Assembly: GCF_014698235.1 (NCBI RefSeq)
Contig: NZ_JACJSP010000001.1
Coordinates: forward strand, 310,001-374,000
Direction: 5' to 3'
DNA length: 64,000 nt
DNA from: Limnothrix sp. FACHB-406
Lineage (GTDB): Bacteria > Cyanobacteriota > Cyanobacteriia > CACIAM-69d
In this document: in pieces, positions 1 to 64,000 of the stretch
Layout of the letters: every line of letters starts with the position of its first letter
How positions within the stretch are numbered: position 1 is the first letter of the stretch
Notes under the pieces: generated by a model
Told to the model about the DNA's origin: nothing
What the model saw: the letters and a program-made list of their open reading frames with translations, nothing else
Databases searched by the model: none
Program-made: the position numbers and the translations under genes

Positions 1-22
1 TTTATCGTTGCCGTCAGTGCAT

Positions 23-283
23 ATGAAACGAGATCTCGACAGTCTAGACAATTGTGAGCTGATTGATCGCAGTCCATCTCTACCATGGGTCGTCTATCGG
101 TTGGGACGGCCCAACCGCCACGGCCAGCGGTCGCGGATCCGTCAGGCCGCATTTACGAGCTACGTTCACGCTCAACTCTTCGTCCGGGGATTAATTGCCA
201 TTAATTCCGACTTGGCCCACTGCCTAGAAATTAAAAATTGCGAAGGGAGGTTACCCGATGATTCGATTGTTAGCCGTGCCTAA
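23..283 (+). CDS. Unknown small protein, first of three overlapping genes
   Basis: I do not recognise this protein of about 86 residues. The frame also opens at a TTG at 8 and a GTG at 17; ATG 23 is the first ATG, and the gene may begin before the window edge. It is basic in the middle (several Arg in residues 30-45) and has no membrane segment or signal peptide. Its 3' end overlaps the start of the next gene by 26 bp, and the ribosome-binding site of that gene (GGGAGG near 245) lies inside it, so the three genes are probably one translationally coupled operon. Function unknown. Confidence 0.5.
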   Translation: MKRDLDSLDNCELIDRSPSLPWVVYRLGRPNRHGQRSRIRQAAFTSYVHAQLFVRGLIAINSDLAHCLEIKNCEGRLPDDSIVSRA

Positions 284-635
284 GGTGAATCGTCTCCATT
301 GGCTCCATGCCTTGAGACCCGCTGGCCGGCTTTTACCGCTGCATCCTGGCGTACCGATCCGATCGGTGCGGCCTCGGCGGGATGTTCCCATCGGGGGTGA
401 GGCCGAATGCTGGTGCTATGAGTTGTCCGATCAAGAGCTGACCGATTGGCAGAAATCAATCTTGGTCAGGTCAATGGACCAGGAGGGGCTGGATCGAGAA
501 GCAACACTATGCAGGCTCGATCGCGGTTTCCCCGTGCCCGTTGCTGATGTCGATTTTGTCCAGATCGAAGCCAACGGGGCCATCCAAACGGTTGTGATGT
601 TCCCAATTGAAATACCGGAGGTCACCGTTTCATGA
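258..635 (+). CDS. Unknown protein, second of three coupled genes
   Basis: This 125-residue protein is not recognised. The ATG follows a good Shine-Dalgarno (GGGAGG) about 8 bp upstream, inside the previous gene. The N-terminal half is Arg/Pro rich and low in complexity; the C-terminal half (from about residue 50) is more acidic and looks like a small folded domain. The last codons overlap the next gene in an ATGA arrangement (ATG at 632, TGA at 633-635), a sign of translational coupling. No catalytic motif, membrane segment or signal peptide is visible. It may work with its two neighbours, but that is only inferred from the overlaps. Confidence 0.55.
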   Translation: MIRLLAVPKVNRLHWLHALRPAGRLLPLHPGVPIRSVRPRRDVPIGGEAECWCYELSDQELTDWQKSILVRSMDQEGLDREATLCRLDRGFPVPVADVDFVQIEANGAIQTVVMFPIEIPEVTVS

Positions 636-943
636 ATTCAGTGATTTGGGTGGGCGATCGCTTTTTGAATCTCGACTGGATTCGGCAAATCCATGCTGAG
701 GCAAGAACTGGCGAGCTGACCATCGTTTGGGCCGATGGGGACACCCTGAACCTCAGTGGCACGATGGCCGTGGGCTTGTTCCATGCGCTCAAGGAACGGT
801 GTGAGGGGAAAAACCTGGCGGTGGAAGTGATGCAAGATTTGCACACCGCTCTACCCGACTGGTTTCAGGAGCTTTGGGGCGTAGGTCAGTATCCGGAGCC
901 AGTGGAGTTGGAAAACAACATCCTAGACGACCTTGAGTTTTAG
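632..943 (+). CDS. Unknown acidic protein, third of three coupled genes
   Basis: A 103-residue acidic protein starting at the ATG that overlaps the previous stop by 4 bp. It begins with a beta-rich stretch (MNSVIWVGDRFLNLDWI), includes a VWADGDTLNLSG segment, and ends in an acidic tail (ENNILDDLEF). There are no transmembrane helices. The alternation of short strands resembles small conserved cyanobacterial proteins of unknown function, but I cannot name a family. A long hairpin follows the stop codon directly and probably ends the operon. Confidence 0.55.
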   Translation: MNSVIWVGDRFLNLDWIRQIHAEARTGELTIVWADGDTLNLSGTMAVGLFHALKERCEGKNLAVEVMQDLHTALPDWFQELWGVGQYPEPVELENNILDDLEF

Positions 944-947
944 ACAT

Positions 948-990
948 GCCCCAAACTTGCTCGGTCTGACTCACCGGGCAAGCTTGGGGC
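948..990 (+). terminator. Hairpin after the three-gene operon
   Basis: The arms at 948-960 and 978-990 (GCCCCAAACTTGC / GCAAGCTTGGGGC) pair with one mismatch, and CGGT/ACCG extends the stem inside. It starts 4 bp after the stop of the third unknown gene. There is no T-run after it, so it is either a T-less terminator or an RNA-stabilising structure. It also marks the left edge of the IS110 5' region. Confidence 0.5.
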
Positions 991-1067
991 AGCGTCCAAA
1001 CCTGCTCCAACCGTCTGGCGATCGCGCTCAGGGCCTGAGGCATGAACCGAGCTTTCGCGCTCTTTCT

Positions 1068-1196
1068 GATTCATAGGCTCGGCGCGATCAATTGACGGTT
1101 TAACCCACACAACCGGCCCATAACCAAAAGCCGGTAAATGCCTTAAGAGGGAATTGAGCTAGGCAACTGTCCCGGCTTTTGGGTGATTCATAGGCT
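1068..1196 (+). repeat. 12-bp direct repeat flanking the IS110 leader
   Basis: GATTCATAGGCT occurs at 1068-1079 and again at 1185-1196. The core CATAGGC occurs a third time at 2414-2420, across the transposase stop codon. Copies at the left edge, start and end of the transposase region could mark element ends or core recognition sites. This is inference from three occurrences only. Confidence 0.4.
1124..1182 (+). ncRNA. Candidate guide (bridge/seek-like) RNA hairpin upstream of the transposase
   Basis: Arms at 1124-1134 and 1172-1182 (CCAAAAGCCGG / CCGGCTTTTGG) form a perfect 11-bp stem. Inside it, TGCCT (1139-1143) pairs with AGGCA (1161-1165), leaving an internal loop (1135-1138 / 1166-1171) and a 17-nt apical loop (1144-1160). 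ACCGG at 1112-1116 could pair with CCGGT at 1131-1135 as an alternative fold. IS110 transposases are known to use an RNA encoded in the element's non-coding end, built of stems with internal loops that pair with target and donor. The position and shape here fit that, but transcription and guide pairing are not shown. Confidence 0.4.
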
Positions 1197-1230
1197 TGCT
1201 GTGTGGGGTCAACCAACACCCATTCATACC

Positions 1231-2418
1231 ATGCGAGTTATTGGTATTGACGTAAGCAAAGCATCGGTCACAGCTTGCGTTACAGACACCAGACCGACCG
1301 AACCTCGACAATTTTATTACGATGCAAAATTTCTGACCCTGCCCGCCAACGCGGCCGGCATTCGGGCCTTGCTCGACTTGGGGGCCGATGTGGCCGTGCT
1401 CGAACCGACCGGAGTTAATTACTCCAAACTCTGGGGGACTCAGCTCGCCCGCGCCGGTGTGCGGGTGGTGCTGGTCGGCCACAAGGAGCTGCGGGGTTAT
1501 CGTGCGGGCCATCTCGGATTACCCGATAAAGATGACGATGCTGATGCCTTGGCCCTGGCCTGCTACTACTGGGACTATTGCGACTCACCGCGGCGGTTTG
1601 TGTCCGATCGCACTGAGGCGATCGTGCAAATCAGGCGATTGGTGCTGAGACTTTGCCACCTCAACCGGGTGCAAAGTCCGATCGTTAATCGTCTGCGTCA
1701 GGATCTCGCGTGGCAATTCCCAGAGGTGGCCCATGTCAAATCAAGGCGGGTTTTGCTCTCAGATTTGCCGCCGCTTCTATGGAGCTGGATGGCTGGGCTG
1801 CGTCCGTCGGCCAAATATGATCGCCTGTACGCGGCGACCTGCGGGCTGGGATTGGATGAGCTGTCGCGCAACCATGCCGCGCGACTCTGCAATCTTCATG
1901 CTGAAGAATGCGCGATCGAACGTCAGCTTTACCAATATCTTCAGGCTCCTGACTTTGCACCCTATCGCAAGGTTTTCGCCCGATTTGGGTTTGGTATGCG
2001 GGTAGAGGCCTTACTGATTTCGCAGATTTACCCGATCGAGAACTACCTAGGGCCCGATGGGAAACCAGAGATCAAGATTCGCAAGGGTCGCAAGTCCGGT
2101 AACCCAACCAAGCGGCATCTCAGCCTGCGGAGATTTACCAAGGCCTTGGGCTGTGCTCCTGGGCGTGAAGAATCAGGCGACATGAAGCGCGTCCAGGTCG
2201 TTGGTGGATCTGATTTATGCCGCCGCGCTCTTTGGCAGTGGATCTTCACTCGGATCGAACCTGAGCGGGCCCGGCCGAAAAATCAAATTGGAAAGCTGCT
2301 GGGCGATCGGCTCGATCAAGAGAAGTCAACCAAGCCCATTAGGCTCGCTCGCTCCAGGTGCGCTGGCTACGCTGCCCGGTTGTTATTTTTCGAGCTGGTT
2401 GCATCCCTTATTACATAG
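1231..2418 (+). CDS. IS110 family (DEDD) transposase/recombinase
   Basis: A 395-residue DEDD recombinase from ATG 1231; the frame is open from GTG 1183, but that start lies directly against the hairpin. The N-terminal RuvC-like domain shows D7 (GIDVSK), E58 (AVLEPTG), and D102 and D105 (KDDDADALALA), at nearly the spacing of the catalytic residues known for IS621. The C-terminal Tnp_20-type domain (about 265-360) holds REESGDMKR, where the family's catalytic Ser lies in an SG pair. Such enzymes recombine DNA guided by an element-encoded RNA. The frame is intact. The C-terminal domain looks divergent, and this type may be immobile in some cyanobacteria. Confidence 0.85.
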   Translation: MRVIGIDVSKASVTACVTDTRPTEPRQFYYDAKFLTLPANAAGIRALLDLGADVAVLEPTGVNYSKLWGTQLARAGVRVVLVGHKELRGYRAGHLGLPDKDDDADALALACYYWDYCDSPRRFVSDRTEAIVQIRRLVLRLCHLNRVQSPIVNRLRQDLAWQFPEVAHVKSRRVLLSDLPPLLWSWMAGLRPSAKYDRLYAATCGLGLDELSRNHAARLCNLHAEECAIERQLYQYLQAPDFAPYRKVFARFGFGMRVEALLISQIYPIENYLGPDGKPEIKIRKGRKSGNPTKRHLSLRRFTKALGCAPGREESGDMKRVQVVGGSDLCRRALWQWIFTRIEPERARPKNQIGKLLGDRLDQEKSTKPIRLARSRCAGYAARLLFFELVASLIT

Positions 2419-2446
2419 GCAATGCTTTCAGTAATTTTGTGACCCC

Positions 2447-2478
2447 AAGCGATCGCTCGTATTTACGGGCGATCGCTT
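2447..2478. terminator. Strong hairpin built from two HIP1 octamers between convergent genes
   Basis: AAGCGATCGC at 2447-2456 pairs with GCGATCGCTT at 2469-2478; a T-G wobble and CGTA/TACG extend the stem to 14 bp around an ATTT loop. The arms are two GCGATCGC sites. It lies between the rightward transposase and leftward pedR, so it can terminate both. Confidence 0.6.
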
Positions 2479-2562
2479 TGCTGTGTCTGGATGTTGGTGC
2501 TGCGATGACTCGCTGCATTTATATTGACTAGAGGGAATCTGAAGAGTCATCGTCGGCTGTTC

Positions 2563-2844
2563 CTAGGAAGCCGTTGCGCGATCGTTTTCCACTTCCACGG
2601 GCGGCACGTTGGGCAATGTGCAGCAATTGACCTGATCTAGGCAAACCTTGCCCCACTGCAACGCCCAACGCACCAAAGCCACCCGATTTTCGGTTCTGGT
2701 TTTGGTCAAGATATTACTGATGTGGTTATCAACCGTTCGCTTGCTGATCTCTAACTGCTCCGCAATATCTTGGTTGGTTAAACCAGCAGCCACTAATTCA
2801 ACAATTTGCAGTTCGCGATCGGACAGGGAGATCCAGTTATCCAT
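2563..2844 (-). CDS. pedR: PedR-type LuxR-family redox regulator
   Basis: A 93-residue protein that is almost entirely a GerE/LuxR DNA-binding domain: SDRELQIVELVAAGLTNQDI, then ISKRTVDNHISNIL as recognition helix. There is no receiver domain. The C-terminal part (ALQWGKVCLDQVNCC) carries Cys68, Cys74 and Cys75. In Synechocystis PedR, a cysteine linked to thioredoxin switches DNA binding according to photosynthetic electron flow. ATG 2844 gives the family's usual length; an upstream in-frame start at 2925 would add 27 unrelated residues. The name rests on remembered similarity to small LuxR proteins of this type. Confidence 0.7.
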   Translation of the reverse strand: MDNWISLSDRELQIVELVAAGLTNQDIAEQLEISKRTVDNHISNILTKTRTENRVALVRWALQWGKVCLDQVNCCTLPNVPPVEVENDRATAS

Positions 2845-3027
2845 GGGACGGTAAGACTTTCCGTTTGTTGAATCCGTATATTTACTTATTTTCCCCCAGT
2901 TGCTTGGGGCCTGGGGAAGCGACAACCGGGCCGAGCGCCCCGTTGCTTCAGCAACTCAGATCCCTATGAGTGTACTTGACGATTCTTAACATGCCTATGG
3001 GGCACGGGCCGATCGATCCCAGCGGCC

Positions 3028-3846
3028 CTAAATCCAGCCCCGCAACCAGTAAGCCACCATCCCCACATATTCTTTAATGGCCCGAGTGGTGGCCCGCAAA
3101 TTATCCGCATCGGGCAAGAAATTCAACGCAATTCCCTCTGGAGAACTGCGCCGCTCACGCTCATCTTGATCACTAAAAAGAAAATCCGTGGGAGCCGCGA
3201 TCGCCTCAATTCCCAGCTTGCGAAAAATGGCGATCGAGCGCGGCATATGCATCGCTGAAGTCACCAACAACACCCGCCGCAACCGTTCCCGCTCCAAAAT
3301 CTTCTTCACCTCTTCGGCATTTTGGCGCGTGTTCAAGGAGTTGGGATCCTGCAACATGTCCTCGCTCGGAACTCCCATTACTCCCGCCAACTCCGCCATG
3401 GCCGCCGACTCCGGCTGACCGCCCCCGCCCCGCCAAGCAATTCGACCGCCACTAAAAATCAGCTTCGGAGCCTTGCGATCGCGATAGAGCTTCACCGCAT
3501 AGAGGGTGCGATCGCCCTCATCAGCCAGATCAATCCAAGGGCGAGGTGGCTCCGTGGACTTAATGCCCCCACCCAAAACCACGATCGCATCGGCCCGGGG
3601 CAGGTCACCGGAGCCGCCCGTTTGTTGCTGAAGCACCAGGGCCCGCGACTCCAGCGATCGGGTCAGGGCCACCGCCACCCACCCATTCGCCGCCGTCCAC
3701 AAAATCACCAGCGCCAAGGCCACCGCCCAAGCCGCCCAACGCCCGCGCCGCATTGACAGCAACACCAACGCCGCCACCATCAGAGCGCAACTTAGCCCCA
3801 GGGGATAAAAAAACAGTGGCAACAGCTTCGATAAAAACAAAAACAT
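3028..3846 (-). CDS. YdcF-like (DUF218) membrane-anchored protein
   Basis: Residues 1-60 contain two hydrophobic helices (MFLFLSKLLPLFFYPLG; then a Val/Leu-rich helix after RRGRW). The rest is a DUF218 domain: AIVVLGGG, then KLIFSGGR, a NTRQNAEE motif, and VLLVTSAMHMPRS. In this family (YdcF, SanA, ElyC) the domain is a Rossmann-like fold tied to cell-envelope functions, with no single proven reaction. The start at 3846 matches the usual N-terminus; in-frame ATGs at 3894/3891 would add 16 residues. It lies upstream of pedR on the same strand with about 180 bp between, so co-transcription is possible but not shown. Confidence 0.75.
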   Translation of the reverse strand: MFLFLSKLLPLFFYPLGLSCALMVAALVLLSMRRGRWAAWAVALALVILWTAANGWVAVALTRSLESRALVLQQQTGGSGDLPRADAIVVLGGGIKSTEPPRPWIDLADEGDRTLYAVKLYRDRKAPKLIFSGGRIAWRGGGGQPESAAMAELAGVMGVPSEDMLQDPNSLNTRQNAEEVKKILERERLRRVLLVTSAMHMPRSIAIFRKLGIEAIAAPTDFLFSDQDERERRSSPEGIALNFLPDADNLRATTRAIKEYVGMVAYWLRGWI

Positions 3847-4411
3847 GGGCAGCGATGGCAAGGGCAAAACAAGGACGAAAGCATAGTTCATCATTCATAA
3901 TTCGCCTTTGCTTGTCAATCGCCGTTTCAGTTCATAAGCCAGCATAAGACAATGAAATCGATGAGTAATTTTTAAAGGTTTGGCACAAAGTTTAAAGCAA
4001 TTCTTAAACAGGAATTCAACACAAAAATTACTGGAGCGAGTTGAGTTTTGATTTTGGGTTGATTTTCGGTAAAACTTAAGATTCAGATTAGATTTTCGGT
4101 TATCTATCATCAAAATTGTCAAAAATATTTAGGAAATCATTAATTAATTCAGCAAAAACCATTAAATATCGATCAGTTCATGATCGCATGAATCAAAGCA
4201 CTTAATACGGGCTTAACCATTCATTGAATAGAAATTAAATGAAAACCAAGCCAGTCAACTCAGTAAAATTCAAGCTATAATTATTGCCGATTATTTTCAG
4301 CCAATCGCTTTTGATTGGTTTTAATCACGCTCAGAGTAATTAAGATTACCCTTTTAATCGGTTTTCAGAATTAGTCTGCTGGATTGGCTCAATGAATTGA
4401 AATGGGATCCT
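3847..4411. other. AT-rich intergenic region
   Basis: About 560 bp of notably AT-rich DNA between the leftward ydcF-like gene and a rightward unknown gene. It must hold both promoters. I see no RNA gene, strong hairpin or convincing ORF. Confidence 0.6.
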
Positions 4412-4999
4412 ATGCAAACATCGATGACCTTGCCGGAACCGATAACCTTTGAAGCGGCGATCGAGCTAACGCAAGAATGGCTCGATCGCTGGGCTACTGG
4501 ATCCTGGACAACAACAGAATTCGCAACGGCGGCCGCTCAGTTAGTGGCCAATGTGGCCGGGGCCCGTGGTTTTTTTGTGGTCTATTTGACCGATGAGCGA
4601 TCGATTGTGGATCCTGCGCCGGAAGCCCTTGTGGTCACCCTCGCTCAATCGCCAGACCAAGTGTTGGAACTTTTGGTGAAAAACCTGGCCATGGCGGCGG
4701 CCATGGTGGTGATTCACGAGCGAGCGGGCGATGGGGCCATGGCTGACCAATCTCGCCGCACCAGCCGCCGATCGGGCAATTTGCTTCAGCAACTGGATCA
4801 GTATTTCGCCGCCCATCCGATCCTCCTGGCAAAAGCCGCCAGCCCTTCCATCACAGAGCTGCTGCACCAACTCCGAACCGCAGCCACCGAGCAAACCGGG
4901 CCCTTCGCTGACTTCCTGGAACGGTGGGGCTATGACGATTTGCAACGGCGGGCGATCGTGCGGGCGATCGAACATGTGGGTATGCAACCGGGTCGCTAG
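4412..4999 (+). CDS. Unknown cyanobacterial protein
   Basis: A 195-residue protein with no motif I can name. ATG 4412 is preferred; a TTG at 4397 would add five residues. Residues 10-100 look like an alpha/beta domain (ITFEAAIELTQEWLDRW, then GARGFFVVYLTDE), and the C-terminal half is helical, ending in FADFLERWGYDDLQRRAIV. There is no membrane segment or signal peptide. It stands alone between two AT-rich spacers, so context gives no hint. Codon use looks like that of neighbouring housekeeping genes, which supports real coding. Confidence 0.65.
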   Translation: MQTSMTLPEPITFEAAIELTQEWLDRWATGSWTTTEFATAAAQLVANVAGARGFFVVYLTDERSIVDPAPEALVVTLAQSPDQVLELLVKNLAMAAAMVVIHERAGDGAMADQSRRTSRRSGNLLQQLDQYFAAHPILLAKAASPSITELLHQLRTAATEQTGPFADFLERWGYDDLQRRAIVRAIEHVGMQPGR

Positions 5000-5705
5000 G
5001 GCAACGGCCAAGCGTTTTCGATCGAAAATCCGGCTAGCCACTCAACCGGCGGGGAAGTTTAGCCCCGATCGTCGCACTTGCCTGGGGTCTGGGGGCGATC
5101 AATCCCGATCGCTCAAATCCTCAACCCTGCGGGAGAACCCCATTGAGGCAAGGGGCTTCAACCCCTTGTCTTCCCTAAATTTCAAGCGCTATTACCCATA
5201 CTGATATCAACACTAAAACTTTGAGATTAATTTTTGAATTAATTTTGGGATTAATTTTTGAATTATTGTGCCCGTTGTTACCGGATTTGCCTTGTTTACG
5301 CTTGCTTGGGACTTTCGATGCAACTCCGTAAACTCGTTTGTTTTTTGGGTGCTTTTTTTAACCCAACACTTAGACCAATTAGCTTTTATTTTCTAATTGA
5401 TTATCTAGAATAATCGATCCTCGAAATCCATGACAAGCTCCAAAAAATAATTCGATGGGTAACCGAAAGTTATAAGATGCAAGGCTACCGACGGTAAAAC
5501 ACAGCCTCCACAGTCAAAAATCATTTTGACAATCTCTATCCATACCTTGGTGAATATCTGCGATTCATCAGTCAACTCATTCACAAATCAACCTATTCAC
5601 AAGTAAAGGCATCACAAGTCAGCTTAAAAAGCAATGGAGATCTCCCTGAAATTTCATCGGGCGATCGCCTGTTTGTGGTTTTTGCTTAACGAAAATTCAA
5701 AATCA
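5000..5705. other. Intergenic region with hairpin and AT-rich repeat
   Basis: About 700 bp with no convincing gene. CAAGGGG (5149-5155) and CCCCTTG (5162-5168) form a 7-bp hairpin that may terminate the upstream gene. A 17-bp direct repeat lies at 5225-5265. The second half is strongly AT-rich and should contain the promoter of the glycosyltransferase gene. Confidence 0.6.
5225..5265. repeat. 17-bp direct repeat, 24-bp period
   Basis: GATTAATTTTTGAATTA is present identically at 5225-5241 and 5249-5265. Confidence 0.85.
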
Positions 5706-7538
5706 ATGACACAAGAAACGATCGTGACCCGAAGCAAACAACCTTGGGGTAATCGTTGGCTCGCGTGGATTCTAGCCATGCTGGTTGGTGTGGGGGTTGT
5801 TCTCCGATTTAGCCATCTCGAAACCAAAGTGTATTGGGGTGATGAAGTATTCACCTCCTTTCGGATTGCGGGCTACACCCTCGCGGAAGTCAACCGGGAA
5901 CTACTGGATGAGCGCCCCCGCACCGTGGCTGAACTGCAAGCCACCTATCAGCAACCCCATGAGCAGCGATCAATGAATGACACCATTCGATCGCTCGCGG
6001 AAGATGACCCCCAACACCCCCCTTTTTTCTATGTATTCGCCAGGATTTGGGAACAAATTTTAGGCAGTGAATTGGGCACGAAACGCGCTTTTGCAGCCCT
6101 TTGCAGCCTATTGCTCATTCCAGCATCGGCCGGCATTGCTGTGGAATTATTTGGTAGTCAATTGGCTGGCTGGATTGCGGCGGCCATGGTTTCCCTGTCG
6201 CCATTTCACTTACTTTATGCCCAAGAAATGCGGGAGTATGGCCTTTGGGCTGCCATGATTGCTCTCACCGGTTGGCTGCTCTTGCGGGCACTCAGAACGG
6301 GTGGCGTTTGGGCTTGGGTCGGGTGGAGTTTATCGCTCACCCTGTTGCTCTATACCCATCTGTTTTCAGTCTTAATTGCTGGGGGATATTGCCTAGTTGC
6401 AACCTATTGGCTCTGGCGATCGAGTCAGTCTGTTCCGGCTGATCAATCTACTCTCACTCGATCATTTTCTGCGGCTAATCAATCCGCAATAACCGAGCAA
6501 GTTGCTTCGGCAAATGCTCCCCCAGTGCTACTGTCCAGGCAATGGCAATTCTTTGGAATCAGTACCCTCAGTGCTGGCGTTTTATTTTTGCCTTGGATCA
6601 TTGCCACTCTCCAAAACCTCAGCACCATTTCCCGCACTAACGGATTTACTGCCCAAGCCGTTCCTCTCAGCACATTGCTTTATAACTGGTGGCTAAATTT
6701 GGCCCGACCATTTGCAGATTGGGAGCCAACAGGACAGATTTTGAGCAACCCGATCGCGGCGCAGGGAATTGTCTTGGCTATTGCCATTTTGGTGGCCATT
6801 AGTTTTTGGAACTTGGCTTATCGTCAACCGCTGTTGAGTCGGTTGTTGTTGTGGGCAATGATGGGATCGCAGGGCTTGGCATTGGTGATTTTAGACCTCA
6901 GCCAAGGAGGATTTCGATCGGCCATTATTCGCTACCTTGCACCTTGTTATTTGGGCTTACAACTGACCATCACGGGCTATTTGTCAACGCTGTTGCTGCC
7001 AAATACTATTCCCGATCGCCCTGCTCAGCAAGCTCATCATTCATCCAAATTCTTGTTCATCAAGCAGAACATTGATCAGAACATTCATTACATTCATCGG
7101 CGGCTCATTGCCTATGGCCTTTTGGCTATCCTGTTGATCGCGGGCGGCAGTTCTTGCGCCATGATTTTGCCTGCCAATACTTGGTGGAACAAACAAGGGA
7201 GCTATGCAATTCCTCCCTTAGCTCAAGTCATTGAGCGCTATGAATCACCTTGGATTGTTGCTTACGACACCATGCCGCGCATGTTCTCCCTCAGCTATCA
7301 CCTCAATTCTCGGGTCGTGATGCAATTTATACATGCTCAGTCACCTGTAAATGTGCCCCCAAATTATGATCTGCTGTTGTTTCGTAGTTCCCTTGAGGTG
7401 CGCGATCGACTGCGGCGTTCTGGCTGGCAGCTCGATCGCCAATTTCAAACCAGCACCATCTATCCCTATCTATCTCCCCTGGACAAACAGGCTCAACTTT
7501 GGCTGGATTCGGCGCAGCGCAATTCCCTGCTTCCTTGA
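5706..7538 (+). CDS. Membrane glycosyltransferase, GT39/ArnT-like
   Basis: A 610-residue polytopic membrane protein. After the first helix comes an acidic loop with YWGDEVFTSFR, the position where GT39/ArnT/PMT enzymes keep the catalytic Asp-Glu, followed by QHPPFFYVFARIWEQILG, the typical HPP(L/F)Y motif of this family. About ten more helices follow, then a soluble C-terminal part (from about residue 510). Members move a sugar from a lipid carrier onto lipid or protein outside the membrane; acceptor unknown. ATG 5706 is chosen because it sits just ahead of a basic stretch; ATG 5634 would add a 24-residue extension. It is monocistronic by spacing. Confidence 0.75.
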   Translation: MTQETIVTRSKQPWGNRWLAWILAMLVGVGVVLRFSHLETKVYWGDEVFTSFRIAGYTLAEVNRELLDERPRTVAELQATYQQPHEQRSMNDTIRSLAEDDPQHPPFFYVFARIWEQILGSELGTKRAFAALCSLLLIPASAGIAVELFGSQLAGWIAAAMVSLSPFHLLYAQEMREYGLWAAMIALTGWLLLRALRTGGVWAWVGWSLSLTLLLYTHLFSVLIAGGYCLVATYWLWRSSQSVPADQSTLTRSFSAANQSAITEQVASANAPPVLLSRQWQFFGISTLSAGVLFLPWIIATLQNLSTISRTNGFTAQAVPLSTLLYNWWLNLARPFADWEPTGQILSNPIAAQGIVLAIAILVAISFWNLAYRQPLLSRLLLWAMMGSQGLALVILDLSQGGFRSAIIRYLAPCYLGLQLTITGYLSTLLLPNTIPDRPAQQAHHSSKFLFIKQNIDQNIHYIHRRLIAYGLLAILLIAGGSSCAMILPANTWWNKQGSYAIPPLAQVIERYESPWIVAYDTMPRMFSLSYHLNSRVVMQFIHAQSPVNVPPNYDLLLFRSSLEVRDRLRRSGWQLDRQFQTSTIYPYLSPLDKQAQLWLDSAQRNSLLP

Positions 7539-8170
7539 ACAGGCCTTCGATTGACCCAATCTCGATTGGGCGCAGTCAAACTCGATCAGTCTCAATGAAT
7601 CTCGATCCATTCCGACTCATCCAGACAAGTCGAAATTCATTGGGATTGATCCAACCCAGCTGCGTCAGGTTAAGGGGGAATTTACCGGATTCGGTCTGTG
7701 TCGCCTGTCTAGTTAGTTATCAGGAATTTTGAAGGATAATTAGACTCAAGGGGGTGAATTAGTGCTAGAACAAATTTAGGTTGTTGCAGGAATCTTCCAT
7801 GCGATCGACCATCGTCTAGCTCGTAATGGAGAAAGCACCAAGTTTGTTCTTCGTCTTTGCCGATTCGGATCACCCTCGAATTTAATTGCTTCGTAATGTA
7901 TAAAAAAGCTCTTTGTTATCACGGAAATAACAGTTAAATGGAAATTAATAGGCATTTTGGCAAAATCATCAGTGAGAATTGATACAACTCCTTCGTTCTA
8001 AATTTGCAGCACCCCTGAGCCGTTCCAGTCAGCAGCAGCGGATCCAGCAAAAAATCGATGAAAAAGCTTGAACCCCCAATGACAGCGATCGGGTCATTTT
8101 CTTAAAGATAGTAAGGCACTGATAGTTGCATAATCTTTCAAGGAATTAAACCTCCCAGGAATTAGTAGTC
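7539..8170. other. Intergenic region upstream of a large histidine kinase gene
   Basis: About 630 bp with no supported gene. The last 300 bp are AT-rich and probably hold the kinase promoter; AGGAATT just before ATG 8171 is a weak ribosome-binding site. The first 150 bp have several diverged CTCGAT repeats. No strong hairpin was found. Confidence 0.5.
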
Positions 8171-11100
8171 ATGAAGCCTATTCTTAGCTTGCTATTGTTT
8201 CAAGCCTCAGATGAGGATGTTTTATCGATTATTCGAGAACTTTATCATCATCACTTTAATTTAAGTTGGAAGTGGGTTAAAAATACCAAGCAATTACAAA
8301 TTGCCCTGGCAAAACAGTCATGGGATTTAATTATCTCTAATCATCAAGATGCTGGATTAAGTGCTTTTGATGTTCTCAAAATTCTACAATCATCCAAACG
8401 TGATATACCGCTGATTGTTATTTCAGAGGTGGTCGAGGATAGTCTAGCCGTTGACCTCATGCAGGCGGGCGCGGTGGACTGTTTTGTTAAGGGCAATACC
8501 ACCCGCCTCCCGGAAGTGATCCGTCGCGAAATTCGTGAGGCCCAAATTCGCAGAGAACAGCGCTTAGGGGCATCCCAATTAGAAGCAGTTCAAGAGCGGT
8601 TGCAATTGGCGATCGAAAGTTCTGGGTTGGGATTGTGGGATTGGTTTATCGATCGCGGCGAGGTCACCCTCAACGAACGTTGGGCTGACATGATTGGCTA
8701 TACCCTCGAAGAACTAGCCCCCATTCAATTAGGAACCTGGCAAAAATACACCCATCCTGAAGATTGGCCGAAGGTAGTTTCGGCGCTGGATAGCCATTTT
8801 CAAAACCAAACCAGCGCCTATGAATGTGAATTGCGAATGCGCCATCGATCGGGGCACTGGGTTTGGGTGCTGGCAAGGGGCAAAGTTGTTGAGCGCGACG
8901 CAACGGGCCGCCCTTTGCGGATCACAGGGACACATCTAGATATCACAGAGCGCAAAGAATCTGAATCCTTGCTCAGCAAACGGGAGCGCTACCTAACTGC
9001 AATTGTTGAGATCCAAAAGCAACTTTTATCCAACCATACGGATCAGAATATCTATCAAACAATTTTGGAAATTCTGGGGCCCATTGCCGGAGCCGATCGG
9101 ATCTATGTGTTTGAAAAGCACCAGGATCGGTTTGGAAATTCTCTCATTAGCCAACATGGGGAATGGTGTCGCCCTGGCATTCAATCTCAGCTTAGCAATC
9201 CCCAATTTCAGAATTTGCGTTGCCATCCTGAATCCAACCATTGCCTTTTTCAGCTAACTCAAGGGCAGTTAATTAACAGCTTGGTTTCCGATGTTTCAAT
9301 GTCGGAATTTCAGGCTTTAATTGCACCAGAGGTGGCGGCAGTTTTGATGCTGCCCTTGATGGTGGATGGCCAATTTTTTGGGTTTATTGGGTTCGATCGC
9401 GTCACTCCAGACCTGTGGGATGCGATCGAAATTAATCCCCTCAGTTCCGTTGCGGCTGCGATCGCCCTGTTCAAGGAACGAGAACTGGCAGTGCGGGCCT
9501 TGGCGCGCTTAAACCAAGAGCTAGAGGAGCGGGTGGAGCAGCGAACCGCCGCCTTGCAAGACAGCGAAGCCCGACTACAAGCAATTATTGATTTTGCCCC
9601 CGCTGTGATTTACGTTAAGGATCTCCAGGGTCGCCACACCTTGGTTAATCGATCATTTTTGAAGTTTTTTAGCTGCACTAAGCGTGAAATTCTAGGCAAA
9701 ACCAATCAAGAGCTTTTCGAGCCAGAGTTGGCTAAAATTCTCAGTGAAAACGATGATGAAGTCTATCGGCTCGGTCGTTTTCAGCAGTATGAAGAAGAGG
9801 CAGAAATTAATGGCAGATTCTACACGTTTTTGTCTAATAAATTTCTGTTGCTCGATCGAGACTGGCAGCCCTACGGTCTCTGTGGGATTTCGGTAAACAT
9901 CACATCCCGCAAAGAAGCTGAGAAAGCCATTCAGCGACAACTGGCAATGATGGAAGCTGCCATTGATGGCATTGCCCTCATTGAAAATGGTCAGTTGACC
10001 TATGCAAACCAAGCCCATGCCAATTTGCTTGGGTTCGATCGGGTTGAAGAACTCATCGGTCAACCTTGGCAACAGTTCTATGACCCCCTGGAAACTGAAC
10101 GATTTGAGCAGCATATTTTGCCCCAGCTCCAGCGCGATCGCTCCTGGCAAGGAGAGGCGATCGCCCGGCGCAAAGATGGCAGCACATTCTATGAAGGGCT
10201 GTCCCTCACATTGTCCGAAGATGGCACTTTAATTTGCGTCTGTCGGGATATTAGTCATCAAAAACACACAGAGGCACAACTAACGAGTCTTTCTAATCGT
10301 TTAGCCTTGGCGTTGCAATCGGCAGCGATCGGGACATGGGAATGGAACTTTCAAGATGAAGTTCAATGGGATTCGCGCATTCGTGAAATTTATGGCTGGC
10401 ATAACCCCGATCGCGATCCCACTTACCAAGATTGGCTGAACTGCTTACATCCAGAAGATGCCATGGCAATGGAAGCCTTCAGGGAATCCATCATGAATCA
10501 TCAAGGGGAATTAAACCTAGAGCTGCGCATTAACCGCCCCAACGGGGAACAACGGTTTGTGCAATGTTTTGCGATCATTGAGCACGACACCAACCATCAA
10601 CCTCTGCGCATGGTTGGGGTTAACTATGACATTACTGAGCATAAACAAGCAGAACATGAAAATCAGTCGCTGAAGGAACGATTGGAATTTGTTCTTTCGT
10701 CCAACCCAGCAATTATTTACACTTGTCAGCTAGGCGAAAATTATCGATTTACCTTCGTCAGCCGCAACATTGAGTCAATTTTGGGCTATCCCAAAGAAGA
10801 ATTTTTGCAGAATCATGCCTTTTGGCTAGAGCATATTCACCCAGAAGACTTAACCTATGTCCTTGACAGCCTGCATAATTTAAACGACCTGAAATATCAT
10901 GTTCGCGAATATCGGTTTTTGAAGAGCAATGGCAGTTATTGTTGGCTGCATGACGAGTTTCGGGTGGTTTACGATACCCAAGGTAAACCCCTAGAACTGG
11001 TGGGTTACTTTGCCGATATCAGCGATCGCAAGGATACTGAAGAAGCCCTCAAGCAAACCAATGCGCAATTGGAACGGGCCACCAGGCTCAAGGATGAGTT

Positions 11101-12391
11101 TTTGGCCAGCATGAGCCATGAGCTAAGAACGCCTCTCAATGCCATTTTGGGCATGTCGGAAAGTTTGCAGGAAGATATTTTTGGACCAATTACGCCAGAA
11201 CAAACGAAGGCCGTTGCCACCATTGAAAAAAGTGGGCGGCACTTGCTGGAGCTGATTAACGACATTCTGGATTTGTCGAAAATTGAAGCCAATCGCCTGG
11301 AATTAGATTTGGATTTGGTTTCGGTTTGGGATCTGTGCGAAAACAGCTTGGCTTTTGTGAAGCAGTTAGCTTCGCAGAAAAAAATTGCCCTGAAAGCCTC
11401 GATCGCTGAAAATCTGCGGGATTTGTCGATTCAAGTGGATGGGCGACGGATGCGGCAGGTTTTAATCAACTTGTTGAGCAATGCGGTTAAATTCACGCCG
11501 GATTCTGGGGCCGTTGAGCTGGTGGTGATGATGGAAGAAGCACCGCAAAAACCACCCTATGAACCGCTCGATCGAGAACCGATCTCAACATCTATTTCAG
11601 CGCCGATCGAAGCTTCAAATTCCCAAGCTTCAGGTTCCCAAGCGTCAAGCTCCCAAAGTTCCTATTCAGATTTTCGACCGGCCCAAATTTGCTTCACTGT
11701 TCGCGACACAGGCATTGGCATCGCGCCAGAAAACCTATCAAAACTGTTCCAATCTTTCGTACAAATTGACAGCCGCCTCAGCCGCCAATATGCAGGCACA
11801 GGCCTAGGCTTGGCCCTGGTGAAGCGCATCACTGAATTGCATGGCGGTCGGGTCAGTGTCAGAAGCGAAGTGGGCCAGGGCAGTTGTTTTCAGGTGTATT
11901 TGCCCTGTTGGTCAAAGGGGCCAACGCGATCGCCCAGTGCTTCTGAAGTAGCCCCGGGACTCCATAGCTCACTGCCTGCTTGCAACGGAACCCAATTGAT
12001 TGACCTACAAGCGATTGAAACCGGTCAGCCATTAATTTTGTTGGCGGAAGATAACGAAGCCAACATCATGACCATTTCCAGCTATCTAAAGGCACAAAAC
12101 TATCAGATTCTATCGGCCCAAAATGGCCGAGAAGCTATCGAAATGGTGCGATCGCACCAACCCGCTTTGGTGTTAATGGATATCCAAATGCCAGAAATGG
12201 ACGGGCTGACGGCTATTGCCCAAATTCGCCAAGATCCCGACTTTCAATCCTTGCCGATCATTGCCTTGACGGCCCTCGCTATGGCAGGCGACCAGGAACG
12301 GTGCTTGCAAGCGGGAGCCACCGCCTACTTGAACAAACCCGTTAAGCTCAAGCAATTGGCGAATATGATCCAGGAGTTATTGAAGCAATAA
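8171..12391 (+). CDS. Hybrid histidine kinase: pseudo-receiver, multiple PAS, GAF, HisKA, HATPase, receiver
   Basis: A 1406-residue soluble sensor kinase. Residues 1-125 form a receiver-like fold in which the phospho-acceptor position is Asn57 (DLIISNHQD), so it likely cannot be phosphorylated there. Then follow a PAS with PAC (about 140-265), a GAF (about 275-440), a coiled segment (RLNQELEERVEQRTAAL), four more PAS domains (about 465-960), HisKA with His983 (MSHELRTP), a HATPase with GIGIAPENL and GTGLGLAL, and a C-terminal receiver with Asp1337 (MDIQMPEMDG). A Ser/Gln-rich insert lies inside the HATPase, near residues 1135-1165. There is no membrane segment. No heme or bilin ligand is obvious; the signal is unknown. 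Confidence 0.9.
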   Translation: MKPILSLLLFQASDEDVLSIIRELYHHHFNLSWKWVKNTKQLQIALAKQSWDLIISNHQDAGLSAFDVLKILQSSKRDIPLIVISEVVEDSLAVDLMQAGAVDCFVKGNTTRLPEVIRREIREAQIRREQRLGASQLEAVQERLQLAIESSGLGLWDWFIDRGEVTLNERWADMIGYTLEELAPIQLGTWQKYTHPEDWPKVVSALDSHFQNQTSAYECELRMRHRSGHWVWVLARGKVVERDATGRPLRITGTHLDITERKESESLLSKRERYLTAIVEIQKQLLSNHTDQNIYQTILEILGPIAGADRIYVFEKHQDRFGNSLISQHGEWCRPGIQSQLSNPQFQNLRCHPESNHCLFQLTQGQLINSLVSDVSMSEFQALIAPEVAAVLMLPLMVDGQFFGFIGFDRVTPDLWDAIEINPLSSVAAAIALFKERELAVRALARLNQELEERVEQRTAALQDSEARLQAIIDFAPAVIYVKDLQGRHTLVNRSFLKFFSCTKREILGKTNQELFEPELAKILSENDDEVYRLGRFQQYEEEAEINGRFYTFLSNKFLLLDRDWQPYGLCGISVNITSRKEAEKAIQRQLAMMEAAIDGIALIENGQLTYANQAHANLLGFDRVEELIGQPWQQFYDPLETERFEQHILPQLQRDRSWQGEAIARRKDGSTFYEGLSLTLSEDGTLICVCRDISHQKHTEAQLTSLSNRLALALQSAAIGTWEWNFQDEVQWDSRIREIYGWHNPDRDPTYQDWLNCLHPEDAMAMEAFRESIMNHQGELNLELRINRPNGEQRFVQCFAIIEHDTNHQPLRMVGVNYDITEHKQAEHENQSLKERLEFVLSSNPAIIYTCQLGENYRFTFVSRNIESILGYPKEEFLQNHAFWLEHIHPEDLTYVLDSLHNLNDLKYHVREYRFLKSNGSYCWLHDEFRVVYDTQGKPLELVGYFADISDRKDTEEALKQTNAQLERATRLKDEFLASMSHELRTPLNAILGMSESLQEDIFGPITPEQTKAVATIEKSGRHLLELINDILDLSKIEANRLELDLDLVSVWDLCENSLAFVKQLASQKKIALKASIAENLRDLSIQVDGRRMRQVLINLLSNAVKFTPDSGAVELVVMMEEAPQKPPYEPLDREPISTSISAPIEASNSQASGSQASSSQSSYSDFRPAQICFTVRDTGIGIAPENLSKLFQSFVQIDSRLSRQYAGTGLGLALVKRITELHGGRVSVRSEVGQGSCFQVYLPCWSKGPTRSPSASEVAPGLHSSLPACNGTQLIDLQAIETGQPLILLAEDNEANIMTISSYLKAQNYQILSAQNGREAIEMVRSHQPALVLMDIQMPEMDGLTAIAQIRQDPDFQSLPIIALTALAMAGDQERCLQAGATAYLNKPVKLKQLANMIQELLKQ

Positions 12392-12404
12392 CCCAAAAAA
12401 GTTC

Positions 12405-12474
12405 TGAAGCTAAGGAGCTGAAGCTAAAAATCTGGAGTTAAAAATCTGGAGTTAAAAATCTGGAATCAAGCCCC
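12405..12474. repeat. 14-bp tandem array after the kinase stop codon
   Basis: Five successive 14-bp units run from 12405. Two middle units (12433-12446, 12447-12460; TGGAGTTAAAAATC) are identical and the others diverge. The array begins 14 bp after the stop at 12391. The rest of the spacer to 12665 holds poly-A-rich AAGCCC repeats. Confidence 0.85.
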
Positions 12475-12665
12475 TAGAGCAACACCAAGGGACTATGGCA
12501 AAGGCTCAGTCACCAATACTTCAGCAGATATTGAAAAAGCCCAAAAAAGAAAAGCCCAAAAAAGCTCAAAACTAAATTTGGGTATGTTTCACGTTATCAA
12601 ACCGGGCTGCATATCCTAATCTAGAACTGAATGAAACCTTGAATAGGCTTGCTACATCACCAACC

Positions 12666-13868
12666 ATGACCCGCGACCCCCTATCTTGGACTGATTTAGC
12701 AGCGCTGACCCAATGGCAACCGAACTTAGTTCATGGGCCCACCAATTCCCAAGCAAAATTGCGACTCTTTGGGCAGCCGGACGCTGAACCCCGCGTCACG
12801 CTCTATCGCGATCACCACGCTTGGTGTCCCTATTGCCAAAAGGTTTGGCTTTGGCTAGAGGAAAAGCAAATTCCTTACCGCATCGAAAAGGTCACGATGT
12901 TTTGCTATGGCCAAAAGGAGCAATGGTATAAGCAAAAAGTGCCCTCGGGCATGTTGCCAGCCCTGGAACTAGATGGGTATTTGATCACGGAAAGTGATGA
13001 TATTTTGCTGGCTTTGGAGCAGGCATTTGGGCCATTGATCTATGGCATGGAGTCGGCGCTGGTGTTGCCTTTGCGCCGTTTGGAACGGTTGCTGTTTCGG
13101 GCTTGGTGTTCCTGGCTTTGCTATCCAACCTTGTCTGAGCAGCAGGAGGCTCGAAACCGGCGGCAATTTCTGGAGGTGGTGACCTCCGTTGAGGCGGCCT
13201 TGGCGGCAACGCCTGGGCCTTATTTTTTAGATCAATTCAGTACGGCAGATGTGATTTTCACGCCCTATGTGGAGCGGATGAATGCCAGCTTGTTTTACTA
13301 CAAAGGCTATTCATTACGAGACGAAAATCCCCGTTTGAAAGATTGGTTTGCGGCGATGGAAACTCGATCGACCTATCGCGGAACCCAAAGTGATTTTCAT
13401 ACCCATGCCCATGATTTGCCGCCACAAATGGGCGGCTGTTGGGAAAACCAAGATCCACAAACTGCGATCAATCAAACCAAGGTGGATCATGGCCCTTGGT
13501 TGGGCTTGCCGGACGCAACCTATGAGGAGCCAGACACGGCCCGATCGGAGGCCCTATTTCGGATGGTGAAGCATCGGGCGAATTTAATTCGGGTGAATCC
13601 CAGTCACGATGAGCTGGTGGATCAGGCGTTGCGCTGTGCCCTGACGCGGATGATGACGGGTGAGGTTTGTGTGCCGCCGTCGGGGTCGGATGTGGCGTTG
13701 CGATATCTGCGCGATCGAATCAGCGTGCCTCGGGATATGTCGATTTATGCGGCGAAATATCTGCGTGAAGCCCTGGAGGCGACGGCGGCCTTGGCGGGCG
13801 ATCGCCAGGGGCCACCGATTCCCACCAAGCACCGCCGCGATCAGGATCCAGCGAATTTCTTGCGCTGA
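12666..13868 (+). CDS. Glutathione S-transferase family protein
   Basis: A 400-residue protein with an N-terminal thioredoxin-fold GST domain at about residues 43-125: [20 protein letters not shown] gives a CPYC pair (Cys54, Cys57), like glutaredoxin/omega-type GSTs. The cis-Pro region is [10 protein letters not shown] and is followed by TESDDIL. The helical GST C-domain follows (about 140-270). The last 130 residues are a cyanobacterial extension I cannot assign. Such proteins conjugate or reduce with glutathione in the cytosol; the substrate is unknown. ATG 12666 is preferred over TTG 12639. It converges on dacB with a 28-bp gap. Confidence 0.8.
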
Positions 13869-13896
13869 GGATGAATCCAAGACGGTTGGGAATGGC

Positions 13897-15471
13897 TCAG
13901 TTGGCACACGATCGCGCCCCATACAGCCACAGCACCACCTGATCCAGCGCGGCCCGCAGGTCACGGGTGGGGGTGTTGGCGTGGTCAATCATCAAACTGA
14001 AGGCCACGGGCCCCCACTCAGGATGGTTCAGATAGCCAGACAGGGCCGCCACGCCGGTCAGCGTACCGGTTTTGGCGCGTAACTGGCCCGCTAGGGGAGT
14101 ATCCCGAAAGCGATTGGCCAACGTGCCGGTTTCCCCCGCGATCGGCAGGGAATTTTCGTAAATCTGGGCATGGGGCGATCGAGCCATGATCGTCAGCAGT
14201 TGCACGATCGCCTCGGGGCTAACCAGGTTTTGGCGCGACAGGCCCGCACCGTCCACCAGCCGATAGGCCGTTGGATCCAAACCCAAATCAGTCAAGATGG
14301 TTGTGAGCCGATCCATGGGGCGATCAGGATCCAACCAACGCAACAGGGCCTCCGCCCCCAAGTTATCGCTGGCTTGGTTCACCTGGCTAATCACCGCCGC
14401 CAGATTGGCGGATGCCAGTTCCGCCGTGGGCTGTCCCAAGGGCCCGGGCGGATTCCGGAGATTCACGATCGGGACAACGGGCGGATTCCGAAACCGATCG
14501 TAGGCAGGGGCAGGCAGGGGGGCCACTTCCAAGGGCGATCGCTGCCAATTCACGGTCGGCGGTGGCGGCGGGGCCACCAACGGGCGCGATCGCACCTGGC
14601 GAAAAAATTGCTCCGACAGGCGATCGGCAATCAGCCAAGCGAATTGTTGGCCCGGTCGGGGATGGGCCACTTCCGCTTGGGCCGATGTGCCCATGGGCAG
14701 CCCCCCAGTGAACAGAATCAATCCTGTTTGTCGATCGCGCTGCAATTGCCAGGTGGGTTCCGCGTCGGCCGGCAAAGCTTGAAATTCCCGAGGCTGAAAC
14801 CAATTCAACAACCCTTCCACTGGCTCTTGGGTTTGCACTTCCAAACTCGGCGCACCGTCCAAAAACTGGGGGCGAAAGGTCAAGGAAACGGCGTTGCGAT
14901 CGACTATGGCCCGGTTCACCACGGGAGCGTAACCATAGGTCAAATCATCCCATTCCCAACTGGGCGGAGTTTCTGAGCGATCGAACACCACCACATCCAG
15001 CGCCTCCGTGGGCGGGTGCAAGGTCGCCAGGCGATCGGCCCAAGCCTGGAGTTGTTGGTGGGTGATGGTGGGGTCACCACCGGGCACAATCCACCAAGCG
15101 GGCCGGGGTTGGGTGGCGCTTTTGGGTCGCCAATAGGCCCGCGTGGGCGATCGAAACTCGGGGCCCAACGCCGCCAGGGCCGCCGCCGTGGAAAACAACT
15201 TGGCATTGGAGGCCGGCACAAAAAATTGTTGAGCTTGCCCCTGAATCAAGGTTTGGGGATTGGCAGGATCCAAGGTGCGGGCCAGAAATCCCCAGTGCGA
15301 TCGGGCCCAGCGGGGATCCTGTTGCCATTGGGCGATCGCGGCGGGCAAATCCGCCAAGCAACGGGGTTGGGCTGGCTCCGTGGCCCCGGCAACTCCAGCC
15401 CCCAACAGCCCGATCGCCCCGATCGCCGCCAACCCTTGAGCAGCCCAGCGTCCCTTGATTCGATCGCCCAT
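13897..15471 (-). CDS. dacB: D-alanyl-D-alanine carboxypeptidase/endopeptidase (PBP4, S13)
   Basis: A 524-residue periplasmic peptidoglycan hydrolase. The N-terminus (basic MGDRIKGRW, hydrophobic core, ATEPAQ) is a signal peptide. The three penicillin-binding motifs are visible: SxxK at Ser88-Lys91 (PASNAKLF), SxN at SDNLGAEALLRW, and KTG in LRAKTGTLTG. PBP4 enzymes trim the terminal D-Ala and cut peptide cross-links. The ATG at 15471 is chosen; an upstream TTG at 15489 would add six residues. The gene runs divergently from hrcA, and the 360-bp spacer carries an 11-bp tandem array. Confidence 0.9.
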   Translation of the reverse strand: MGDRIKGRWAAQGLAAIGAIGLLGAGVAGATEPAQPRCLADLPAAIAQWQQDPRWARSHWGFLARTLDPANPQTLIQGQAQQFFVPASNAKLFSTAAALAALGPEFRSPTRAYWRPKSATQPRPAWWIVPGGDPTITHQQLQAWADRLATLHPPTEALDVVVFDRSETPPSWEWDDLTYGYAPVVNRAIVDRNAVSLTFRPQFLDGAPSLEVQTQEPVEGLLNWFQPREFQALPADAEPTWQLQRDRQTGLILFTGGLPMGTSAQAEVAHPRPGQQFAWLIADRLSEQFFRQVRSRPLVAPPPPPTVNWQRSPLEVAPLPAPAYDRFRNPPVVPIVNLRNPPGPLGQPTAELASANLAAVISQVNQASDNLGAEALLRWLDPDRPMDRLTTILTDLGLDPTAYRLVDGAGLSRQNLVSPEAIVQLLTIMARSPHAQIYENSLPIAGETGTLANRFRDTPLAGQLRAKTGTLTGVAALSGYLNHPEWGPVAFSLMIDHANTPTRDLRAALDQVVLWLYGARSCAN

Positions 15472-15561
15472 GACGATGTTTATTGACAAGATTGATTGGT
15501 AATGTTCGCTTGAAAACGCTCGTTAACCGTCCATTAGACGGCAATTCGCTCATCGGGCTTC

Positions 15562-15639
15562 AGCTTTAACTCAGCTCTAACTCAACTCTTAGCCAAGCCC
15601 CAATCCAGATCCAATCCAGATCCAATTCAGATCTAAGTT
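15562..15639. repeat. 11-bp tandem array in the dacB-hrcA spacer
   Basis: About seven degenerate units of 11 bp (one of 12). Adjacent pairs are near-identical: AGCTTTAACTC/AGCTCTAACTC at 15562-15583 and AGATCCAATCC/AGATCCAATTC at 15607-15628. The rest of the 364-bp divergent spacer (15472-15835) should hold both promoters; TACAAT at 15674-15679 is a possible -10 for hrcA. No CIRCE operator was seen. Confidence 0.8.
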
Positions 15640-15835
15640 GCAGCCATGACAGATTGCTCCCGCCGCCGCCCCCTACAATAGGAGGCAGTCGAGCTTCTGA
15701 ACCGCCTGCCCAGTGCTAGGCGATCGATCTGCCCAGTCTCATTGGTAGCCATTCTGCCAGGGCGATCGACCCGATCGCGCCCCCCGTTTTCACTGCCCCA
15801 TCCAACTGATCGCCGTTTTCGATTTTTCCTAATTT

Positions 15836-16966
15836 ATGGAGTTTCAGCTCACCGAACGCCAAGAGCGCATTTTGTTCGCCACCATCCGTCACTACATCTC
15901 CACGGCCGAGCCGGTGGGGTCAAAGGTGCTGGTGGAAGAATATCAACTGGATGCGAGTCCGGCGACGGTGCGAAATGCCATGGGGGCCTTGGAAAAGGCC
16001 GGCTTGCTCTACCAACCCCACACGTCAGCCGGGCGCGTCCCATCGGACTCGGGCTATCGGGTCTATGTCGATCGTTGCGCTGTCCCGTCCGATCGCACAG
16101 CCCAAAAGGTGAATCAACTCCTGAGCGATCGCCTGGATGCTTCGTCGCCCCACTTGGAAGTGTTGCTGAAGGGAGCGGCCCAGTTATTGGCTCGCCTCAG
16201 CGGTTGTATTGCGGCGATCGCCTTGCCCCAAACCCGCACGGTTCAAGTGCGCCATGTGCGACTGCTGCCCATGGAGGTCGATCGGGTGATGGTGTTGGTG
16301 GTGACGGATGATTACCAAAGCCACTCCGCGATCGTGCCCTTACCGAACACCGAAGAGGCTCCCCTACCGGATCCGGAAACCCTGGAGCGGGAGTTGGTGA
16401 TTCTGTCGAACTTTTTGGATGCTCGTCTGCGGGATCACTCCTTCTTGGCCGTGGCCCATTTGGATTGGGATGAGCTGGGCCGGGAGTTCGATCGCCGGGG
16501 CCAAGCTCTGCGGGAAGCCTTGATTCATTTGGCGCGCCGGGCCCAAACCCCGATCGCCACCCGAATTTTGATTAGCGGCGTGTCGGAGGTGTTGCGCCAA
16601 CCAGAGTTTTCGGAGCTGCAACAGGTGCAAACCCTGATTCATCTGCTGGAAGCGGAACAAGATCAACTGTGGTCGCTGATTTTTGATGAGCCAGAAGATG
16701 AGCGCCGGGTGCGCATCCGCATTGGCATGGAAAACCCCTGGGAACCCATTCAGGGTTACACGCTCATTTCTTCCCTCTACGGCAACGGCCTATCGCCCCT
16801 TGGCAGTGTGGGCATTTTGGGCCCGACCCGGCTGGACTACGATCGGGCGATCGCCGCCGTGGGGGCCACCGCCGACTATCTATCCGAGGTCATGGGCGCG
16901 TCAGGATCGGAACTGCTAGCAGGTCGCTACCACCCGGCGATCGGCAACCCCGATAGCTCCGGTTAA
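15836..16966 (+). CDS. hrcA: Heat-inducible transcription repressor HrcA
   Basis: A 376-residue repressor of chaperone genes (groESL and others), which binds the CIRCE inverted repeat and is activated by GroEL. The N-terminal winged helix is typical: LTERQERILFATIRHYI, EPVGSKVL, ASPATVRNAMGALEKAGLL, HTSAGRVPSDSGYRVYVD. The central dimerisation domain and the C-terminal GAF-like region (LISSLYGNGLSPLGSVGILG) are also present. The length is near the family norm. No CIRCE (TTAGCACTC-N9-GAGTGCTAA) is seen upstream, so it is not visibly autoregulated. Rnz follows about 145 bp downstream. Confidence 0.95.
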   Translation: MEFQLTERQERILFATIRHYISTAEPVGSKVLVEEYQLDASPATVRNAMGALEKAGLLYQPHTSAGRVPSDSGYRVYVDRCAVPSDRTAQKVNQLLSDRLDASSPHLEVLLKGAAQLLARLSGCIAAIALPQTRTVQVRHVRLLPMEVDRVMVLVVTDDYQSHSAIVPLPNTEEAPLPDPETLERELVILSNFLDARLRDHSFLAVAHLDWDELGREFDRRGQALREALIHLARRAQTPIATRILISGVSEVLRQPEFSELQQVQTLIHLLEAEQDQLWSLIFDEPEDERRVRIRIGMENPWEPIQGYTLISSLYGNGLSPLGSVGILGPTRLDYDRAIAAVGATADYLSEVMGASGSELLAGRYHPAIGNPDSSG

Positions 16967-17111
16967 TTGCCCCCAAGCTATGGACATCAGCCCTTGAGAT
17001 GCGAAATGGGCGTGGTTGCCAGACCCGATCGACCGGGGTGCTTCCGGGTGCAACGAACGGCCCCGCCCGTGGCAAGATAGGGGCGATCGATTCGCAGGAG
17101 CAGCGACCATC

Positions 17112-18065
17112 TTGGAAGTGACGTTTTTGGGCACGAGTTCTGGCGTACCGACCCGATCGCGCAACGTTTCCAGTTTGGTGTTGCGGTTGCCTCAGCGGGC
17201 CGAAGCTTGGTTATTTGACTGCGGCGAAGGCACGCAACATCAGCTTTTGCGCAGTGAAGTGCGATCGAGCCAAATCACCCGCATTTTCATCACCCACATG
17301 CATGGAGATCATATCTTTGGGTTGATGGGATTGTTGGCCAGTTCTGGCTTGGCGGGGCAACCTCACCCGATCGATCTCTACGGGCCGGCCGATTTATCGG
17401 GGTATTTAAAAGCCTGTCAGCGCTATTCCCAAACCCGGTTTTCTTTTCCCATCAAAGTCCACACCGTGGAACCGGGCAAAATCTTTGAAGACGACGAATT
17501 CACGGTGCATTGCCAACTGCTGGAGCACCGGGTTCCGGCCTATGGTTATGCGGTCACGGAAAAAGATCGCCCCGGCCGATTTGATATTGAAAAAGCTCGG
17601 GCCCTGGAAATTCCCGCCGGCCCGGTTTATGGCCGCCTGAAGCGCGGCGAAACCGTCACCCTGCCCGACGGCCGCACAGTTGACGGCCAAACCCTCTGTG
17701 CGCCGCCGGAACCAGGACGCAAATGGGTTTATTGCACCGACACGGTGTTTTGTGAGCGATCGATCGAGCTAGCCCAGGATGCCGATGTGCTGATCCACGA
17801 GGCCACCTTTGCCCACGCGGATTCACAATTGGCCTTTGAGCGGCTCCATTCCACCACCACCATGGCCGCCCAAGTGGCCTTGGCGGCGCAGGTCAAAACC
17901 CTGATCATCACGCACTTCAGCCCCCGCTACGCCCCGGGCAACGCGATCGACTTTCACGATTTGCTGAACGAGGCCCGAATGATTTTTCCCAACACGGAAA
18001 TGGCTAAGGACTTTTGGAGCTATGAAGTGCCCCGCCGCCGGGCGATCGACCTGGCCTCGGCTTAG
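17112..18065 (+). CDS. rnz: Ribonuclease Z, tRNA 3'-end processing
   Basis: A 317-residue metallo-beta-lactamase-fold endonuclease that removes 3' trailers from tRNA precursors. HMHGDH gives metal ligands His62, His64, Asp66 and His67; later ligands lie in LLEHRVPAYGY, VYCTDTVF and ITHFSPRY. TTG 17112 is chosen because the reading then starts MEVTFLGTSSGVPT, the standard N-terminus, with AGGAG at 17096-17100 as ribosome-binding site. The open frame extends back to 17016, but those 32 codons do not fit the family. The length matches bacterial RNase Z. Confidence 0.92.
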   Translation: MEVTFLGTSSGVPTRSRNVSSLVLRLPQRAEAWLFDCGEGTQHQLLRSEVRSSQITRIFITHMHGDHIFGLMGLLASSGLAGQPHPIDLYGPADLSGYLKACQRYSQTRFSFPIKVHTVEPGKIFEDDEFTVHCQLLEHRVPAYGYAVTEKDRPGRFDIEKARALEIPAGPVYGRLKRGETVTLPDGRTVDGQTLCAPPEPGRKWVYCTDTVFCERSIELAQDADVLIHEATFAHADSQLAFERLHSTTTMAAQVALAAQVKTLIITHFSPRYAPGNAIDFHDLLNEARMIFPNTEMAKDFWSYEVPRRRAIDLASA

Positions 18066-18270
18066 GCCAATCAGCCCGGGGCCAATCAACCTAAAGCCCG
18101 TTGATACTGATTCACAACATCGATGAATGTCGATCGATGCTGACCAGTGCCGACCAGCGCCAATCAACCGATCGATGGGCGATGTCTCAGATCGATCGAG
18201 TCTGTACGCCATGACCCGCCGAATTGCGAGTCGCACGGTATAGTTACCCCAATCCGTTTTTCGCGCAACC

Positions 18271-19695
18271 ATGTACGACAAGATTACGCCCCCCACCGTC
18301 GGTGAAAAAATTCGCTTTGAAAACGGTCAACCGATCGTCCCCGACAACCCGATCGTTCCCTTCATTCGCGGCGATGGCACGGGCATTGACCTTTGGCCCG
18401 CCAGCCAGCGCGTGCTTGATGCGGCGATCGAACAAGCCTACGGTGGTCAGCGCAAAATCTCCTGGTTCAAGGTCTATGCGGGCGACGAAGCCTGTGAAGT
18501 CTACGGAACCTATCAATATCTCCCCGAAGACACCCTCACGGCCATTCGGGAATATGGCATGGCGATTAAAGGCCCCCTCACGACTCCCGTTGGCGGCGGC
18601 ATTCGATCGCTCAATGTGGCCCTGCGGCAAATTTTTGATCTCTACGCCTGTGTTCGTCCCTGTAAGTATTACAACGGCACGCCTTCTCCCCACAAAAGCC
18701 CTGAAAAACTGGACGTGATTATCTATCGGGAAAACACCGAAGATATTTACCTGGGCATTGAGTGGAAACAGGGCACTCCTGGCTGCGATCAATTGATTGA
18801 TTTTCTGAACAATCAACTGATTCCCGAAACTCCGGAACTGAAAAATAAACAGATTCGGTTAGATTCCGGCATCAGCATCAAACCCATCAGCATCACCGGT
18901 TCCCAGCGCCTAGTCCGTCGGGCGATTCAAAACGCCCTGCGGTTGCCCAAAAATAAACAGGCCGTGACCTTGGTTCACAAGGGCAACATCATGAAATACA
19001 CCGAAGGAGCCTTCCGGGATTGGGGCTATGCGGTGGCAACCGGTGAATTTCGTGCCGAATGTGTGACAGAGCGGGAGTCGTGGATTCTGAGCAATAAAGA
19101 GAAGAATCCTGACCTGTCGATCGAGGACAACGCCAAGCTGATTGACCCCGGCTATGACAGCTACCCCGCCGAAAAGCGGGAAGCCATTTGCCAAGAGGTG
19201 CACGAGGTTCTGGAAGCCATTTGGGACAGTCACGGCAACGGTCAATGGAAGGAAAAAGTGATGGTCAACGATCGCATCGCTGACAACATTTTCCAACAGA
19301 TTCAAATTCGCCCCGATGAATATTCAATTCTGGCGACCATGAACCTGAATGGCGATTATTTGTCCGATGCCGCCGCCGCGATCGCAGGCGGTTTGGGCAT
19401 GGCTCCGGGGGCTAACATTGGTGACAACGCAGCCATTTTTGAAGCCACCCACGGCACTGCGCCCAAGTATGCGGGATTGGATCAGGTCAACCCGGGATCG
19501 GTGATTTTGTCTGGCGTAATGATGTTGGAATTCATGGGCTGGCAAGAGGCGGCTGATCTGATTAAGACCGGTTTGGCCAAGTCGATCGAACAGCGAGAAG
19601 TGACCTACGATCTGGCTCGACAGATGGAGCCGCCTGTCAATCCGCCGCTGAAGTGCTCGGAATTTGCTAGCGCCATCATCAAAAACTTCGACTAG
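18271..19695 (+). CDS. icd: NADP-dependent isocitrate dehydrogenase
   Basis: A 474-residue enzyme that converts isocitrate to 2-oxoglutarate with NADPH formation, the main source of carbon skeletons for ammonium assimilation in cyanobacteria. Visible landmarks: [10 protein letters not shown]-like start ([13 protein letters not shown]), [16 protein letters not shown] with the substrate Ser, [48 protein letters not shown] and [11 protein letters not shown]. The length is typical for the cyanobacterial form, which carries an insert. TATAGT at 18239-18244 is a possible -10. No clear NtcA site (GTA-N8-TAC) is seen in the upstream spacer. Confidence 0.95.
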
Positions 19696-19743
19696 GGCTT
19701 GATGGGCCAAGGGGCCAAACCCTCCTACCTAAAACAGTCTAAA

Positions 19744-19766
19744 ACAGTGGGTTCATCACCCGCTGT
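19744..19766 (+). terminator. Hairpin after icd
   Basis: ACAGTGGGT (19744-19752) pairs with ACCCGCTGT (19758-19766) over 9 bp including one G-T pair, with a 5-nt loop. It lies 48 bp after the icd stop. There is no T-run. The rest of the spacer up to 20172 is empty of supported genes. Confidence 0.5.
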
Positions 19767-20172
19767 GCTGTGGAAGGGCTGACCTTGGCCCCGGCTCGAT
19801 CGGCTCTCAACCAATTTCCCTAAATAATTGCTGGTCAGTCATGGCCATGCCTGGCTGACTGGCTTTAATGGCGATTTTTGATGGCGATTACTTAATGCTG
19901 ATCGATGGTATAAACCATGACTTCATCGCCCAAATTGAGTTAATCCCAAAGTGACTTGCTGTTTACAATTTTTTGAAATTGGCCGAAGTGTCTGTAAAAA
20001 ATGCTGTTAAGTTCTGGTTTATACAATTAGTCGCCAGTCTTTAAAAGTCGGGCTATGGTGATGAAGACTCCCTTCACAGGGGCTTCTTCTCGGCCAATCT
20101 CGATCAAATTCAAGTAATCGCAGTTTGCTGCGGTTTTTCACTCCTTTTGAACAGAAGCGTGATTTGGAACGA

Positions 20173-20511
20173 ATGCTAATGGATACCGTGACTGTGCAAG
20201 ATTTGGCAGCCTATTTACGCGAACCGACCGGTCTGGTGCAACTGGTGGATGTGCGGGAACCCCAAGAATTGGCCTTGTCGCAACTCCCTGGATTTATTAA
20301 TTTGCCTCTGAGTGAATATGAGCAATGGAGCACCATGATCGAATCGATCCTGAACTTTAATCAGGAAACCTGGGTGATCTGTCACCACGGGTTACGATCG
20401 GCTCAAATGTGTCAGTGGCTAGAGGGGAAGGGTTGTCAAGTCGTGAAAAATATCACAGGCGGTATTCATGCCTATGCCCTAGAGATCGATCGCTCAGTGC
20501 CCCTTTACTAG
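20173..20511 (+). CDS. Single-domain rhodanese
   Basis: A 112-residue sulfurtransferase-like protein. It contains LVDVREPQELALSQLPGFIN, the first rhodanese motif, and the active-site loop CHHGLRS with Cys70, followed by GGIHAYALEID. Single-domain rhodaneses carry a persulfide on this Cys and pass sulfur to thiol acceptors; the partner is unknown. ATG 20173 is preferred; ATG 20179 is also possible, and the frame is open from TTG 20125. No signal peptide is present, so it is cytosolic. It stands alone between icd and the diguanylate cyclase gene. Confidence 0.85.
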   Translation: MLMDTVTVQDLAAYLREPTGLVQLVDVREPQELALSQLPGFINLPLSEYEQWSTMIESILNFNQETWVICHHGLRSAQMCQWLEGKGCQVVKNITGGIHAYALEIDRSVPLY

Positions 20512-20588
20512 GTTTTCTTTGGAGTTACTGAGGTCTCTCAACTAAACAGATCGCAATTGGTTTGCTGATTGTTTGCTGAAATTCACTG

Positions 20589-20702
20589 AAGTTAATTGAC
20601 GTGATCTGAAAGTTGCTGAAATTGGCTGAAGTGAAGTGACTAAAGTTAACTGGTGTGATCTGAAAGTTGCTGAAATTGCTCAAGTTAACTGATGTGATCT
20701 GA
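20589..20702. repeat. 36-bp direct repeats beyond the diguanylate cyclase stop
   Basis: Two 36-bp copies at 20589-20624 and 20643-20678 differ at a few positions, and a shorter third copy starts at 20682. All share AAGTTAAYTG..GTGATCTGA. Within them, smaller units such as GCTGAAATT recur. The array lies just past the 3' end of the leftward gene at 20724. Confidence 0.85.
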
Positions 20703-20723
20703 GTTGATCCCACACCACAGAAC

Positions 20724-22721
20724 TCAGTGGGACAACTCACCGCTCGGGCAAGCTCGGTTGCGACCACGGGTTTTAGCCTCAAACAGGGCTAAGTCAGCTG
20801 CGGCCACCAGCGCCGAGGGATCTAAATTGGCACGCGGAATCAGACTGGCGGCCCCTAAGCTGAGGGTCACGATCGAAGCCACGGGCGAATAGGCATGGGG
20901 AATTTGCAAATCGCGGATGGTTTCGAGAATGCCATGCGCCACTGTCATGGCTCCGTCGATGTGGGTTTCCGGCAAAATTACCGCGAATTCTTCCCCGCCA
21001 TAGCGAAACGTGAGATCCGTTGATCGCTTCACGGCCTGGGCGATCGAGCGGGCTACCTGGCGCAGACAATCATCCCCCGCCAAATGGCCATAGCGATCGT
21101 TATAGGTTTTGAACGAATCAATATCGCCCACCAAAATCGCCAGGGGCGATTGTTGGCGCAAGGCCCTTTGCCACTCTCGGGCCAGGGCCTCATCGAAACT
21201 GCGGCGGTTGGAAATGCCCGTCAGGCCATCCAACGTAGCCAGTCGCTCCAACTTTCGGTTGGCCAACTCCAACCGTCGATATAACTCCGCCTGTTGAATC
21301 GCGATCGCCAGTTGGCCGGCCAACTGCTTCAAAAACTCAATTTCCCAGGCTTGCCAACTGTGGGGTTCGTGCCACTGATACACCACCAACAGTCCCCACT
21401 GATCATCTCCAAGCGGATTAGGCGGATGTCCCGTGGTGGCCCCGCCCTCTGGGCGATCGTCCATTTTCAGCGGCAACACCGGCACCGCTTCCCCTCGCAA
21501 AATGGGCACGGCTAGGATGGCACGCACCCCCGCCTGGGCAATGGCATCCCGGTAAGCGGCCGGCCAGCGATCGTCCGCCAACACATCCTCCACCTCCCAA
21601 ATCTCATGCTTCACGAGGTAGAGCAACCGCTCCAGGCCCGCCCCGTCGGTCACCGCCTCGCTGCCACAGACTGGAGGAGCGGCATCACGGCAATTCATCG
21701 CCGACAGCTCCAGTGCATGGGTGCTGGATGGGTCAGCGTCCGATCGACTCGCCATCCCCGCCGGAGTCAAGTGACGATAGATGGCCGTTTGATCCACCCC
21801 CAACACTTCGCGCACCGTTTGCACCGTCGTTTGCAGAATTTCCCCCAAATCTAGCGATCGGCGAATTTGCTGGGTCACTTGGCTCAGCAGTTGTTCCCGT
21901 TCCGCCTGTTGCCACAACAGGGCCTCCGCCTGTTGCCGTTCCGTAATATCCGTAATCACGCCCAGCAGTTGCCGTTGGGTTGAATTGGGCAACATTAAGG
22001 GCTTTTTAATGGTTTGAAACCAACGCACTTCGCCCGTTGAGCTGCGGCGTGGCTCCTGGGCAATATATTTTTCTTGCATGGTTTCAATAATCGATTCTTC
22101 CTCCCGCTGGCTATGTTGCACCTGGGCCGAGTTTCCGCCTAGTTCCGCTTCTGTTTTGCCCAGCATTCGCCCGGGCGTTGTGTTGTAAAACGTTGCCAAA
22201 GCTTCATTAACTAGGGTGAATCGCCCTCGTTCATCCTTCACAAAAATAAAGTTTGGGTTCGCGTCAACAATTGCTCGCAAAAACGACTCCTGCCGTTGCA
22301 ATTCTTCGCGGTTGTGGCGCAGGTCATCCAAAATTTGTTGCCGCTCGATCGCATAGCGCATGGCCCGCGACAGCAAATTTGGCCGCAATTCATCTTTTAA
22401 AAGGTAGTCTTGGGCCCCTTCGCGCAAGGAAGCCAACCCGATCGCCTCGTCATCCAACCCCGTCAGCACCACGATCGGCACATCGGCCACCGCCGATCGC
22501 ACCCGCCGAATCGTATCCAGCCCGTAGCTGTCCGGCAGGGCCAAATCCAACAGCACAATATCGTACCGCCGTTGATTCAACAGCGTCAGGGCATCGCTCA
22601 GGCGATCGACCCTTCGCCAACGAAACCCTTGGGTCGTCACCTTCGCCAAAATCATTTCCAATAATCGCGCATCCGTGGGATTGTCTTCCACGACCAGCAC
22701 TTCAATCGCTGAGTCCCCCAC
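20724..22721 (-). CDS. Response-regulator diguanylate cyclase: REC-PAS-GAF-GGDEF
   Basis: A 665-residue cytosolic protein. An N-terminal receiver with phospho-acceptor Asp59 (DIVLLDLALPDSYGL) is followed by a PAS domain (about 140-265), a GAF domain (about 280-475) and a C-terminal GGDEF domain (about 495-655). The active-site loop is GGEEF in RYGGEEFAVILPE, an accepted variant. RSTD lies exactly five residues before it and matches the RxxD inhibitory site for c-di-GMP. It should therefore make c-di-GMP from two GTP, with feedback control and phosphorylation input. A cognate kinase is not adjacent; the kinase at 24.7-28.6 kb is a candidate only by proximity. Confidence 0.92.
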   Translation of the reverse strand: MGDSAIEVLVVEDNPTDARLLEMILAKVTTQGFRWRRVDRLSDALTLLNQRRYDIVLLDLALPDSYGLDTIRRVRSAVADVPIVVLTGLDDEAIGLASLREGAQDYLLKDELRPNLLSRAMRYAIERQQILDDLRHNREELQRQESFLRAIVDANPNFIFVKDERGRFTLVNEALATFYNTTPGRMLGKTEAELGGNSAQVQHSQREEESIIETMQEKYIAQEPRRSSTGEVRWFQTIKKPLMLPNSTQRQLLGVITDITERQQAEALLWQQAEREQLLSQVTQQIRRSLDLGEILQTTVQTVREVLGVDQTAIYRHLTPAGMASRSDADPSSTHALELSAMNCRDAAPPVCGSEAVTDGAGLERLLYLVKHEIWEVEDVLADDRWPAAYRDAIAQAGVRAILAVPILRGEAVPVLPLKMDDRPEGGATTGHPPNPLGDDQWGLLVVYQWHEPHSWQAWEIEFLKQLAGQLAIAIQQAELYRRLELANRKLERLATLDGLTGISNRRSFDEALAREWQRALRQQSPLAILVGDIDSFKTYNDRYGHLAGDDCLRQVARSIAQAVKRSTDLTFRYGGEEFAVILPETHIDGAMTVAHGILETIRDLQIPHAYSPVASIVTLSLGAASLIPRANLDPSALVAAADLALFEAKTRGRNRACPSGELSH

Positions 22722-23030
22722 CGCTGAATTAACCTCCTAGATCCTGTGGCCGCGCGATCGTGAGTGGCATAGCATGACTGACCTCAAATGACCTCGATCG
22801 TTGTCAACTTCAGCCTAACCACCCAAACCTCAACCCCCAAGGGGATTGATTGGCAAAATTGCCGCCACCGGTTTGCCTAATCATTTCCGCCCATGCGACT
22901 CCAGCAGTCCTCCCACCCAGAAAGCAATCAGACCTTGAGGGCGGTTGTCTAGCAGAATCCCAGTGATCCTACTCATTTAACCAACCCCATGACCAGAACT
23001 TTCCCAAAGGTAAAGGCAAAGTAAAGGCAC

Positions 23031-23056
23031 AGCCGAACATCCTTGGAAGTTCGGCT
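23031..23056. other. Intergenic hairpin
   Basis: An 8-bp perfect stem with a 10-nt loop, about 300 bp upstream of the diguanylate cyclase gene. It has no T-run on the right. It may be part of a small RNA or an upstream regulatory structure; nothing else supports either. Confidence 0.35.
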
Positions 23057-23406
23057 CGTTAGGTCTATCTCATGCAAATTCCTGCCCTATACATCATGAC
23101 CCATCTTTTTAAGACCAACCTTAAACTGGGAAGTCTTAGCAAGTGAGCTGATCAAACTCATGATTTTCGTCTAAGTATTAACGAGAGAAGCCTACCAATC
23201 AATATTCTTGGATTGTTTTTACGCTGTGATAGAAACATCACTGTCCTTGAATATTTTCAGGATCAATCATGCGCTCTCGATCGGTCAATTGTTCAGTATT
23301 AACCCAAAGCAACCCAAGCATGGTCAAGGAATGTCTGAGCAATGTGCGAAATGCTACCAGAGTGATTACAGATTCAAATACAGCCCTTACCTCGCTTACG
23401 ACGCAC

Positions 23407-23436
23407 AGTTATCTATAGTTATTTGTAGTTATCTGT
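23407..23436. repeat. 10-bp tandem repeat, three units
   Basis: AGTTATCTAT, AGTTATTTGT and AGTTATCTGT follow one another without a gap. Confidence 0.85.
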
Positions 23437-23845
23437 AGGGTGGCTAATGTCCACCTAATGATTGCTGCATGGCATCTGTGATATGGCGTGCCGATCGTTC
23501 CGGGTAAAGGCTCTATATCAATTTTAGCTAACGATTCGATCGATAGTGGTCAAGTTTAGTTATACAAGCGGCTCATCCAATCTGTTCGGTTTCTTTGCAG
23601 GGAACAACCATATTAAAATTAACTAACTCGTCAAAATAAATAATCAAGTAAATAATCAACATCAAGAACAAGAACTTGTATGATCTTACACCATCACTTC
23701 AAGTTTCATATTGTCAGCAGTGAAAAATTATCTATTTTATTTTCAGAGTTTATTTCTAAGCTTCATTTCCAGGCTTCATTTTCAGGTTTTATCTCTGGGT
23801 TTTATTTCTGGGTTTTATTTTCAAACAGTAAACCGATGATGGCTT

Positions 23846-24286
23846 TTAGAACTTTGGAGAGGGTAATTTCACAGAACGTAACCAAAACGCCTCGATCGCC
23901 AATAGCGTTTCTAAAAGACTATGTAAACTATCTGGCTTGGTAATGTAGGCATTGGCTTGCAATTCATAGCATCTGCGAATATCTTCCTCTTGATCAGAAG
24001 TGGTCATCACAATGACAGGAATAATTTTGAGTGATGGATGTTTTTTAATTGCTTCTAAGACTTCATAGCCACTACGACGGGGTAAGTTCAAATCTAAAAG
24101 AATTAAATCGGGCCAGTATTTTCCAGGAACCAATGCTGTTTTCTCTAAAAACTTGATTGCTTCTTCGCCATCTCGCACCAAGTGTAATCGATGGGGAATA
24201 TTCAGCCGCCCAAACAGCCTTTCTGTTAGCCTGGCATCAACCGCTGAATCTTCAATGAGTAAAATTTCAATATTTTTTGCTGGCAT
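23846..24286 (-). CDS. Rcp1-type single-domain response regulator
   Basis: A 146-residue stand-alone receiver. Acidic pocket EDS near residue 12, phospho-acceptor Asp65 (LILLDLNLPRRSG), the MTTSDQEED switch region and Lys in ITKPD are all present. The extra loop before the Asp (KTALVPGKYWPD) is typical of Rcp1, the response regulator of cyanobacterial phytochrome Cph1. It lies downstream of the 1297-residue kinase on the same strand, whose HDLQEPLRG His-box is of the Cph1 class, so the two are likely partners. No output domain is present; it must act by protein contact. Confidence 0.88.
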   Translation of the reverse strand: MPAKNIEILLIEDSAVDARLTERLFGRLNIPHRLHLVRDGEEAIKFLEKTALVPGKYWPDLILLDLNLPRRSGYEVLEAIKKHPSLKIIPVIVMTTSDQEEDIRRCYELQANAYITKPDSLHSLLETLLAIEAFWLRSVKLPSPKF

Positions 24287-24686
24287 TATAACGACATCCT
24301 AACAACCTGGTCACTGCCTGCTCATTTGCTGAAAGGGGTAATGATTCTGAAATTGGGGGTCATTATTAATGGAATTATATTCCTATTGACTCATCATTTC
24401 TATTCACTCACAAACTCACTCATTCACCAATCCTTCGATCGATCAACAAACCCTGCACAGCCCGATCAAGAACCCCTCAACTGAGAAATCCTGCTGTTGT
24501 CTGGCAATTACTCCATTAAACCCACTCAACCAATTCAGTCCCTTGCACTCATGGCACTCCTTGGGCTGGCCTAACTCAAACGATTGGGCAATTTAATAAC
24601 AATCATTGGCTTTAATAACACGGCCGAAAACCCATGGCACGGGCGATCGAGCGGAATTAAACATCAATCCTACAGGGTTGCGATCG
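24287..24686. other. Spacer between kinase and response regulator genes
   Basis: About 400 bp, AT-rich, with short CACTCA/CATTCA repeats around 24380-24440. No gene is supported. A promoter for the regulator may lie here, so the kinase and regulator need not share a transcript. Confidence 0.5.
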
Positions 24687-27600
24687 CTAGCTGGGGCTAA
24701 AATTTAGCTCAGTGATGGGAATGGTTTCGGGCTGGTCGGGAATCGTAAACCAGAATGACGATCCTTGGCCGAGTTGAGATTGCACCCCGATCGAGCCACC
24801 GTGACGCTCAATAATTTTCCGACAGATGGCTAACCCAATGCCAGTCCCTTCATATTCTTCACGGTTATGGAGTCTTTGGAAAATATTAAAAATTCGATCG
24901 CTATATTGTGGGTCAATTCCAATGCCATTATCAATGACCTGAAAACGCCAATGATGCTCTTCGTGATTAGCAGTAATGGTAATGACAGGATTGGATTTGC
25001 CCCGAAATTTTAGGGCATTGCCAATGAGATTTTGAAAAAGCTGTGCCAATTGCATGGAATCGGCCAAAACAATGGGCAAATTTTTAGCCTGAATAGTGGC
25101 CTGATTATCTTGAATTGCTAATCGTAAATTATTAAGTACGATCTCAATAATCTGGCTGCAATCAACCGGTTCTAGGGTTCGGCCGCGAGTTTCCACTCTG
25201 GAATAGGCCAAAAGATCTCGAATCAATTGGCGCATTCGTTGGCCGCTGTCGATGATGAATTGCAAATATTCTTGGGCGTTTTGATCAAGCTGGGGGGCGC
25301 ATTCTTCTGTGAGCATTTCTGAGAAGGCAATGATGCCACGCAGGGGTTCTTGCAAGTCATGGGAAGCGACGTAGGCAAATTGCTGGAGCTGTTCGTTGGA
25401 GCGCCGCAATCCTTCAATGGCTCTGGTGCGTTCTTCAAGGAGGTGGGCTTGGTAAAGGGCAATGCTCAGTTGTCCGGCCAGTTGTTGCAACAGGTCAATT
25501 TCAAAGGAAGTCCAATGCCTTGGCCCCTGACATTGCTGAAGGCACAGCAGCCCCAACAGAATGGTGGCCGGTTGTAGCCGATCGGTCAGCACTTCCGGGG
25601 GCACAAATCCAAGGGCACTGGGATTGAAGTGAACGGCGGCGATGGTGACGGGGACGATCACTTGGCTACGAATGCTGAGGCTATCGATGCAACTGCGCTG
25701 TTCGGGGGACAGTTGCAGTTGGGTGAGGTCGTCTTCGCAGGAAATTTGCCCCTGCCAGTAGCGATCGAGGTTGGGGTGGGTGTTGTCTAGGTTGAGGGTG
25801 CAACACCAGGTGTGGCTGGGGTCGATCGCCCCGAAGGGCTGGGCGATGGCTTCGGCGGCGATCGATCCGTTGCCGTCCGCTTGGCAACGGTAGAACATCA
25901 CGCGATCGGCTTTGAGGGTTTTTTGCAGTTCGCTGACCGTGCGCCCCAAGATCACCTGAATATCCAAAGATTGGCGAATTTTGAAGGCGATCGAGGCGAG
26001 CAGTTGCCGATAGCGGTTTTGGTTGTTGCGCTGGAGGGCGGCTTCTCGCTCTTGGGTAATGTCGCGGGCGCTGCCCAGGAGCTTAATCACGCGGTTCCAG
26101 GCATCGCGGATGGGGACTAAGCTGGTGTGCCAAATTCGCTGTTTACCCCGAATCATCAGCTCTTCTTCGCAACGGATGGTGTCCCGGCCGGCAACACAGG
26201 CTCGAAACCGAGCAATGATCGGCGTGGCACAACTGGGGGGAAACAGGTCTTGGGGCGATCGACCGATGATGTGGGTGGCGCGGTGTTCCAAGGCCCGTTC
26301 AAAGGCGGGGTTCACGGTTTCGTAGGTGAACCGTCCGTCTGGGTGGACATTGACCAAAAAAATTCGTTCGTCCGATCGCTCAAAAATGCTGGAGTAGAGC
26401 GCTTCTGAGGCTCGCAGCCGATCTTGGGTGGCTTGGCGATCGTACCAGGCATAGATGGTGTCCCCAATGGTTTGCAGAATTTGCAGGTCTTGGGCTAACC
26501 AGGAACGCGCTTGATGAACACAAAGCACCAAGGCTCCCCAGAGGGCATCCCGGCGATCGTGAATGGCGGCAATGAGCACGGAGTTGGCTCCCAAGCAGTT
26601 GAGCCACTCGGTCACGGCGGAATCTTCCGATTGCAGGGCCTGTCGGGATTCAATCACCACGGCTCGATCGCGCCCTAATTGCTCAGTCCAAAGGGGCGGC
26701 AAATGGCCGCCAAGGCGGTTAAAGTCTCGTACCACGGGCATTTGATTCTCTTCATGCCACTCGCAGGCCAGGTTCAAAAGGGGGCGTTCCATGGGCCCAT
26801 GGAGCAGCAAGACCCGATCGGCCAACATGGCTCGCCCCACCGCTTCCAAAACAGACCCAAACCGCACATCATCATCGGCAGTCACCAACAGACGCGCCAC
26901 ATAGGCCACCACACTTTCCAGGCTGAGGCGATAGCGCAAGTCTGCCTCAACCCGCTTGCGATCGCTCACATCCCGAATGGCCACGGCATAGGCCGGCTCC
27001 CCCAACCACTCGATCGGGGACACATTTAAATCGCCCACGCCCACGGAACCATCGGGGTGCAGAATATCAATTTCTGTGGTTTTCTCGGAGCCGATCGGAA
27101 TTCCAAGGTGTTCGCCCACCAACTGTTCCGGCGATCGCCCAAAAAGCTGACAGGCCGCCGGGTTGGCATAGTCAATTCGCCCCTCACGGTTCACAATCAC
27201 GATTCCATCGATCGTGTGATCCAACACCTGATCCAAGACCGCTAACCACGATTGGGATGCCGCTTGAGATCGATCGGCTGCTCCCAAGGCTGGCAGGCGA
27301 TCGCCTTGAATGGCGGTAATTTCGCCCTCAGTGGGCACTATTTTCGGCCCGTTGCCCTCGGCACTTGGGGCCGGCGGCATGGCAACCGCCTCGATCGAGT
27401 TTTCGGGGTTAATTTCAGGGTTAACTCCGGGGCTGGTATCAACGTTAATTTCGGGGTTAATTTCGGGGCAAATTCCAGGATCAGAGCTGGTTTCCGGTCT
27501 AATTTCCGGTTCAATCTCAGGTCTAATTTCAGGGCCGGTTAATAAACTCTCAGCGGCCATCCCGGCCCGATCGCTGCTAGGGCCCGAAAAAACGCCCCCC

Positions 27601-28580
27601 AAGGGAATTCTCAAGCCGGGTAGCACGGTGGTTGACGGCACTCTGGGCCGCTGACCGGCGGGGTTGGCCGGTGAAGCTTGCGGTTGCCAGCCCATTGGCG
27701 CGGATGATGGCAACCCGATCGTCAATTCTGAATCATCACTGGGCTGCAATCCTGATTCTGAACGGGCTGCCAAGTCCGCTGTCCATGGGGCGATCGGACG
27801 GGTGGAGTCGTTGTCTTCCCGATTGCGGTCTTCCCGATCGCAACTGGCCGTTGCGAGCAGGGGTTGCTCGATCGAAGGCAACCCTGGGGCGCAATTGATG
27901 ACCACACCGGGAATGATGCCCGGAGTTGCCCCCGTCTTCGAGTGGGAAGCTGGGTTAATCGTCGAGTTTTCGATCGGGCTTGCGATCGGGCCGCTGGCCA
28001 ATTGGGTTCCTGAATTTGGTTTCTCCGCACTGGCCCGCACAATCACCGCAGCCGAATCCGCGATTTCACCTATTTCTTCCGCAAAAGGAACCGCCAACGC
28101 CAACTGCCGCTCCCAATTGGCCAACACCCCTTGCACCAACCGCAACGATCGCCCCAACCGGATCAGGCCTCCCGTCGCCGCCAACGCCGACCACACCAAA
28201 GCATCTAGCGCACCCGCCTCAATGGCCGCCACCTCCGCAGCGGGCGAGTCCACCAACACCACCAACAAGCGGGCGATCGAAACCTGATATTGTTCATCAA
28301 CCATCCCGGACAAGGGCATCGCAACCGGTGACCCAGAGGGGAGCAAACACCGCCACAACGGCTCTCCCTGCTCATTCACCACCGCCCCATCCACCACCAA
28401 CAACCCCGTTGGCCACAGGGAACTGTCATTCGCCAACCATTGCTGCTGGGCGATCGCCCCGTCAACGATCGAAGCGGCCTGGGCCCAGTGCGTATCCACC
28501 TGCGCCAGCCACTGCACCACCTGCTCTGCCCGATCGCGATCGGCACAGACTACCGTTGTTGGCAAAACCCGATATTCCAT
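24687..28580 (-). CDS. Large Cph1-class sensor histidine kinase with PAS and GAF domains
   Basis: A 1297-residue soluble kinase from ATG 28580 (ATG-less extension to 28625 possible). Residues 1-170 resemble a degenerate receiver. A low-complexity linker (about 170-450) includes a Pro-Glu-Ile repeat. Then PAS (VLDHTIDGIVIVNREGRIDY), GAF, a second PAS (IFLVNVHPDGRFTYETVNPA), a second GAF, HisKA with ASHDLQEPLRGI, and HATPase with GNALKF, DNGIGIDPQY and GTGIGLAI. The kinase core is like Cph1-type enzymes, but neither GAF shows a clear bilin-binding Cys-His. The gene for an Rcp1-type regulator follows downstream, its probable phosphate acceptor. Input signal unknown. Confidence 0.9.
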   Translation of the reverse strand: MEYRVLPTTVVCADRDRAEQVVQWLAQVDTHWAQAASIVDGAIAQQQWLANDSSLWPTGLLVVDGAVVNEQGEPLWRCLLPSGSPVAMPLSGMVDEQYQVSIARLLVVLVDSPAAEVAAIEAGALDALVWSALAATGGLIRLGRSLRLVQGVLANWERQLALAVPFAEEIGEIADSAAVIVRASAEKPNSGTQLASGPIASPIENSTINPASHSKTGATPGIIPGVVINCAPGLPSIEQPLLATASCDREDRNREDNDSTRPIAPWTADLAARSESGLQPSDDSELTIGLPSSAPMGWQPQASPANPAGQRPRVPSTTVLPGLRIPLGGVFSGPSSDRAGMAAESLLTGPEIRPEIEPEIRPETSSDPGICPEINPEINVDTSPGVNPEINPENSIEAVAMPPAPSAEGNGPKIVPTEGEITAIQGDRLPALGAADRSQAASQSWLAVLDQVLDHTIDGIVIVNREGRIDYANPAACQLFGRSPEQLVGEHLGIPIGSEKTTEIDILHPDGSVGVGDLNVSPIEWLGEPAYAVAIRDVSDRKRVEADLRYRLSLESVVAYVARLLVTADDDVRFGSVLEAVGRAMLADRVLLLHGPMERPLLNLACEWHEENQMPVVRDFNRLGGHLPPLWTEQLGRDRAVVIESRQALQSEDSAVTEWLNCLGANSVLIAAIHDRRDALWGALVLCVHQARSWLAQDLQILQTIGDTIYAWYDRQATQDRLRASEALYSSIFERSDERIFLVNVHPDGRFTYETVNPAFERALEHRATHIIGRSPQDLFPPSCATPIIARFRACVAGRDTIRCEEELMIRGKQRIWHTSLVPIRDAWNRVIKLLGSARDITQEREAALQRNNQNRYRQLLASIAFKIRQSLDIQVILGRTVSELQKTLKADRVMFYRCQADGNGSIAAEAIAQPFGAIDPSHTWCCTLNLDNTHPNLDRYWQGQISCEDDLTQLQLSPEQRSCIDSLSIRSQVIVPVTIAAVHFNPSALGFVPPEVLTDRLQPATILLGLLCLQQCQGPRHWTSFEIDLLQQLAGQLSIALYQAHLLEERTRAIEGLRRSNEQLQQFAYVASHDLQEPLRGIIAFSEMLTEECAPQLDQNAQEYLQFIIDSGQRMRQLIRDLLAYSRVETRGRTLEPVDCSQIIEIVLNNLRLAIQDNQATIQAKNLPIVLADSMQLAQLFQNLIGNALKFRGKSNPVITITANHEEHHWRFQVIDNGIGIDPQYSDRIFNIFQRLHNREEYEGTGIGLAICRKIIERHGGSIGVQSQLGQGSSFWFTIPDQPETIPITELNFSPS
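27405..27540 (-). repeat. 12-bp tandem array inside the kinase gene
   Basis: About eleven degenerate 12-bp units, best conserved at 27405-27416 and 27453-27464 (GGGGTTAATTTC). Read on the minus strand they encode a tetrapeptide repeat of the type Pro-Glu-Ile-x/Asn. The array lies in the linker between the N-terminal region and the first PAS. Confidence 0.85.
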
Positions 28581-28840
28581 CTCCCAATGGTACGCAGAAC
28601 CGCCAATCGCGTGCTGCAACCTCAAACACCCAAATTAGACTTCAATCACACCGCAAATTTTGCCAACTATCAATCCTGGCAGCTATTGTTAACGACCATG
28701 CTCCCAAATGCTTTCAGTGGTTAAATGAACCATGAATGCCGATCAAGGGCTAGTGAAAGTCAGCAACTTTCCAGTTCTTGATGCGCCATTCCTCCGCTCT
28801 TGTGAACTTTCACTCTTCTTTAGACTTTTTCCTCAGAGCC

Positions 28841-29047
28841 ATGGCCGAATCTCTCGCGCTGATTGACGATGACAACTGGGCTGCCAACTTAGAGCAAGTG
28901 ATTCGTAATGCTCAAGATGGCGATACCATCATTGTTCCCAACTTCTCAGTTCAAGCCCTTGCTGAACGAGCCAAGGATGAATTATATCCTGATAAATTAC
29001 TGCTCTTTGTGGTTCCAGAAACTGCCAACTCCGAAGCCAGCAATTAA
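28841..29047 (+). CDS. Small acidic unknown protein
   Basis: About 68 residues from ATG 28841 (MAESLALIDDDNW), then LEQVIRNAQDGDTIIVPN and ALAERAKDELYPDKLLLFVV. The frame opens earlier (TTG 28778, ATG 28781), but that part is unlike the rest. The pattern, a small alpha/beta protein with a helix before a DGDTIIVPN strand, looks like a conserved cyanobacterial hypothetical, though I cannot name it. It runs divergently from the large kinase. The stop codon lies in the first of two 10-bp repeats (AGCAATTAAG/AGCAATTAAT, 29039-29058). Confidence 0.55.
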   Translation: MAESLALIDDDNWAANLEQVIRNAQDGDTIIVPNFSVQALAERAKDELYPDKLLLFVVPETANSEASN

Positions 29048-29153
29048 GAGCAATTAATCTAACTTCATCAAACACTAATCAACAGTCCGTGCAAAATCAA
29101 TCCAGGAACTTACAGAAACTTAATTGCTCCACAGCATTCATTTAAGTATCCAG

Positions 29154-29462
29154 TCAGTTATTGATCTGCTTGATTGTGCTTGATGACTTGATTATGTTTG
29201 ATGACTTGATTGTGTTTGGTGATGCGTTGGGCTTAGGCCAGAACCAGAGTAACTGTGGCCAAATCGTTTGCAAAACCAAGGCGGTTCCCGATCGCCAGTG
29301 GTCGGGAGCCGCCTGTTGTTGTTTGAGGATTTGTAACCGGTGACTCAGCGATCGCCAGTAGGCGATCGAGAACCCCGCCAAATAGGTGGCCAAAATCAAA
29401 CCCAAACCATGCTGAATGAAAAACTGAATGAGAAAACTTTCCCAGTGATGCCCAAGAATCAT
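29154..29462 (-). CDS. Unknown small membrane protein with repeat-derived tail
   Basis: About 102 residues. The first 40 contain a hydrophobic helix (HGLGLILATYLAGFSIAYW), then a basic-amphipathic stretch, and the last 25 residues are Ser/Ile/Lys rich (NTIKSSNIIKSSSTIKQ), coded by an 18-bp tandem repeat. I do not recognise it. The tail was probably added by repeat growth at the 3' end. Whether it is expressed is uncertain. Confidence 0.4.
   Translation of the reverse strand: MILGHHWESFLIQFFIQHGLGLILATYLAGFSIAYWRSLSHRLQILKQQQAAPDHWRSGTALVLQTIWPQLLWFWPKPNASPNTIKSSNIIKSSSTIKQINN
29180..29215 (-). repeat. 18-bp tandem repeat at the 3' end of a coding frame
   Basis: TTGATGACTTGATTATGT at 29180-29197 and TTGATGACTTGATTGTGT at 29198-29215 differ at one position. 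Related sequence continues on both sides. Confidence 0.88.
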
Positions 29463-29691
29463 CGAAGTGACAACACGATTGCTAATAGTTACTCAATGAG
29501 TTCAAAATCTTGAAGAAATTTTGACAAAACTGAGCAAGCCCATTATATCGGAAGGCTAGATATCGTGAGGCCACATATTCCAGGGGCAGATGGTGCAGGG
29601 TCAGATATCACGGGACGCAAGCAAGCTAGATATCCAAAAGCTCAGGAGCAAACTAATTGCTCAACCCATTATTGCTCAACCCATTACCGAA

Positions 29692-29892
29692 CTAATTTGC
29701 GCAACTGAGCCAGCCACGGCGCACAGCGTGAACAATTCGATCGATTGCAGCCAAATCTTCGAGATCTAACGAGCAGCTCAACAGAGCACGGGACAGACCC
29801 CAGCGATCGCTCATGGTCAAGCACCGGGATTCCCAAACACGCGAAAACAGTTCTGCCAACATATCTTTGTAGAACCAGGTTGTTTGCGACAT
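29692..29892 (-). CDS. Conserved-looking small cyanobacterial protein
   Basis: A 66-residue protein, MSQTTWFYKDMLAELFSRVW at the N-terminus, then LTMSDRWGLSRALL and DLEDLAAIDRIVHAVRRGWL. Small cyanobacterial proteins of unknown function with the pattern 'DRWGLxxALL...AIDRLLHAVRRG' come to mind, so I think it is real. An upstream ATG at 29979 would add 29 residues. It is all helical with no membrane segment. The preceding spacer contains a tandem TTGCTCAACCCATTA repeat (about 29658-29690) next to its 3' end. Function unknown. Confidence 0.6.
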   Translation of the reverse strand: MSQTTWFYKDMLAELFSRVWESRCLTMSDRWGLSRALLSCSLDLEDLAAIDRIVHAVRRGWLSCAN

Positions 29893-30614
29893 GTCTGTGA
29901 ACCTCCCAGGGCATTTCAGAATTGGATTGCTAACAAAAAATTCGATGTTGATGTATCGGGTTTCAGTGCTCAGTGCCATGATCTTTGGAGTTGGTTAAGG
30001 GTTGGCGAAACAGGACAAAAGCCAGCTATGGGAGACAACTAATTTTTAAGAGTGATGAAGGCACTGGGCACTTGCGAATTAGTTATCTCGATGACATTAA
30101 ATATGCCGTGATTTTGGCTTGAACGTTGTGATTCATCTGTAATTCAAGCCGTGATTATTTCCCCGCAATCGCGTGACGAAAGCCCATGATTGTGGGTGGT
30201 AATTTCACAGGCCAAGCGTGATCCACCGACAGAGGTGCTGTGATCCCGATCGCCCGGTGATCCCCCGCCGGGGCCCAACCCCTTGGGGCCGCCACCTCTT
30301 GCCCGCTGCCAACCGCCATGGTCATCGCCCATCTGGGATGATTGAGAAGGCTCGTTTGGATTCCGAGATCACCAACGCCTTTCGCCGATTCCTTTAGCCT
30401 GGGTTCAGGCTTCACCGCGCGATCGCCCCGGAACAGTCACACCTTGGCTCAACTTCCATGCATTTCTGGGCAACCGTGATCGCGTCAAAACTTACAGAAT
30501 CACGGCCAGCCCCTGCGTTATCACGGGCTAAGGGGCGATCGACCCCAACCCCCGAGCCTCGGCCAGCGATCGCCCAACCCGATTCACTCTTTACTGGCCC
30601 AACCCCAAAAGCCC
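29893..30614. other. Intergenic region, nothing assigned
   Basis: About 720 bp between leftward and rightward genes. Several GTGATT repeats occur at 30105-30240 and a GC-rich self-complementary patch (GGCCC..GGGCC) near 30268-30290. Short ORFs on the minus strand (30144-30415) lack any protein-like pattern. It should contain the promoter of the ATP-grasp gene. Confidence 0.5.
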
Positions 30615-32072
30615 ATGACTCGGCCCACGCATCCGCCTATGAATGTGGACTCCTACGATCCAGGGGACTTTTACGATGAGATGTTTGCCGGCCCCGGTCA
30701 GCCCCGCCCCGAAGCCCAATTTTTGGTCGATCGCCTCCGATCACTGTCGGCCGCCGAGGTAAGCCAACGCCAAGAAGCAGCTCAAATTGCCCTCTTCCGC
30801 CAGGGGGTCACCTTCAATGTGTATGGAGCCAGCGAAGGCATTGAGCGAGCCTTTCCCTTCGATATCATTCCGCGCATTATTAACGCCCAAGAATGGCAAA
30901 CTCTCGAACAGGGTCTGAAACAGCGAATTCATGCCCTGAATTGCTTTTTACAGGATATCTATAGCGATCAAAAAATTATTGCAGATGGTATTTTGCCCCG
31001 CGATTTAATCGAATCAGCCAAGGGCTTCTTGCAGCCTTGCATGGGATTGCAGCCCCCCAAGGGCATTTGGTGCCACGTGACCGGAACCGACTTGGTGCGC
31101 GATCGCCAAGGGCAGTTTTATGTGCTCGAAGATAACCTGCGCTGCCCGTCGGGCATTTCCTACGTTTTGGAAAATCGGCGCGTGATGAAAAGCACCTTCC
31201 CCAAGGTCTTTGAAAACGCCAACATTCAGGCGGTGGATGAATATCCGTCGCGATTATTGGAAACGCTGCTGAACCTTACGCCCGATCGCCTGGCCAATCC
31301 CACCGTCGTTGTGCTCACGCCGGGAATCTACAATTCCGCCTATTTTGAGCATTCTTTCCTGGCTCAACAAATGGGCGTGGAACTGGTGGAGGGGCGAGAC
31401 CTGGTGGTGGCCGATGGCTATTTGCAAATGCAAACCACCAAAGGCCTGCAACGGGTGGATGCCATTTATCGACGGATTGACGACGACTTCATCGATCCTC
31501 AGGTGTTTCGCCCCGATTCTATGTTGGGCGTGCCTGGGCTAACGGATGTGTATCGATCGGGACGAGTGGCGATCGCCAATGCGCTGGGAACCGGCGTGGC
31601 CGACGACAAGGCAGTTTATGCCTACGTGCCCAAAATGATTCGCTACTACCTGAATGAAGAGGCCATGATCCCCAACGTGCCCACCTATCTTTGTTGGGAA
31701 CCGGCGGACTTGACCTATGTGCTGGAACATTTGGATTCATTGGTGGTCAAGGCGGCCAATGAATCCGGGGGCTATGGCATGTTGATTGGCCCCCAATCCA
31801 CCGCCGAGCAACAGGCCGATTTTGCCGATCGAATCCGGGCCAACCCCCGCAACTACATCGCCCAACCCACCCTCTGCCTGTCGCGGGTTCCCACCCTGCT
31901 CGATGGGGAGTTTGAGGGCTGCCATGTGGATTTGCGCCCCTATGTTCTCTACGGGGAGGATATCTATGTGCATCCCGGCGGTCTGACACGGGTGGCCCTG
32001 CGTCGGGGATCGCTGGTGGTCAACTCTTCCCAAGGGGGCGGCTCCAAGGACACTTGGGTGTTGATGGATTAG
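30615..32072 (+). CDS. Circularly permuted ATP-grasp type 2 family protein
   Basis: A 485-residue protein of the CP-ATPgrasp_2 (former DUF404/DUF407) family. Landmarks: YDPGDFYDEMFAGPG, FNVYG, PFDIIPRII, CFLQDIY, DLVRDRQGQFYVLEDNLRCP, SYVLENRRV, VVLTPGIYNSAYFEH, VDAIYRRIDDDFIDP, and NESGGYGMLIGP. The family has ATP-grasp residues in a rearranged order and is thought to make a peptide-like bond; the product is unknown. It is often followed by an alpha-E (DUF403) protein and a transglutaminase-like gene. Neither is here; rpsD converges instead. ATG 30639 is an alternative start. Confidence 0.88.
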   Translation: MTRPTHPPMNVDSYDPGDFYDEMFAGPGQPRPEAQFLVDRLRSLSAAEVSQRQEAAQIALFRQGVTFNVYGASEGIERAFPFDIIPRIINAQEWQTLEQGLKQRIHALNCFLQDIYSDQKIIADGILPRDLIESAKGFLQPCMGLQPPKGIWCHVTGTDLVRDRQGQFYVLEDNLRCPSGISYVLENRRVMKSTFPKVFENANIQAVDEYPSRLLETLLNLTPDRLANPTVVVLTPGIYNSAYFEHSFLAQQMGVELVEGRDLVVADGYLQMQTTKGLQRVDAIYRRIDDDFIDPQVFRPDSMLGVPGLTDVYRSGRVAIANALGTGVADDKAVYAYVPKMIRYYLNEEAMIPNVPTYLCWEPADLTYVLEHLDSLVVKAANESGGYGMLIGPQSTAEQQADFADRIRANPRNYIAQPTLCLSRVPTLLDGEFEGCHVDLRPYVLYGEDIYVHPGGLTRVALRRGSLVVNSSQGGGSKDTWVLMD

Positions 32073-32084
32073 GCATTGCAATCG

Positions 32085-32116
32085 AAAAAAATCACCCAAC
32101 CGATCGGGCTGGGTGA
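32085..32116 (-). terminator. Intrinsic terminator of rpsD (leftward)
   Basis: TCACCCA (32092-32098) pairs with TGGGTGA (32110-32116), with CCGATCGG inside the loop. The seven A at 32085-32091 become a U-run for leftward transcripts. It lies about 85 bp past the rpsD stop and may also act on the rightward ATP-grasp gene. Confidence 0.75.
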
Positions 32117-32199
32117 CTCTTGAATTGCCTTTTTGGCAATGGATCCAGAAACCTGAATCCCAAATTTGCATAGAAGTGGGGAATCTGGCCCCAACGAAC

Positions 32200-32808
32200 C
32201 TAAGCTTGGCGAGAGTAGTACTCAACCACCAGCAGTTCGTTGATTTGCAGCGCCACCCACTCGCGATCGATCACGCTGTTCACCTTGCCGGTCAACTTTT
32301 CCTTGTCAAATTCCAGGTGGCTGGGCATGTTGGCCAAACCGGGGAATTGCAGGTTGTTTTCCACAATTTTGCGCGATTGATCTTTCGGCCGCACCGTAAC
32401 CACGTCCCCAGGACGGCACTGGTAGCTAGCCACGTCCACGCGCCGGCCGTTGACCATGATGTGGCCATGGTTCACCAACTGACGAGCGGCGGGAATGGTG
32501 GGAGCCATGCCCAAACGGAATACGGTGTTATCTAGGCGCATTTCCAGCAGTTGCAACAGCACCGTTCCCGTGGAACCGGCTGCCCGACGAGCTTTCCGAA
32601 CGTAGCGCAACATTTGGCGCTCGCTGACACCATAGTTAAACCGCAGCTTTTGCTTTTCTTCCAAGCGCACGGCATATTCCGAACGCTTTTTGCGGTTTTG
32701 GCCATGTTGTCCGGGCGGGTAGGCACGCTTGGCACTCTTGCGGGTCAAACCCGGCAGCTCGCCCAAACGACGCACAATGCGGAGACGCGGACCTCTGTAT
32801 CGAGACAT
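32200..32808 (-). CDS. rpsD: 30S ribosomal protein S4
   Basis: A 202-residue primary 16S rRNA-binding protein of the small subunit. The sequence opens [20 protein letters not shown], has [15 protein letters not shown], and the S4 RNA-binding domain [20 protein letters not shown] plus [18 protein letters not shown]. The length and domain order are those of cyanobacterial and plastid S4. It is transcribed alone, as is usual in cyanobacteria, and ends at the hairpin near 32.1 kb. AAGGAAAGGA sits about 15-25 bp upstream of the ATG, so the ribosome-binding site is loose. Confidence 0.97.
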
Positions 32809-33337
32809 AACTAAGACTTTAGATTCCTTTCCTTGTTGCGGTTTTTGCGCCTAATCGACAACGGGAAGGACGGTTGGAGATCAAGCAACGCAAGCTTCTG
32901 AGCCAGAAAGCTTATGACAAACGTGCCAGCCGCGGCATACGTTTCCAGACTGACCAGTATACAGGTATTGGCGCGATCGCCCTAATGTTTTGCACAAAAT
33001 TCCCGCGCATTTTTTGCGTGGCAACGGCGCAGTCATGCGGGCTGGATTTTTGGGGCCATTGCTTGGCGGACTTGGATGATTTTGTTGGCTGGGCCGATCG
33101 ATCCAAAATCGCCCGGGCTGATCGGTGGTTTGGCCCTGGATTGTGGATCCCTGTGCGATCGACCGGTGAGGTGGCCGCCGGATTCCGGTGAGTCTCGGGC
33201 TAGGATAGGACAATTGCGAATGCCGGGCGATCGCCCCAAGGGGCCAGGCCCTCGCGCCGATTTCCCATCATCCGATTGCAAACTGCCCGATCGAGTTTGT
33301 CAACCAGGTTCCTTCTGAATCCTTCCCCCGTTTGCCC
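32809..33337. other. Intergenic region, nothing assigned
   Basis: About 530 bp between the divergent rpsD and DUF6464 genes. It must contain both promoters. The GC-rich right half has several GATCG motifs; overlapping short ORFs on both strands show no protein-like pattern. Confidence 0.5.
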
Positions 33338-33709
33338 ATGCAACAAGATCCACCCTCATTGCCCACGGAGGTGATTGTCACCCACCCTCGTGAGTCCCTC
33401 GGTGATGTGCAACTTGATTGGCATCCTCAGCCCGGCAGCTACTTAGACTTGGCCGGCAAGACCTACGCAGTCTTGGAACGACACCATCGCTATCAACTGC
33501 GATCGGGCCGCTACCATCTCTACAAGATTGCGTTGCATGTACAGGCAACCCAGCGCCCCTCGGAGCAAAATTTCTTTGAAGGTCAATGGATCATTGGCGA
33601 TCCGCGCTGTCGATTCAATGCGCGATCGGAACTGCTCCGTTGTGCCGTGAACCCGTCGGGCCCCTGCTTGGGCTGTCGCTCCTTTGAACTGATTCCTAAG
33701 CGGGCCTAA
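33338..33709 (+). CDS. DUF6464 family protein
   Basis: A 123-residue cyanobacterial protein. The N-terminal part reads VIVTHPRESLGDVQLDWHP and YLDLAGKTYAVLERHHRYQL; the C-terminus has IIGDPRCRFNARSELLRCAV and NPSGPCLGCRSFE, with four conserved Cys that could bind a metal. That C-terminal pattern is the hallmark I remember for DUF6464. No function is known. ATG 33338 is preferred over TTG 33332. It is followed by a hairpin shared with the convergent DUF3318 gene. Confidence 0.78.
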   Translation: MQQDPPSLPTEVIVTHPRESLGDVQLDWHPQPGSYLDLAGKTYAVLERHHRYQLRSGRYHLYKIALHVQATQRPSEQNFFEGQWIIGDPRCRFNARSELLRCAVNPSGPCLGCRSFELIPKRA

Positions 33710-33770
33710 TGATCCAGATGATCAAGCCCCATTCAGCCTAGCTGGGTTGAGCTGTCTGGGCCTAAATCAT

Positions 33771-33801
33771 GGGGGGATCTCGCCAACTGCGGGATCCCCC
33801 C
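33771..33801. terminator. Bidirectional hairpin between convergent genes
   Basis: GGGGGGATC (33771-33779) and GATCCCCCC (33793-33801) form a perfect 9-bp stem. It lies 61 bp after the DUF6464 stop and 75 bp after the DUF3318 stop on the other strand. Confidence 0.65.
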
Positions 33802-33846
33802 AAAATGTTCAAGCGGCACTTCAGGGCCCGGCCTCAAAGCACTAGC

Positions 33847-33888
33847 TTCAAAATGCCAGTTTTAAAACGCCAACTTTAAAACTCCAAC
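33847..33888 (-). repeat. 14-bp tandem array containing the DUF3318 stop codon
   Basis: Three units: 33847-33860, 33861-33874 (TTTAAAACGCCAAC) and 33875-33888 (TTTAAAACTCCAAC). The stop codon of the leftward DUF3318 gene (33876-33878) falls in the third unit. Confidence 0.88.
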
Positions 33889-34550
33889 TGCCGATCCCGA
33901 TCGCGGTAAAAATTCGGCTCCGACTCTGGGCCACCTTGCATCCGAGCTTTGGCCTTGGCGGCACTACGCTTCAGGGATTGCAGTCGCGATTCATACCGGC
34001 TGCGCAATTTCTTTTTAGGGGTTTGTTCCACCAGGGTTTTCAGGGCGCTGCCCAAACTTTTGTAGGCATTGGGCAAGGAATAGCCAAACCGAGCGGCTAG
34101 GGCGATCGCCTTTTCATCGGCCTCGATCGACTCTTTCAGTTGTCGATCGCTGTTGTTTTTCTGATAGAGCCGCCAGCCGGACACTCCACACAGCCCCAAG
34201 GCCAACAGCAGCAACAGGCCGTCTTGTACCCACAGTTCACCCACCGCACCGCCTAGCCCGATCGCCAGGGCCGCCATTTCCCAGCCGTCGCGCGGGATGG
34301 TGTCGTTTTGAATGCGGGCCACCTCGTGCCAAAACAGCAAATTGCGCTGATCCTTCGCGAATTGCTCCCAGGCCACCAAATCCACCTGAATTTCCACCTG
34401 ATCCTTGCCGATTTCTTCGCAACGAATCAGGGGCGGATTCACGTCCATGGCCTTTTCAACGGTTACCCAGCTCTGTAGCTCAGGGGGCAACAGGCTTTTG
34501 AGTCGTCGAAGTTCGCTGAGATCCGATCGAGCTGTGGAAAACGAGGTCAT
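33876..34550 (-). CDS. DUF3318 membrane protein
   Basis: A 224-residue cyanobacterial membrane protein. It starts SDLSELRRLKSLLPPELQSW and has QRNLLFWHEVARIQND, which I associate with DUF3318. Two adjacent hydrophobic helices follow (MAALAIGLGGAVGELWV; LLLLLALGLCGVSGW). The C-terminal third is a basic coiled region (KKKLRSRYESRLQSLKRSAA). Function unknown. The final residues and the stop codon lie in a 14-bp tandem array. Confidence 0.78.
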   Translation of the reverse strand: MTSFSTARSDLSELRRLKSLLPPELQSWVTVEKAMDVNPPLIRCEEIGKDQVEIQVDLVAWEQFAKDQRNLLFWHEVARIQNDTIPRDGWEMAALAIGLGGAVGELWVQDGLLLLLALGLCGVSGWRLYQKNNSDRQLKESIEADEKAIALAARFGYSLPNAYKSLGSALKTLVEQTPKKKLRSRYESRLQSLKRSAAKAKARMQGGPESEPNFYRDRDRQLEF

Positions 34551-35005
34551 TGCAACTGGTATCCAAACCGAAAAAGCACCGGAAACAACCCGAATCTAGC
34601 TGGGGAGAGCAACCCACCCCGGCATCCGTCGATCAACTGTTCTAAGGTTCTGGGCAAGGTTCTGGACAATGGCGATCGCACCCTGGGCTGGTGGCTCCGT
34701 TTAATGGGAATTAATGGAAACCAAGCCATCGATCGCTGGGGAACCTTGTCCGGCTCTGGCTGATCAGGGGCCCATGCCAACTTGCGGAACAGTGCTCGTT
34801 GATTGGTGATCTGATCGGGTATTTGCAGTATATCGCGCCCCGTTTCCGGCTCCCGGTCGCCAATCGCACATCTTCAGCGGTTGCCATGGGGTTCTGCCAC
34901 GGTTCCACCACCATTGGCCAGGGTTCGATCGGGTGGGGGCCCTGGGCTGGATTGTGCCGCTGGCAACCCTAACCGCTGATTCCCATTGACCAGACCCTAA
35001 TCAGC
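34551..35005. other. Intergenic region downstream of psbJ
   Basis: About 455 bp between the DUF3318 gene and the end of the psb operon. No gene is supported; ORFs here are Pro/Arg-rich and patternless. It should include the DUF3318 promoter. Confidence 0.5.
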
Positions 35006-35038
35006 AAAAACGCCCTTGTGCCAAGCGACAAGAGCGTT
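35006..35038 (-). terminator. Terminator of psbEFLJ
   Basis: AACGC/GCGTT (35009-35013, 35034-35038) and CTTGT/ACAAG (35015-35019, 35028-35032) form a stem with one mismatch. Five A at 35006-35010 give a short U-run for leftward transcripts. It begins 23 bp after the psbJ stop. Confidence 0.65.
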
Positions 35039-35060
35039 CCCAATCAACAGGCAGCCAAAA

Positions 35061-35180
35061 TTACATCGACGAACCAAGACCGACGTAAGCGCCATAGAAA
35101 AACAAACCGACAACACCGATGACACCAATACCGGCGATCGTGCCGACAACCCACAGGGGAATTCGTCCGCCTCCAGACAC
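35061..35180 (-). CDS. psbJ: Photosystem II protein PsbJ
   Basis: A 39-residue single-helix thylakoid protein, read from GTG 35180 as [17 protein letters not shown] and ending GLGSSM. PsbJ helps electron flow from QA to plastoquinone and PSII assembly. A very good ribosome-binding site (AAGGAGGT) lies 7 bp before the GTG. It is last in the psbEFLJ order, but is separated from psbL by 214 bp instead of the usual short gap. Confidence 0.95.
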
Positions 35181-35394
35181 AGCCGTGACCTCCTTAGTAA
35201 GGAAATAGGGTTTGATGAGGACGCGCCACTAGAGCGCATCACACTGAATAGTTTCCCCAGCTCAGGGCTGGAGGATGTTGATCATTCGTTGACCATTCAA
35301 CGATCATTCAACGAATGCTTCATCAATTCAGCAGCCAATCAGCAGCCAAGGCTTAAGCCGGAGCTTAAGTGCTTGCGCGGCTCAGTTGACCAGC
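35181..35394 (-). other. Expanded psbL-psbJ spacer with 11-bp repeats
   Basis: A 214-bp spacer inside the psb operon. It includes three 11-bp units starting CATTC (35283-35315), whose outer parts form a perfect 10-bp stem (35283-35292 / 35308-35317), a doubled TCAGCAGCCAA near 35328-35350, and two CTTAAG hexamers. No ORF with PSII-like sequence is present. Psb genes in this operon are normally close together, so this looks like secondary expansion. Confidence 0.8.
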
Positions 35395-35514
35395 CTAGTT
35401 GAAGAAGTAGCTGGACATCAAAATGCCAATCACGAAAATAAACAGCAGACCTAGATAGAGCGAAGTCCGGTTCAGCTCTACGGGTTGCTTGTTGGGGTTA
35501 GGGCTACGTTCCAC
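35395..35514 (-). CDS. psbL: Photosystem II protein PsbL
   Basis: A 39-residue single-helix protein read from GTG 35514: [20 protein letters not shown], then [19 protein letters not shown]. PsbL sits at the PSII monomer interface and protects QA from back-flow. The length and sequence are canonical. It lies 12 bp after psbF in the same operon; AGGAGA precedes the GTG. Confidence 0.97.
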
Positions 35515-35526
35515 AGTGACAATCTC

Positions 35527-35661
35527 CTAGCGCTGAATGAACTGCATGGCCGCGATCGCGCCCAGGAAGAACACCGTCGGTACTGCCAGTGCGTGAACTG
35601 ACAACCAACGAACGGTAAAAATCGGGTAAACAACGGGCTGGTTGGGATTCTGCGTCGCCAT
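35527..35661 (-). CDS. psbF: Cytochrome b559 beta subunit PsbF
   Basis: A 44-residue one-helix protein starting [20 protein letters not shown]. His23 in [10 protein letters not shown] is the axial heme ligand shared with PsbE. It ends MQFIQR. The start lies 22 bp after the psbE stop. With PsbE it forms the heme-bearing cytochrome b559 needed to assemble PSII. Confidence 0.97.
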
Positions 35662-35683
35662 GATTGTTAAAAACGCTCAATAA

Positions 35684-35935
35684 CTACTTCTGCAAGAACT
35701 GATCAATCTGAGTCTTAGCGCCTTGACGGGTTTGCACGATCGGCACTTCGGTGCGCGTCTCGGTGAAGTATGCGTTGGGGCGGGGCGTTCCGAATGCGTC
35801 GTAGGCCAAGCCCGTGCTGACAAACAACCAACCAGCGATAAACAGAGCCGGGATGGTGATGCTGTGGATGACCCAATAGCGGATGCTCGTTACGATGTCC
35901 GAAAACGGACGCTCACCAGTTGATCCAGATGACAT
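35684..35935 (-). CDS. psbE: Cytochrome b559 alpha subunit PsbE
   Basis: An 83-residue thylakoid protein: [20 protein letters not shown], heme ligand His24 in [20 protein letters not shown], and the lumenal tail [18 protein letters not shown]. It pairs with PsbF to hold heme b559. It is first of psbEFLJ; ycf48 and rubA lie upstream on the same strand, the standard cyanobacterial order. A 351-bp spacer (35936-36286) separates it from ycf48 and probably has its own promoter. Confidence 0.97.
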
Positions 35936-36286
35936 AGTCTCTTTAGTCTTCTCTCAATGGAAAATTAAACAAGAGCTAGCGGCTTGCCCAATCATTCAAC
36001 CCGGAAACCGCTGAGTTTTGGGAACTTCAGCGACGGCCGGAGAATGGGCAATTGCTGGTTTCCATGATACAGAACGGGGGAAAAACTCCACAAGCCAATC
36101 CTGGGCGATCGAGCTTTTTGCGAGGGGCGGCGGGGATCGGGCGATCGCTGGGGATGCGTCCCGCGATTGTCATGAACCGGCACATGAACCGATGCAGAAA
36201 CCCGCGACTAATCCACCAGCGATCGAGCACCAACAACGTTCCCGGCCGCAACTCACCGAAAATCGATCGGCAAAGCCGCGATCGCC
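35936..36286 (-). other. Spacer between ycf48 and psbE
   Basis: About 350 bp, GC-rich in the half nearest ycf48, with several GCGATCG motifs, and more AT-rich next to psbE. It is the likely place for the psbE promoter. No gene is supported. Confidence 0.5.
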
Positions 36287-37318
36287 TTAGCTGGCAGCCG
36301 GAGCTGCGGCATTGAGCTTGGCTGTGTCATAGCGCAAGATTACGCCGTTTTGACCCAGCACAAAGCCCTGATCCTGCCCAAAGAACAGAATTCGGTAGAA
36401 ATTGGAGGGCACATCGCCGACGGCGCGATCCTTCTGCCAGGTTTTACCGCCGTCATAGCTGGCGAGCAAATCGCCGCTCCCCCCAGTAATCCACAACTCC
36501 TGATCATTGCGATAGGCCAAGTCCAGCAGCCCAAGGCTGTTGCGCAGTTCGGGGCTGGTGGTGGCGGCCCAGGTTTCCACATCGGTGGGACTGCTGAATT
36601 GCACCTGGCCACCGCGTGCGAGAGACCACAGGCGATCGTCAGGGCCAAAGCCCATGTTTTGCAGACGGCGCGAGCTGTTGCGGTTGTGTTGCTGCCAAGC
36701 TTCATCGCCAGGAGTCCAGGTGGAGTAGTAGCTCCCCCGCGAGGAAACGGAGACGTATTTACCGCTGCTCGATCGGGAAACGTTGCGCACCACCCCGATC
36801 GACTCTTGCACCATGGCTTTCCAGTTGCGGCCGCCGTCCGTGGTGCGGTAAATGGCTCCCAAGTCGGTCATCATTTCGGCCTGCTGGGATCCCAAAGCCA
36901 CAATCAAGCGTGGATCGCCGGGCAGTTGGTTGCTGAGGGGAATTTCCGACCAGGTTTTACCCTCATCGGTGGTATGCAGCAGGATGGCGGGCTTACCGAC
37001 AATCCAGCCCTCTTTGCCCGAGAAACTCACGGACTCCAAGTTATAGGGCGAGTCACCCAGATCCAGGGACTTATCGGCCCAGGTTTTACCACCGTCAGTG
37101 GTTTCCAGGATGGTGGCCCCTTTACCCACCATCCAGCCGTGGGGCCCCTTGCCCACCAGGGTCACATCCAACATGGTTTGTTCGGTGGGCAGGTTAATCA
37201 CCTCCCAGGGGTTGGCCGCTACGGAGTCAATTTTGCGAGCGGTGCAGCCCACGCAAAGCAGGGCCGCAAACAGGACAGGCAATAATTTGGGGAATAGATT
37301 ACGAAGCCAGTGGGTCAT
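36287..37318 (-). CDS. ycf48: Photosystem II assembly factor Ycf48/Hcf136
   Basis: A 343-residue lumenal beta-propeller. The N-terminus is a lipoprotein signal (VLFAALLCVGC with Cys25 as the likely lipid-bearing residue). Repeats of the type TTDGGKTW recur (ETTDGGKTWADKSL, HTTDEGKTWSEI, RTTDGGRNWKAM, SYDGGKTW), the Asp-box-like signature of Ycf48. It binds precursor D1 early in PSII assembly and repair. It is next to rubA (95 bp) and psbEFLJ, whose products also work in PSII biogenesis. Confidence 0.95.
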   Translation of the reverse strand: MTHWLRNLFPKLLPVLFAALLCVGCTARKIDSVAANPWEVINLPTEQTMLDVTLVGKGPHGWMVGKGATILETTDGGKTWADKSLDLGDSPYNLESVSFSGKEGWIVGKPAILLHTTDEGKTWSEIPLSNQLPGDPRLIVALGSQQAEMMTDLGAIYRTTDGGRNWKAMVQESIGVVRNVSRSSSGKYVSVSSRGSYYSTWTPGDEAWQQHNRNSSRRLQNMGFGPDDRLWSLARGGQVQFSSPTDVETWAATTSPELRNSLGLLDLAYRNDQELWITGGSGDLLASYDGGKTWQKDRAVGDVPSNFYRILFFGQDQGFVLGQNGVILRYDTAKLNAAAPAAS

Positions 37319-37413
37319 GGGATGAATGGGATGATGAGGTGACCGGAATCGAGAGTTTCGGTGCGGTCTGAAAGGGGTGCTCAGCGGGAATCAGCCAAGG
37401 GAACTGCCTTGGG

Positions 37414-37818
37414 CTAATTCAGACCATAAAAGCTCAGGAGCAACAGAATTCCCAGGCCCAAAACGCTGAAAATGAGGACGTTTTTTGCACCGGGAGTGAG
37501 GGTGTTAACCCCAATGCCGTAGCCGAGGTTTTCGTCAAATCCGGAGGCTTTGCCGGCGGGGCCGATGCTTTTGAATTGATATTTTTTCACGCCACAAACG
37601 GGACAGCGCCAATTTTCAGGCAGGGTCTCGAAGGGGGTGTTGGGGGCCACGTTCCGACGCTCATCCCCCTTGCCGGGTTCGTAGACATAGCCACAGGAGC
37701 GGCATTCATAGCGATCGGGCGGGGCGGGGGCGGCCGGTTCCGAGGAGGTGGCCTCGATCGCGCTGGAGTCGGCAGCCGCGATCGGTTCGATCGGTGAGTC
37801 CTCTGGTGGATGAGTCAT
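37414..37818 (-). CDS. rubA: Membrane-anchored rubredoxin RubA
   Basis: A 134-residue protein: an Ala/Glu/Pro-rich N-terminal tail (1-36), a rubredoxin domain with CRSCGYVYEPGKGD (Cys39, Cys42) and RCPVCG (Cys72, Cys75) holding one iron, a linker, and a C-terminal membrane helix (about 112-132, NVLIFSVLGLGILLLLSFYG). RubA is required for PSII (and in some species PSI) assembly in the thylakoid membrane. It is the first gene of the rubA-ycf48-psbEFLJ group and runs divergently from ndhC. Confidence 0.95.
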   Translation of the reverse strand: MTHPPEDSPIEPIAAADSSAIEATSSEPAAPAPPDRYECRSCGYVYEPGKGDERRNVAPNTPFETLPENWRCPVCGVKKYQFKSIGPAGKASGFDENLGYGIGVNTLTPGAKNVLIFSVLGLGILLLLSFYGLN

Positions 37819-38255
37819 GGGTTGCGACAGGAAGCGTGAAGATCGAAACGACGGGAATTCAACCGAGCCGATCGCGGTCAGGACTCGATCGGGTTTAGCC
37901 CCATGGAGCCGGGCACAGGCCCATGCTCCGCCACCGTTAACCTGGGCTAGTTAACGTGGGCTAATTACTGGGATTAAAAGATTGTCTTAACGATTATCGC
38001 ACAGGCGCGATCGCCCCTCTGGTCTAGGCTCTGGGGCGATCGACCCTGCGCAAAATCCCCCAAAAAGCCATCAAATCCCCAGCATCCAAAGTTTTCATCG
38101 ATTCGTTCATGTCAGAATAATGAGCGCCAGCTTCCAGCAGCTTCCAGCAAGTGATGGCCAGCCCTTGGGTTGGCAAACCCTGGGTGAATCCGACCCCAGG
38201 TTGGGAAAAAAGGCGCTGATCCCCGCTTTAGAGTTCTCCAGCAGTACCCCCAGAT
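37819..38255. other. Divergent promoter region rubA / ndhC
   Basis: About 440 bp that must drive rubA leftward and ndhCKJ rightward. A doubled AGCTTCCAGC occurs around 38133-38153. I could not fix -10/-35 boxes with confidence and see no small gene. Confidence 0.5.
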
Positions 38256-38618
38256 ATGTTTACGCTGAGTGGCTATGAATACTTTCTAGGCTTCCTGCTG
38301 CTTTGCGGCATTGTGCCTGTGCTTGCCCTAGGTGCTTCTGCCGTTGTGCGCCCCAAGCGTCCTGGCAAGGAACGGCGCACGACCTACGAATCAGGGATGG
38401 AGCCGATCGGCGGAGCTTGGATTCAGTTCAATATCCGTTACTACATGTTTGCACTGGTTTTCGTGGTCTTTGACGTGGAAACCGTGTTTCTATACCCCTG
38501 GGCGGTGGCTTTTAGCCGCTTGGGTCTGTTGGCTTTCATTGAGGCCCTGGTCTTCATTGCCATCCTGGTCATTGCCCTTGTTTATGCCTGGCGCAAAGGA
38601 GCGTTGGAATGGTCGTAA
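38256..38618 (+). CDS. ndhC: NDH-1 subunit NdhC (subunit 3)
   Basis: A 120-residue membrane subunit of the photosynthetic NADH dehydrogenase-like complex. There are three helices: [20 protein letters not shown], then after [18 protein letters not shown] the helix [19 protein letters not shown], then [17 protein letters not shown]-like. The loop motif YESGMEPIG and [12 protein letters not shown] are hallmarks of the ND3 family. It overlaps ndhK by 10 bp, so the two are translationally coupled. Confidence 0.97.
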
Positions 38619-39316
38619 CACCGAACCCTAACCCGATCGAGTCCGTGGGTCGTCCGCAGATCACACAAGATCTGTCGGAAAACGTGATTTTGACCACGGT
38701 GGATGACCTCTACAACTGGGCGAAGTTGTCGAGTTTGTGGCCGATGCTCTATGGCACGGCCTGTTGCTTCATTGAATTTGCGGCCCTGATTGGCTCCCGT
38801 TTTGACTTTGACCGCTTTGGACTGGTGCCCCGCTCCAGCCCGCGCCAGGCAGATTTGTTGATCACCGCCGGAACGATCACCATGAAAATGGCTCCGGCCC
38901 TGGTGCGCTTGTATGAGCAAATGCCAGAGCCGAAATATGTGATCGCCATGGGGGCTTGCACGATCACGGGTGGCATGTTCAGCGTGGACTCACCTTCGGC
39001 CGTGCGCGGTGTGGATAAGTTGATTCCGGTGGATGTGTATCTGCCCGGTTGCCCGCCCCGTCCGGAAGCGATCGTGGATGCGATTATCAAGCTGCGCAAA
39101 AAGGTGGCCAATGAGTCACTGGCGGAGCGCGGAGCCACGGCCCAAACCAACCGCTACTACACAATCGACCACCAAATGAAGCCAACTTCGCCGATTTTGA
39201 CCGGTCGCTATTTGCAAGAGCCGGGCCGACAAGCCCCGCCCAAGAGCCTGACCGACGCGATCGGGCTGCCCGTGCCGCCCGCGCTGTTGACCGATCGGGC
39301 CAAACAGGAAGCTTAG
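38609..39316 (+). CDS. ndhK: NDH-1 subunit NdhK (PSST/NuoB type)
   Basis: A 235-residue peripheral-arm subunit that binds the iron-sulfur cluster N2. The four cluster ligands are visible: Cys52-Cys53 in [11 protein letters not shown], Cys117 in [10 protein letters not shown], and Cys148 in [10 protein letters not shown]. The C-terminal extension after about residue 180 is typical for cyanobacteria and poorly conserved. ATG 38609 lies inside the end of ndhC. The complex passes electrons from ferredoxin to plastoquinone in cyclic flow and respiration. Confidence 0.97.
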
Positions 39317-39328
39317 GAGACGCAACGC

Positions 39329-39862
39329 ATGGCCGACGAAACCCAACCCACCGATCTCGCCACCAACGAAGCCGGTGCGATCGCCCTCAAAGGGGACATT
39401 TCCCAATGGCTGACCAGCAACGGCTTCGGTAACGAACTGCTGGAAATCGATGATTTGGGCGTGGAAGTGATCAAGGTCGATCGGGACAAATGGCTCCCGA
39501 TTGCCACCGCCCTCTATGCCTACGGGTTTAATTACCTCCAATGTCAGTGTGCCTACGACCTGGGCCCCGGTGAAGACCTCGTGAGTCTCTATCACCTGGT
39601 GCAGGTGGCCGACAACGTGACCAAGCCCAAGGAAGTGCGTGTCAAGGTGTTCCTGCCGCGTGCCAACCCAACCGTAGCCTCGGTCTACTGGATCTGGAAA
39701 GGCGCTGACTGGCAAGAACGCGAAGCCTACGATATGTACGGCATTGTCTACGAAGGCCACCCGAGCCTGAAGCGGATTCTGATGCCAGAAGATTGGGTGG
39801 GCTGGCCCTTGCGCAAGGACTATATCTCGCCAGACTTCTACGAACTGCAGGATGCCTATTAG
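39329..39862 (+). CDS. ndhJ: NDH-1 subunit NdhJ (30 kDa / NuoC type)
   Basis: A 177-residue peripheral-arm subunit. The signature of the 30-kDa family is present: [19 protein letters not shown] followed by [19 protein letters not shown]. The N-terminal 25 residues are a variable tail. It starts 12 bp after ndhK with AGGAGA as ribosome-binding site. The ndhC-ndhK-ndhJ order is the standard cyanobacterial and plastid one. A strong terminator follows the stop. Confidence 0.97.
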
Positions 39863-39883
39863 GCCGTCCCAATCAACGATACT

Positions 39884-39924
39884 CAAAGCCCTCGGATCGT
39901 GATTTGATCGATCCGAGGGCTTTG
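39884..39924 (+). terminator. Terminator of ndhCKJ
   Basis: CAAAGCCCTCGGATCG (39884-39899) pairs perfectly over 16 bp with CGATCCGAGGGCTTTG (39909-39924), with a 9-nt loop. A/T at the stem base makes it usable on both strands; rodZ converges from the right. It is the strongest hairpin seen in the window. Confidence 0.88.
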
Positions 39925-39999
39925 CAGCATATGGGGAATAATCAAAAGGTTGAAAACACTCGCTGATCGGCTACACAAGAGCCACGCAAATATAACCGG

Positions 40000-41244
40000 C
40001 TAGTTGGGTAAGCTATTGCGATTTGCGCCGTCCCGCGCCTGATTTTGGTTATTTGCCGGAGTGCCGCCACGCTGATTGCTAGGACGATTGTTCGATCGCC
40101 CCGGAGCCTGGCCAGCACCGGGCGTGCCAAAGCGAGCCGACTGCACCGCTCCTGTATTACCCAGCTTCCGTTCTGTGCCCTCGTTGTAGCTCAGGAATGT
40201 CCCTCCCGCATTGCCCGTCACCACCACCACATTGCGCTGACCCGTCACCAAACGCTGGGTTCCTTCGGGCAAGACCCCTTCATAGGTCACCTTGCCATCG
40301 GTCAGAATTCGCACCCAAGAACGGGCCGTGAGCCGCACATTCACCCGCACTGGGGCGATCGGGGCCAGGTTGAGCCGCTGCGGAAAGCGAATTTGGCTAG
40401 CAATTCCCTGAGCCACCAACACCCCGTCACCCCCACTGGCTAGGGCTGGAACGGGCGATCGCGCAGGACTGCTGGTCGCAGCAGGGCGGGGCGACTGGGC
40501 CGCCGTGCGCCTCGGTGAGGGCGTGGGGGTCGTGGCACGAGGACTCGGACTCGTGGTGGGCTTCGGTGTGGCAGAAGCCGTAGGAGTCGGGCTGGGCGAA
40601 GGGCTAGGTGACGGACTGGGGCTAGGAGTCGGTGAAGGGCTAGGGCTAGGAGTCGGTGAAGGACTGGGAGTCGGTGAAGGGCTAGGCGAAGGCGTGGGGC
40701 TAGGTGAAGGGCTAGCGGCCGCCGTCGGGCGAGCTGGGGTACTGGGGCTGGCAGTCGATCGGGGAGTCGGCGTAACCGCCGGGCTGGGTGAAGCAACCGG
40801 CGGCTGCACAATCACCGTGCTGGGGGCCGGCTGGCTTTGGCGCAACAGGGCCGACAGACCCAACACCGACGCAATCAGGACACCGATATACAGCATCACC
40901 AAATGGGCCGGCTTGAGCTGGGGAGCAGGAATCACCGACAGCACCCGTTGGGAGCGCACGGGAACTATGCCATTTTGCAGCGGATATTCCTGGGCAATTT
41001 CGGAACCATCCAACCCCAAAGCCGTGGCGTACTTGGCAATAAACCCGCGCACATAAACCGGCTCGGGCAGCGAGGACGAGTCGGCCGCCTCAAGTGCTTG
41101 CAGGATACGACGTTGAATTTTGGTGGTTGCCGCGACGGACTCGATCGTTAAGCCTTGGCTTTCGCGACATTCCCGCAGTCGAGCGCCGATTTCAACAAGG
41201 CGCTCAACTTGGGGCGAGTCAGCAGGCATCGTGCTGTCGTTCAT
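40000..41244 (-). CDS. RodZ-like protein: HTH, membrane helix, Pro/Ser/Thr linker, DUF4115
   Basis: A 414-residue protein. Residues about 12-85 are a Cro-type HTH (IGARLRECRESQGLTIESVA, then IQRRILQALEAADSSSLPEP and VYVRGFIAKYATALGLDG), the RodZ form that binds MreB. One membrane helix follows (HLVMLYIGVLIASVLGLSAL, about 127-146), then a periplasmic linker of about 100 residues made of Pro-Ser-Pro-Thr repeats, and a DUF4115 domain (LTARSWVRILTDGKVTYEG). The C-terminus is an Asn/Arg/Gly-rich tail. RodZ links the cytoskeleton to wall synthesis and cell shape. mreB is not in the window. Confidence 0.82.
   Translation of the reverse strand: MNDSTMPADSPQVERLVEIGARLRECRESQGLTIESVAATTKIQRRILQALEAADSSSLPEPVYVRGFIAKYATALGLDGSEIAQEYPLQNGIVPVRSQRVLSVIPAPQLKPAHLVMLYIGVLIASVLGLSALLRQSQPAPSTVIVQPPVASPSPAVTPTPRSTASPSTPARPTAAASPSPSPTPSPSPSPTPSPSPTPSPSPSPTPSPSPSPSPSPSPTPTASATPKPTTSPSPRATTPTPSPRRTAAQSPRPAATSSPARSPVPALASGGDGVLVAQGIASQIRFPQRLNLAPIAPVRVNVRLTARSWVRILTDGKVTYEGVLPEGTQRLVTGQRNVVVVTGNAGGTFLSYNEGTERKLGNTGAVQSARFGTPGAGQAPGRSNNRPSNQRGGTPANNQNQARDGANRNSLPN
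40560..40730 (-). repeat. Coding repeat for the Pro-Ser-Pro-Thr linker
   Basis: Degenerate tandem units combining GGACTGGG, GGAGTCGGTGAAGG and GGGCTAGG code for the (PSP/T)n linker of the RodZ-like protein. Exact unit borders vary, as expected for a simple-sequence array. Confidence 0.75.
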
Positions 41245-41568
41245 ATCCTTGTGGCTGCTGCGGTGCGTGATGCGGCGGAACGGGGAGGAGTTGGAAGATT
41301 GTACCGAGAGTTGGGGAGACGAAGACTCGTGACTATCCTAGCGACCGAGAGGCCATCTTGCGAAGGTTTAGACAACCACCATCAGAATTTTGAGGTCAGA
41401 TTTTTGAGGTCAGAATCTTGAGGATGGTACTTGGGTCTGAGATTAGGATTGTCCCATGGGCTGGGTCTTGACCGATACCGCTCGCGACGCTTTTGGGAAT
41501 TCAAGGGGAATTCCGGCAAGCATGATGATCAATCATGATCAATCGACGGGGAACGAGTCGGACTGGGA
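41245..41568. other. Spacer between rodZ-like and pseudouridine synthase genes
   Basis: About 320 bp, with a 14-bp period repeat (TTTTGAGGTCAGA at 41388-41400 and 41402-41414) and a doubled CATGATCAAT near 41522-41545. No gene is supported. Confidence 0.55.
41388..41414. repeat. 13-bp repeat with 14-bp period
   Basis: TTTTGAGGTCAGA occurs at 41388-41400 and 41402-41414; a diverged third unit (ATCTTGAGG) follows. Confidence 0.8.
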
Positions 41569-42453
41569 TTAATGGGCTGATCCTAAGCCGGACTGGCGGC
41601 GCAACTGCTGAATTTCAGCGGCTGTTAGATGCCGATGAGTGCCGATTGGCAGCTCTTGACCCTGCTTTGATTTCAGGGTGAGCGAACCAATAGCAATACG
41701 GTGCAACTTTATCACCGGATGACCGAATAATTCGGCCATGCGTCGAATTTGCCGATTTCGACCTTCCACCAAAGTGATTTCTAGTTCCGTGCGATCGCCC
41801 TGAGGGTGATTCCCGCGCCCTTGCACCTCGCGGACTTGGGCCGGCAGCGTTGGGCGGCCATCCAATAAAATGCCCTGTCGCCATTGCGCCAACACTTGGG
41901 CGCTGGGCTGTCCCTGCACCCACACGCGATAGGTTTTGGGTTGGTGAAACCGAGGATGGGTGAGGGCGTGGGTCAGTTCCCCATCGTTGGTTAACAACAA
42001 GGCCCCAGTGGAATCCCAATCTAAGCGGCCCACGGGGTGCAGTCCCGTTTGTTCAACGAGCGATCGGGGAAGTAAATCCAACACGGTTCGCCGCTGCCGA
42101 TCGTCTGCACAAGCCGACAGCACCCGGGCGGGCTTATTCAACAGTAGATAGATCAGTGCGGGTCGATCGGCTGGATGAACGGGCCGACCATCAACCTCAA
42201 TTTGATCCACTGCGGGATTGACCACGCAGCCCAATTGCGCCACCTGGCCGTTGACCCGCACTCGCCCTTCCGTAATCCAAACTTCCGCATGGCGACGGGA
42301 AGCCAAGCCCCATTGGGACAATACCTTTTGCAACCGTTGCCCAGCTTGGGGCGCGATCGCGTGGGGGGCAGCCATTGCCCCAGGGGCGATCGGCTGGGTC
42401 AAGTCAGAGGCGGACGATCGGGCAGGGACAGTAGGACGGCGGCGACGACTCAC
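41569..42453 (-). CDS. Pseudouridine synthase, RsuA/RluB family
   Basis: A 294-residue rRNA-modifying enzyme. An S4 domain (RLQKVLSQWGLASRRHAEVWI, RVRVNGQVAQLG) comes first, then the catalytic domain with GLHPVGRLDWDSTGALLLTND, where the Asp of GRLDWD is the nucleophile, and LVEGRNRQIRRM. The family makes pseudouridine in rRNA; whether this is 16S or 23S rRNA cannot be told. GTG 42453 is chosen because it overlaps the upstream gene's TGA as GTGA; ATG 42375 is another possible start. Confidence 0.88.
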   Translation of the reverse strand: MSRRRRPTVPARSSASDLTQPIAPGAMAAPHAIAPQAGQRLQKVLSQWGLASRRHAEVWITEGRVRVNGQVAQLGCVVNPAVDQIEVDGRPVHPADRPALIYLLLNKPARVLSACADDRQRRTVLDLLPRSLVEQTGLHPVGRLDWDSTGALLLTNDGELTHALTHPRFHQPKTYRVWVQGQPSAQVLAQWRQGILLDGRPTLPAQVREVQGRGNHPQGDRTELEITLVEGRNRQIRRMAELFGHPVIKLHRIAIGSLTLKSKQGQELPIGTHRHLTAAEIQQLRRQSGLGSAH

Positions 42454-42782
42454 GGGCGGGATGCTGAGGTTGGGGTAGGTGATGGGGTTGGGGTGGGTGA
42501 TGGGGGCGGTTCGCAGCCTATCGTATGGCCCCGCAGCCAATCCAGCGCCCCTTGAGGACTGGGAATGGTATTGGTTTCCAGGGTGGCGATCGTCCAAGGA
42601 TCATCAAGCTGCTGCTGCGATTGCCCCAAGGAGACCCCAAACCAGCGCCCAGAAACCGCCGCCTGGGTGCAAGCTGTTGTTTGGGGAATTTTGGCCGTGG
42701 TGCTCGATCGCGGTAGCAACAGAAGCTGCAAGCCAACCACAGTCATTAGGGTGGTGATCGCAAGGCTGAGATTGTTTCGCAT
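42450..42782 (-). CDS. Unknown secreted or anchored small protein
   Basis: A 110-residue protein with an N-terminal hydrophobic stretch (LSLAITTLMTVVGLQLLLLP) that is a signal peptide or anchor. The mature part contains two Cys (TTACTQAAV, TIGCEPP) that might form a disulfide. The C-terminus (PSPTPTPSPTPTS) is coded by an 18-bp tandem repeat (42468-42503). Its stop overlaps the GTG of the pseudouridine synthase, so the pair is likely co-translated. I do not recognise the family. Confidence 0.5.
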   Translation of the reverse strand: MRNNLSLAITTLMTVVGLQLLLLPRSSTTAKIPQTTACTQAAVSGRWFGVSLGQSQQQLDDPWTIATLETNTIPSPQGALDWLRGHTIGCEPPPSPTPTPSPTPTSASRP

Positions 42783-43123
42783 GTCGATCGCACCTCAAAA
42801 CGCAGGACTCCAACGCGGCCCAGCCGCTGGGTAATCGTCGGTCAGCCTAAGGCCGCCAGATGTCAGGGGGTTGTCAATGGCATGTCAGACGGCGTTTCAA
42901 TCCATTGGCTTTCAGCAACTTTCGGATTTCAGCCAATTCTGACTGCCATTGAAAATCGGATTCTGATCCTCAGAAGATACAGGGATTGATTCGGTTCCCG
43001 TGCGATCGATTTAACAGGATGGTTGCGATCGAGATCGGTTGCGGCGGTTGCAATCGATCGGGCCCCAGCCGCCCACACCGGCCCAAGCCCCTATAATCTG
43101 AAAGCCAATCCTTCCGTTGAACC
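42783..43123. other. Divergent spacer upstream of prfC
   Basis: About 340 bp between divergent genes. A perfect TATAAT lies at 43092-43097, 26 bp before the prfC ATG. No gene or strong hairpin is seen. Confidence 0.5.
43092..43097 (+). promoter_or_regulatory. prfC: Possible -10 box of prfC
   Basis: TATAAT in exact consensus form, but the position 17 bp upstream has no TTGACA-like -35. The call rests on the -10 alone. Confidence 0.4.
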
Positions 43124-44734
43124 ATGGTCGTTGAATTCGCCGACTCCGCCAAACTGGCTGTGGAAGTTAACCGCCGCCGCAACTTTGCCATTATTTCCCA
43201 CCCGGACGCGGGGAAAACCACCCTCACGGAAAAGTTGCTCCTGTATGGCGGTGCAATTCACGAAGCCGGTTCCGTGCGGGCCCGTCGCGACCAGCGCCAG
43301 GCCACCTCAGACTGGATGGAATTGGAAAAGCAACGGGGCATTTCCATCACCTCCACGGTGTTGCAGTTTGAATATCGTGACTGCCAAATTAATTTGTTGG
43401 ATACGCCCGGTCACCAAGATTTCAGCGAAGACACTTACCGCACCCTGGCCGCTGCGGATAATGCGGTGATGTTGATTGATGCGGCTAAAGGGTTGGAGCC
43501 ACAAACGCGCAAACTGTTTGAGGTTTGCCGGTTGCGGAAATTGCCGATTTTTACCTTTGCCAACAAGCTCGATCGCCCCTCTCAAGAACCGCTGAATCTA
43601 TTAGATGAAATTGAAAAGGAACTAAAACTCGCCACCTATCCGGTGAACTGGCCGATCGGGACGGGCGATCGCTTCAAAGGAGTGTTCGATCGCCGTACTC
43701 GGAAAGTGCATCTGTTCCAGCGATCGCGCCACGGCAGCAAAATGGCCGGCGAAACCACCCTGGATTTGGACGCACCGGAACTGCTGGAACTGGTGGAACC
43801 GGATGTTTATCAAGCCTTTAGGGATGAACTGGAACTGATTGAAGAAGTGGGTTCTGAGTTGGATCTCGAAGCGGTTTTGGCCGGCGAACTCACCCCCGTT
43901 TTCTTCGGTAGTGCCATGACCAATTTTGGGGTGCAACTGTTTCTCGATGCCTTCTTGGACTATGCGGCCAAGCCAGGCCCCCGCACCGCCCGAACTGGAT
44001 CCGTTGACCCAACCCATGAGCATTTTTCGGGCTTTGTCTTCAAGTTGCAGGCCAACATGGATCCGAAACACCGCGATCGGGTGGCCTTTGTGCGGGTTTG
44101 CTCCGGCAAATTCGAGAAAGACATGGTGGTGACCCATGCGCGATCGGGCAAAAGCTTACGATTGGCTCGGCCGCAAAAACTCTTTGCCCAGGATCGCGAA
44201 TCCGTTGAGGAAGCCTATGCGGGCGATGTCATTGGCTTAAACAATCCTGGAGCCTTCTCGATCGGGGACACCATTTACATCGGCCCCAAAATTGAATACG
44301 AAGGCATTCCTTGTTTTTCACCGGAACTCTTTGCCTATTTGCGAAACCCTAACCCCTCTAAATTCAAACAATTTCAGAAGGGAATTTCGGAACTTCGCGA
44401 AGAAGGAGCCGTCCAAATCATGTATTCCACCGACGAAGCCAAGCGCGATCCAATTCTGGCGGCCGTGGGGCAACTGCAATTTGAAGTGGTGCAATTCCGC
44501 TTGCAAAGTGAATACGGTGTGGAATCACGGGTTGAGCTGCTGCCCTACTCCGTGGCCCGTTGGGTCACTGCCGGTTGGGATGAGCTAGCCAAAGTGGGCC
44601 GGTTGTTTAATGCCATGACCGTCAAAGATATGTGGGATCGTCCCGTTTTGTTGTTCAAAAACGAGTGGAATTGTCAACAGGTGGAGGGAGATCACCCCAG
44701 CCTACAACTCCAATCGATCGCACCCTTAACCTAA
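43124..44734 (+). CDS. prfC: Peptide chain release factor 3
   Basis: A 536-residue translational GTPase that recycles RF1/RF2 after termination. G1 is [21 protein letters not shown]2 region [13 protein letters not shown]3 DTPGHQDF, G4 [10 protein letters not shown]. The RF3-specific part includes [13 protein letters not shown]. The length equals E. coli RF3. The gene ends TAATG, sharing one base with the next start, so the methyltransferase gene is co-translated. Confidence 0.95.
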
Positions 44735-45360
44735 TGACTTCACGATCTGCGACATTTGGCTATTTTGGGGGCTGGTTTGACCAACGCTTTGGGTCAGCCC
44801 CCCAAGCCCGCTATCCAACGTTCAAGTCAGCGATCGGGCTGTTTTTGCAACACTTGGGCGATCGGCGGGATGGGGTGATTGTGGAAACCGGCACTCAGCG
44901 ACTACCCGACGACTGGGGAGCTGGCTGCTCAACCACCATCTTTGGTGAAACCCTAGAAACCTTTGATGGCGGTCGTCTTTGGACGGTGGATCTGTCGCCG
45001 GAAAATCTGACCACTTCCCAGCACTGCACCCAGCATGTGGCTCAGCGAATTGAGTATGTTTGCAGTGATTCGGTGACCTTCCTCAAACAGTTCGATCGCC
45101 CGATCGACTTGCTGTATTTGGATAGTTTGGATTGGTGGGACGATCCTCAAATTCAACAACAATCCCAGGCCCATCAACTGGCAGAAATTGAAGCCGCCTG
45201 GGATAAATTACGCCAAGGTTGCATCATTTTGCTCGATGACAATGGGTTACCGGGCGGTGGCAAAGCCCGACTCACGAAGGAATTCTTAAGCCAGCAGGGT
45301 TGGAGCTGCATCCTCGACTATCAACAGAGTCTTTGGATTTCCGAGAAAGTCATGTTTTAA
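44734..45360 (+). CDS. Class I SAM-dependent methyltransferase-like protein
   Basis: About 208 residues from ATG 44734. GVIVETGTQRLPDDWGAGCS fits a SAM-binding motif I (VExGxxxG-like), LWTVDLSPENL fits motif II with the ribose-binding Asp, and PIDLLYLDSLDWWDD then GCIILLDDNG fit later strands, as in cephalosporin hydroxylase/macrocin-type methyltransferases. The substrate is unknown. It is translationally linked to prfC by TAATG, but a link to termination is not established. Its last codons and stop lie in a 13-bp tandem array. Confidence 0.7.
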   Translation: MTSRSATFGYFGGWFDQRFGSAPQARYPTFKSAIGLFLQHLGDRRDGVIVETGTQRLPDDWGAGCSTTIFGETLETFDGGRLWTVDLSPENLTTSQHCTQHVAQRIEYVCSDSVTFLKQFDRPIDLLYLDSLDWWDDPQIQQQSQAHQLAEIEAAWDKLRQGCIILLDDNGLPGGGKARLTKEFLSQQGWSCILDYQQSLWISEKVMF

Positions 45361-45456
45361 GTACATGTTCTCAGCTTGTGTTCTAAATTTATGTTCTAAA
45401 TTTATGTTTTAGATACATGTTTTAGATACATGTCTTAAATTCATGCTTCAAAGTGC
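45353..45456 (+). repeat. 13-bp tandem array containing the methyltransferase stop codon
   Basis: Eight units of 13 bp: 45353, 45366, 45379, 45392, 45405, 45418, 45431 and 45444. TGTTCTAAATTTA is repeated identically at 45379 and 45392, and TGTTTTAGATACA at 45405 and 45418. The first unit (TGTTTTAAGTACA) holds the stop codon TAA at 45358-45360. Confidence 0.92.
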
Positions 45457-45607
45457 TGTTTGCAGGACTTTGATGGGATCACTGAAAAATTGAGACTGGA
45501 ATTCTGTCACCATTTGAGGTAAACCTGCAATTAGAGTGCCTTGATGATGGGTGATAGGGCACTTCCCCGCGTTCCTTTGCTTGTTTCCTTCACCTTGGTT
45601 CTGCCCT

Positions 45608-45904
45608 GTGCCATACTCATCCACCCGATCGCGTGCCTTGTCTAAACGGTCTCAGCCGCCCGAGACCGACTATGCAGACTACCTGGAACTGCCGCCAGAG
45701 GGGCCAGAGCTGGACTTGTTGCGAGCAGCCCGAGCTATCTATGAGGCCTACTGTGTGATTATGGTCGATCGCGCTCGGCGGCCCTATGGAATTGTGGTGA
45801 ATTGGCACACCTTTCGCGGGCGACCGATTTTTCAAGATCGAGTGATTCTTTTGCCGGACGAACGCTTCATTTCGATTCGACAAATTGAATTGCAAATGTA
45901 TTAG
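45608..45904 (+). CDS. Unknown small cyanobacterial protein
   Basis: About 98 residues from GTG 45608; the frame is open from GTG 45551. The body reads DYADYLELPPEGPELDLLRA, then ARAIYEAYCVIMVDRARRPY and GIVVNWHTFRGRPIFQDRVI, and ends QIELQMY. It looks like a small alpha/beta protein with no membrane helix. I cannot assign a family. The stop codon is the start of a 14-bp tandem array. Confidence 0.55.
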   Translation: MPYSSTRSRALSKRSQPPETDYADYLELPPEGPELDLLRAARAIYEAYCVIMVDRARRPYGIVVNWHTFRGRPIFQDRVILLPDERFISIRQIELQMY

Positions 45905-45943
45905 ATCAATCAAGTTGGATCAGTCAAGTTAGATCAATCAAAG
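45902..45943 (+). repeat. 14-bp tandem array beginning at a stop codon
   Basis: TAGATCAATCAAGT (45902-45915), TGGATCAGTCAAGT (45916-45929), TAGATCAATCAAAG (45930-45943). The first three bases are the stop codon of the upstream gene. The spacer continues to 46204 without a supported gene. Confidence 0.9.
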
Positions 45944-46204
45944 ATTGGAGCCGTCAGCGATCAGACGATCGACGCGGCCAGCCAACGCAATGGCAGAAAA
46001 TGCAATCAGGATCAACACAGTTAGACCCAAAAATATAGCCAGATTAATCCTTGAATCAAAATCAGGTCTGAGTTAGAAAATTTGATCAAGGACAAAGCAG
46101 GACAAGATCAGCAATTTCTGAAATTTCCTAGATCTGTCTTTTGAGCTTGACCTTTACAATAGAAGAACCGCGCCGTTTTTCATCGCAATAACGTTAGGTT
46201 GCCT

Positions 46205-48865
46205 GTGTCTCCGTTGCCATCATCACTGATTGCCAATCAAGCTGAGTCGATCCAGATTGAAACCCTGGAATTGTTGGAATGGCCGCGCCTTTGCCAGCAT
46301 CTGGCAACCTTTACGGCAACCAAGCTGGGGGCGATCGTGGCCCGACAGTTACCGATTCCGGGCGATCGCCGTACCAGCGAAGCCCTGTTAGCCCAAACCC
46401 GCGAGGCCTGGGAGCTGGAACGCAGCGCTACGGGGGGCCTGAATTTTGGCGGGATTGCGGATATTGGCTCAGCGCTCGATCGGGCAACGCGGGGCGGTGT
46501 GCTGGCCGGTGAGGAACTGTTGGAAGTGGCCACCACCCTCTCCGGGGCCCGCAACCTGCGCCGGGCGATCGATCAGCGGGAAGATTTGCCGGCCCTGGCG
46601 GCCCTGGTTGAGGAGCTGCGGACTTATCCCGAGCTGGAGCAGGAAATTCACTACTGCATCGATGATCGCGGTGATGTGACCGATCGCGCTAGCCCCAAGT
46701 TGGCGGAAGTCCGCGAAAAGCTGCGGGCTGGCCGCGATTGGATTTACCAAAAGCTGCACAACATCATGCAGCAGCAGTCCAACGCGATTCAGGAACCAAA
46801 TATTAGCCAACGGGGCGATCGGTTCGTGATTCCCGTGAAGGCCAGCCATAAGGACGTGATTCGCGGCATTGTCCACGACACGTCTTCCACGGGCGCGACC
46901 CTGTACGTGGAACCCCACACGATTACGGAGCAAAACAACCGCCTGCGCCAATGGCAACGGCAAGAGGCGATCGAGTCGGAAATCGTCCGGCGGCGGCTGA
47001 GCGAGCAAATTGCCGAGGTGGCTTCGGATCTGGAGCGACTGTTGGCGGTGGCTACGGAGCTGGATTTAGCCGCCGCGCGGGCCCGCTATTCCTTTTGGAT
47101 TGAGGGCAATGCACCACGTTTTATTGAGACCGGTGAAACCCTGACCCTGCGGCAGTTGCGCCACCCGCTGTTGATTTGGCAACAGAAGCACGAGCAAGGG
47201 CGGGACGTAATCCCGATCGATGTGCGGGTGGATCCGACGATTCGGGTGGTGGCGATTACGGGGCCGAACACGGGGGGCAAAACCGTCACCCTGAAAACCC
47301 TGGGCTTGGCGGCCCTGATGGCGAAGGCGGGGCTGTTTGTGCCCGCGCGGGAGCCGGTGGAGTTGCCGTGGTTTAGCCAGGTGTTGGCGGATATCGGTGA
47401 TGAACAGTCGATCGAGCAGAACCTGTCCACCTTTTCGGGCCACATCCGCCGGATCGTCCGCATCCTGGATGTCCTGGAGCCTGATCGCCCCACCACCACC
47501 GACGGGTTGAATGTGATCGCCCCGGAAAGGGCGCACGGCGGTGCGCCCCTACCCGAGGGTGATTTTGACGATGCCAACAATCCAGAATTCAACGAAACCG
47601 AAACCGTAGGGGCGCAAGGCCTTGCGCCCTCCGCCGATCGCCCCGCCACCAACGATGATCCGAACGGGTTGGGTGCGATCGCTACGGAAAGGGCGCACGG
47701 CGGTGCGCCCCTACGGGAACGTGGTCTGGAATCGTTGGTGTTGTTGGATGAGGTCGGCGCGGGAACCGACCCGGCCGAGGGCAGCGCCCTGGCTGCGGCC
47801 CTGTTGGAAGCTCTAGCCGATCGCGCCCGCTTGACCGTGGCGACGACGCACTTTGGGGAACTGAAAACCCTGAAATATCGTGACAGCCGGTTCGAGAACG
47901 CCTCGGTGGAATTTGATGACCAAACCCTCAGCCCCACCTATCGGTTGCTGTGGGGGATTCCGGGGCGATCGAACGCCTTGAGCATTGCCCGCCGGTTGGG
48001 GTTGGATGAAGCCGTGGTGACGGCCGCGGGCGATCGGGTTGGCGGCCAATCGGAAGACATCAACCGGACGATCGCCGGACTAGAAGCCGAACGCCGCCGC
48101 CAGGAAGCCAAGGCCAACGAGGTGGCGCACCTGTTGCAGCGGGCGGAGTTTTTGCATGAACAAATCGATCGCAAGGCCCAAACCCTGAAGGAGCGTGAAG
48201 AACAGCTCAAGCAAACCCAAGAAGCCGCCGTCCAAAAGGAAATCGAGCGGGCCCGTAGCGAAATTGCCCAGGTGATCCGGCAGTTGCAGCGGGGCACACC
48301 CACGGGCCAGCAAGCCCAGCAAGCCACGGCCCAGGTGGGCGAAATTGCCCAACGATTTCTACCGTCTCAGCAGCCGAAACCGAAACCCAAGGGCTACAAA
48401 CCCCAGGTGGGCGAACGGGTGCGCGTGCCCAAGCTCGGCGGCGCGGCGGAGGTGCTGGCGATCGATGAGGCCGACGAGGAAATCACGATTCGGATGGGGC
48501 TGATTAAAGCGACCCTCAGTTTTGCCGATGTGGAATCCCTCGATGGCAAAAAAATCGAGGTGCAAAAACCGGAGCCAAAACCCGCGCCGCCGAAAACCAA
48601 GGAGCGATCGATCCTCCGCACCAGCAGCAACACCCTAGATATTCGCGGGGCCCGGGTGGCCGACGCGGAAATCGAGGTGGAACAGGCGATCGATCGGGCG
48701 ATTTCCGCTGACTTTGGTTGCCTGTGGATCTTGCATGGCAAGGGAACCGGTAAACTGCGAGACGGCGTGCGCGCTCACCTCAAAACCCATCGACTGGTGG
48801 AACGGTTTGAGGATGCCCCCCGCGAGGACGGCGGCACGGGCGTGACGATCGCCTATTTGCGTTAG
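46205..48865 (+). CDS. mutS2: MutS2 (Smr-domain ATPase) with palindrome-derived insert
   Basis: An 886-residue MutS2, about 80-90 longer than usual. The coiled core (about 1-330) is followed by the ATPase with Walker A GPNTGGKT (near residue 353), DIGDEQSIEQNLSTFSGHI, Walker B LVLLDEVGAGTDP (near 513), and THFGELK. The C-terminal Smr domain has LDIRGARVADAE and LHGKGTGKLRDGV. MutS2 resolves branched DNA and rescues collided ribosomes in other bacteria. Between ILDVLEPD and LVLLDEV, an extra stretch of about 75 residues contains ERAHGGAPL twice and VGAQGLAPS once, coded by three GC palindromes. TTG 46199 is another possible start. First of four rightward genes. Confidence 0.93.
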   Translation: MSPLPSSLIANQAESIQIETLELLEWPRLCQHLATFTATKLGAIVARQLPIPGDRRTSEALLAQTREAWELERSATGGLNFGGIADIGSALDRATRGGVLAGEELLEVATTLSGARNLRRAIDQREDLPALAALVEELRTYPELEQEIHYCIDDRGDVTDRASPKLAEVREKLRAGRDWIYQKLHNIMQQQSNAIQEPNISQRGDRFVIPVKASHKDVIRGIVHDTSSTGATLYVEPHTITEQNNRLRQWQRQEAIESEIVRRRLSEQIAEVASDLERLLAVATELDLAAARARYSFWIEGNAPRFIETGETLTLRQLRHPLLIWQQKHEQGRDVIPIDVRVDPTIRVVAITGPNTGGKTVTLKTLGLAALMAKAGLFVPAREPVELPWFSQVLADIGDEQSIEQNLSTFSGHIRRIVRILDVLEPDRPTTTDGLNVIAPERAHGGAPLPEGDFDDANNPEFNETETVGAQGLAPSADRPATNDDPNGLGAIATERAHGGAPLRERGLESLVLLDEVGAGTDPAEGSALAAALLEALADRARLTVATTHFGELKTLKYRDSRFENASVEFDDQTLSPTYRLLWGIPGRSNALSIARRLGLDEAVVTAAGDRVGGQSEDINRTIAGLEAERRRQEAKANEVAHLLQRAEFLHEQIDRKAQTLKEREEQLKQTQEAAVQKEIERARSEIAQVIRQLQRGTPTGQQAQQATAQVGEIAQRFLPSQQPKPKPKGYKPQVGERVRVPKLGGAAEVLAIDEADEEITIRMGLIKATLSFADVESLDGKKIEVQKPEPKPAPPKTKERSILRTSSNTLDIRGARVADAEIEVEQAIDRAISADFGCLWILHGKGTGKLRDGVRAHLKTHRLVERFEDAPREDGGTGVTIAYLR
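47529..47548 (+). repeat. GC palindrome copy 1 in mutS2
   Basis: GGGCGCAC-GGCG-GTGCGCCC: 8-bp stem, 4-nt loop, flanked by GAAA on the left and CTAC on the right. Encodes ERAHGGAPL with flanking bases. Confidence 0.92.
47610..47629 (+). repeat. GC palindrome copy 2 in mutS2, perfect
   Basis: GGGCGCAAGGCCTTGCGCCC is a perfect 20-bp palindrome with GTAG on the left. It encodes VGAQGLAPS with flanking bases, a variant of the same family read in the other orientation. Confidence 0.92.
47691..47710 (+). repeat. GC palindrome copy 3 in mutS2
   Basis: Identical to copy 1 over the 20-bp core, and again preceded by GAAA and followed by CTAC. Encodes ERAHGGAPL. Confidence 0.92.
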
Positions 48866-48885
48866 GTTCTGGCCAGGAGTGGTGT

Positions 48886-50811
48886 GTGTTGAATGCCGTT
48901 CGATCGAAGGGCTGGCCGTGGCTGGCGGTTTGGGTGCTGCCCGCGCTGCTGCTGGCGGCCTTGATGATGCGTTATGGCGTAAACCTACCCACCTACGACC
49001 AGTGGGACACGCCGGGGGTGTTGTTCGTGAAGTTGGCGGAGCAACAACCCCTGACCTTCGCGGATTTTATTTCCCAGCACAATGAAAGCCGCAAAGTCTT
49101 TCCCCGGCTAATTTTTTTGGGATTGGCTTATCTGACCGGCTGGGATATTCGGGCAGAGTTGGCGGTGATTTTTGCCCTGGTTTGTGGGGCGGCGGGGGCG
49201 ATTTTTGCCCTGGGGCGATCGACCGTTTTAGATCGCAGATTTCAGGCGATCGCCTTTGCCTTAGCCAGTTGCTTACTCTTCAGTCCGTCCCAATGGGAAA
49301 ACTGGGTTTATAGCATTCAAATTGTTGTTTTCCTGCCGATTTTTTGCATCACCACGAGCTTATGGTTGGCGCAATCTTCGCTGAAGTTTTGGCAGAAAAT
49401 TGCGATCAATATTGTGTTAGCTACAATCAGCACCTATTCCAGCGCTAGCGGGATGTTTTGCTGGTTTCTGTCGTTCCCGGCGTTGTTTTTAAAGGATTGG
49501 ATCGTTGGGTTGGGTCGGCAAGATGCTGGTGGGCGCACGGCGGTGCGGGATGTTGGTGAAATTGGATCGTTAGGTGACGAAGATGGTGGTGGGCGCACGG
49601 CGGTGCGCCCCTACAAGGTTGTGGGGGATTTGGGGCGATCGATTCAATTGTTGGGGGCGACGGCTCGCCAATCCTGGATCGGCCTTGGAGTTTGGCTGGC
49701 GGCAATGGCGGCGAATTTGCTGCTCTATTTTTGGGATTACTACAAACCCCCCAGCCACCCGAGTTTTGCAGGGCCGCTGCAACAACCGATCGAGGGGTTG
49801 AAATATTGGTTTGCCTTGATGGGGGCAATCCTGGGGTTTGATGATTTAGGGCTGAGTCAACTGCTGGGTGCTTTGGGATTGCTGGGCTTTTTGGGGTTAG
49901 TAATCCTGGCTTGGCGGGGCGATCGGGTGCGATCGTTTGAGTGGGTGATCTTTGGGTGCTACGCGATTGGAACGGATGCGATCGTCACCCTCGGGCGATT
50001 TGGATTTGGGCCCGATTCTGCCCTGACTTCCCGTTACCAAACCTTTTCGCTTTATCTGTGGATTGCGATTATTCATCTGTCTGCGATTTTGCTGCCCCAA
50101 TTCACTCAGCGCCGCCTACCCAAACCTTGGCGAAAAGGGCTGGTGATTTTTGCATTAACCCTATTTTTAGTGTTGCATTACGCCAGCTTTGCGATCGGGT
50201 CGCGCAACTTGGCAAACTTCAGTCGCGATCGCCATCAGGGCAAAGCTTGCTTAACGTTCATCAACAGTTTCCAAGATGAACGCTGCTTCACGGAGTGGAT
50301 TTATCCTGAACTGAATGACCATGTTTTAAAGACGATCGGGGATGTGGATCGCCTCGGATTTATCAAGCCGCCCTTAGCTTTGCCGATGCCGATTAAGAGT
50401 GATTTGAAAATTATGGCGAAGGGCCAGCCGATCGCCGGAAACTTCCAAACCCTCACGATCCAAAAAAATGACGAGACCTGGGAATATATGGCCGGCGGCG
50501 AGCTGACCTTGGGTGGTGGTTGCCAACCCACGCGATCAGTTTTATTGGCTTACGAAAAAGACGGCGCAACAATTCCCTTCACAGCAGCCAAAGTGGGCAA
50601 AAACTATCGTGGCATGGGGCAAATCATTGGTGATTTTGTTTGTCCTAATAATCGCTGGAGCAAGAGTTTTGAGCTAGACAAATTGGTGTCTGATCCCCAA
50701 AAACGGCTGGAGATTGTGCGATCACCTAAAATCACCGCCTGGGCCTTCGACACCGATCGCGGCACGGTCTACCCCCTCGCCGGTTCCTATTCTTTTCCGC
50801 AAAAATCATGA
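48886..50811 (+). CDS. Unknown polytopic membrane protein
   Basis: A 641-residue protein from GTG 48886 (AGGAGT just before). It has about nine membrane helices in residues 10-450, among them [20 protein letters not shown] and [20 protein letters not shown], an early periplasmic loop with [11 protein letters not shown], and a soluble C-terminal domain of about 190 residues. The plan resembles membrane glycosyltransferases of unknown class, but no motif confirms it. GGRTAVR occurs twice in a loop near residues 215-245, coded by palindrome copies. It is second of four likely co-transcribed genes, 20 bp after mutS2 and overlapping the Nudix gene by 4 bp. Confidence 0.65.
49531..49610 (+). repeat. 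Two palindrome copies inside a 60-bp tandem duplication
   Basis: GGGCGCACGGCGGTGCG starts at 49531 and again at 49591, exactly 60 bp apart. The second copy (49591-49610) is a full palindrome followed by CTAC, like the mutS2 copies; the first has lost the end of its right arm (GTGCGGGA). Upstream bases (AGATG-TGGT) are also repeated, so the unit was duplicated as a 60-bp block. Confidence 0.9.
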
Positions 50812-51245
50812 GTGAGCCAACCTACCGTAATCCAGCCCCCACGGTGGATTTGATTATTGAATTGGTCGATCGCCCTCACCGCCCGATCGTGTTGATTGAG
50901 CGGAAATACGATCCGCTGGGTTGGGCGATTCCCGGCGGCTTTGTGGATTATGGCGAATCGGTGGAAGACGCGGCCCGGCGCGAAGCCCTCGAAGAAACTT
51001 GCTTGGCTGTGACCTTAATCGAGCAATTTTATGTGTATTCCGACCCGCAGCGGGATGCGCGCAAACACACCATGAGCGTGGTGTTTATTGCCACAGCAAC
51101 GGGCGATCCCCAAGCGGCCGATGATGCCCAAAATTTAGCGATTTTTAATCCTTGGGAGCTACCCCAAAATCTTTGCTTTGATCACGATCGCATCCTCGAA
51201 GATTACCTCCGTTACCGCTATTATGGACAGCGACCTCGCCCCTGA
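50808..51245 (+). CDS. Nudix hydrolase
   Basis: A 145-residue hydrolase of nucleoside diphosphates linked to another group. The Nudix box is GGFVDYGES followed by [10 protein letters not shown], with the catalytic Glu pair; the usual Gly after EE is replaced by Thr-Cys. The [17 protein letters not shown] segment suits the ADP-ribose/NDP-sugar pyrophosphatase type, but the substrate cannot be told. ATG overlaps the upstream stop as ATGA. Confidence 0.9.
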
Positions 51246-51280
51246 TTTTGATTACTAATTCTCTGGTTGCCCATTAGATC

Positions 51281-51670
51281 ATGCCTAAACAAGTTATTCA
51301 AACCGACAAAGCGCCTAACCCCGTTGGTCCCTATAACCAAGCGATCGTCGCGAATGGAATGCTGTTTGCCTCGGGACAAATTTCCATTGATCCGGCCACG
51401 AATCAGCTCGTCCATGAAGGCGATGTGGTGGCCCAAACGGAACGGGTGATGCAAAATCTGGAAGCAGTTTTGGAAGCCGGAGGAACCAGTTTTGCCAATG
51501 TGGTGAAAACCACAATTTTCTTGGCGAATATGGATGATTTCACCATGGTAAATATGGTTTATGCCAGATACTTTTCTGAGGTAACAGCTCCGGCGCGGGC
51601 AACCGTGGAAGTGGCTCGTTTGCCCAAGAATGTATTGGTGGAAATTGACTGCACCGCCATTGTTGATTAA
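51281..51670 (+). CDS. ridA: RidA family enamine/imine deaminase
   Basis: A 129-residue trimeric enzyme that removes reactive enamine intermediates made by PLP enzymes such as threonine dehydratase. Typical elements: APNPVGPYNQAIVANGMLF, SGQISIDP, TERVMQNLEAVLEAGG, VVKTTIFLANMDDF, and PARATVEVARLPKNVLVEID with the substrate-binding Arg. It is the last gene of the mutS2 group, 35 bp after the Nudix gene, and is followed by a hairpin. Confidence 0.93.
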   Translation: MPKQVIQTDKAPNPVGPYNQAIVANGMLFASGQISIDPATNQLVHEGDVVAQTERVMQNLEAVLEAGGTSFANVVKTTIFLANMDDFTMVNMVYARYFSEVTAPARATVEVARLPKNVLVEIDCTAIVD

Positions 51671-51683
51671 CCGAACTCACCAG

Positions 51684-51707
51684 ATCACAGCCCGATCGAG
51701 CTGTGAT
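51684..51707. terminator. Hairpin between ridA and the convergent fusion gene
   Basis: ATCACAGC (51684-51691) and GCTGTGAT (51700-51707) form a perfect 8-bp stem with an 8-nt loop, 13 bp after the ridA stop. It can serve both converging transcripts. Confidence 0.65.
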
Positions 51708-51786
51708 GAATGGGCTGTTCATGCGGATTAACAGAGCGGTATTTTCCAGCCGACAAACCGGACGATCGAGCCGGCCCCAAGGTCAA

Positions 51787-54700
51787 TCAATCTAAGATCT
51801 CGATCGTGCCGGTTGTGCCATCCAGCCGCAACAGTTGCCCCGTGCGGAGTCGTTGGGTGGCGTTGGGAATGTCCATCACCGCTGGGATTCGATATTCCCG
51901 CGCCACGATCGCTCCGTGGGACAAGCGCCCCCCCGCCTCGCAAATGAGGCCGCCAGCCCGCACCAGAAGGGGCCCCCAAGCTGCATCCGCATGGGGAATC
52001 ACCAAAATGGATCGTTGATCGATCGCCGGAGCCAGGGTCAGTTCACTCAGCGATCGAATCACAATCACACGCCCCTCCACCCGGCCGGGACTACCGCCCA
52101 ACCCACGGAGGGTCGATCGCGCCGCCGCCGCACTCCACTCCAGCGCACAAAGGGGCGGCTCTTGGCCATAGACCAACGGAGCGGCCGGCGTTTCGCACCA
52201 ATCGGCAAAGGCCTGGCGGCGTTGGGCAATCCGAGCGGTCAGAATCCGTTGCAGGTTTTGGTTTTGGGGGTGAGCCACCCATTGCCGAATTTCAGCTAAT
52301 TCCAGATAAAAAATGTCGCCTTCCTGCTGCAACAGGCCGATCGCCTGCCACTGCTGCTCTAGGGCCACAAAAGTCCATCGCAGTTGCGCCAAAAGCTTGT
52401 TGTAGAGTTCTGCCACCTGCCCTTTCAAATCAAGACGGCGCTGGGCGATCGAGGTTTGACGGCGAGGGTTGCTAGGCTGGGTGATTGGGGTTTTGGCCAA
52501 CTGCAACAGCATGGTCTGTGGAATTTCCACCGCCTCGCGCCAGGTGGGCACGGCCACATCGGTTCCCACTTCGCTCAAATAGCCATAGGTGTCCAGAAAC
52601 ACTTGAAAGCTAGCGAGAATTTCCCGCCCTTCCGGTGACTCTGCCAAGGCGGCCCAAACGGCCGGGGCCTGATCCAAGGCGCGAATTCGCTCCAAGGACA
52701 AAACCGCTTGCATCCGTTGAGCCAAATTCTGGAGCCAGCGGGTGGCGGCCACTTCCGGGTGGCGGCTGGGATCGAGTTGCTCCGGTTTGCGACGGCCGAT
52801 CGCCTGGCGCAGGGCCGCACTCAGGGGGGCCAAAATGCTGTACTCCGTGGCGCGATCGAGCAGCCCCATAATCTGTTCTGCCCGCACCAGGAGGCGTTCT
52901 GGCTCTGAAAACTGTTCTGCTGGCAGGGTTTCCAGGCTTTGGAGTCCGGGTTCAAACCACTGTTCCCAGTCGCGCTGAAACGATCGATCCAAATTCCACT
53001 CCCGACCCAACAGCCGCCAAAGCCCCGGCAAGTTGCGCAGGGTGGCCGTGAGGGGTGGCCGGCTCATTTTGCCCCCGTGGGTGAGGGCTTCCAAGCTCTC
53101 GGGCGGCAAGCCCATCCGCCGAAACAGATCCGCCAACAGGGTGACGTTGAAATAGGCGCGGCCGTGGAATAGGGTGGCCGTTTCCAAAAAATCCAATCCC
53201 GCTGCCCGATCGCCCAAAACCAGCGTGAACAGTCGCCCCCAAGCCCCACAGGTCATGGGCCGGTTAATGGACCAAGTGAGGGGCCGAATTACGCCGGGAA
53301 TGGCTTCCGCGGCCATCCGCCGCGTCCAAATGGGTAGCAGGGTGGTGATGGGGCGAGCCTGCAAAATCCACAGGTGCTGGCCGTCAAATGTCCATTCCAC
53401 ATCCTGGGGAACGCCATCAAAGTGAGATTCCAAATCCCGCGTCAACAGGGCCACTTCCCGCACCAACCAGCCGGGCACATCGCCGGTTCCGGTTTCGGCG
53501 GCCAGGGGGCGCGTGCTGGTGGCGAGGGCGCGCAATTCTGACTCGATCGACTGGGGTGGATTGGCCGGGCCCGGAAAGGCAACCGATCGGGACTCGCGCC
53601 AGGCCGTCACATCCAATTCACTCAAATCAATCCGGTACGATTCGGGGGTGATGCGCCCGGAAACCACCTGGGCAGCGGAACCGGGCAGGGCTTCCACCAA
53701 AACCGCTTCGCCCTGTTGCGTCACGGGATCGCGGCTGAAGGCTACTCCCGAAAAGGCTCCGGCAATTTGTGGTTGCACCAGCACGGCCATGCTGGCATCG
53801 GGCAGGTTGCGATCGCGCCGATACTCGATCGCCTCCGGTGCGTCATAGGACACAAAAACCACCGCCGCCGCTTCCACCAACTCCAAGGGGGTACGCACAT
53901 CACTGACGGTGCAATACAAGCCAGCGGCGGCCGAGCGATCGCCGTCCTCCCCGATCGCGGACGATCGCACAATCAGAGGCGGATCAAAAATGGCTTGGGC
54001 CACCCCTTCAGTTAACTCGCCCTGGCCCGCCAAGCGGTTGGCCAACAGCACGGGATCATCTCCCGGCAGCAAAATCCAACCGGGCAAAACCGGATAGCCC
54101 CAAGCCTTCAAGCGGGACAGGGTAGCGGCCTTCGTGCCGGCCCGTTGTGGATCCAGTGGTTGATCGAGAGAGAGCATTGAATCTGCCTTGCCTTGAAAAA
54201 AGCCCATGGCCCCTTGAGAACCGGCGGCCGCTCCCGATCGCCCCAAGGCCAGATCCTCGGGCATGGTTTGGCAAATCCAGGCCAGCAAAGCCGCCACCAA
54301 CACAGCCCCCACCACCCGATCGACCCCATTGGGATTCAGCAACCCCAACATCAACGGATAGAGCGCCAGGGCCAGCAACCGACTGGTTTGGCGATCGCGC
54401 GTGAAGGCAAACCCAGACACCGACAGCAACCCCGTTAGCAACGCCGCACTGGGTTCATGGGCGATCGCCCCCCAAGTGGCATTGGTCATGCCCGCGCCTC
54501 GGCCCACCCAGTAGCGCCCCAACACAACACCCCCGATCGTCAGCCATTCCCAGCCCGACTCGATCGGGAAAAACTGCCGAGCCAACCACACCGCGCCCAA
54601 TCCCTTCAGGGCCTCCCCCGACACAGCCAACAGGCCCCACCAGGGCCCCGCATGGTAAAAAGCCGCCGAGACGCTGACATTTCCCGTGCCCAACCGTCGC

Positions 54701-54810
54701 AACCGTTTGCCCGTGCCCCAACGCACAATCCAGTCCGTGAGCGGCAAAGCTCCCAAAGCCGGACAAAGGGTTAGCAACAGTAGAAGGCCCAAGGTCTGTT
54801 CGCTGGTCAT
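51787..54810 (-). CDS. Fusion: PlsY-like acyltransferase domain + PEP-utilising (RPH/PpsA-like) phosphotransferase
   Basis: A 1007-residue protein from ATG 54810. Residues 1-190 hold about five membrane helices and RLGTGNVSVSAAF with GVVLGRYWVGRGAGMTNA, similar to PlsY, which makes lysophosphatidate from acyl-phosphate and glycerol-3-phosphate. From about 215 an ATP-grasp pyruvate/phosphate-dikinase N-domain follows (AGTKAATLSRLKAWGYPVLP, VRSSAIGEDG, GVAFSRDPVT, PQDVEWTFDG), then a helical middle, and a swivelling His domain at the C-terminus (AGGLICEAGGRLSHGAIVAR) with the phospho-His. No PEP-binding TIM barrel is present, so the order is like rifampicin phosphotransferase. The joint role is unknown. 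Confidence 0.8.
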   Translation of the reverse strand: MTSEQTLGLLLLLTLCPALGALPLTDWIVRWGTGKRLRRLGTGNVSVSAAFYHAGPWWGLLAVSGEALKGLGAVWLARQFFPIESGWEWLTIGGVVLGRYWVGRGAGMTNATWGAIAHEPSAALLTGLLSVSGFAFTRDRQTSRLLALALYPLMLGLLNPNGVDRVVGAVLVAALLAWICQTMPEDLALGRSGAAAGSQGAMGFFQGKADSMLSLDQPLDPQRAGTKAATLSRLKAWGYPVLPGWILLPGDDPVLLANRLAGQGELTEGVAQAIFDPPLIVRSSAIGEDGDRSAAAGLYCTVSDVRTPLELVEAAAVVFVSYDAPEAIEYRRDRNLPDASMAVLVQPQIAGAFSGVAFSRDPVTQQGEAVLVEALPGSAAQVVSGRITPESYRIDLSELDVTAWRESRSVAFPGPANPPQSIESELRALATSTRPLAAETGTGDVPGWLVREVALLTRDLESHFDGVPQDVEWTFDGQHLWILQARPITTLLPIWTRRMAAEAIPGVIRPLTWSINRPMTCGAWGRLFTLVLGDRAAGLDFLETATLFHGRAYFNVTLLADLFRRMGLPPESLEALTHGGKMSRPPLTATLRNLPGLWRLLGREWNLDRSFQRDWEQWFEPGLQSLETLPAEQFSEPERLLVRAEQIMGLLDRATEYSILAPLSAALRQAIGRRKPEQLDPSRHPEVAATRWLQNLAQRMQAVLSLERIRALDQAPAVWAALAESPEGREILASFQVFLDTYGYLSEVGTDVAVPTWREAVEIPQTMLLQLAKTPITQPSNPRRQTSIAQRRLDLKGQVAELYNKLLAQLRWTFVALEQQWQAIGLLQQEGDIFYLELAEIRQWVAHPQNQNLQRILTARIAQRRQAFADWCETPAAPLVYGQEPPLCALEWSAAAARSTLRGLGGSPGRVEGRVIVIRSLSELTLAPAIDQRSILVIPHADAAWGPLLVRAGGLICEAGGRLSHGAIVAREYRIPAVMDIPNATQRLRTGQLLRLDGTTGTIEILD

Positions 54811-54834
54811 GGATGGCAACGGTCGAGGCAATGC

Positions 54835-55500
54835 TCAAACTAACTGTGGGAACTGACGAACCGCCACCTGTCCCCGGGAACTGAAACAAATCAGCCCCTG
54901 GCTTTCCGTCGTTTGTTGCTGGCTGAATCCCGTAATCTGATAACCCGTGGTGTCATAAACAGTCACCATTCCACCCTGTCGCAGGGCCAGGCGATTGAAC
55001 GGCGCAAAATAAGCATAATCCAGATGGTTTTGGCGGCCTTGGATTGAGGGCTGGCCCCAGTCCCTTGGCCACCAGCAATCGACCGCTCCGAAGTCCATGG
55101 GCGGCATGGGGTTCCAGGGGAGCGGCGACTGGCCGGGGGTTGCTTGACTGGGGGGCTGGCGAGATGGCTGACTGGGTGGGGCGATCGGGGCGCTTTGGTA
55201 TTGCACCTGCGTTGAGTGGGCAACACCTGGAGTGGTTGGCAATTCTGTCGCCCAGGTCTGGCACAAGTCCTGGTACAAGTCTTGGCACAGGTTAGCCACC
55301 CGAGCTTTCAGGGACTGATTAAACAGATCCCCAATCATCACCATCCCTCCCTGCATCCATTGACCCGCCCCGCCCAACTCCGGGTGATTAAACTGGGCCA
55401 TGGTTCCGCGTCCCGATCGAATCTTGTCGGCCAAATGGCTGACCGCTGCCACCGAGAACCCGTGGCGATTGGCGATCGACTGTAGCCTTTGAACATCCAT
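54835..55500 (-). CDS. Unknown cyanobacterial protein
   Basis: A 221-residue protein. Residues 1-85 read RLQSIANRHGFSVAAVSHLA, then GRGTMAQFNHPELGGAGQWM and GGMVMIGDLFNQSLKARVAN, a pattern I have seen in cyanobacterial hypotheticals. A Pro/Gln/Ser-rich linker (about 100-140) leads to a C-terminal domain that repeats features of the linker's flanks (WWPRDWGQPS, NRLALRQGGMVTVYDTTGYQ). No membrane helix or signal. It ends 24 bp before the PlsY fusion gene on the same strand, so the two are probably one operon. Function unknown. Confidence 0.65.
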   Translation of the reverse strand: MDVQRLQSIANRHGFSVAAVSHLADKIRSGRGTMAQFNHPELGGAGQWMQGGMVMIGDLFNQSLKARVANLCQDLYQDLCQTWATELPTTPGVAHSTQVQYQSAPIAPPSQPSRQPPSQATPGQSPLPWNPMPPMDFGAVDCWWPRDWGQPSIQGRQNHLDYAYFAPFNRLALRQGGMVTVYDTTGYQITGFSQQQTTESQGLICFSSRGQVAVRQFPQLV

Positions 55501-55540
55501 GCCCCTACCTCAGTCCCTGACGATTGGATTTACGGTTTTT

Positions 55541-55573
55541 GATCTACTTTCGATCTACTTTTGATCTACCTTT
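55541..55573. repeat. 11-bp tandem repeat upstream of the unknown gene
   Basis: GATCTACTTTC (55541-55551), GATCTACTTTT (55552-55562), GATCTACCTTT (55563-55573). The rest of the divergent spacer to 55773 is AT-rich with further TTGATC and ATTCATC repeats; both promoters should lie here. Confidence 0.88.
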
Positions 55574-55773
55574 TTTGACTATGCTTTTCTGGTCGTTCTT
55601 CTTGATTGCTTTTCTTCATTTCTTAATTTCTCTGTTTGATGGCTCTCTGATTACAATTTGATCACTATTTGATCTACGTTGTGATTGATTGACAGTTGGA
55701 TCATCGAAAATTCATCCATCAGAAATTTATTCATTGGGAACTGCTCAATTAGAAATTCATCATCACTGCGCCC

Positions 55774-56616
55774 ATGCAATCTACTCCTCAAGCCCCTAAA
55801 TCCTCCCCTAAGTCCTTAATGGGACAAATTCGGCGATCGGGAGCCATCTTCCGCGCCCTGAGCACCACCTATTACGCCTATATGTTGGAATATCGGGCGG
55901 AATTATTGCTTTGGGCCCTTTCGGGGGCCGTGCCGTTCATTTTGATGGGTGCTTGGGTCAAAGCGGCGGAAACGGGGCAATTCGGGCTGTCTTCCATCCA
56001 ATTTGCTCAATATTACCTAGCCGCATTCATTGCTCGACAAATGAACGTGGTTTGGGTGGTTTGGGAATTTGAAAAAGAAGTGAACCAAGGTCTCCTTTCG
56101 CCCAAGCTTTTACAGCCGATCGACCCAGTTTGGCATCACCTGGTTTCCCACCTCACGGAGCGATTTGTGCGATTGCCGATCATTGGGTTGCTCGTGATCT
56201 TATTTTTTGTGCTCTATCCCCAATCATTTTGGCTGCCTAGCGCCACAAATCTCTTGGGGTTTATGATCATTACGCTTTTGGCCTTTGGCCTGCGATTTTT
56301 AATTCAATACACCTTTGCCATGGGGGCATTTTGGATGGAAAAAGCGGCCGCCCTGGAACAGGCTTGGTTTTTTATTTATCTGCTGGGTTCAGGAATTTTG
56401 GCTCCGTTGGAAGTGTTTCCGCCCCTGGTGCGATCGATTGTGGAATGGACTCCATTTCCTTATCTGATCCACTTTCCCGCTGCGTTGTTGATGGGTTTGC
56501 CGGTGGATTGGGGTAAGGGACTCTTGGCGATCGGGCTGTGGAGTGGCTTTTTTTATGGCTTGAATCGTTGGCTCTGGCGGCGGGGTCTGCGGCAATATTC
56601 CGGCATGGGAGCCTAA
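55774..56616 (+). CDS. ABC-2 family transporter permease
   Basis: A 280-residue membrane protein with about six helices. The fold and order match the ABC-2 permease type formerly DUF990: YYAYMLEYRAELLLWALSGA, then QYYLAAFIARQMNVVWVVWE and FEKEVNQGLLSPKLLQPIDP, and the late YLLGSGILAPLEVFPPLVRS. Such permeases need an ATPase; none is in the window, so it works with a partner coded elsewhere. The substrate is unknown. It converges on relA with a palindromic repeat between. Confidence 0.8.
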   Translation: MQSTPQAPKSSPKSLMGQIRRSGAIFRALSTTYYAYMLEYRAELLLWALSGAVPFILMGAWVKAAETGQFGLSSIQFAQYYLAAFIARQMNVVWVVWEFEKEVNQGLLSPKLLQPIDPVWHHLVSHLTERFVRLPIIGLLVILFFVLYPQSFWLPSATNLLGFMIITLLAFGLRFLIQYTFAMGAFWMEKAAALEQAWFFIYLLGSGILAPLEVFPPLVRSIVEWTPFPYLIHFPAALLMGLPVDWGKGLLAIGLWSGFFYGLNRWLWRRGLRQYSGMGA

Positions 56617-56649
56617 GCGGCCGGCCTCAGCAACAAAAACGCCCAAGTA

Positions 56650-56683
56650 GGAGCGTACGGGTATACGTACGGCCGTGCGCTCC
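56650..56683. repeat. Variant GC palindrome between convergent genes
   Basis: GGAGCGTACGG (56650-56660) pairs with CCGTGCGCTCC (56673-56683) with one G-T pair; GTATAC lies in the loop. Flanks GTAG/CCAC. It resembles the palindromes in mutS2 but is a diverged, longer-loop form. It may serve as a bidirectional terminator for the ABC-2 and relA genes. Confidence 0.75.
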
Positions 56684-56704
56684 CACCAGTATTTCCGTTG
56701 ATCG

Positions 56705-58969
56705 CTATTCCGCGTTTTGGAAAACCCGCCGCAGATCAATCACGTCGCTCATCTTGCGAATGTGGGTAAAGACCCGATCGAGCTGGGTTCGATCGCAGAT
56801 GTCAATGCCCAAGGTGATCATGGCCGTTTCACCCGGCTTGGTTTTCACGGCGGCCCGGTTCACGTTCACATTCGAGTCCGCCAGTCGGGTCAAAATATCC
56901 TTGAGCACCCCCACCCGATCGATCGTTTCCACCCGAATTTCCACGGGATAGGTGGGCTGGCGACCCACATTGGTCACCTCGGGGTTCCAACTCACCGGAA
57001 CCAGGCGATCGCCCGGCACATTGGCCAAATTGCTGCAATCTTGGCGGTGAATGGCCAAGCCCCGGCTGCTGCGGGTCACCACCCCCACGATCGGCTCACC
57101 CGGCACCGCGTGACAACAGCCCGCCATGTGATGCAACAGCCCTTCCACCCCCAAAATGGGCGACAGGCGATGGCGATTTGACCCCGAATCCCCGTGGGGG
57201 CGCGGGCTGGACGACGGCATAATCACCGCCTCGGCCACCGGTTGCGCGGTTTTCACCACCTCACGAATCCGCCCCAGCAGCATATTCAACGTAATTTCCC
57301 CGTAGCCCAGCGCGGCCAGGGTGTCATCCACGCTGTGGTAGTTGCAGCGCTCCGCCACCGCCTGCATGGGTGCGGACTTCAGAAAACTTTCAAACCCTTG
57401 CTTACCCAGTTCCTTTTCCAGCAGCTCGCGGCCGCGGCTGATGTTTTCTTCCCGGCGCGATCGCTTGTACCACAGCCGGATCCGGTTGCGGGCAGTGGCT
57501 GTCACCACAAAATTCAGCCAGTCAAGGCTGGGGTGCGCATTTTTCTGGGTGATGATTTCAATGATGTCGCCGTTTTGCAGGCCCGTATCCAGGGTCACCA
57601 TCCGGCGATTCACCAGGGCCCCCGCGCAATGGTTGCCCACCTCCGTATGAATCCGGTAGGCAAAATCCACCGGGGTTGCATGGTTGCTGAGGGCAATCAC
57701 ATCGCCCTTGGGTGTAAAGACATAAATCTCATCCTCAAAGAGATTTTTCTTAACATTTTCCAGATACTCATGCGCATCCTTCAGATCGCTTTGCCATTCC
57801 AGCAATTGCCGCAGCCAAATAAACTTTTCATCATCGGTGCTGGCGGCCAAGTGGCTACCACCCGTTTCCTTATATTTCCAGTGGGCTGCAATCCCGTATT
57901 CCGCCACTCGATGCATTTCTTCGGTGCGAATTTGCACCTCCAAGGGCCGTCCCGTCAAGCCAATTACTGAGGTATGAAGCGATTGATAGCGGTTGGGTTT
58001 GGGCAGACCAATGTAATCCTTGAACCGGCCAGGGATGGGGCGAAATTCATCATGAACCACGGCTAAAGCGCGGTAACATTCATCAACCGATTGGACAATG
58101 ACGCGCACGGCAGCAATGTCATAAATTTCCCAGAAGCTTTTATTCTGACGCTGCATCTTTTGGTAAATGCCATAGAGATGCTTGGGCCGGCCGCTGGTTT
58201 CGGCGCTTTGAATGCCCAGTTGGTTGAGCCGATCGCGCAGAATTTGCAACACCCGATCGAGCCGGGCCTCGCGATCGGTGCGTTTTTCCGCCACCAGTTC
58301 TTGAATTTCCCGATAGGCATCCGGTTGAAGATATTTAAACGACAGATCTTCCAGTTCCCACTTAAAGCGCCCAATGCCCAGACGATTGGCCAAGGGCGCG
58401 AAAATATCCATGGTTTCTTGGGAAATTCGGCGCTGTTTTTCCGGAGCCAGATGCTCCAAAGTTCGCATATTGTGCAGGCGATCGGCCAGTTTCACCACAA
58501 TCACACGAATGTCCTTGGCCATCGCCAAAAACATTCGCCTGAAATTTTCCGCCTGCTGCTCTTTTTTACTAGAAAAATTAAACTTAGAAAGCTTCGTGAC
58601 CCCTTCCACCAAAAATCGCACTTCTGCACCAAACTTGGCTTCCAAATCTTCCGGGGTTGTAGCCGTGTCTTCCACAATATCGTGTAGAAAACCCGCTGCA
58701 ATCATCTCGGGGCTGCCCCCCAATTCTCGCAGCAAACCAGCCACGGCCACCGGATGGGCAATGTAGGGTTCACCGGAAGCCCGATATTGATCTTGATGCA
58801 GATCATAGGCAAATTGAAAGGCTCGACAAATCAAGCTGTTGCCTAGGGGGCGTTCTGTGCCTTGGGGATGATGAAAATCCTCCATTAAACATTGGCTGAG
58901 CCAGGTGGGCAACGACAGGCTGGGATATTCATCAATGGGCGAGTAATGGTGGGAAACGGCGACAACCAT
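56705..58969 (-). CDS. Bifunctional (p)ppGpp synthetase/hydrolase RelA/SpoT
   Basis: A 754-residue Rel protein. The HD hydrolase domain (about 50-190) has YIAHPVAVAGLLRELGG and FLHDIVEDTATTPEDLE. The synthetase domain (about 240-370) has FRPIPGRFKDYIGLPKPNRY, EVQIRTEEMHRVAEYGIAAH. TGS (about 400-460) has YVFTPKGDVIALSNHATPVD, and the C-terminal ACT domain (about 665-745) has RVGVLKDILTRLADSNVNV. It makes and breaks ppGpp in starvation and darkness responses. It is the only Rel-type gene seen. The start at 58969 leaves a 30-residue variable lead. Confidence 0.95.
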   Translation of the reverse strand: MVVAVSHHYSPIDEYPSLSLPTWLSQCLMEDFHHPQGTERPLGNSLICRAFQFAYDLHQDQYRASGEPYIAHPVAVAGLLRELGGSPEMIAAGFLHDIVEDTATTPEDLEAKFGAEVRFLVEGVTKLSKFNFSSKKEQQAENFRRMFLAMAKDIRVIVVKLADRLHNMRTLEHLAPEKQRRISQETMDIFAPLANRLGIGRFKWELEDLSFKYLQPDAYREIQELVAEKRTDREARLDRVLQILRDRLNQLGIQSAETSGRPKHLYGIYQKMQRQNKSFWEIYDIAAVRVIVQSVDECYRALAVVHDEFRPIPGRFKDYIGLPKPNRYQSLHTSVIGLTGRPLEVQIRTEEMHRVAEYGIAAHWKYKETGGSHLAASTDDEKFIWLRQLLEWQSDLKDAHEYLENVKKNLFEDEIYVFTPKGDVIALSNHATPVDFAYRIHTEVGNHCAGALVNRRMVTLDTGLQNGDIIEIITQKNAHPSLDWLNFVVTATARNRIRLWYKRSRREENISRGRELLEKELGKQGFESFLKSAPMQAVAERCNYHSVDDTLAALGYGEITLNMLLGRIREVVKTAQPVAEAVIMPSSSPRPHGDSGSNRHRLSPILGVEGLLHHMAGCCHAVPGEPIVGVVTRSSRGLAIHRQDCSNLANVPGDRLVPVSWNPEVTNVGRQPTYPVEIRVETIDRVGVLKDILTRLADSNVNVNRAAVKTKPGETAMITLGIDICDRTQLDRVFTHIRKMSDVIDLRRVFQNAE

Positions 58970-59648
58970 AGGATTTTTGAGGGAAAAAAGTTAGGGTCTG
59001 GGATGGGGGGTGAGGAGCGATCGAACGAGTGAGGGTCATTCCACTGGCCAATTCCCATTGATGAGAATGATCCCCAGCCTGAAGGGTGTGCAATTAAGCC
59101 CAATCTGCGCAAAGGGCGATCAGAAACGGTGATTCTTCAGGACTGGAGCTGAACCAATGGCCAACCAATGACCAACCAAAGTGAATGCTTAGACAGGGAA
59201 AAGGCTGGCTGAAATGGGGCCGAGTGATGACCCCAGGCTGAGGGAACATCACACATCAACTCAGCAATTCAAAACCAAGAGCCTGAAAGCAAAATGACCT
59301 GCGAAGACGACAAGAAGAGCCTCAAACTGCTAGGGTGCTGTTAACCCCCTGTCCCTGGCTGGAACATAGCGGCTGAGACCGTTATCGCTAAAAGGAGTTT
59401 TAAATTTAGAGAACGCTGTAATTAGGTCTAACTTAGAAAGCTGGTTTCTGTCATGCTTCGACCAAATTTTCTAAGCATCCCTGACCCTTGGACTGTGGTT
59501 TGTGAACGGCCCGAAGGTTGGAGGAAATTTTTATGAAATGCAATAGATTCTACTAAATTCTCTTCGGTTTCACGCAATTGGGAATGATGTTTTTTGGATT
59601 ACACCCGATCGCCCTGATCCCCGCCCCTTCATTACAACCGATCGTCCT
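58970..59648. other. Divergent spacer relA / PatD-like gene
   Basis: About 680 bp with no supported gene. TGGCCAACCAATGACCAACC repeats near 59158-59180, and a run AAAAGGAGTTTTAAATTT near 59390. It must hold both promoters. No riboswitch fold was recognised. Confidence 0.5.
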
Positions 59649-60095
59649 ATGCAATCTCCCGATTCGATCAGTGAAAATGTGTCAAATTCCGAAAAGGCAG
59701 CGCTTGGCTCGCTTGAACCAGTCGATAATGGCAGTTTATCGGATCAAGGCTACGAAAAACTACGATTAACGCTCGAATGCTTTGAATTGCGCTTGCAAGC
59801 GGCAACCCAGCCTCCGGCGGATCTGAATGAAGCGCTGGCCGATCTGCGGATGGCGGTGACGGGGCTGGCGGAGGGCAGCGGCCTGGAGCAATCACTGCAA
59901 GTGGAAATTTACAAACAGTTACGTTTGCTGGAAACGGATTGGGCATTTTTGCGAATGGCTCGTCAACCAGCGACCTTTGCCCAGCGGCGATCGACCATGC
60001 AAGAGAGGCTCAAGCTGTTGCAGAACTATTGCGCCCATGGCCAAACCCTGGCGGCGGGCGAAGGGACGATCGCGCCAGATCAGGGGCAAATGTAA
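59649..60095 (+). CDS. PatD-like protein (heterocyst frequency control family)
   Basis: A 148-residue protein. After a variable acidic lead (1-35) comes a helical domain with YEKLRLTLECFELRLQAA, LADLRMAVTGLAEGSG and VEIYKQLRLLETDWAFLRMA, then RQPATFAQRRSTMQERLKLL and NYC. The segment 'EIxKQLRLLxxDxxFLxxARQPAT...R...L..YC' is what I recall for PatD, which limits heterocyst frequency in Nostoc/Anabaena. Whether this organism forms heterocysts cannot be told, so another role is possible. Its final residues (DQGQM) and stop are coded by a 19-bp tandem repeat. Confidence 0.6.
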   Translation: MQSPDSISENVSNSEKAALGSLEPVDNGSLSDQGYEKLRLTLECFELRLQAATQPPADLNEALADLRMAVTGLAEGSGLEQSLQVEIYKQLRLLETDWAFLRMARQPATFAQRRSTMQERLKLLQNYCAHGQTLAAGEGTIAPDQGQM

Positions 60096-60129
60096 AGATC
60101 AGGGGCAAATGTAAAGATCAGGGGCAATA
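60078..60129 (+). repeat. 19-bp tandem repeat containing the PatD-like stop codon
   Basis: GATCAGGGGCAAATGTAAA at 60078-60096 and 60097-60115 identically, then a partial third copy to 60129. The stop TAA (60093-60095) is in the first unit. Confidence 0.93.
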
Positions 60130-60144
60130 AACGCGGAGGTGACC

Positions 60145-60177
60145 GCCTTAGGGATGCCTTAGGGATGTTCTAGGGAT
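60145..60177 (-). repeat. 11-bp tandem repeat containing the SPOR-protein stop codon
   Basis: GCCTTAGGGAT at 60145-60155 and 60156-60166, then GTTCTAGGGAT at 60167-60177. The stop codon of the leftward SPOR gene (TAG, 60170-60172 on the minus strand) lies in the third unit. Confidence 0.92.
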
Positions 60178-61606
60178 TATTGCCGTCGATGATCCAACCG
60201 TTTTGCATCAGCTCGGTGGTTAGGTTGGCTGCCCCAAGACGCGATCGCCACTGTTGGGCCATGGATTGGTCGGCAAAGGGGCCAATGCGCAGACCGCCGG
60301 TTTCGTTGGGGAAGACGCTGGAAGCCGGAACCCCCAGTTCACTGAGCCGGTTAATCAGTTGCGCGAGGGGCGATCGCCCGTTGGTCACCACCACAAAATA
60401 GGCCGGGTCATTGGTTGCCGTGGAACTGGCGGCGGCCAGGGTGCTGGGGAACTGATTGCTCGATCGAGGCAAAGGCGCAAGGCGGCTGGGGGCTGGCGCA
60501 AAGATCGGTTCCAAGTCCGGCAGGCTGGCCATGGGTTCCGGTGGTGGCTCGGGCAAACTGCGCGATCGGCTGGTGTTTCCCAAGGGGGGCAACCGGCGGC
60601 CCGCCATCGGGAGCGGAGCCGTGTTGCTGGGCGGTTGCCATTGGGGATCACGGCCGGCGGGTTCAAAATTAGCAAAAAGGGCGCTGGGATCCGGTTCATC
60701 CTGATTGGGGCCCCGTGTTGGCGACCACCCGGCCGCGCCCGATCGAGCGGGCAGGGGCGATCGAACCGGTTGCACCCGATTGAAAGAATTGACGCTGGCA
60801 TTAACGGTGGCATCGGATCCAGAAGCCGCCGATCCGGAAGCTGCCGATTCACTCAATTCGCCAATTTCAGCGGTGATCCCCCGTTGAGCCAGTTCTCGTA
60901 CCCGGGCAGTGGCATCGATCGATCGCTCAAATAGCCCAGCCCGCACGGCCGTTTGCCCCCGATAGGTGACAAAAGCCGCCGTGGGAGACAGTTGTTTAAC
61001 CTGCTCGAAAAGCCCCAAACTATCGCCGAGGGCATAGACCACATAACGGCCTTGGCTGGGAACCACCGGCTCAAAGAAGTTGCGATCAGTTGGGTTGGTT
61101 GGGGCGATCGCGCTGGAGGTGGTTGGAGGTTCCTGCACCATGGTCACCCCCGAGCCAGCTCCCTCTTCCACCACCCAGCCGGTTTCTTCCGTAGTTGTTG
61201 GGTTCGCGATCGGGCTGGGGCGCGGCGCTTCCAACACTTCCACATCAATCGGCGAGCGCGGTGGGGGCGCAGCAGCGGGCCTTTCAACCTCGGGGATCGG
61301 CGCGGCCGGCGCACCGGGCAAGGGCGCACCAAAGGGAAGCGTGTCATTGGCCGAAGCTACGGGGGCGATCGCTCCCAGGCCGCAGCAGGTCAGCGCCATT
61401 GCCCCCAACCAACGCCCCCAGCTTTGGCCCATTGGGTTCTGGGGATGTTGACTCGGCTGATTCTGGCCCCGCTGGCGATGTTTCGGAGGATGGGTGGGAT
61501 GGGGTGCGCTCTTAATATCACCGTGGATATCCATAGAAACTTGAGAAACTTTGACCGCTTCGGGTTCCATATCCATTTCCATATCCATCGCCATCTTGAT
61601 CTGCAT
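60170..61606 (-). CDS. SPOR-domain-like secreted or anchored protein
   Basis: A 478-residue protein. A long polar lead (MQIKMAMDMEMDMEPEAVKV; His/Pro/Gln-rich to about 65) precedes a hydrophobic segment (WLGAMALTCCGLGAIAPVASA), a signal peptide or anchor. The rest is periplasmic: a Pro/Ala-rich linker, a SPOR-like unit (RYVVYALGDSLGLFEQVKQL, AAFVTYRGQTAVRAGLFER), another long low-complexity linker, and a second SPOR-like unit at the C-terminus (YFVVVTNGRSPLAQLINRLS, GGLRIGPFADQSMAQQWRS). SPOR domains bind septal peptidoglycan. A specific partner is unknown. Confidence 0.7.
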   Translation of the reverse strand: MQIKMAMDMEMDMEPEAVKVSQVSMDIHGDIKSAPHPTHPPKHRQRGQNQPSQHPQNPMGQSWGRWLGAMALTCCGLGAIAPVASANDTLPFGAPLPGAPAAPIPEVERPAAAPPPRSPIDVEVLEAPRPSPIANPTTTEETGWVVEEGAGSGVTMVQEPPTTSSAIAPTNPTDRNFFEPVVPSQGRYVVYALGDSLGLFEQVKQLSPTAAFVTYRGQTAVRAGLFERSIDATARVRELAQRGITAEIGELSESAASGSAASGSDATVNASVNSFNRVQPVRSPLPARSGAAGWSPTRGPNQDEPDPSALFANFEPAGRDPQWQPPSNTAPLPMAGRRLPPLGNTSRSRSLPEPPPEPMASLPDLEPIFAPAPSRLAPLPRSSNQFPSTLAAASSTATNDPAYFVVVTNGRSPLAQLINRLSELGVPASSVFPNETGGLRIGPFADQSMAQQWRSRLGAANLTTELMQNGWIIDGNNP

Positions 61607-61761
61607 GGAATTGACCGTTGATTAGCCCACGACTAGCCCGCCGGTATCGGCTACGCACCCATCATCATCGCCGCCTATCATCATAGCCACGCGACCACCG
61701 CAGCATCACCCATCCAATCCGCGATCCCAGATGTTCATGGAAGTGGGCAAGTTTTGTGCCC

Positions 61762-63651
61762 CTAGGTCAGCGGATCCGGTTGAATCGGCAACTCCACCCG
61801 AAATTCCGTTCCTTGCCCGATCGCCGTGCTGAATTCAATGAGTCCGCCATGGGACTTCACAATTCTTTCGCTCACGGACAAGCCCAAACCCGTCCCCCGG
61901 CCCACCGGCTTAGTGGTGAAAAAAGGATTAAAAAGCTGATCTCGTGCCGATTCAGGAATCCCCATCCCGTTATCCCGCACCAACACCCGCACCCGATCGC
62001 CCAAATTGACCAGGGACACAGCCAACATGGGTTGCCAGTTGGGGTCTTGGCGCTGTCGGTCTTGGCGAATTGCCTCCTCGATCGCATCCAGCGCATTGGT
62101 CAGTAAATGCAACAAAACCTGATTAATTTGGTCGGGATAGCACAACACTGGCGACACCGCCTCATAGCGCGTTTCGAGATTGACACTTAATCCCGTCTTT
62201 TTGGCCATGGAATCGTTGCCCGTCAGCCGATGATTCAGAATCAACAAAGCGTGCTTAATGCTCGACTGCAAATTCAGGGGCTTCATTCCCTCCTCATCCA
62301 GACCCGAAAAGGAGCGCAAAGCCAAAACGATCGAGTTAATTCGCAGCACACCATTCTGCATGGAGTCCATCAGCTTCAGAAAGTCATCTTGGATGAAGGG
62401 TAGATCTAATTCCGCCTCCAAGTCCTGTAGATGTTCCGGGCGATCGGGATAGGTTTCCTGATAGGCTCGCACCACATCAATTAAATCCTTGGTGTAGTTT
62501 TTGGCATACAACAAATTGCCCCGAATAAAACTAACAGGATTGTTGATTTCATGGGCAATGCCAGCCACCAACTGGCCCAAGCCGGACATTTTTTCCGCAT
62601 GGATGAGCTGGCTTTGGGTGTTGCGCAAATCCAACAACACTTGATTGAGGACTGCGGCTCGATCGCTCGATAAACGCTCCAATTCAGTGAGAGACTCATT
62701 GGCCCGTCGCAAGTCCCCGATCGCCACCGTTCGCTCCCGATTCACCTGCACATAGCTCAAGCAAAGGCCACTGAAGGGAACCAAATAGGCCACGATTTTC
62801 AGAAAATGGGCAATATTAAACCCCGAATCAAACAGGGCCATTGACCCAAACACCATGTGGAGCTGAGTGGCCACCTGGGGAATCATGCTGACCCAAAGGG
62901 CCAAAGAAAAATAGCTGGGATATTTTTCATAAAACCGAGGCAATCCCCACAAACCCAAAAGGGCAAACAGCACCAACGGCCCCAAATCCCAAGGACGGGT
63001 TACGATCGCATCGGGAAACAAGGTGAGTGGTAGTTTCTGACTGGTTAAGCACAGCCAAATGGTTAAATAGGCGAGCACACCTAACCCTAAGGATGCGAAA
63101 CCAATTAATGCTGAACTACCCAGCCAAGACCGGCCCACCCATTGCCAGCGATCGGGCAAAAGATGGCTGTTGGTGTTCGTAATTGCAACCAATCCCAGGG
63201 TCAAAATAGTGCCAGAAAATAATCGGCAGAGCACCCAAGTGAAAGGAATTAAATCCACCGAGCTATCGACAGAATCAATCAGGCGATCGGCGGCCAGGGT
63301 GTGAAACGCATCCATACAACCGGCATAAAACAACACCAACCCAATCAGCGGGGTGACCAAATCTCGATGCAACGTAAAGTGCAAAAAGGCCAACACCGCC
63401 GTTAGGGTAGCGGCGGCAAAGGCGCTCCATTCCAAAATGGTGTGAATGAAACTACCCGCCAGCATGTGGTGCAACCCATCCACCAATTCCGGATCCTGCA
63501 CAAATCGAGGATCCGTCATGGCAGGAATGACCGTCGGATCCAAGGGCTGAATCACCGTAGAAAAAGACACCCCTGCCAACTCCAACAGTGACGGCAGAAT
63601 GGTGATTACCAAAACAGCCCCAACCCAAACTTGAATGGTGCGTGGTTGAAT
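61762..63651 (-). CDS. Membrane sensor histidine kinase with MASE3-like sensor
   Basis: A 629-residue kinase from ATG 63651. The N-terminal half (about 8-315) has eight or so helices with LIGLVLFYAGCMDAFHTLAA, a pattern like the MASE3 membrane sensor. A coiled segment (about 320-360) leads to HisKA with GQLVAGIAHEINNPVSFIRG, then the HATPase with LHLLTNALDAIEEAI, VRDNGMGIP and GRGTGLGLSVSE. There is no receiver and no adjacent response regulator, so the partner is elsewhere. The signal is unknown. The frame is open to 63693, but that part is coded by a 12-bp repeat and is probably leader. Confidence 0.82.
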   Translation of the reverse strand: MQPRTIQVWVGAVLVITILPSLLELAGVSFSTVIQPLDPTVIPAMTDPRFVQDPELVDGLHHMLAGSFIHTILEWSAFAAATLTAVLAFLHFTLHRDLVTPLIGLVLFYAGCMDAFHTLAADRLIDSVDSSVDLIPFTWVLCRLFSGTILTLGLVAITNTNSHLLPDRWQWVGRSWLGSSALIGFASLGLGVLAYLTIWLCLTSQKLPLTLFPDAIVTRPWDLGPLVLFALLGLWGLPRFYEKYPSYFSLALWVSMIPQVATQLHMVFGSMALFDSGFNIAHFLKIVAYLVPFSGLCLSYVQVNRERTVAIGDLRRANESLTELERLSSDRAAVLNQVLLDLRNTQSQLIHAEKMSGLGQLVAGIAHEINNPVSFIRGNLLYAKNYTKDLIDVVRAYQETYPDRPEHLQDLEAELDLPFIQDDFLKLMDSMQNGVLRINSIVLALRSFSGLDEEGMKPLNLQSSIKHALLILNHRLTGNDSMAKKTGLSVNLETRYEAVSPVLCYPDQINQVLLHLLTNALDAIEEAIRQDRQRQDPNWQPMLAVSLVNLGDRVRVLVRDNGMGIPESARDQLFNPFFTTKPVGRGTGLGLSVSERIVKSHGGLIEFSTAIGQGTEFRVELPIQPDPLT

Positions 63652-63673
63652 CATGGGGTCGCGATCAAAACTC

Positions 63674-63805
63674 TCCGGCAAACTTTCCAGCAAACTCTCA
63701 AGCTAATTCCCAAGCTAATTCTCCAAATCAGTTCTCACGCCAATTCTCAAGCCAGTTCACCAGTCAAGTCCGAAGCCCATTCCTCGGTCAGTCCCTCGGT
63801 CAATT
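63674..63805. repeat. 12-bp degenerate array upstream of the kinase
   Basis: About eleven units of 12 bp. Adjacent pairs are clearest: TCCGGCAAACTT/TCCAGCAAACTC (63674-63697) and TCAAGCTAATTC/CCAAGCTAATTC (63698-63721). Later units (CCTCGGTCAGTC/CCTCGGTCAATT, 63782-63805) keep the period. It lies between the kinase start and the MITE. Confidence 0.8.
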
Positions 63806-63813
63806 TCTTTCTC

Positions 63814-63979
63814 AGAGGATGTCTGAAAAGTATTTTGGATGAGTTACCAAGCACCAACAGGGCGCGGAAGATCAACTGTTTCGGCATCACCCCGCACAAT
63901 GACGACACCCCCCAAGCCCCTGGTTTGCGTCGATCGATGAGGCCGATAAGTAGTAGCTGTGGCTTTTCAGACATCCTCT
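63814..63979. mobile_element. MITE (166 bp) with perfect 17-bp inverted repeats
   Basis: AGAGGATGTCTGAAAAG at 63814-63830 is repeated in perfect inverted form at 63963-63979. The interior is too short for a transposase. Ends of this type (GAGG..TGTCTGAAAAG) are like those I remember for IS5-group elements of cyanobacteria, which would supply transposase in trans. Bases next to the GAGG ends (TCA left, TAA right) fit a TNA target pattern but are not identical. A minus-strand ORF (63747-63974) crosses it, with HPLRKKL from the left repeat. Confidence 0.8.
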
Positions 63980-64000
63980 AAGCGAGTCTTTGAAGTCATT
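63980..64000. other. Window edge
   Basis: Twenty-one bases remain after the MITE; nothing can be said about them. Confidence 0.5.

Follow-up and report, generated by a model that had tools for sequence, protein, structure and literature searches.

GTAG-type REP elements in frame within the hypervariable Walker A–Walker B linker of a cyanobacterial MutS2

How can a core ATPase carry three GC-rich palindromes between its Walker A and Walker B motifs without losing its reading frame, and where did these palindromes come from? The question is raised by the mutS2 gene of Limnothrix sp. FACHB-406, which lies in the window analysed here, a stretch of 64,000 nt (contig NZ_JACJSP010000001.1, positions 310,001 to 374,000). 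The gene is MutS2 by several measures, since its product matches the equivalog model TIGR01069 with 883.6 bits (cut-off 400) as well as PF01713 (Smr) and PF00488, and the Walker motifs and the Smr domain are all present. Over mutS2 it is 89% identical to a named MAG, by which the genome would stand nearest to Limnothrix. Within this ORF, three GC palindromes of 20 bp are present, GGGCGCACGGCGGTGCGCCC twice and GGGCGCAAGGCCTTGCGCCC once, in alternating orientation (-, +, -), and they are translated in order as ERAHGGAPL, VGAQGLAPS and ERAHGGAPL. The frame is uninterrupted across all three, so that a sequence-only reading, which had placed three in-frame palindromes between Walker A and Walker B of MutS2, agrees with the sequence, the 888-aa ORF and TIGR01069 alike (Table 1). 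The chance expectation for the palindrome pattern in the window is 0, as no match was seen in shuffled windows.

Table 1. Features of the mutS2 locus (positions in the 64,000-nt window)
Feature	Position	Strand	Remarks
mutS2 CDS	46199..48865	+	888 aa from first TTG; conserved part from ~46226; TIGR01069, Smr and MutS_V domains
Walker A GPNTGGKT	47261..47284	+	invariant in 30 orthologues
Hypervariable linker, residues 419-500	47480..47725	+	modelled as disordered
Duplication unit A (REP1 inside)	47483..47552	+	direct repeats D1 and D2; 70 nt
REP1 GTAGGGGCGCACCGCCGTGCGCCC	47529..47552	-	translated (R)AHGGAPL
REP2 GTAGGGGCGCAAGGCCTTGCGCCC	47606..47629	+	translated VGAQGLAP; degenerate counterpart aligned in a congener
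Duplication unit B (REP3 inside)	47636..47714	+	direct repeats D1 and D2; 79 nt
REP3	47691..47714	-	same sequence as REP1; with REP2 forms a 109-nt inverted doublet, a layout like the genome's REPINs
Walker B LVLLDE	47735..47752	+	conserved in 30 orthologues
641-aa ORF	48886..50811	+	no family match; REP4 in frame
Shortened REP copy	49531..49547	-	60 nt upstream of REP4
REP4	49591..49614	-	translated GRTAVRPY

By sequence and by hairpin alike, the mutS2 palindromes are GTAG-type REP elements: they have a GTAG tag in front of a GC stem of 8 bp, closed by a small loop of 4 nt (folding z of about -4), and they belong to a family of many dispersed copies that also form inverted doublets. A search of the genome for the palindrome and its variants returned 29 copies of the exact GTAG-hairpin pattern and, with up to three mismatches, 96 strand hits, in which symmetric copies count on both strands, the reversed control giving 0 in both cases. 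A dispersed palindromic family thus gives in-frame codons to a cyanobacterial core ATPase, as the Rickettsia elements do for their hosts' genes, and this central proposal of the sequence-only reading is borne out. The family is divided into a GCGCA-stem and a GCGTAC-stem sub-type, and many of its members are paired as inverted doublets of about 100 nt (99-109 nt; on contigs C3, C11 and C25, and in the congener G002), which is the layout of REPINs. Five of the 29 strict copies lie within three well-supported genes, namely mutS2 (three), the 641-aa ORF downstream (one) and a two-domain glycosyltransferase gene (one), a count that leaves aside four ORF-end cases (L002, L011, L014 and L020) in which the domains begin downstream or the ORF is weak. 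The remaining strict copies are intergenic, at gene ends or at the ends of doubtful ORFs, and the family is therefore mostly extragenic.

The locus itself holds more of these elements than the three first noticed in mutS2, because a fourth copy, REP4, and a shortened one had been missed in the neighbouring gene. Its 641-aa ORF gave no protein-family match in a profile search, and REP4 differs in presence between species, being found in the congener G002 (L066) and absent from the congener G001 (L061). Five of the six reading frames of the element are open, and REP1 to REP4 are read in three different frames, giving unrelated peptides; the encoded peptide therefore looks incidental, and no particular peptide seems to have been selected.

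A candidate enzyme for the mobility of these elements is encoded in the same genome. The model for REP-associated tyrosine transposases, NF047646 (RAYT cut-off 80 bits), retrieves several Y1 transposase genes, one of which (C11:129967-130434) has doublets of the mutS2-type REP family on both sides and encodes a protein with the HUH motif PNHFHG. In the congener G002 (contig C100), a Y1 transposase gene is likewise bracketed by REP doublets, and another on C25 of the Limnothrix genome has a doublet on one side. With NF047646 the transposases next to the REPs reach 61-66 bits, below its curated cut-off of 80, and two of the three pass the Pfam Y1_Tnp cut-off, so that they are best called RAYT-like. 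Conversely, two genes of this genome pass the RAYT cut-off but stand apart from any flanking copies of the mutS2-type family. The first transposase match (PF01797, contig C9, L030) was discarded as a partner because it is flanked by another family, with GTAGGGTGCATGGGAG hairpins; this second RAYT (L030:1426-2480, 193.5 bits, above the cut-off) sits amid GTAG repeats of that other type, GTAGGGTGCATGGGAG...CTCCCATGCACCCTAC, whose loops are larger. It was also observed on C11 (L104:454-1290) that the near-identical REP doublets either side of a 195-aa transposase gene resemble the termini of some larger mobile element. Going by the class to which the elements belong, the RAYT-like enzyme would be expected to mobilize the REPs.

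The place where the palindromes sit in MutS2 is a tolerant, hypervariable loop that is long in relatives too. A structure model gives residues 421-498 no secondary structure and a pLDDT of 30-40; this stretch follows a helix at 399-417 and precedes the Walker B strand at 501-507. In the 94 cyanobacterial linkers extracted, a sample biased to long linkers, the length varies between 7 and 122 residues and complexity is frequently low; many MutS2 orthologues are without any linker, and B. subtilis MutS2 has about 3 residues in its place. The stretch that joins the two Walker motifs measures 154 aa here and 72 aa in insert-free cyanobacterial orthologues, an excess of 82 residues, about 58 of which are non-palindrome sequence. 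The palindromes had been credited with adding about 75 residues to an otherwise conserved ATPase, which overstates their share: the three REPs amount to 72 nt, or 24 codons, the net gain over a congener is about 20 residues (154 versus 134), and the site is hypervariable. An equal insert of unrelated sequence in all MutS2 proteins of the lineage had been named as an outcome that would refute the idea, and this outcome applies by half. Relatives do have a long and mostly unrelated linker, the same segment measuring 134 aa in each of two congeneric records where the gene is complete, and 120 and 140 aa in two complete genes of the same family, but the palindromes are members of a real dispersed family nonetheless.

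Part of the history of the insert can be read from its direct repeats. REP1 and REP3 go back to one copy that was doubled, together with its surroundings, by a local in-frame duplication; they are spaced 162 nt apart, a distance divisible by three. This also explains the flanks, for CTAC and GAAA had both been taken as parts of a longer repeat. The former is the reverse complement of the general GTAG tag and holds for the family, whereas GAAA, dropped as a component once the flanks of all strict copies had been read, occurs only at REP1 and REP3 because both lie in the local 70/79-nt duplication. In the congener linker, a degenerate GTAG repeat lies opposite REP2 in the alignment, a different palindrome, CAAGGGGCTTAAGCCCCTTG (the CAAGGGG family), is found roughly at the position of REP1, and the rest is mostly unrelated sequence. 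An exact empty site for the mutS2 copies was found in none of the congeners compared, because the linker diverges too fast. CAAGGGGCTTAAGCCCCTTG is itself abundant, the three genomes holding 154, 360 and 402 copies of it; one copy, with two mismatches, lies at 5149-5168 of the window.

The MutS2 linker of other cyanobacteria has taken up palindromes as well. Hairpins of at least 8 bp are present in eight of the 94 linkers, against 1.2 expected from codon shuffles, although sister genomes are included and the eight are not independent. Two genomes of another cyanobacterial family (L191 and L195) have GGGCGCAGGGCCTGCGCCC twice in the MutS2 linker, one copy being GTAG-tagged; this sequence is dispersed in both genomes, which give 66 and 92 forward hits when at most one mismatch is allowed, and two relatives have few hits (2 and 5). 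The palindrome CCCCCCTTTGAAAGGGGGG in the linker of L064 is not counted as a dispersed repeat, as that genome holds one copy only. In-frame simple tandem repeats, such as CCCAATTCCCAATT, GAGTCAG and GAAGAG-like units, were seen in other MutS2 linkers (L160, L162, L143, L147 and L189). Overall, the Walker A–Walker B linker seems to be a sink, in which palindromic repeats of at least three families have been caught in addition to simple tandem repeats.

A second coding example comes from the fused two-domain glycosyltransferase gene (L001:499-1926), in which a REP (C1:246057) is in frame as VGAHRRAP; in both congeners the same gene has a CAAGGGG palindrome at the REP position, in frame as KGLKPLVP. 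More generally, six of ten slots that are without their REP in a congener hold CAAGGGGCTTAAGCCCCTTG in the same interval (within about 60 bp), and two of the slots with this substitution are coding (mutS2 and the glycosyltransferase gene), each alternative being in frame. Per non-coding kb, CAAGGGG is about tenfold denser around orthologous REP positions (16 in 3.4 kb) than in the remainder of these loci (7 in 15.8 kb), a comparison limited by intervals that align poorly, by two coding slots among those counted and by the common ancestry of the congeners. This enrichment is suggestive only as a sign of exchange. The idea that unrelated palindrome families replace one another at shared permissive slots, proteins included, is therefore put forward tentatively, and we regard it as rather less probable than its absence; if true, it would suggest palindrome-primed turnover instead of independent random insertion.

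Taken together, these results are very probably to be explained by mobile GTAG REPs of the RAYT/REPtron type in a tolerant, disordered MutS2 linker, followed by local duplication, the copies being most likely neutral passengers. From the class to which they belong, the REPs would travel as single-stranded DNA forming the GTAG hairpin, handled by an HUH Y1 transposase, and one or two copies would have entered the linker of mutS2. As this was already long, disordered and hypervariable, insertions and local duplications would be tolerated provided that the frame was kept, and an in-frame duplication of one copy then yielded REP1 and REP3. The copies would make a loop longer without disabling the ATPase, MutS2 activity probably being normal. 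An artefact, in which collapsed or misplaced repeats of a draft genome created the insert, is scarcely credible. A draft contig of the congener G002 (L065) does stop inside the linker, which suggests that this region can trouble assemblers, but the frame is open through all three copies, congener linkers are of similar length and have a degenerate REP2, and a similar arrangement recurs in the two assemblies L191 and L195.

Two other readings would give the insert a function. The REP segment might be under selection, for instance as a linker with a regulatory role or through a DNA or mRNA hairpin that tunes mutS2 expression, and it is true that the REP2-REP3 doublet folds far better than its shuffles (z -6.1), that insertions recur in the MutS2 linker of several lineages and that repair genes are a frequent location of intragenic REPs (PMC3733652). 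Such exaptation is nevertheless improbable, considering that four copies in three frames give unrelated peptides, that congeners have unrelated sequence at the same place and that many orthologues do without a linker. Less probable still is a separate class of protein-coding palindromic elements of the Rickettsia type, kept for its peptide. In-frame palindromes inside an essential-looking ATPase are what such a class would produce, but the elements are 24 nt instead of about 150 bp, they have no conserved frame or peptide, most copies are intergenic, and the GTAG tag and the REP-flanked transposase place them with REPs. With mobile REPs in a permissive linker as the preferred explanation, selfish micro-repeats become protein sequence by accumulating where a protein tolerates them. 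This calls for caution in reading such inserts as functional domains, and makes the MutS2 linker a handy natural record of REP mobility and palindrome turnover.

Among known systems, the closest is that of the GTAG-tagged REPs reported, with their RAYT genes (REPtrons), by Di Nocera et al. (2013, PMC3733652) from over 80 species, cyanobacteria among them; 24 families are distinguished there, GTAG-12, -15 and -16 being cyanobacterial. The elements described here share with them the GTAG tag, the short GC stem, the small loop, the inverted dimers, the linked tyrosine transposase and the occasional in-frame copies. That study already described intragenic REPs, many in DNA replication and repair genes, and reclassified RPE-4 and RPE-6 as CGTC-type REPs; it mentions neither MutS nor Limnothrix/Pseudanabaena, and our literature search found no paper linking MutS2 linkers to REPs. 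The inverted doublets of about 100 nt that bracket a Y1 transposase gene resemble REPINs and their RAYTs (Bertels and Rainey 2011, PMC3116915), which are mainly gamma-proteobacterial and extragenic, unlike some of the copies reported here. The likeness to Rickettsia palindromic elements (RPE) lies in palindromic repeats in frame inside unrelated genes, and it ends with size and coding, because RPE are about 150 bp long with a conserved encoded peptide, whereas the present elements use any open frame and are transposase-linked. Very small mobile repeats, reportedly described in cyanobacteria by Elhai et al. in 2008 (as cited in PMC3116915), would be similar in being small, dispersed and cyanobacterial. 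The in-frame REPs of mutS2 thus fit the class of GTAG REPs described in 2013 and are not a new Rickettsia-like class; what is unusual, and worth pursuing, is that one linker catches unrelated palindromes in several cyanobacteria.
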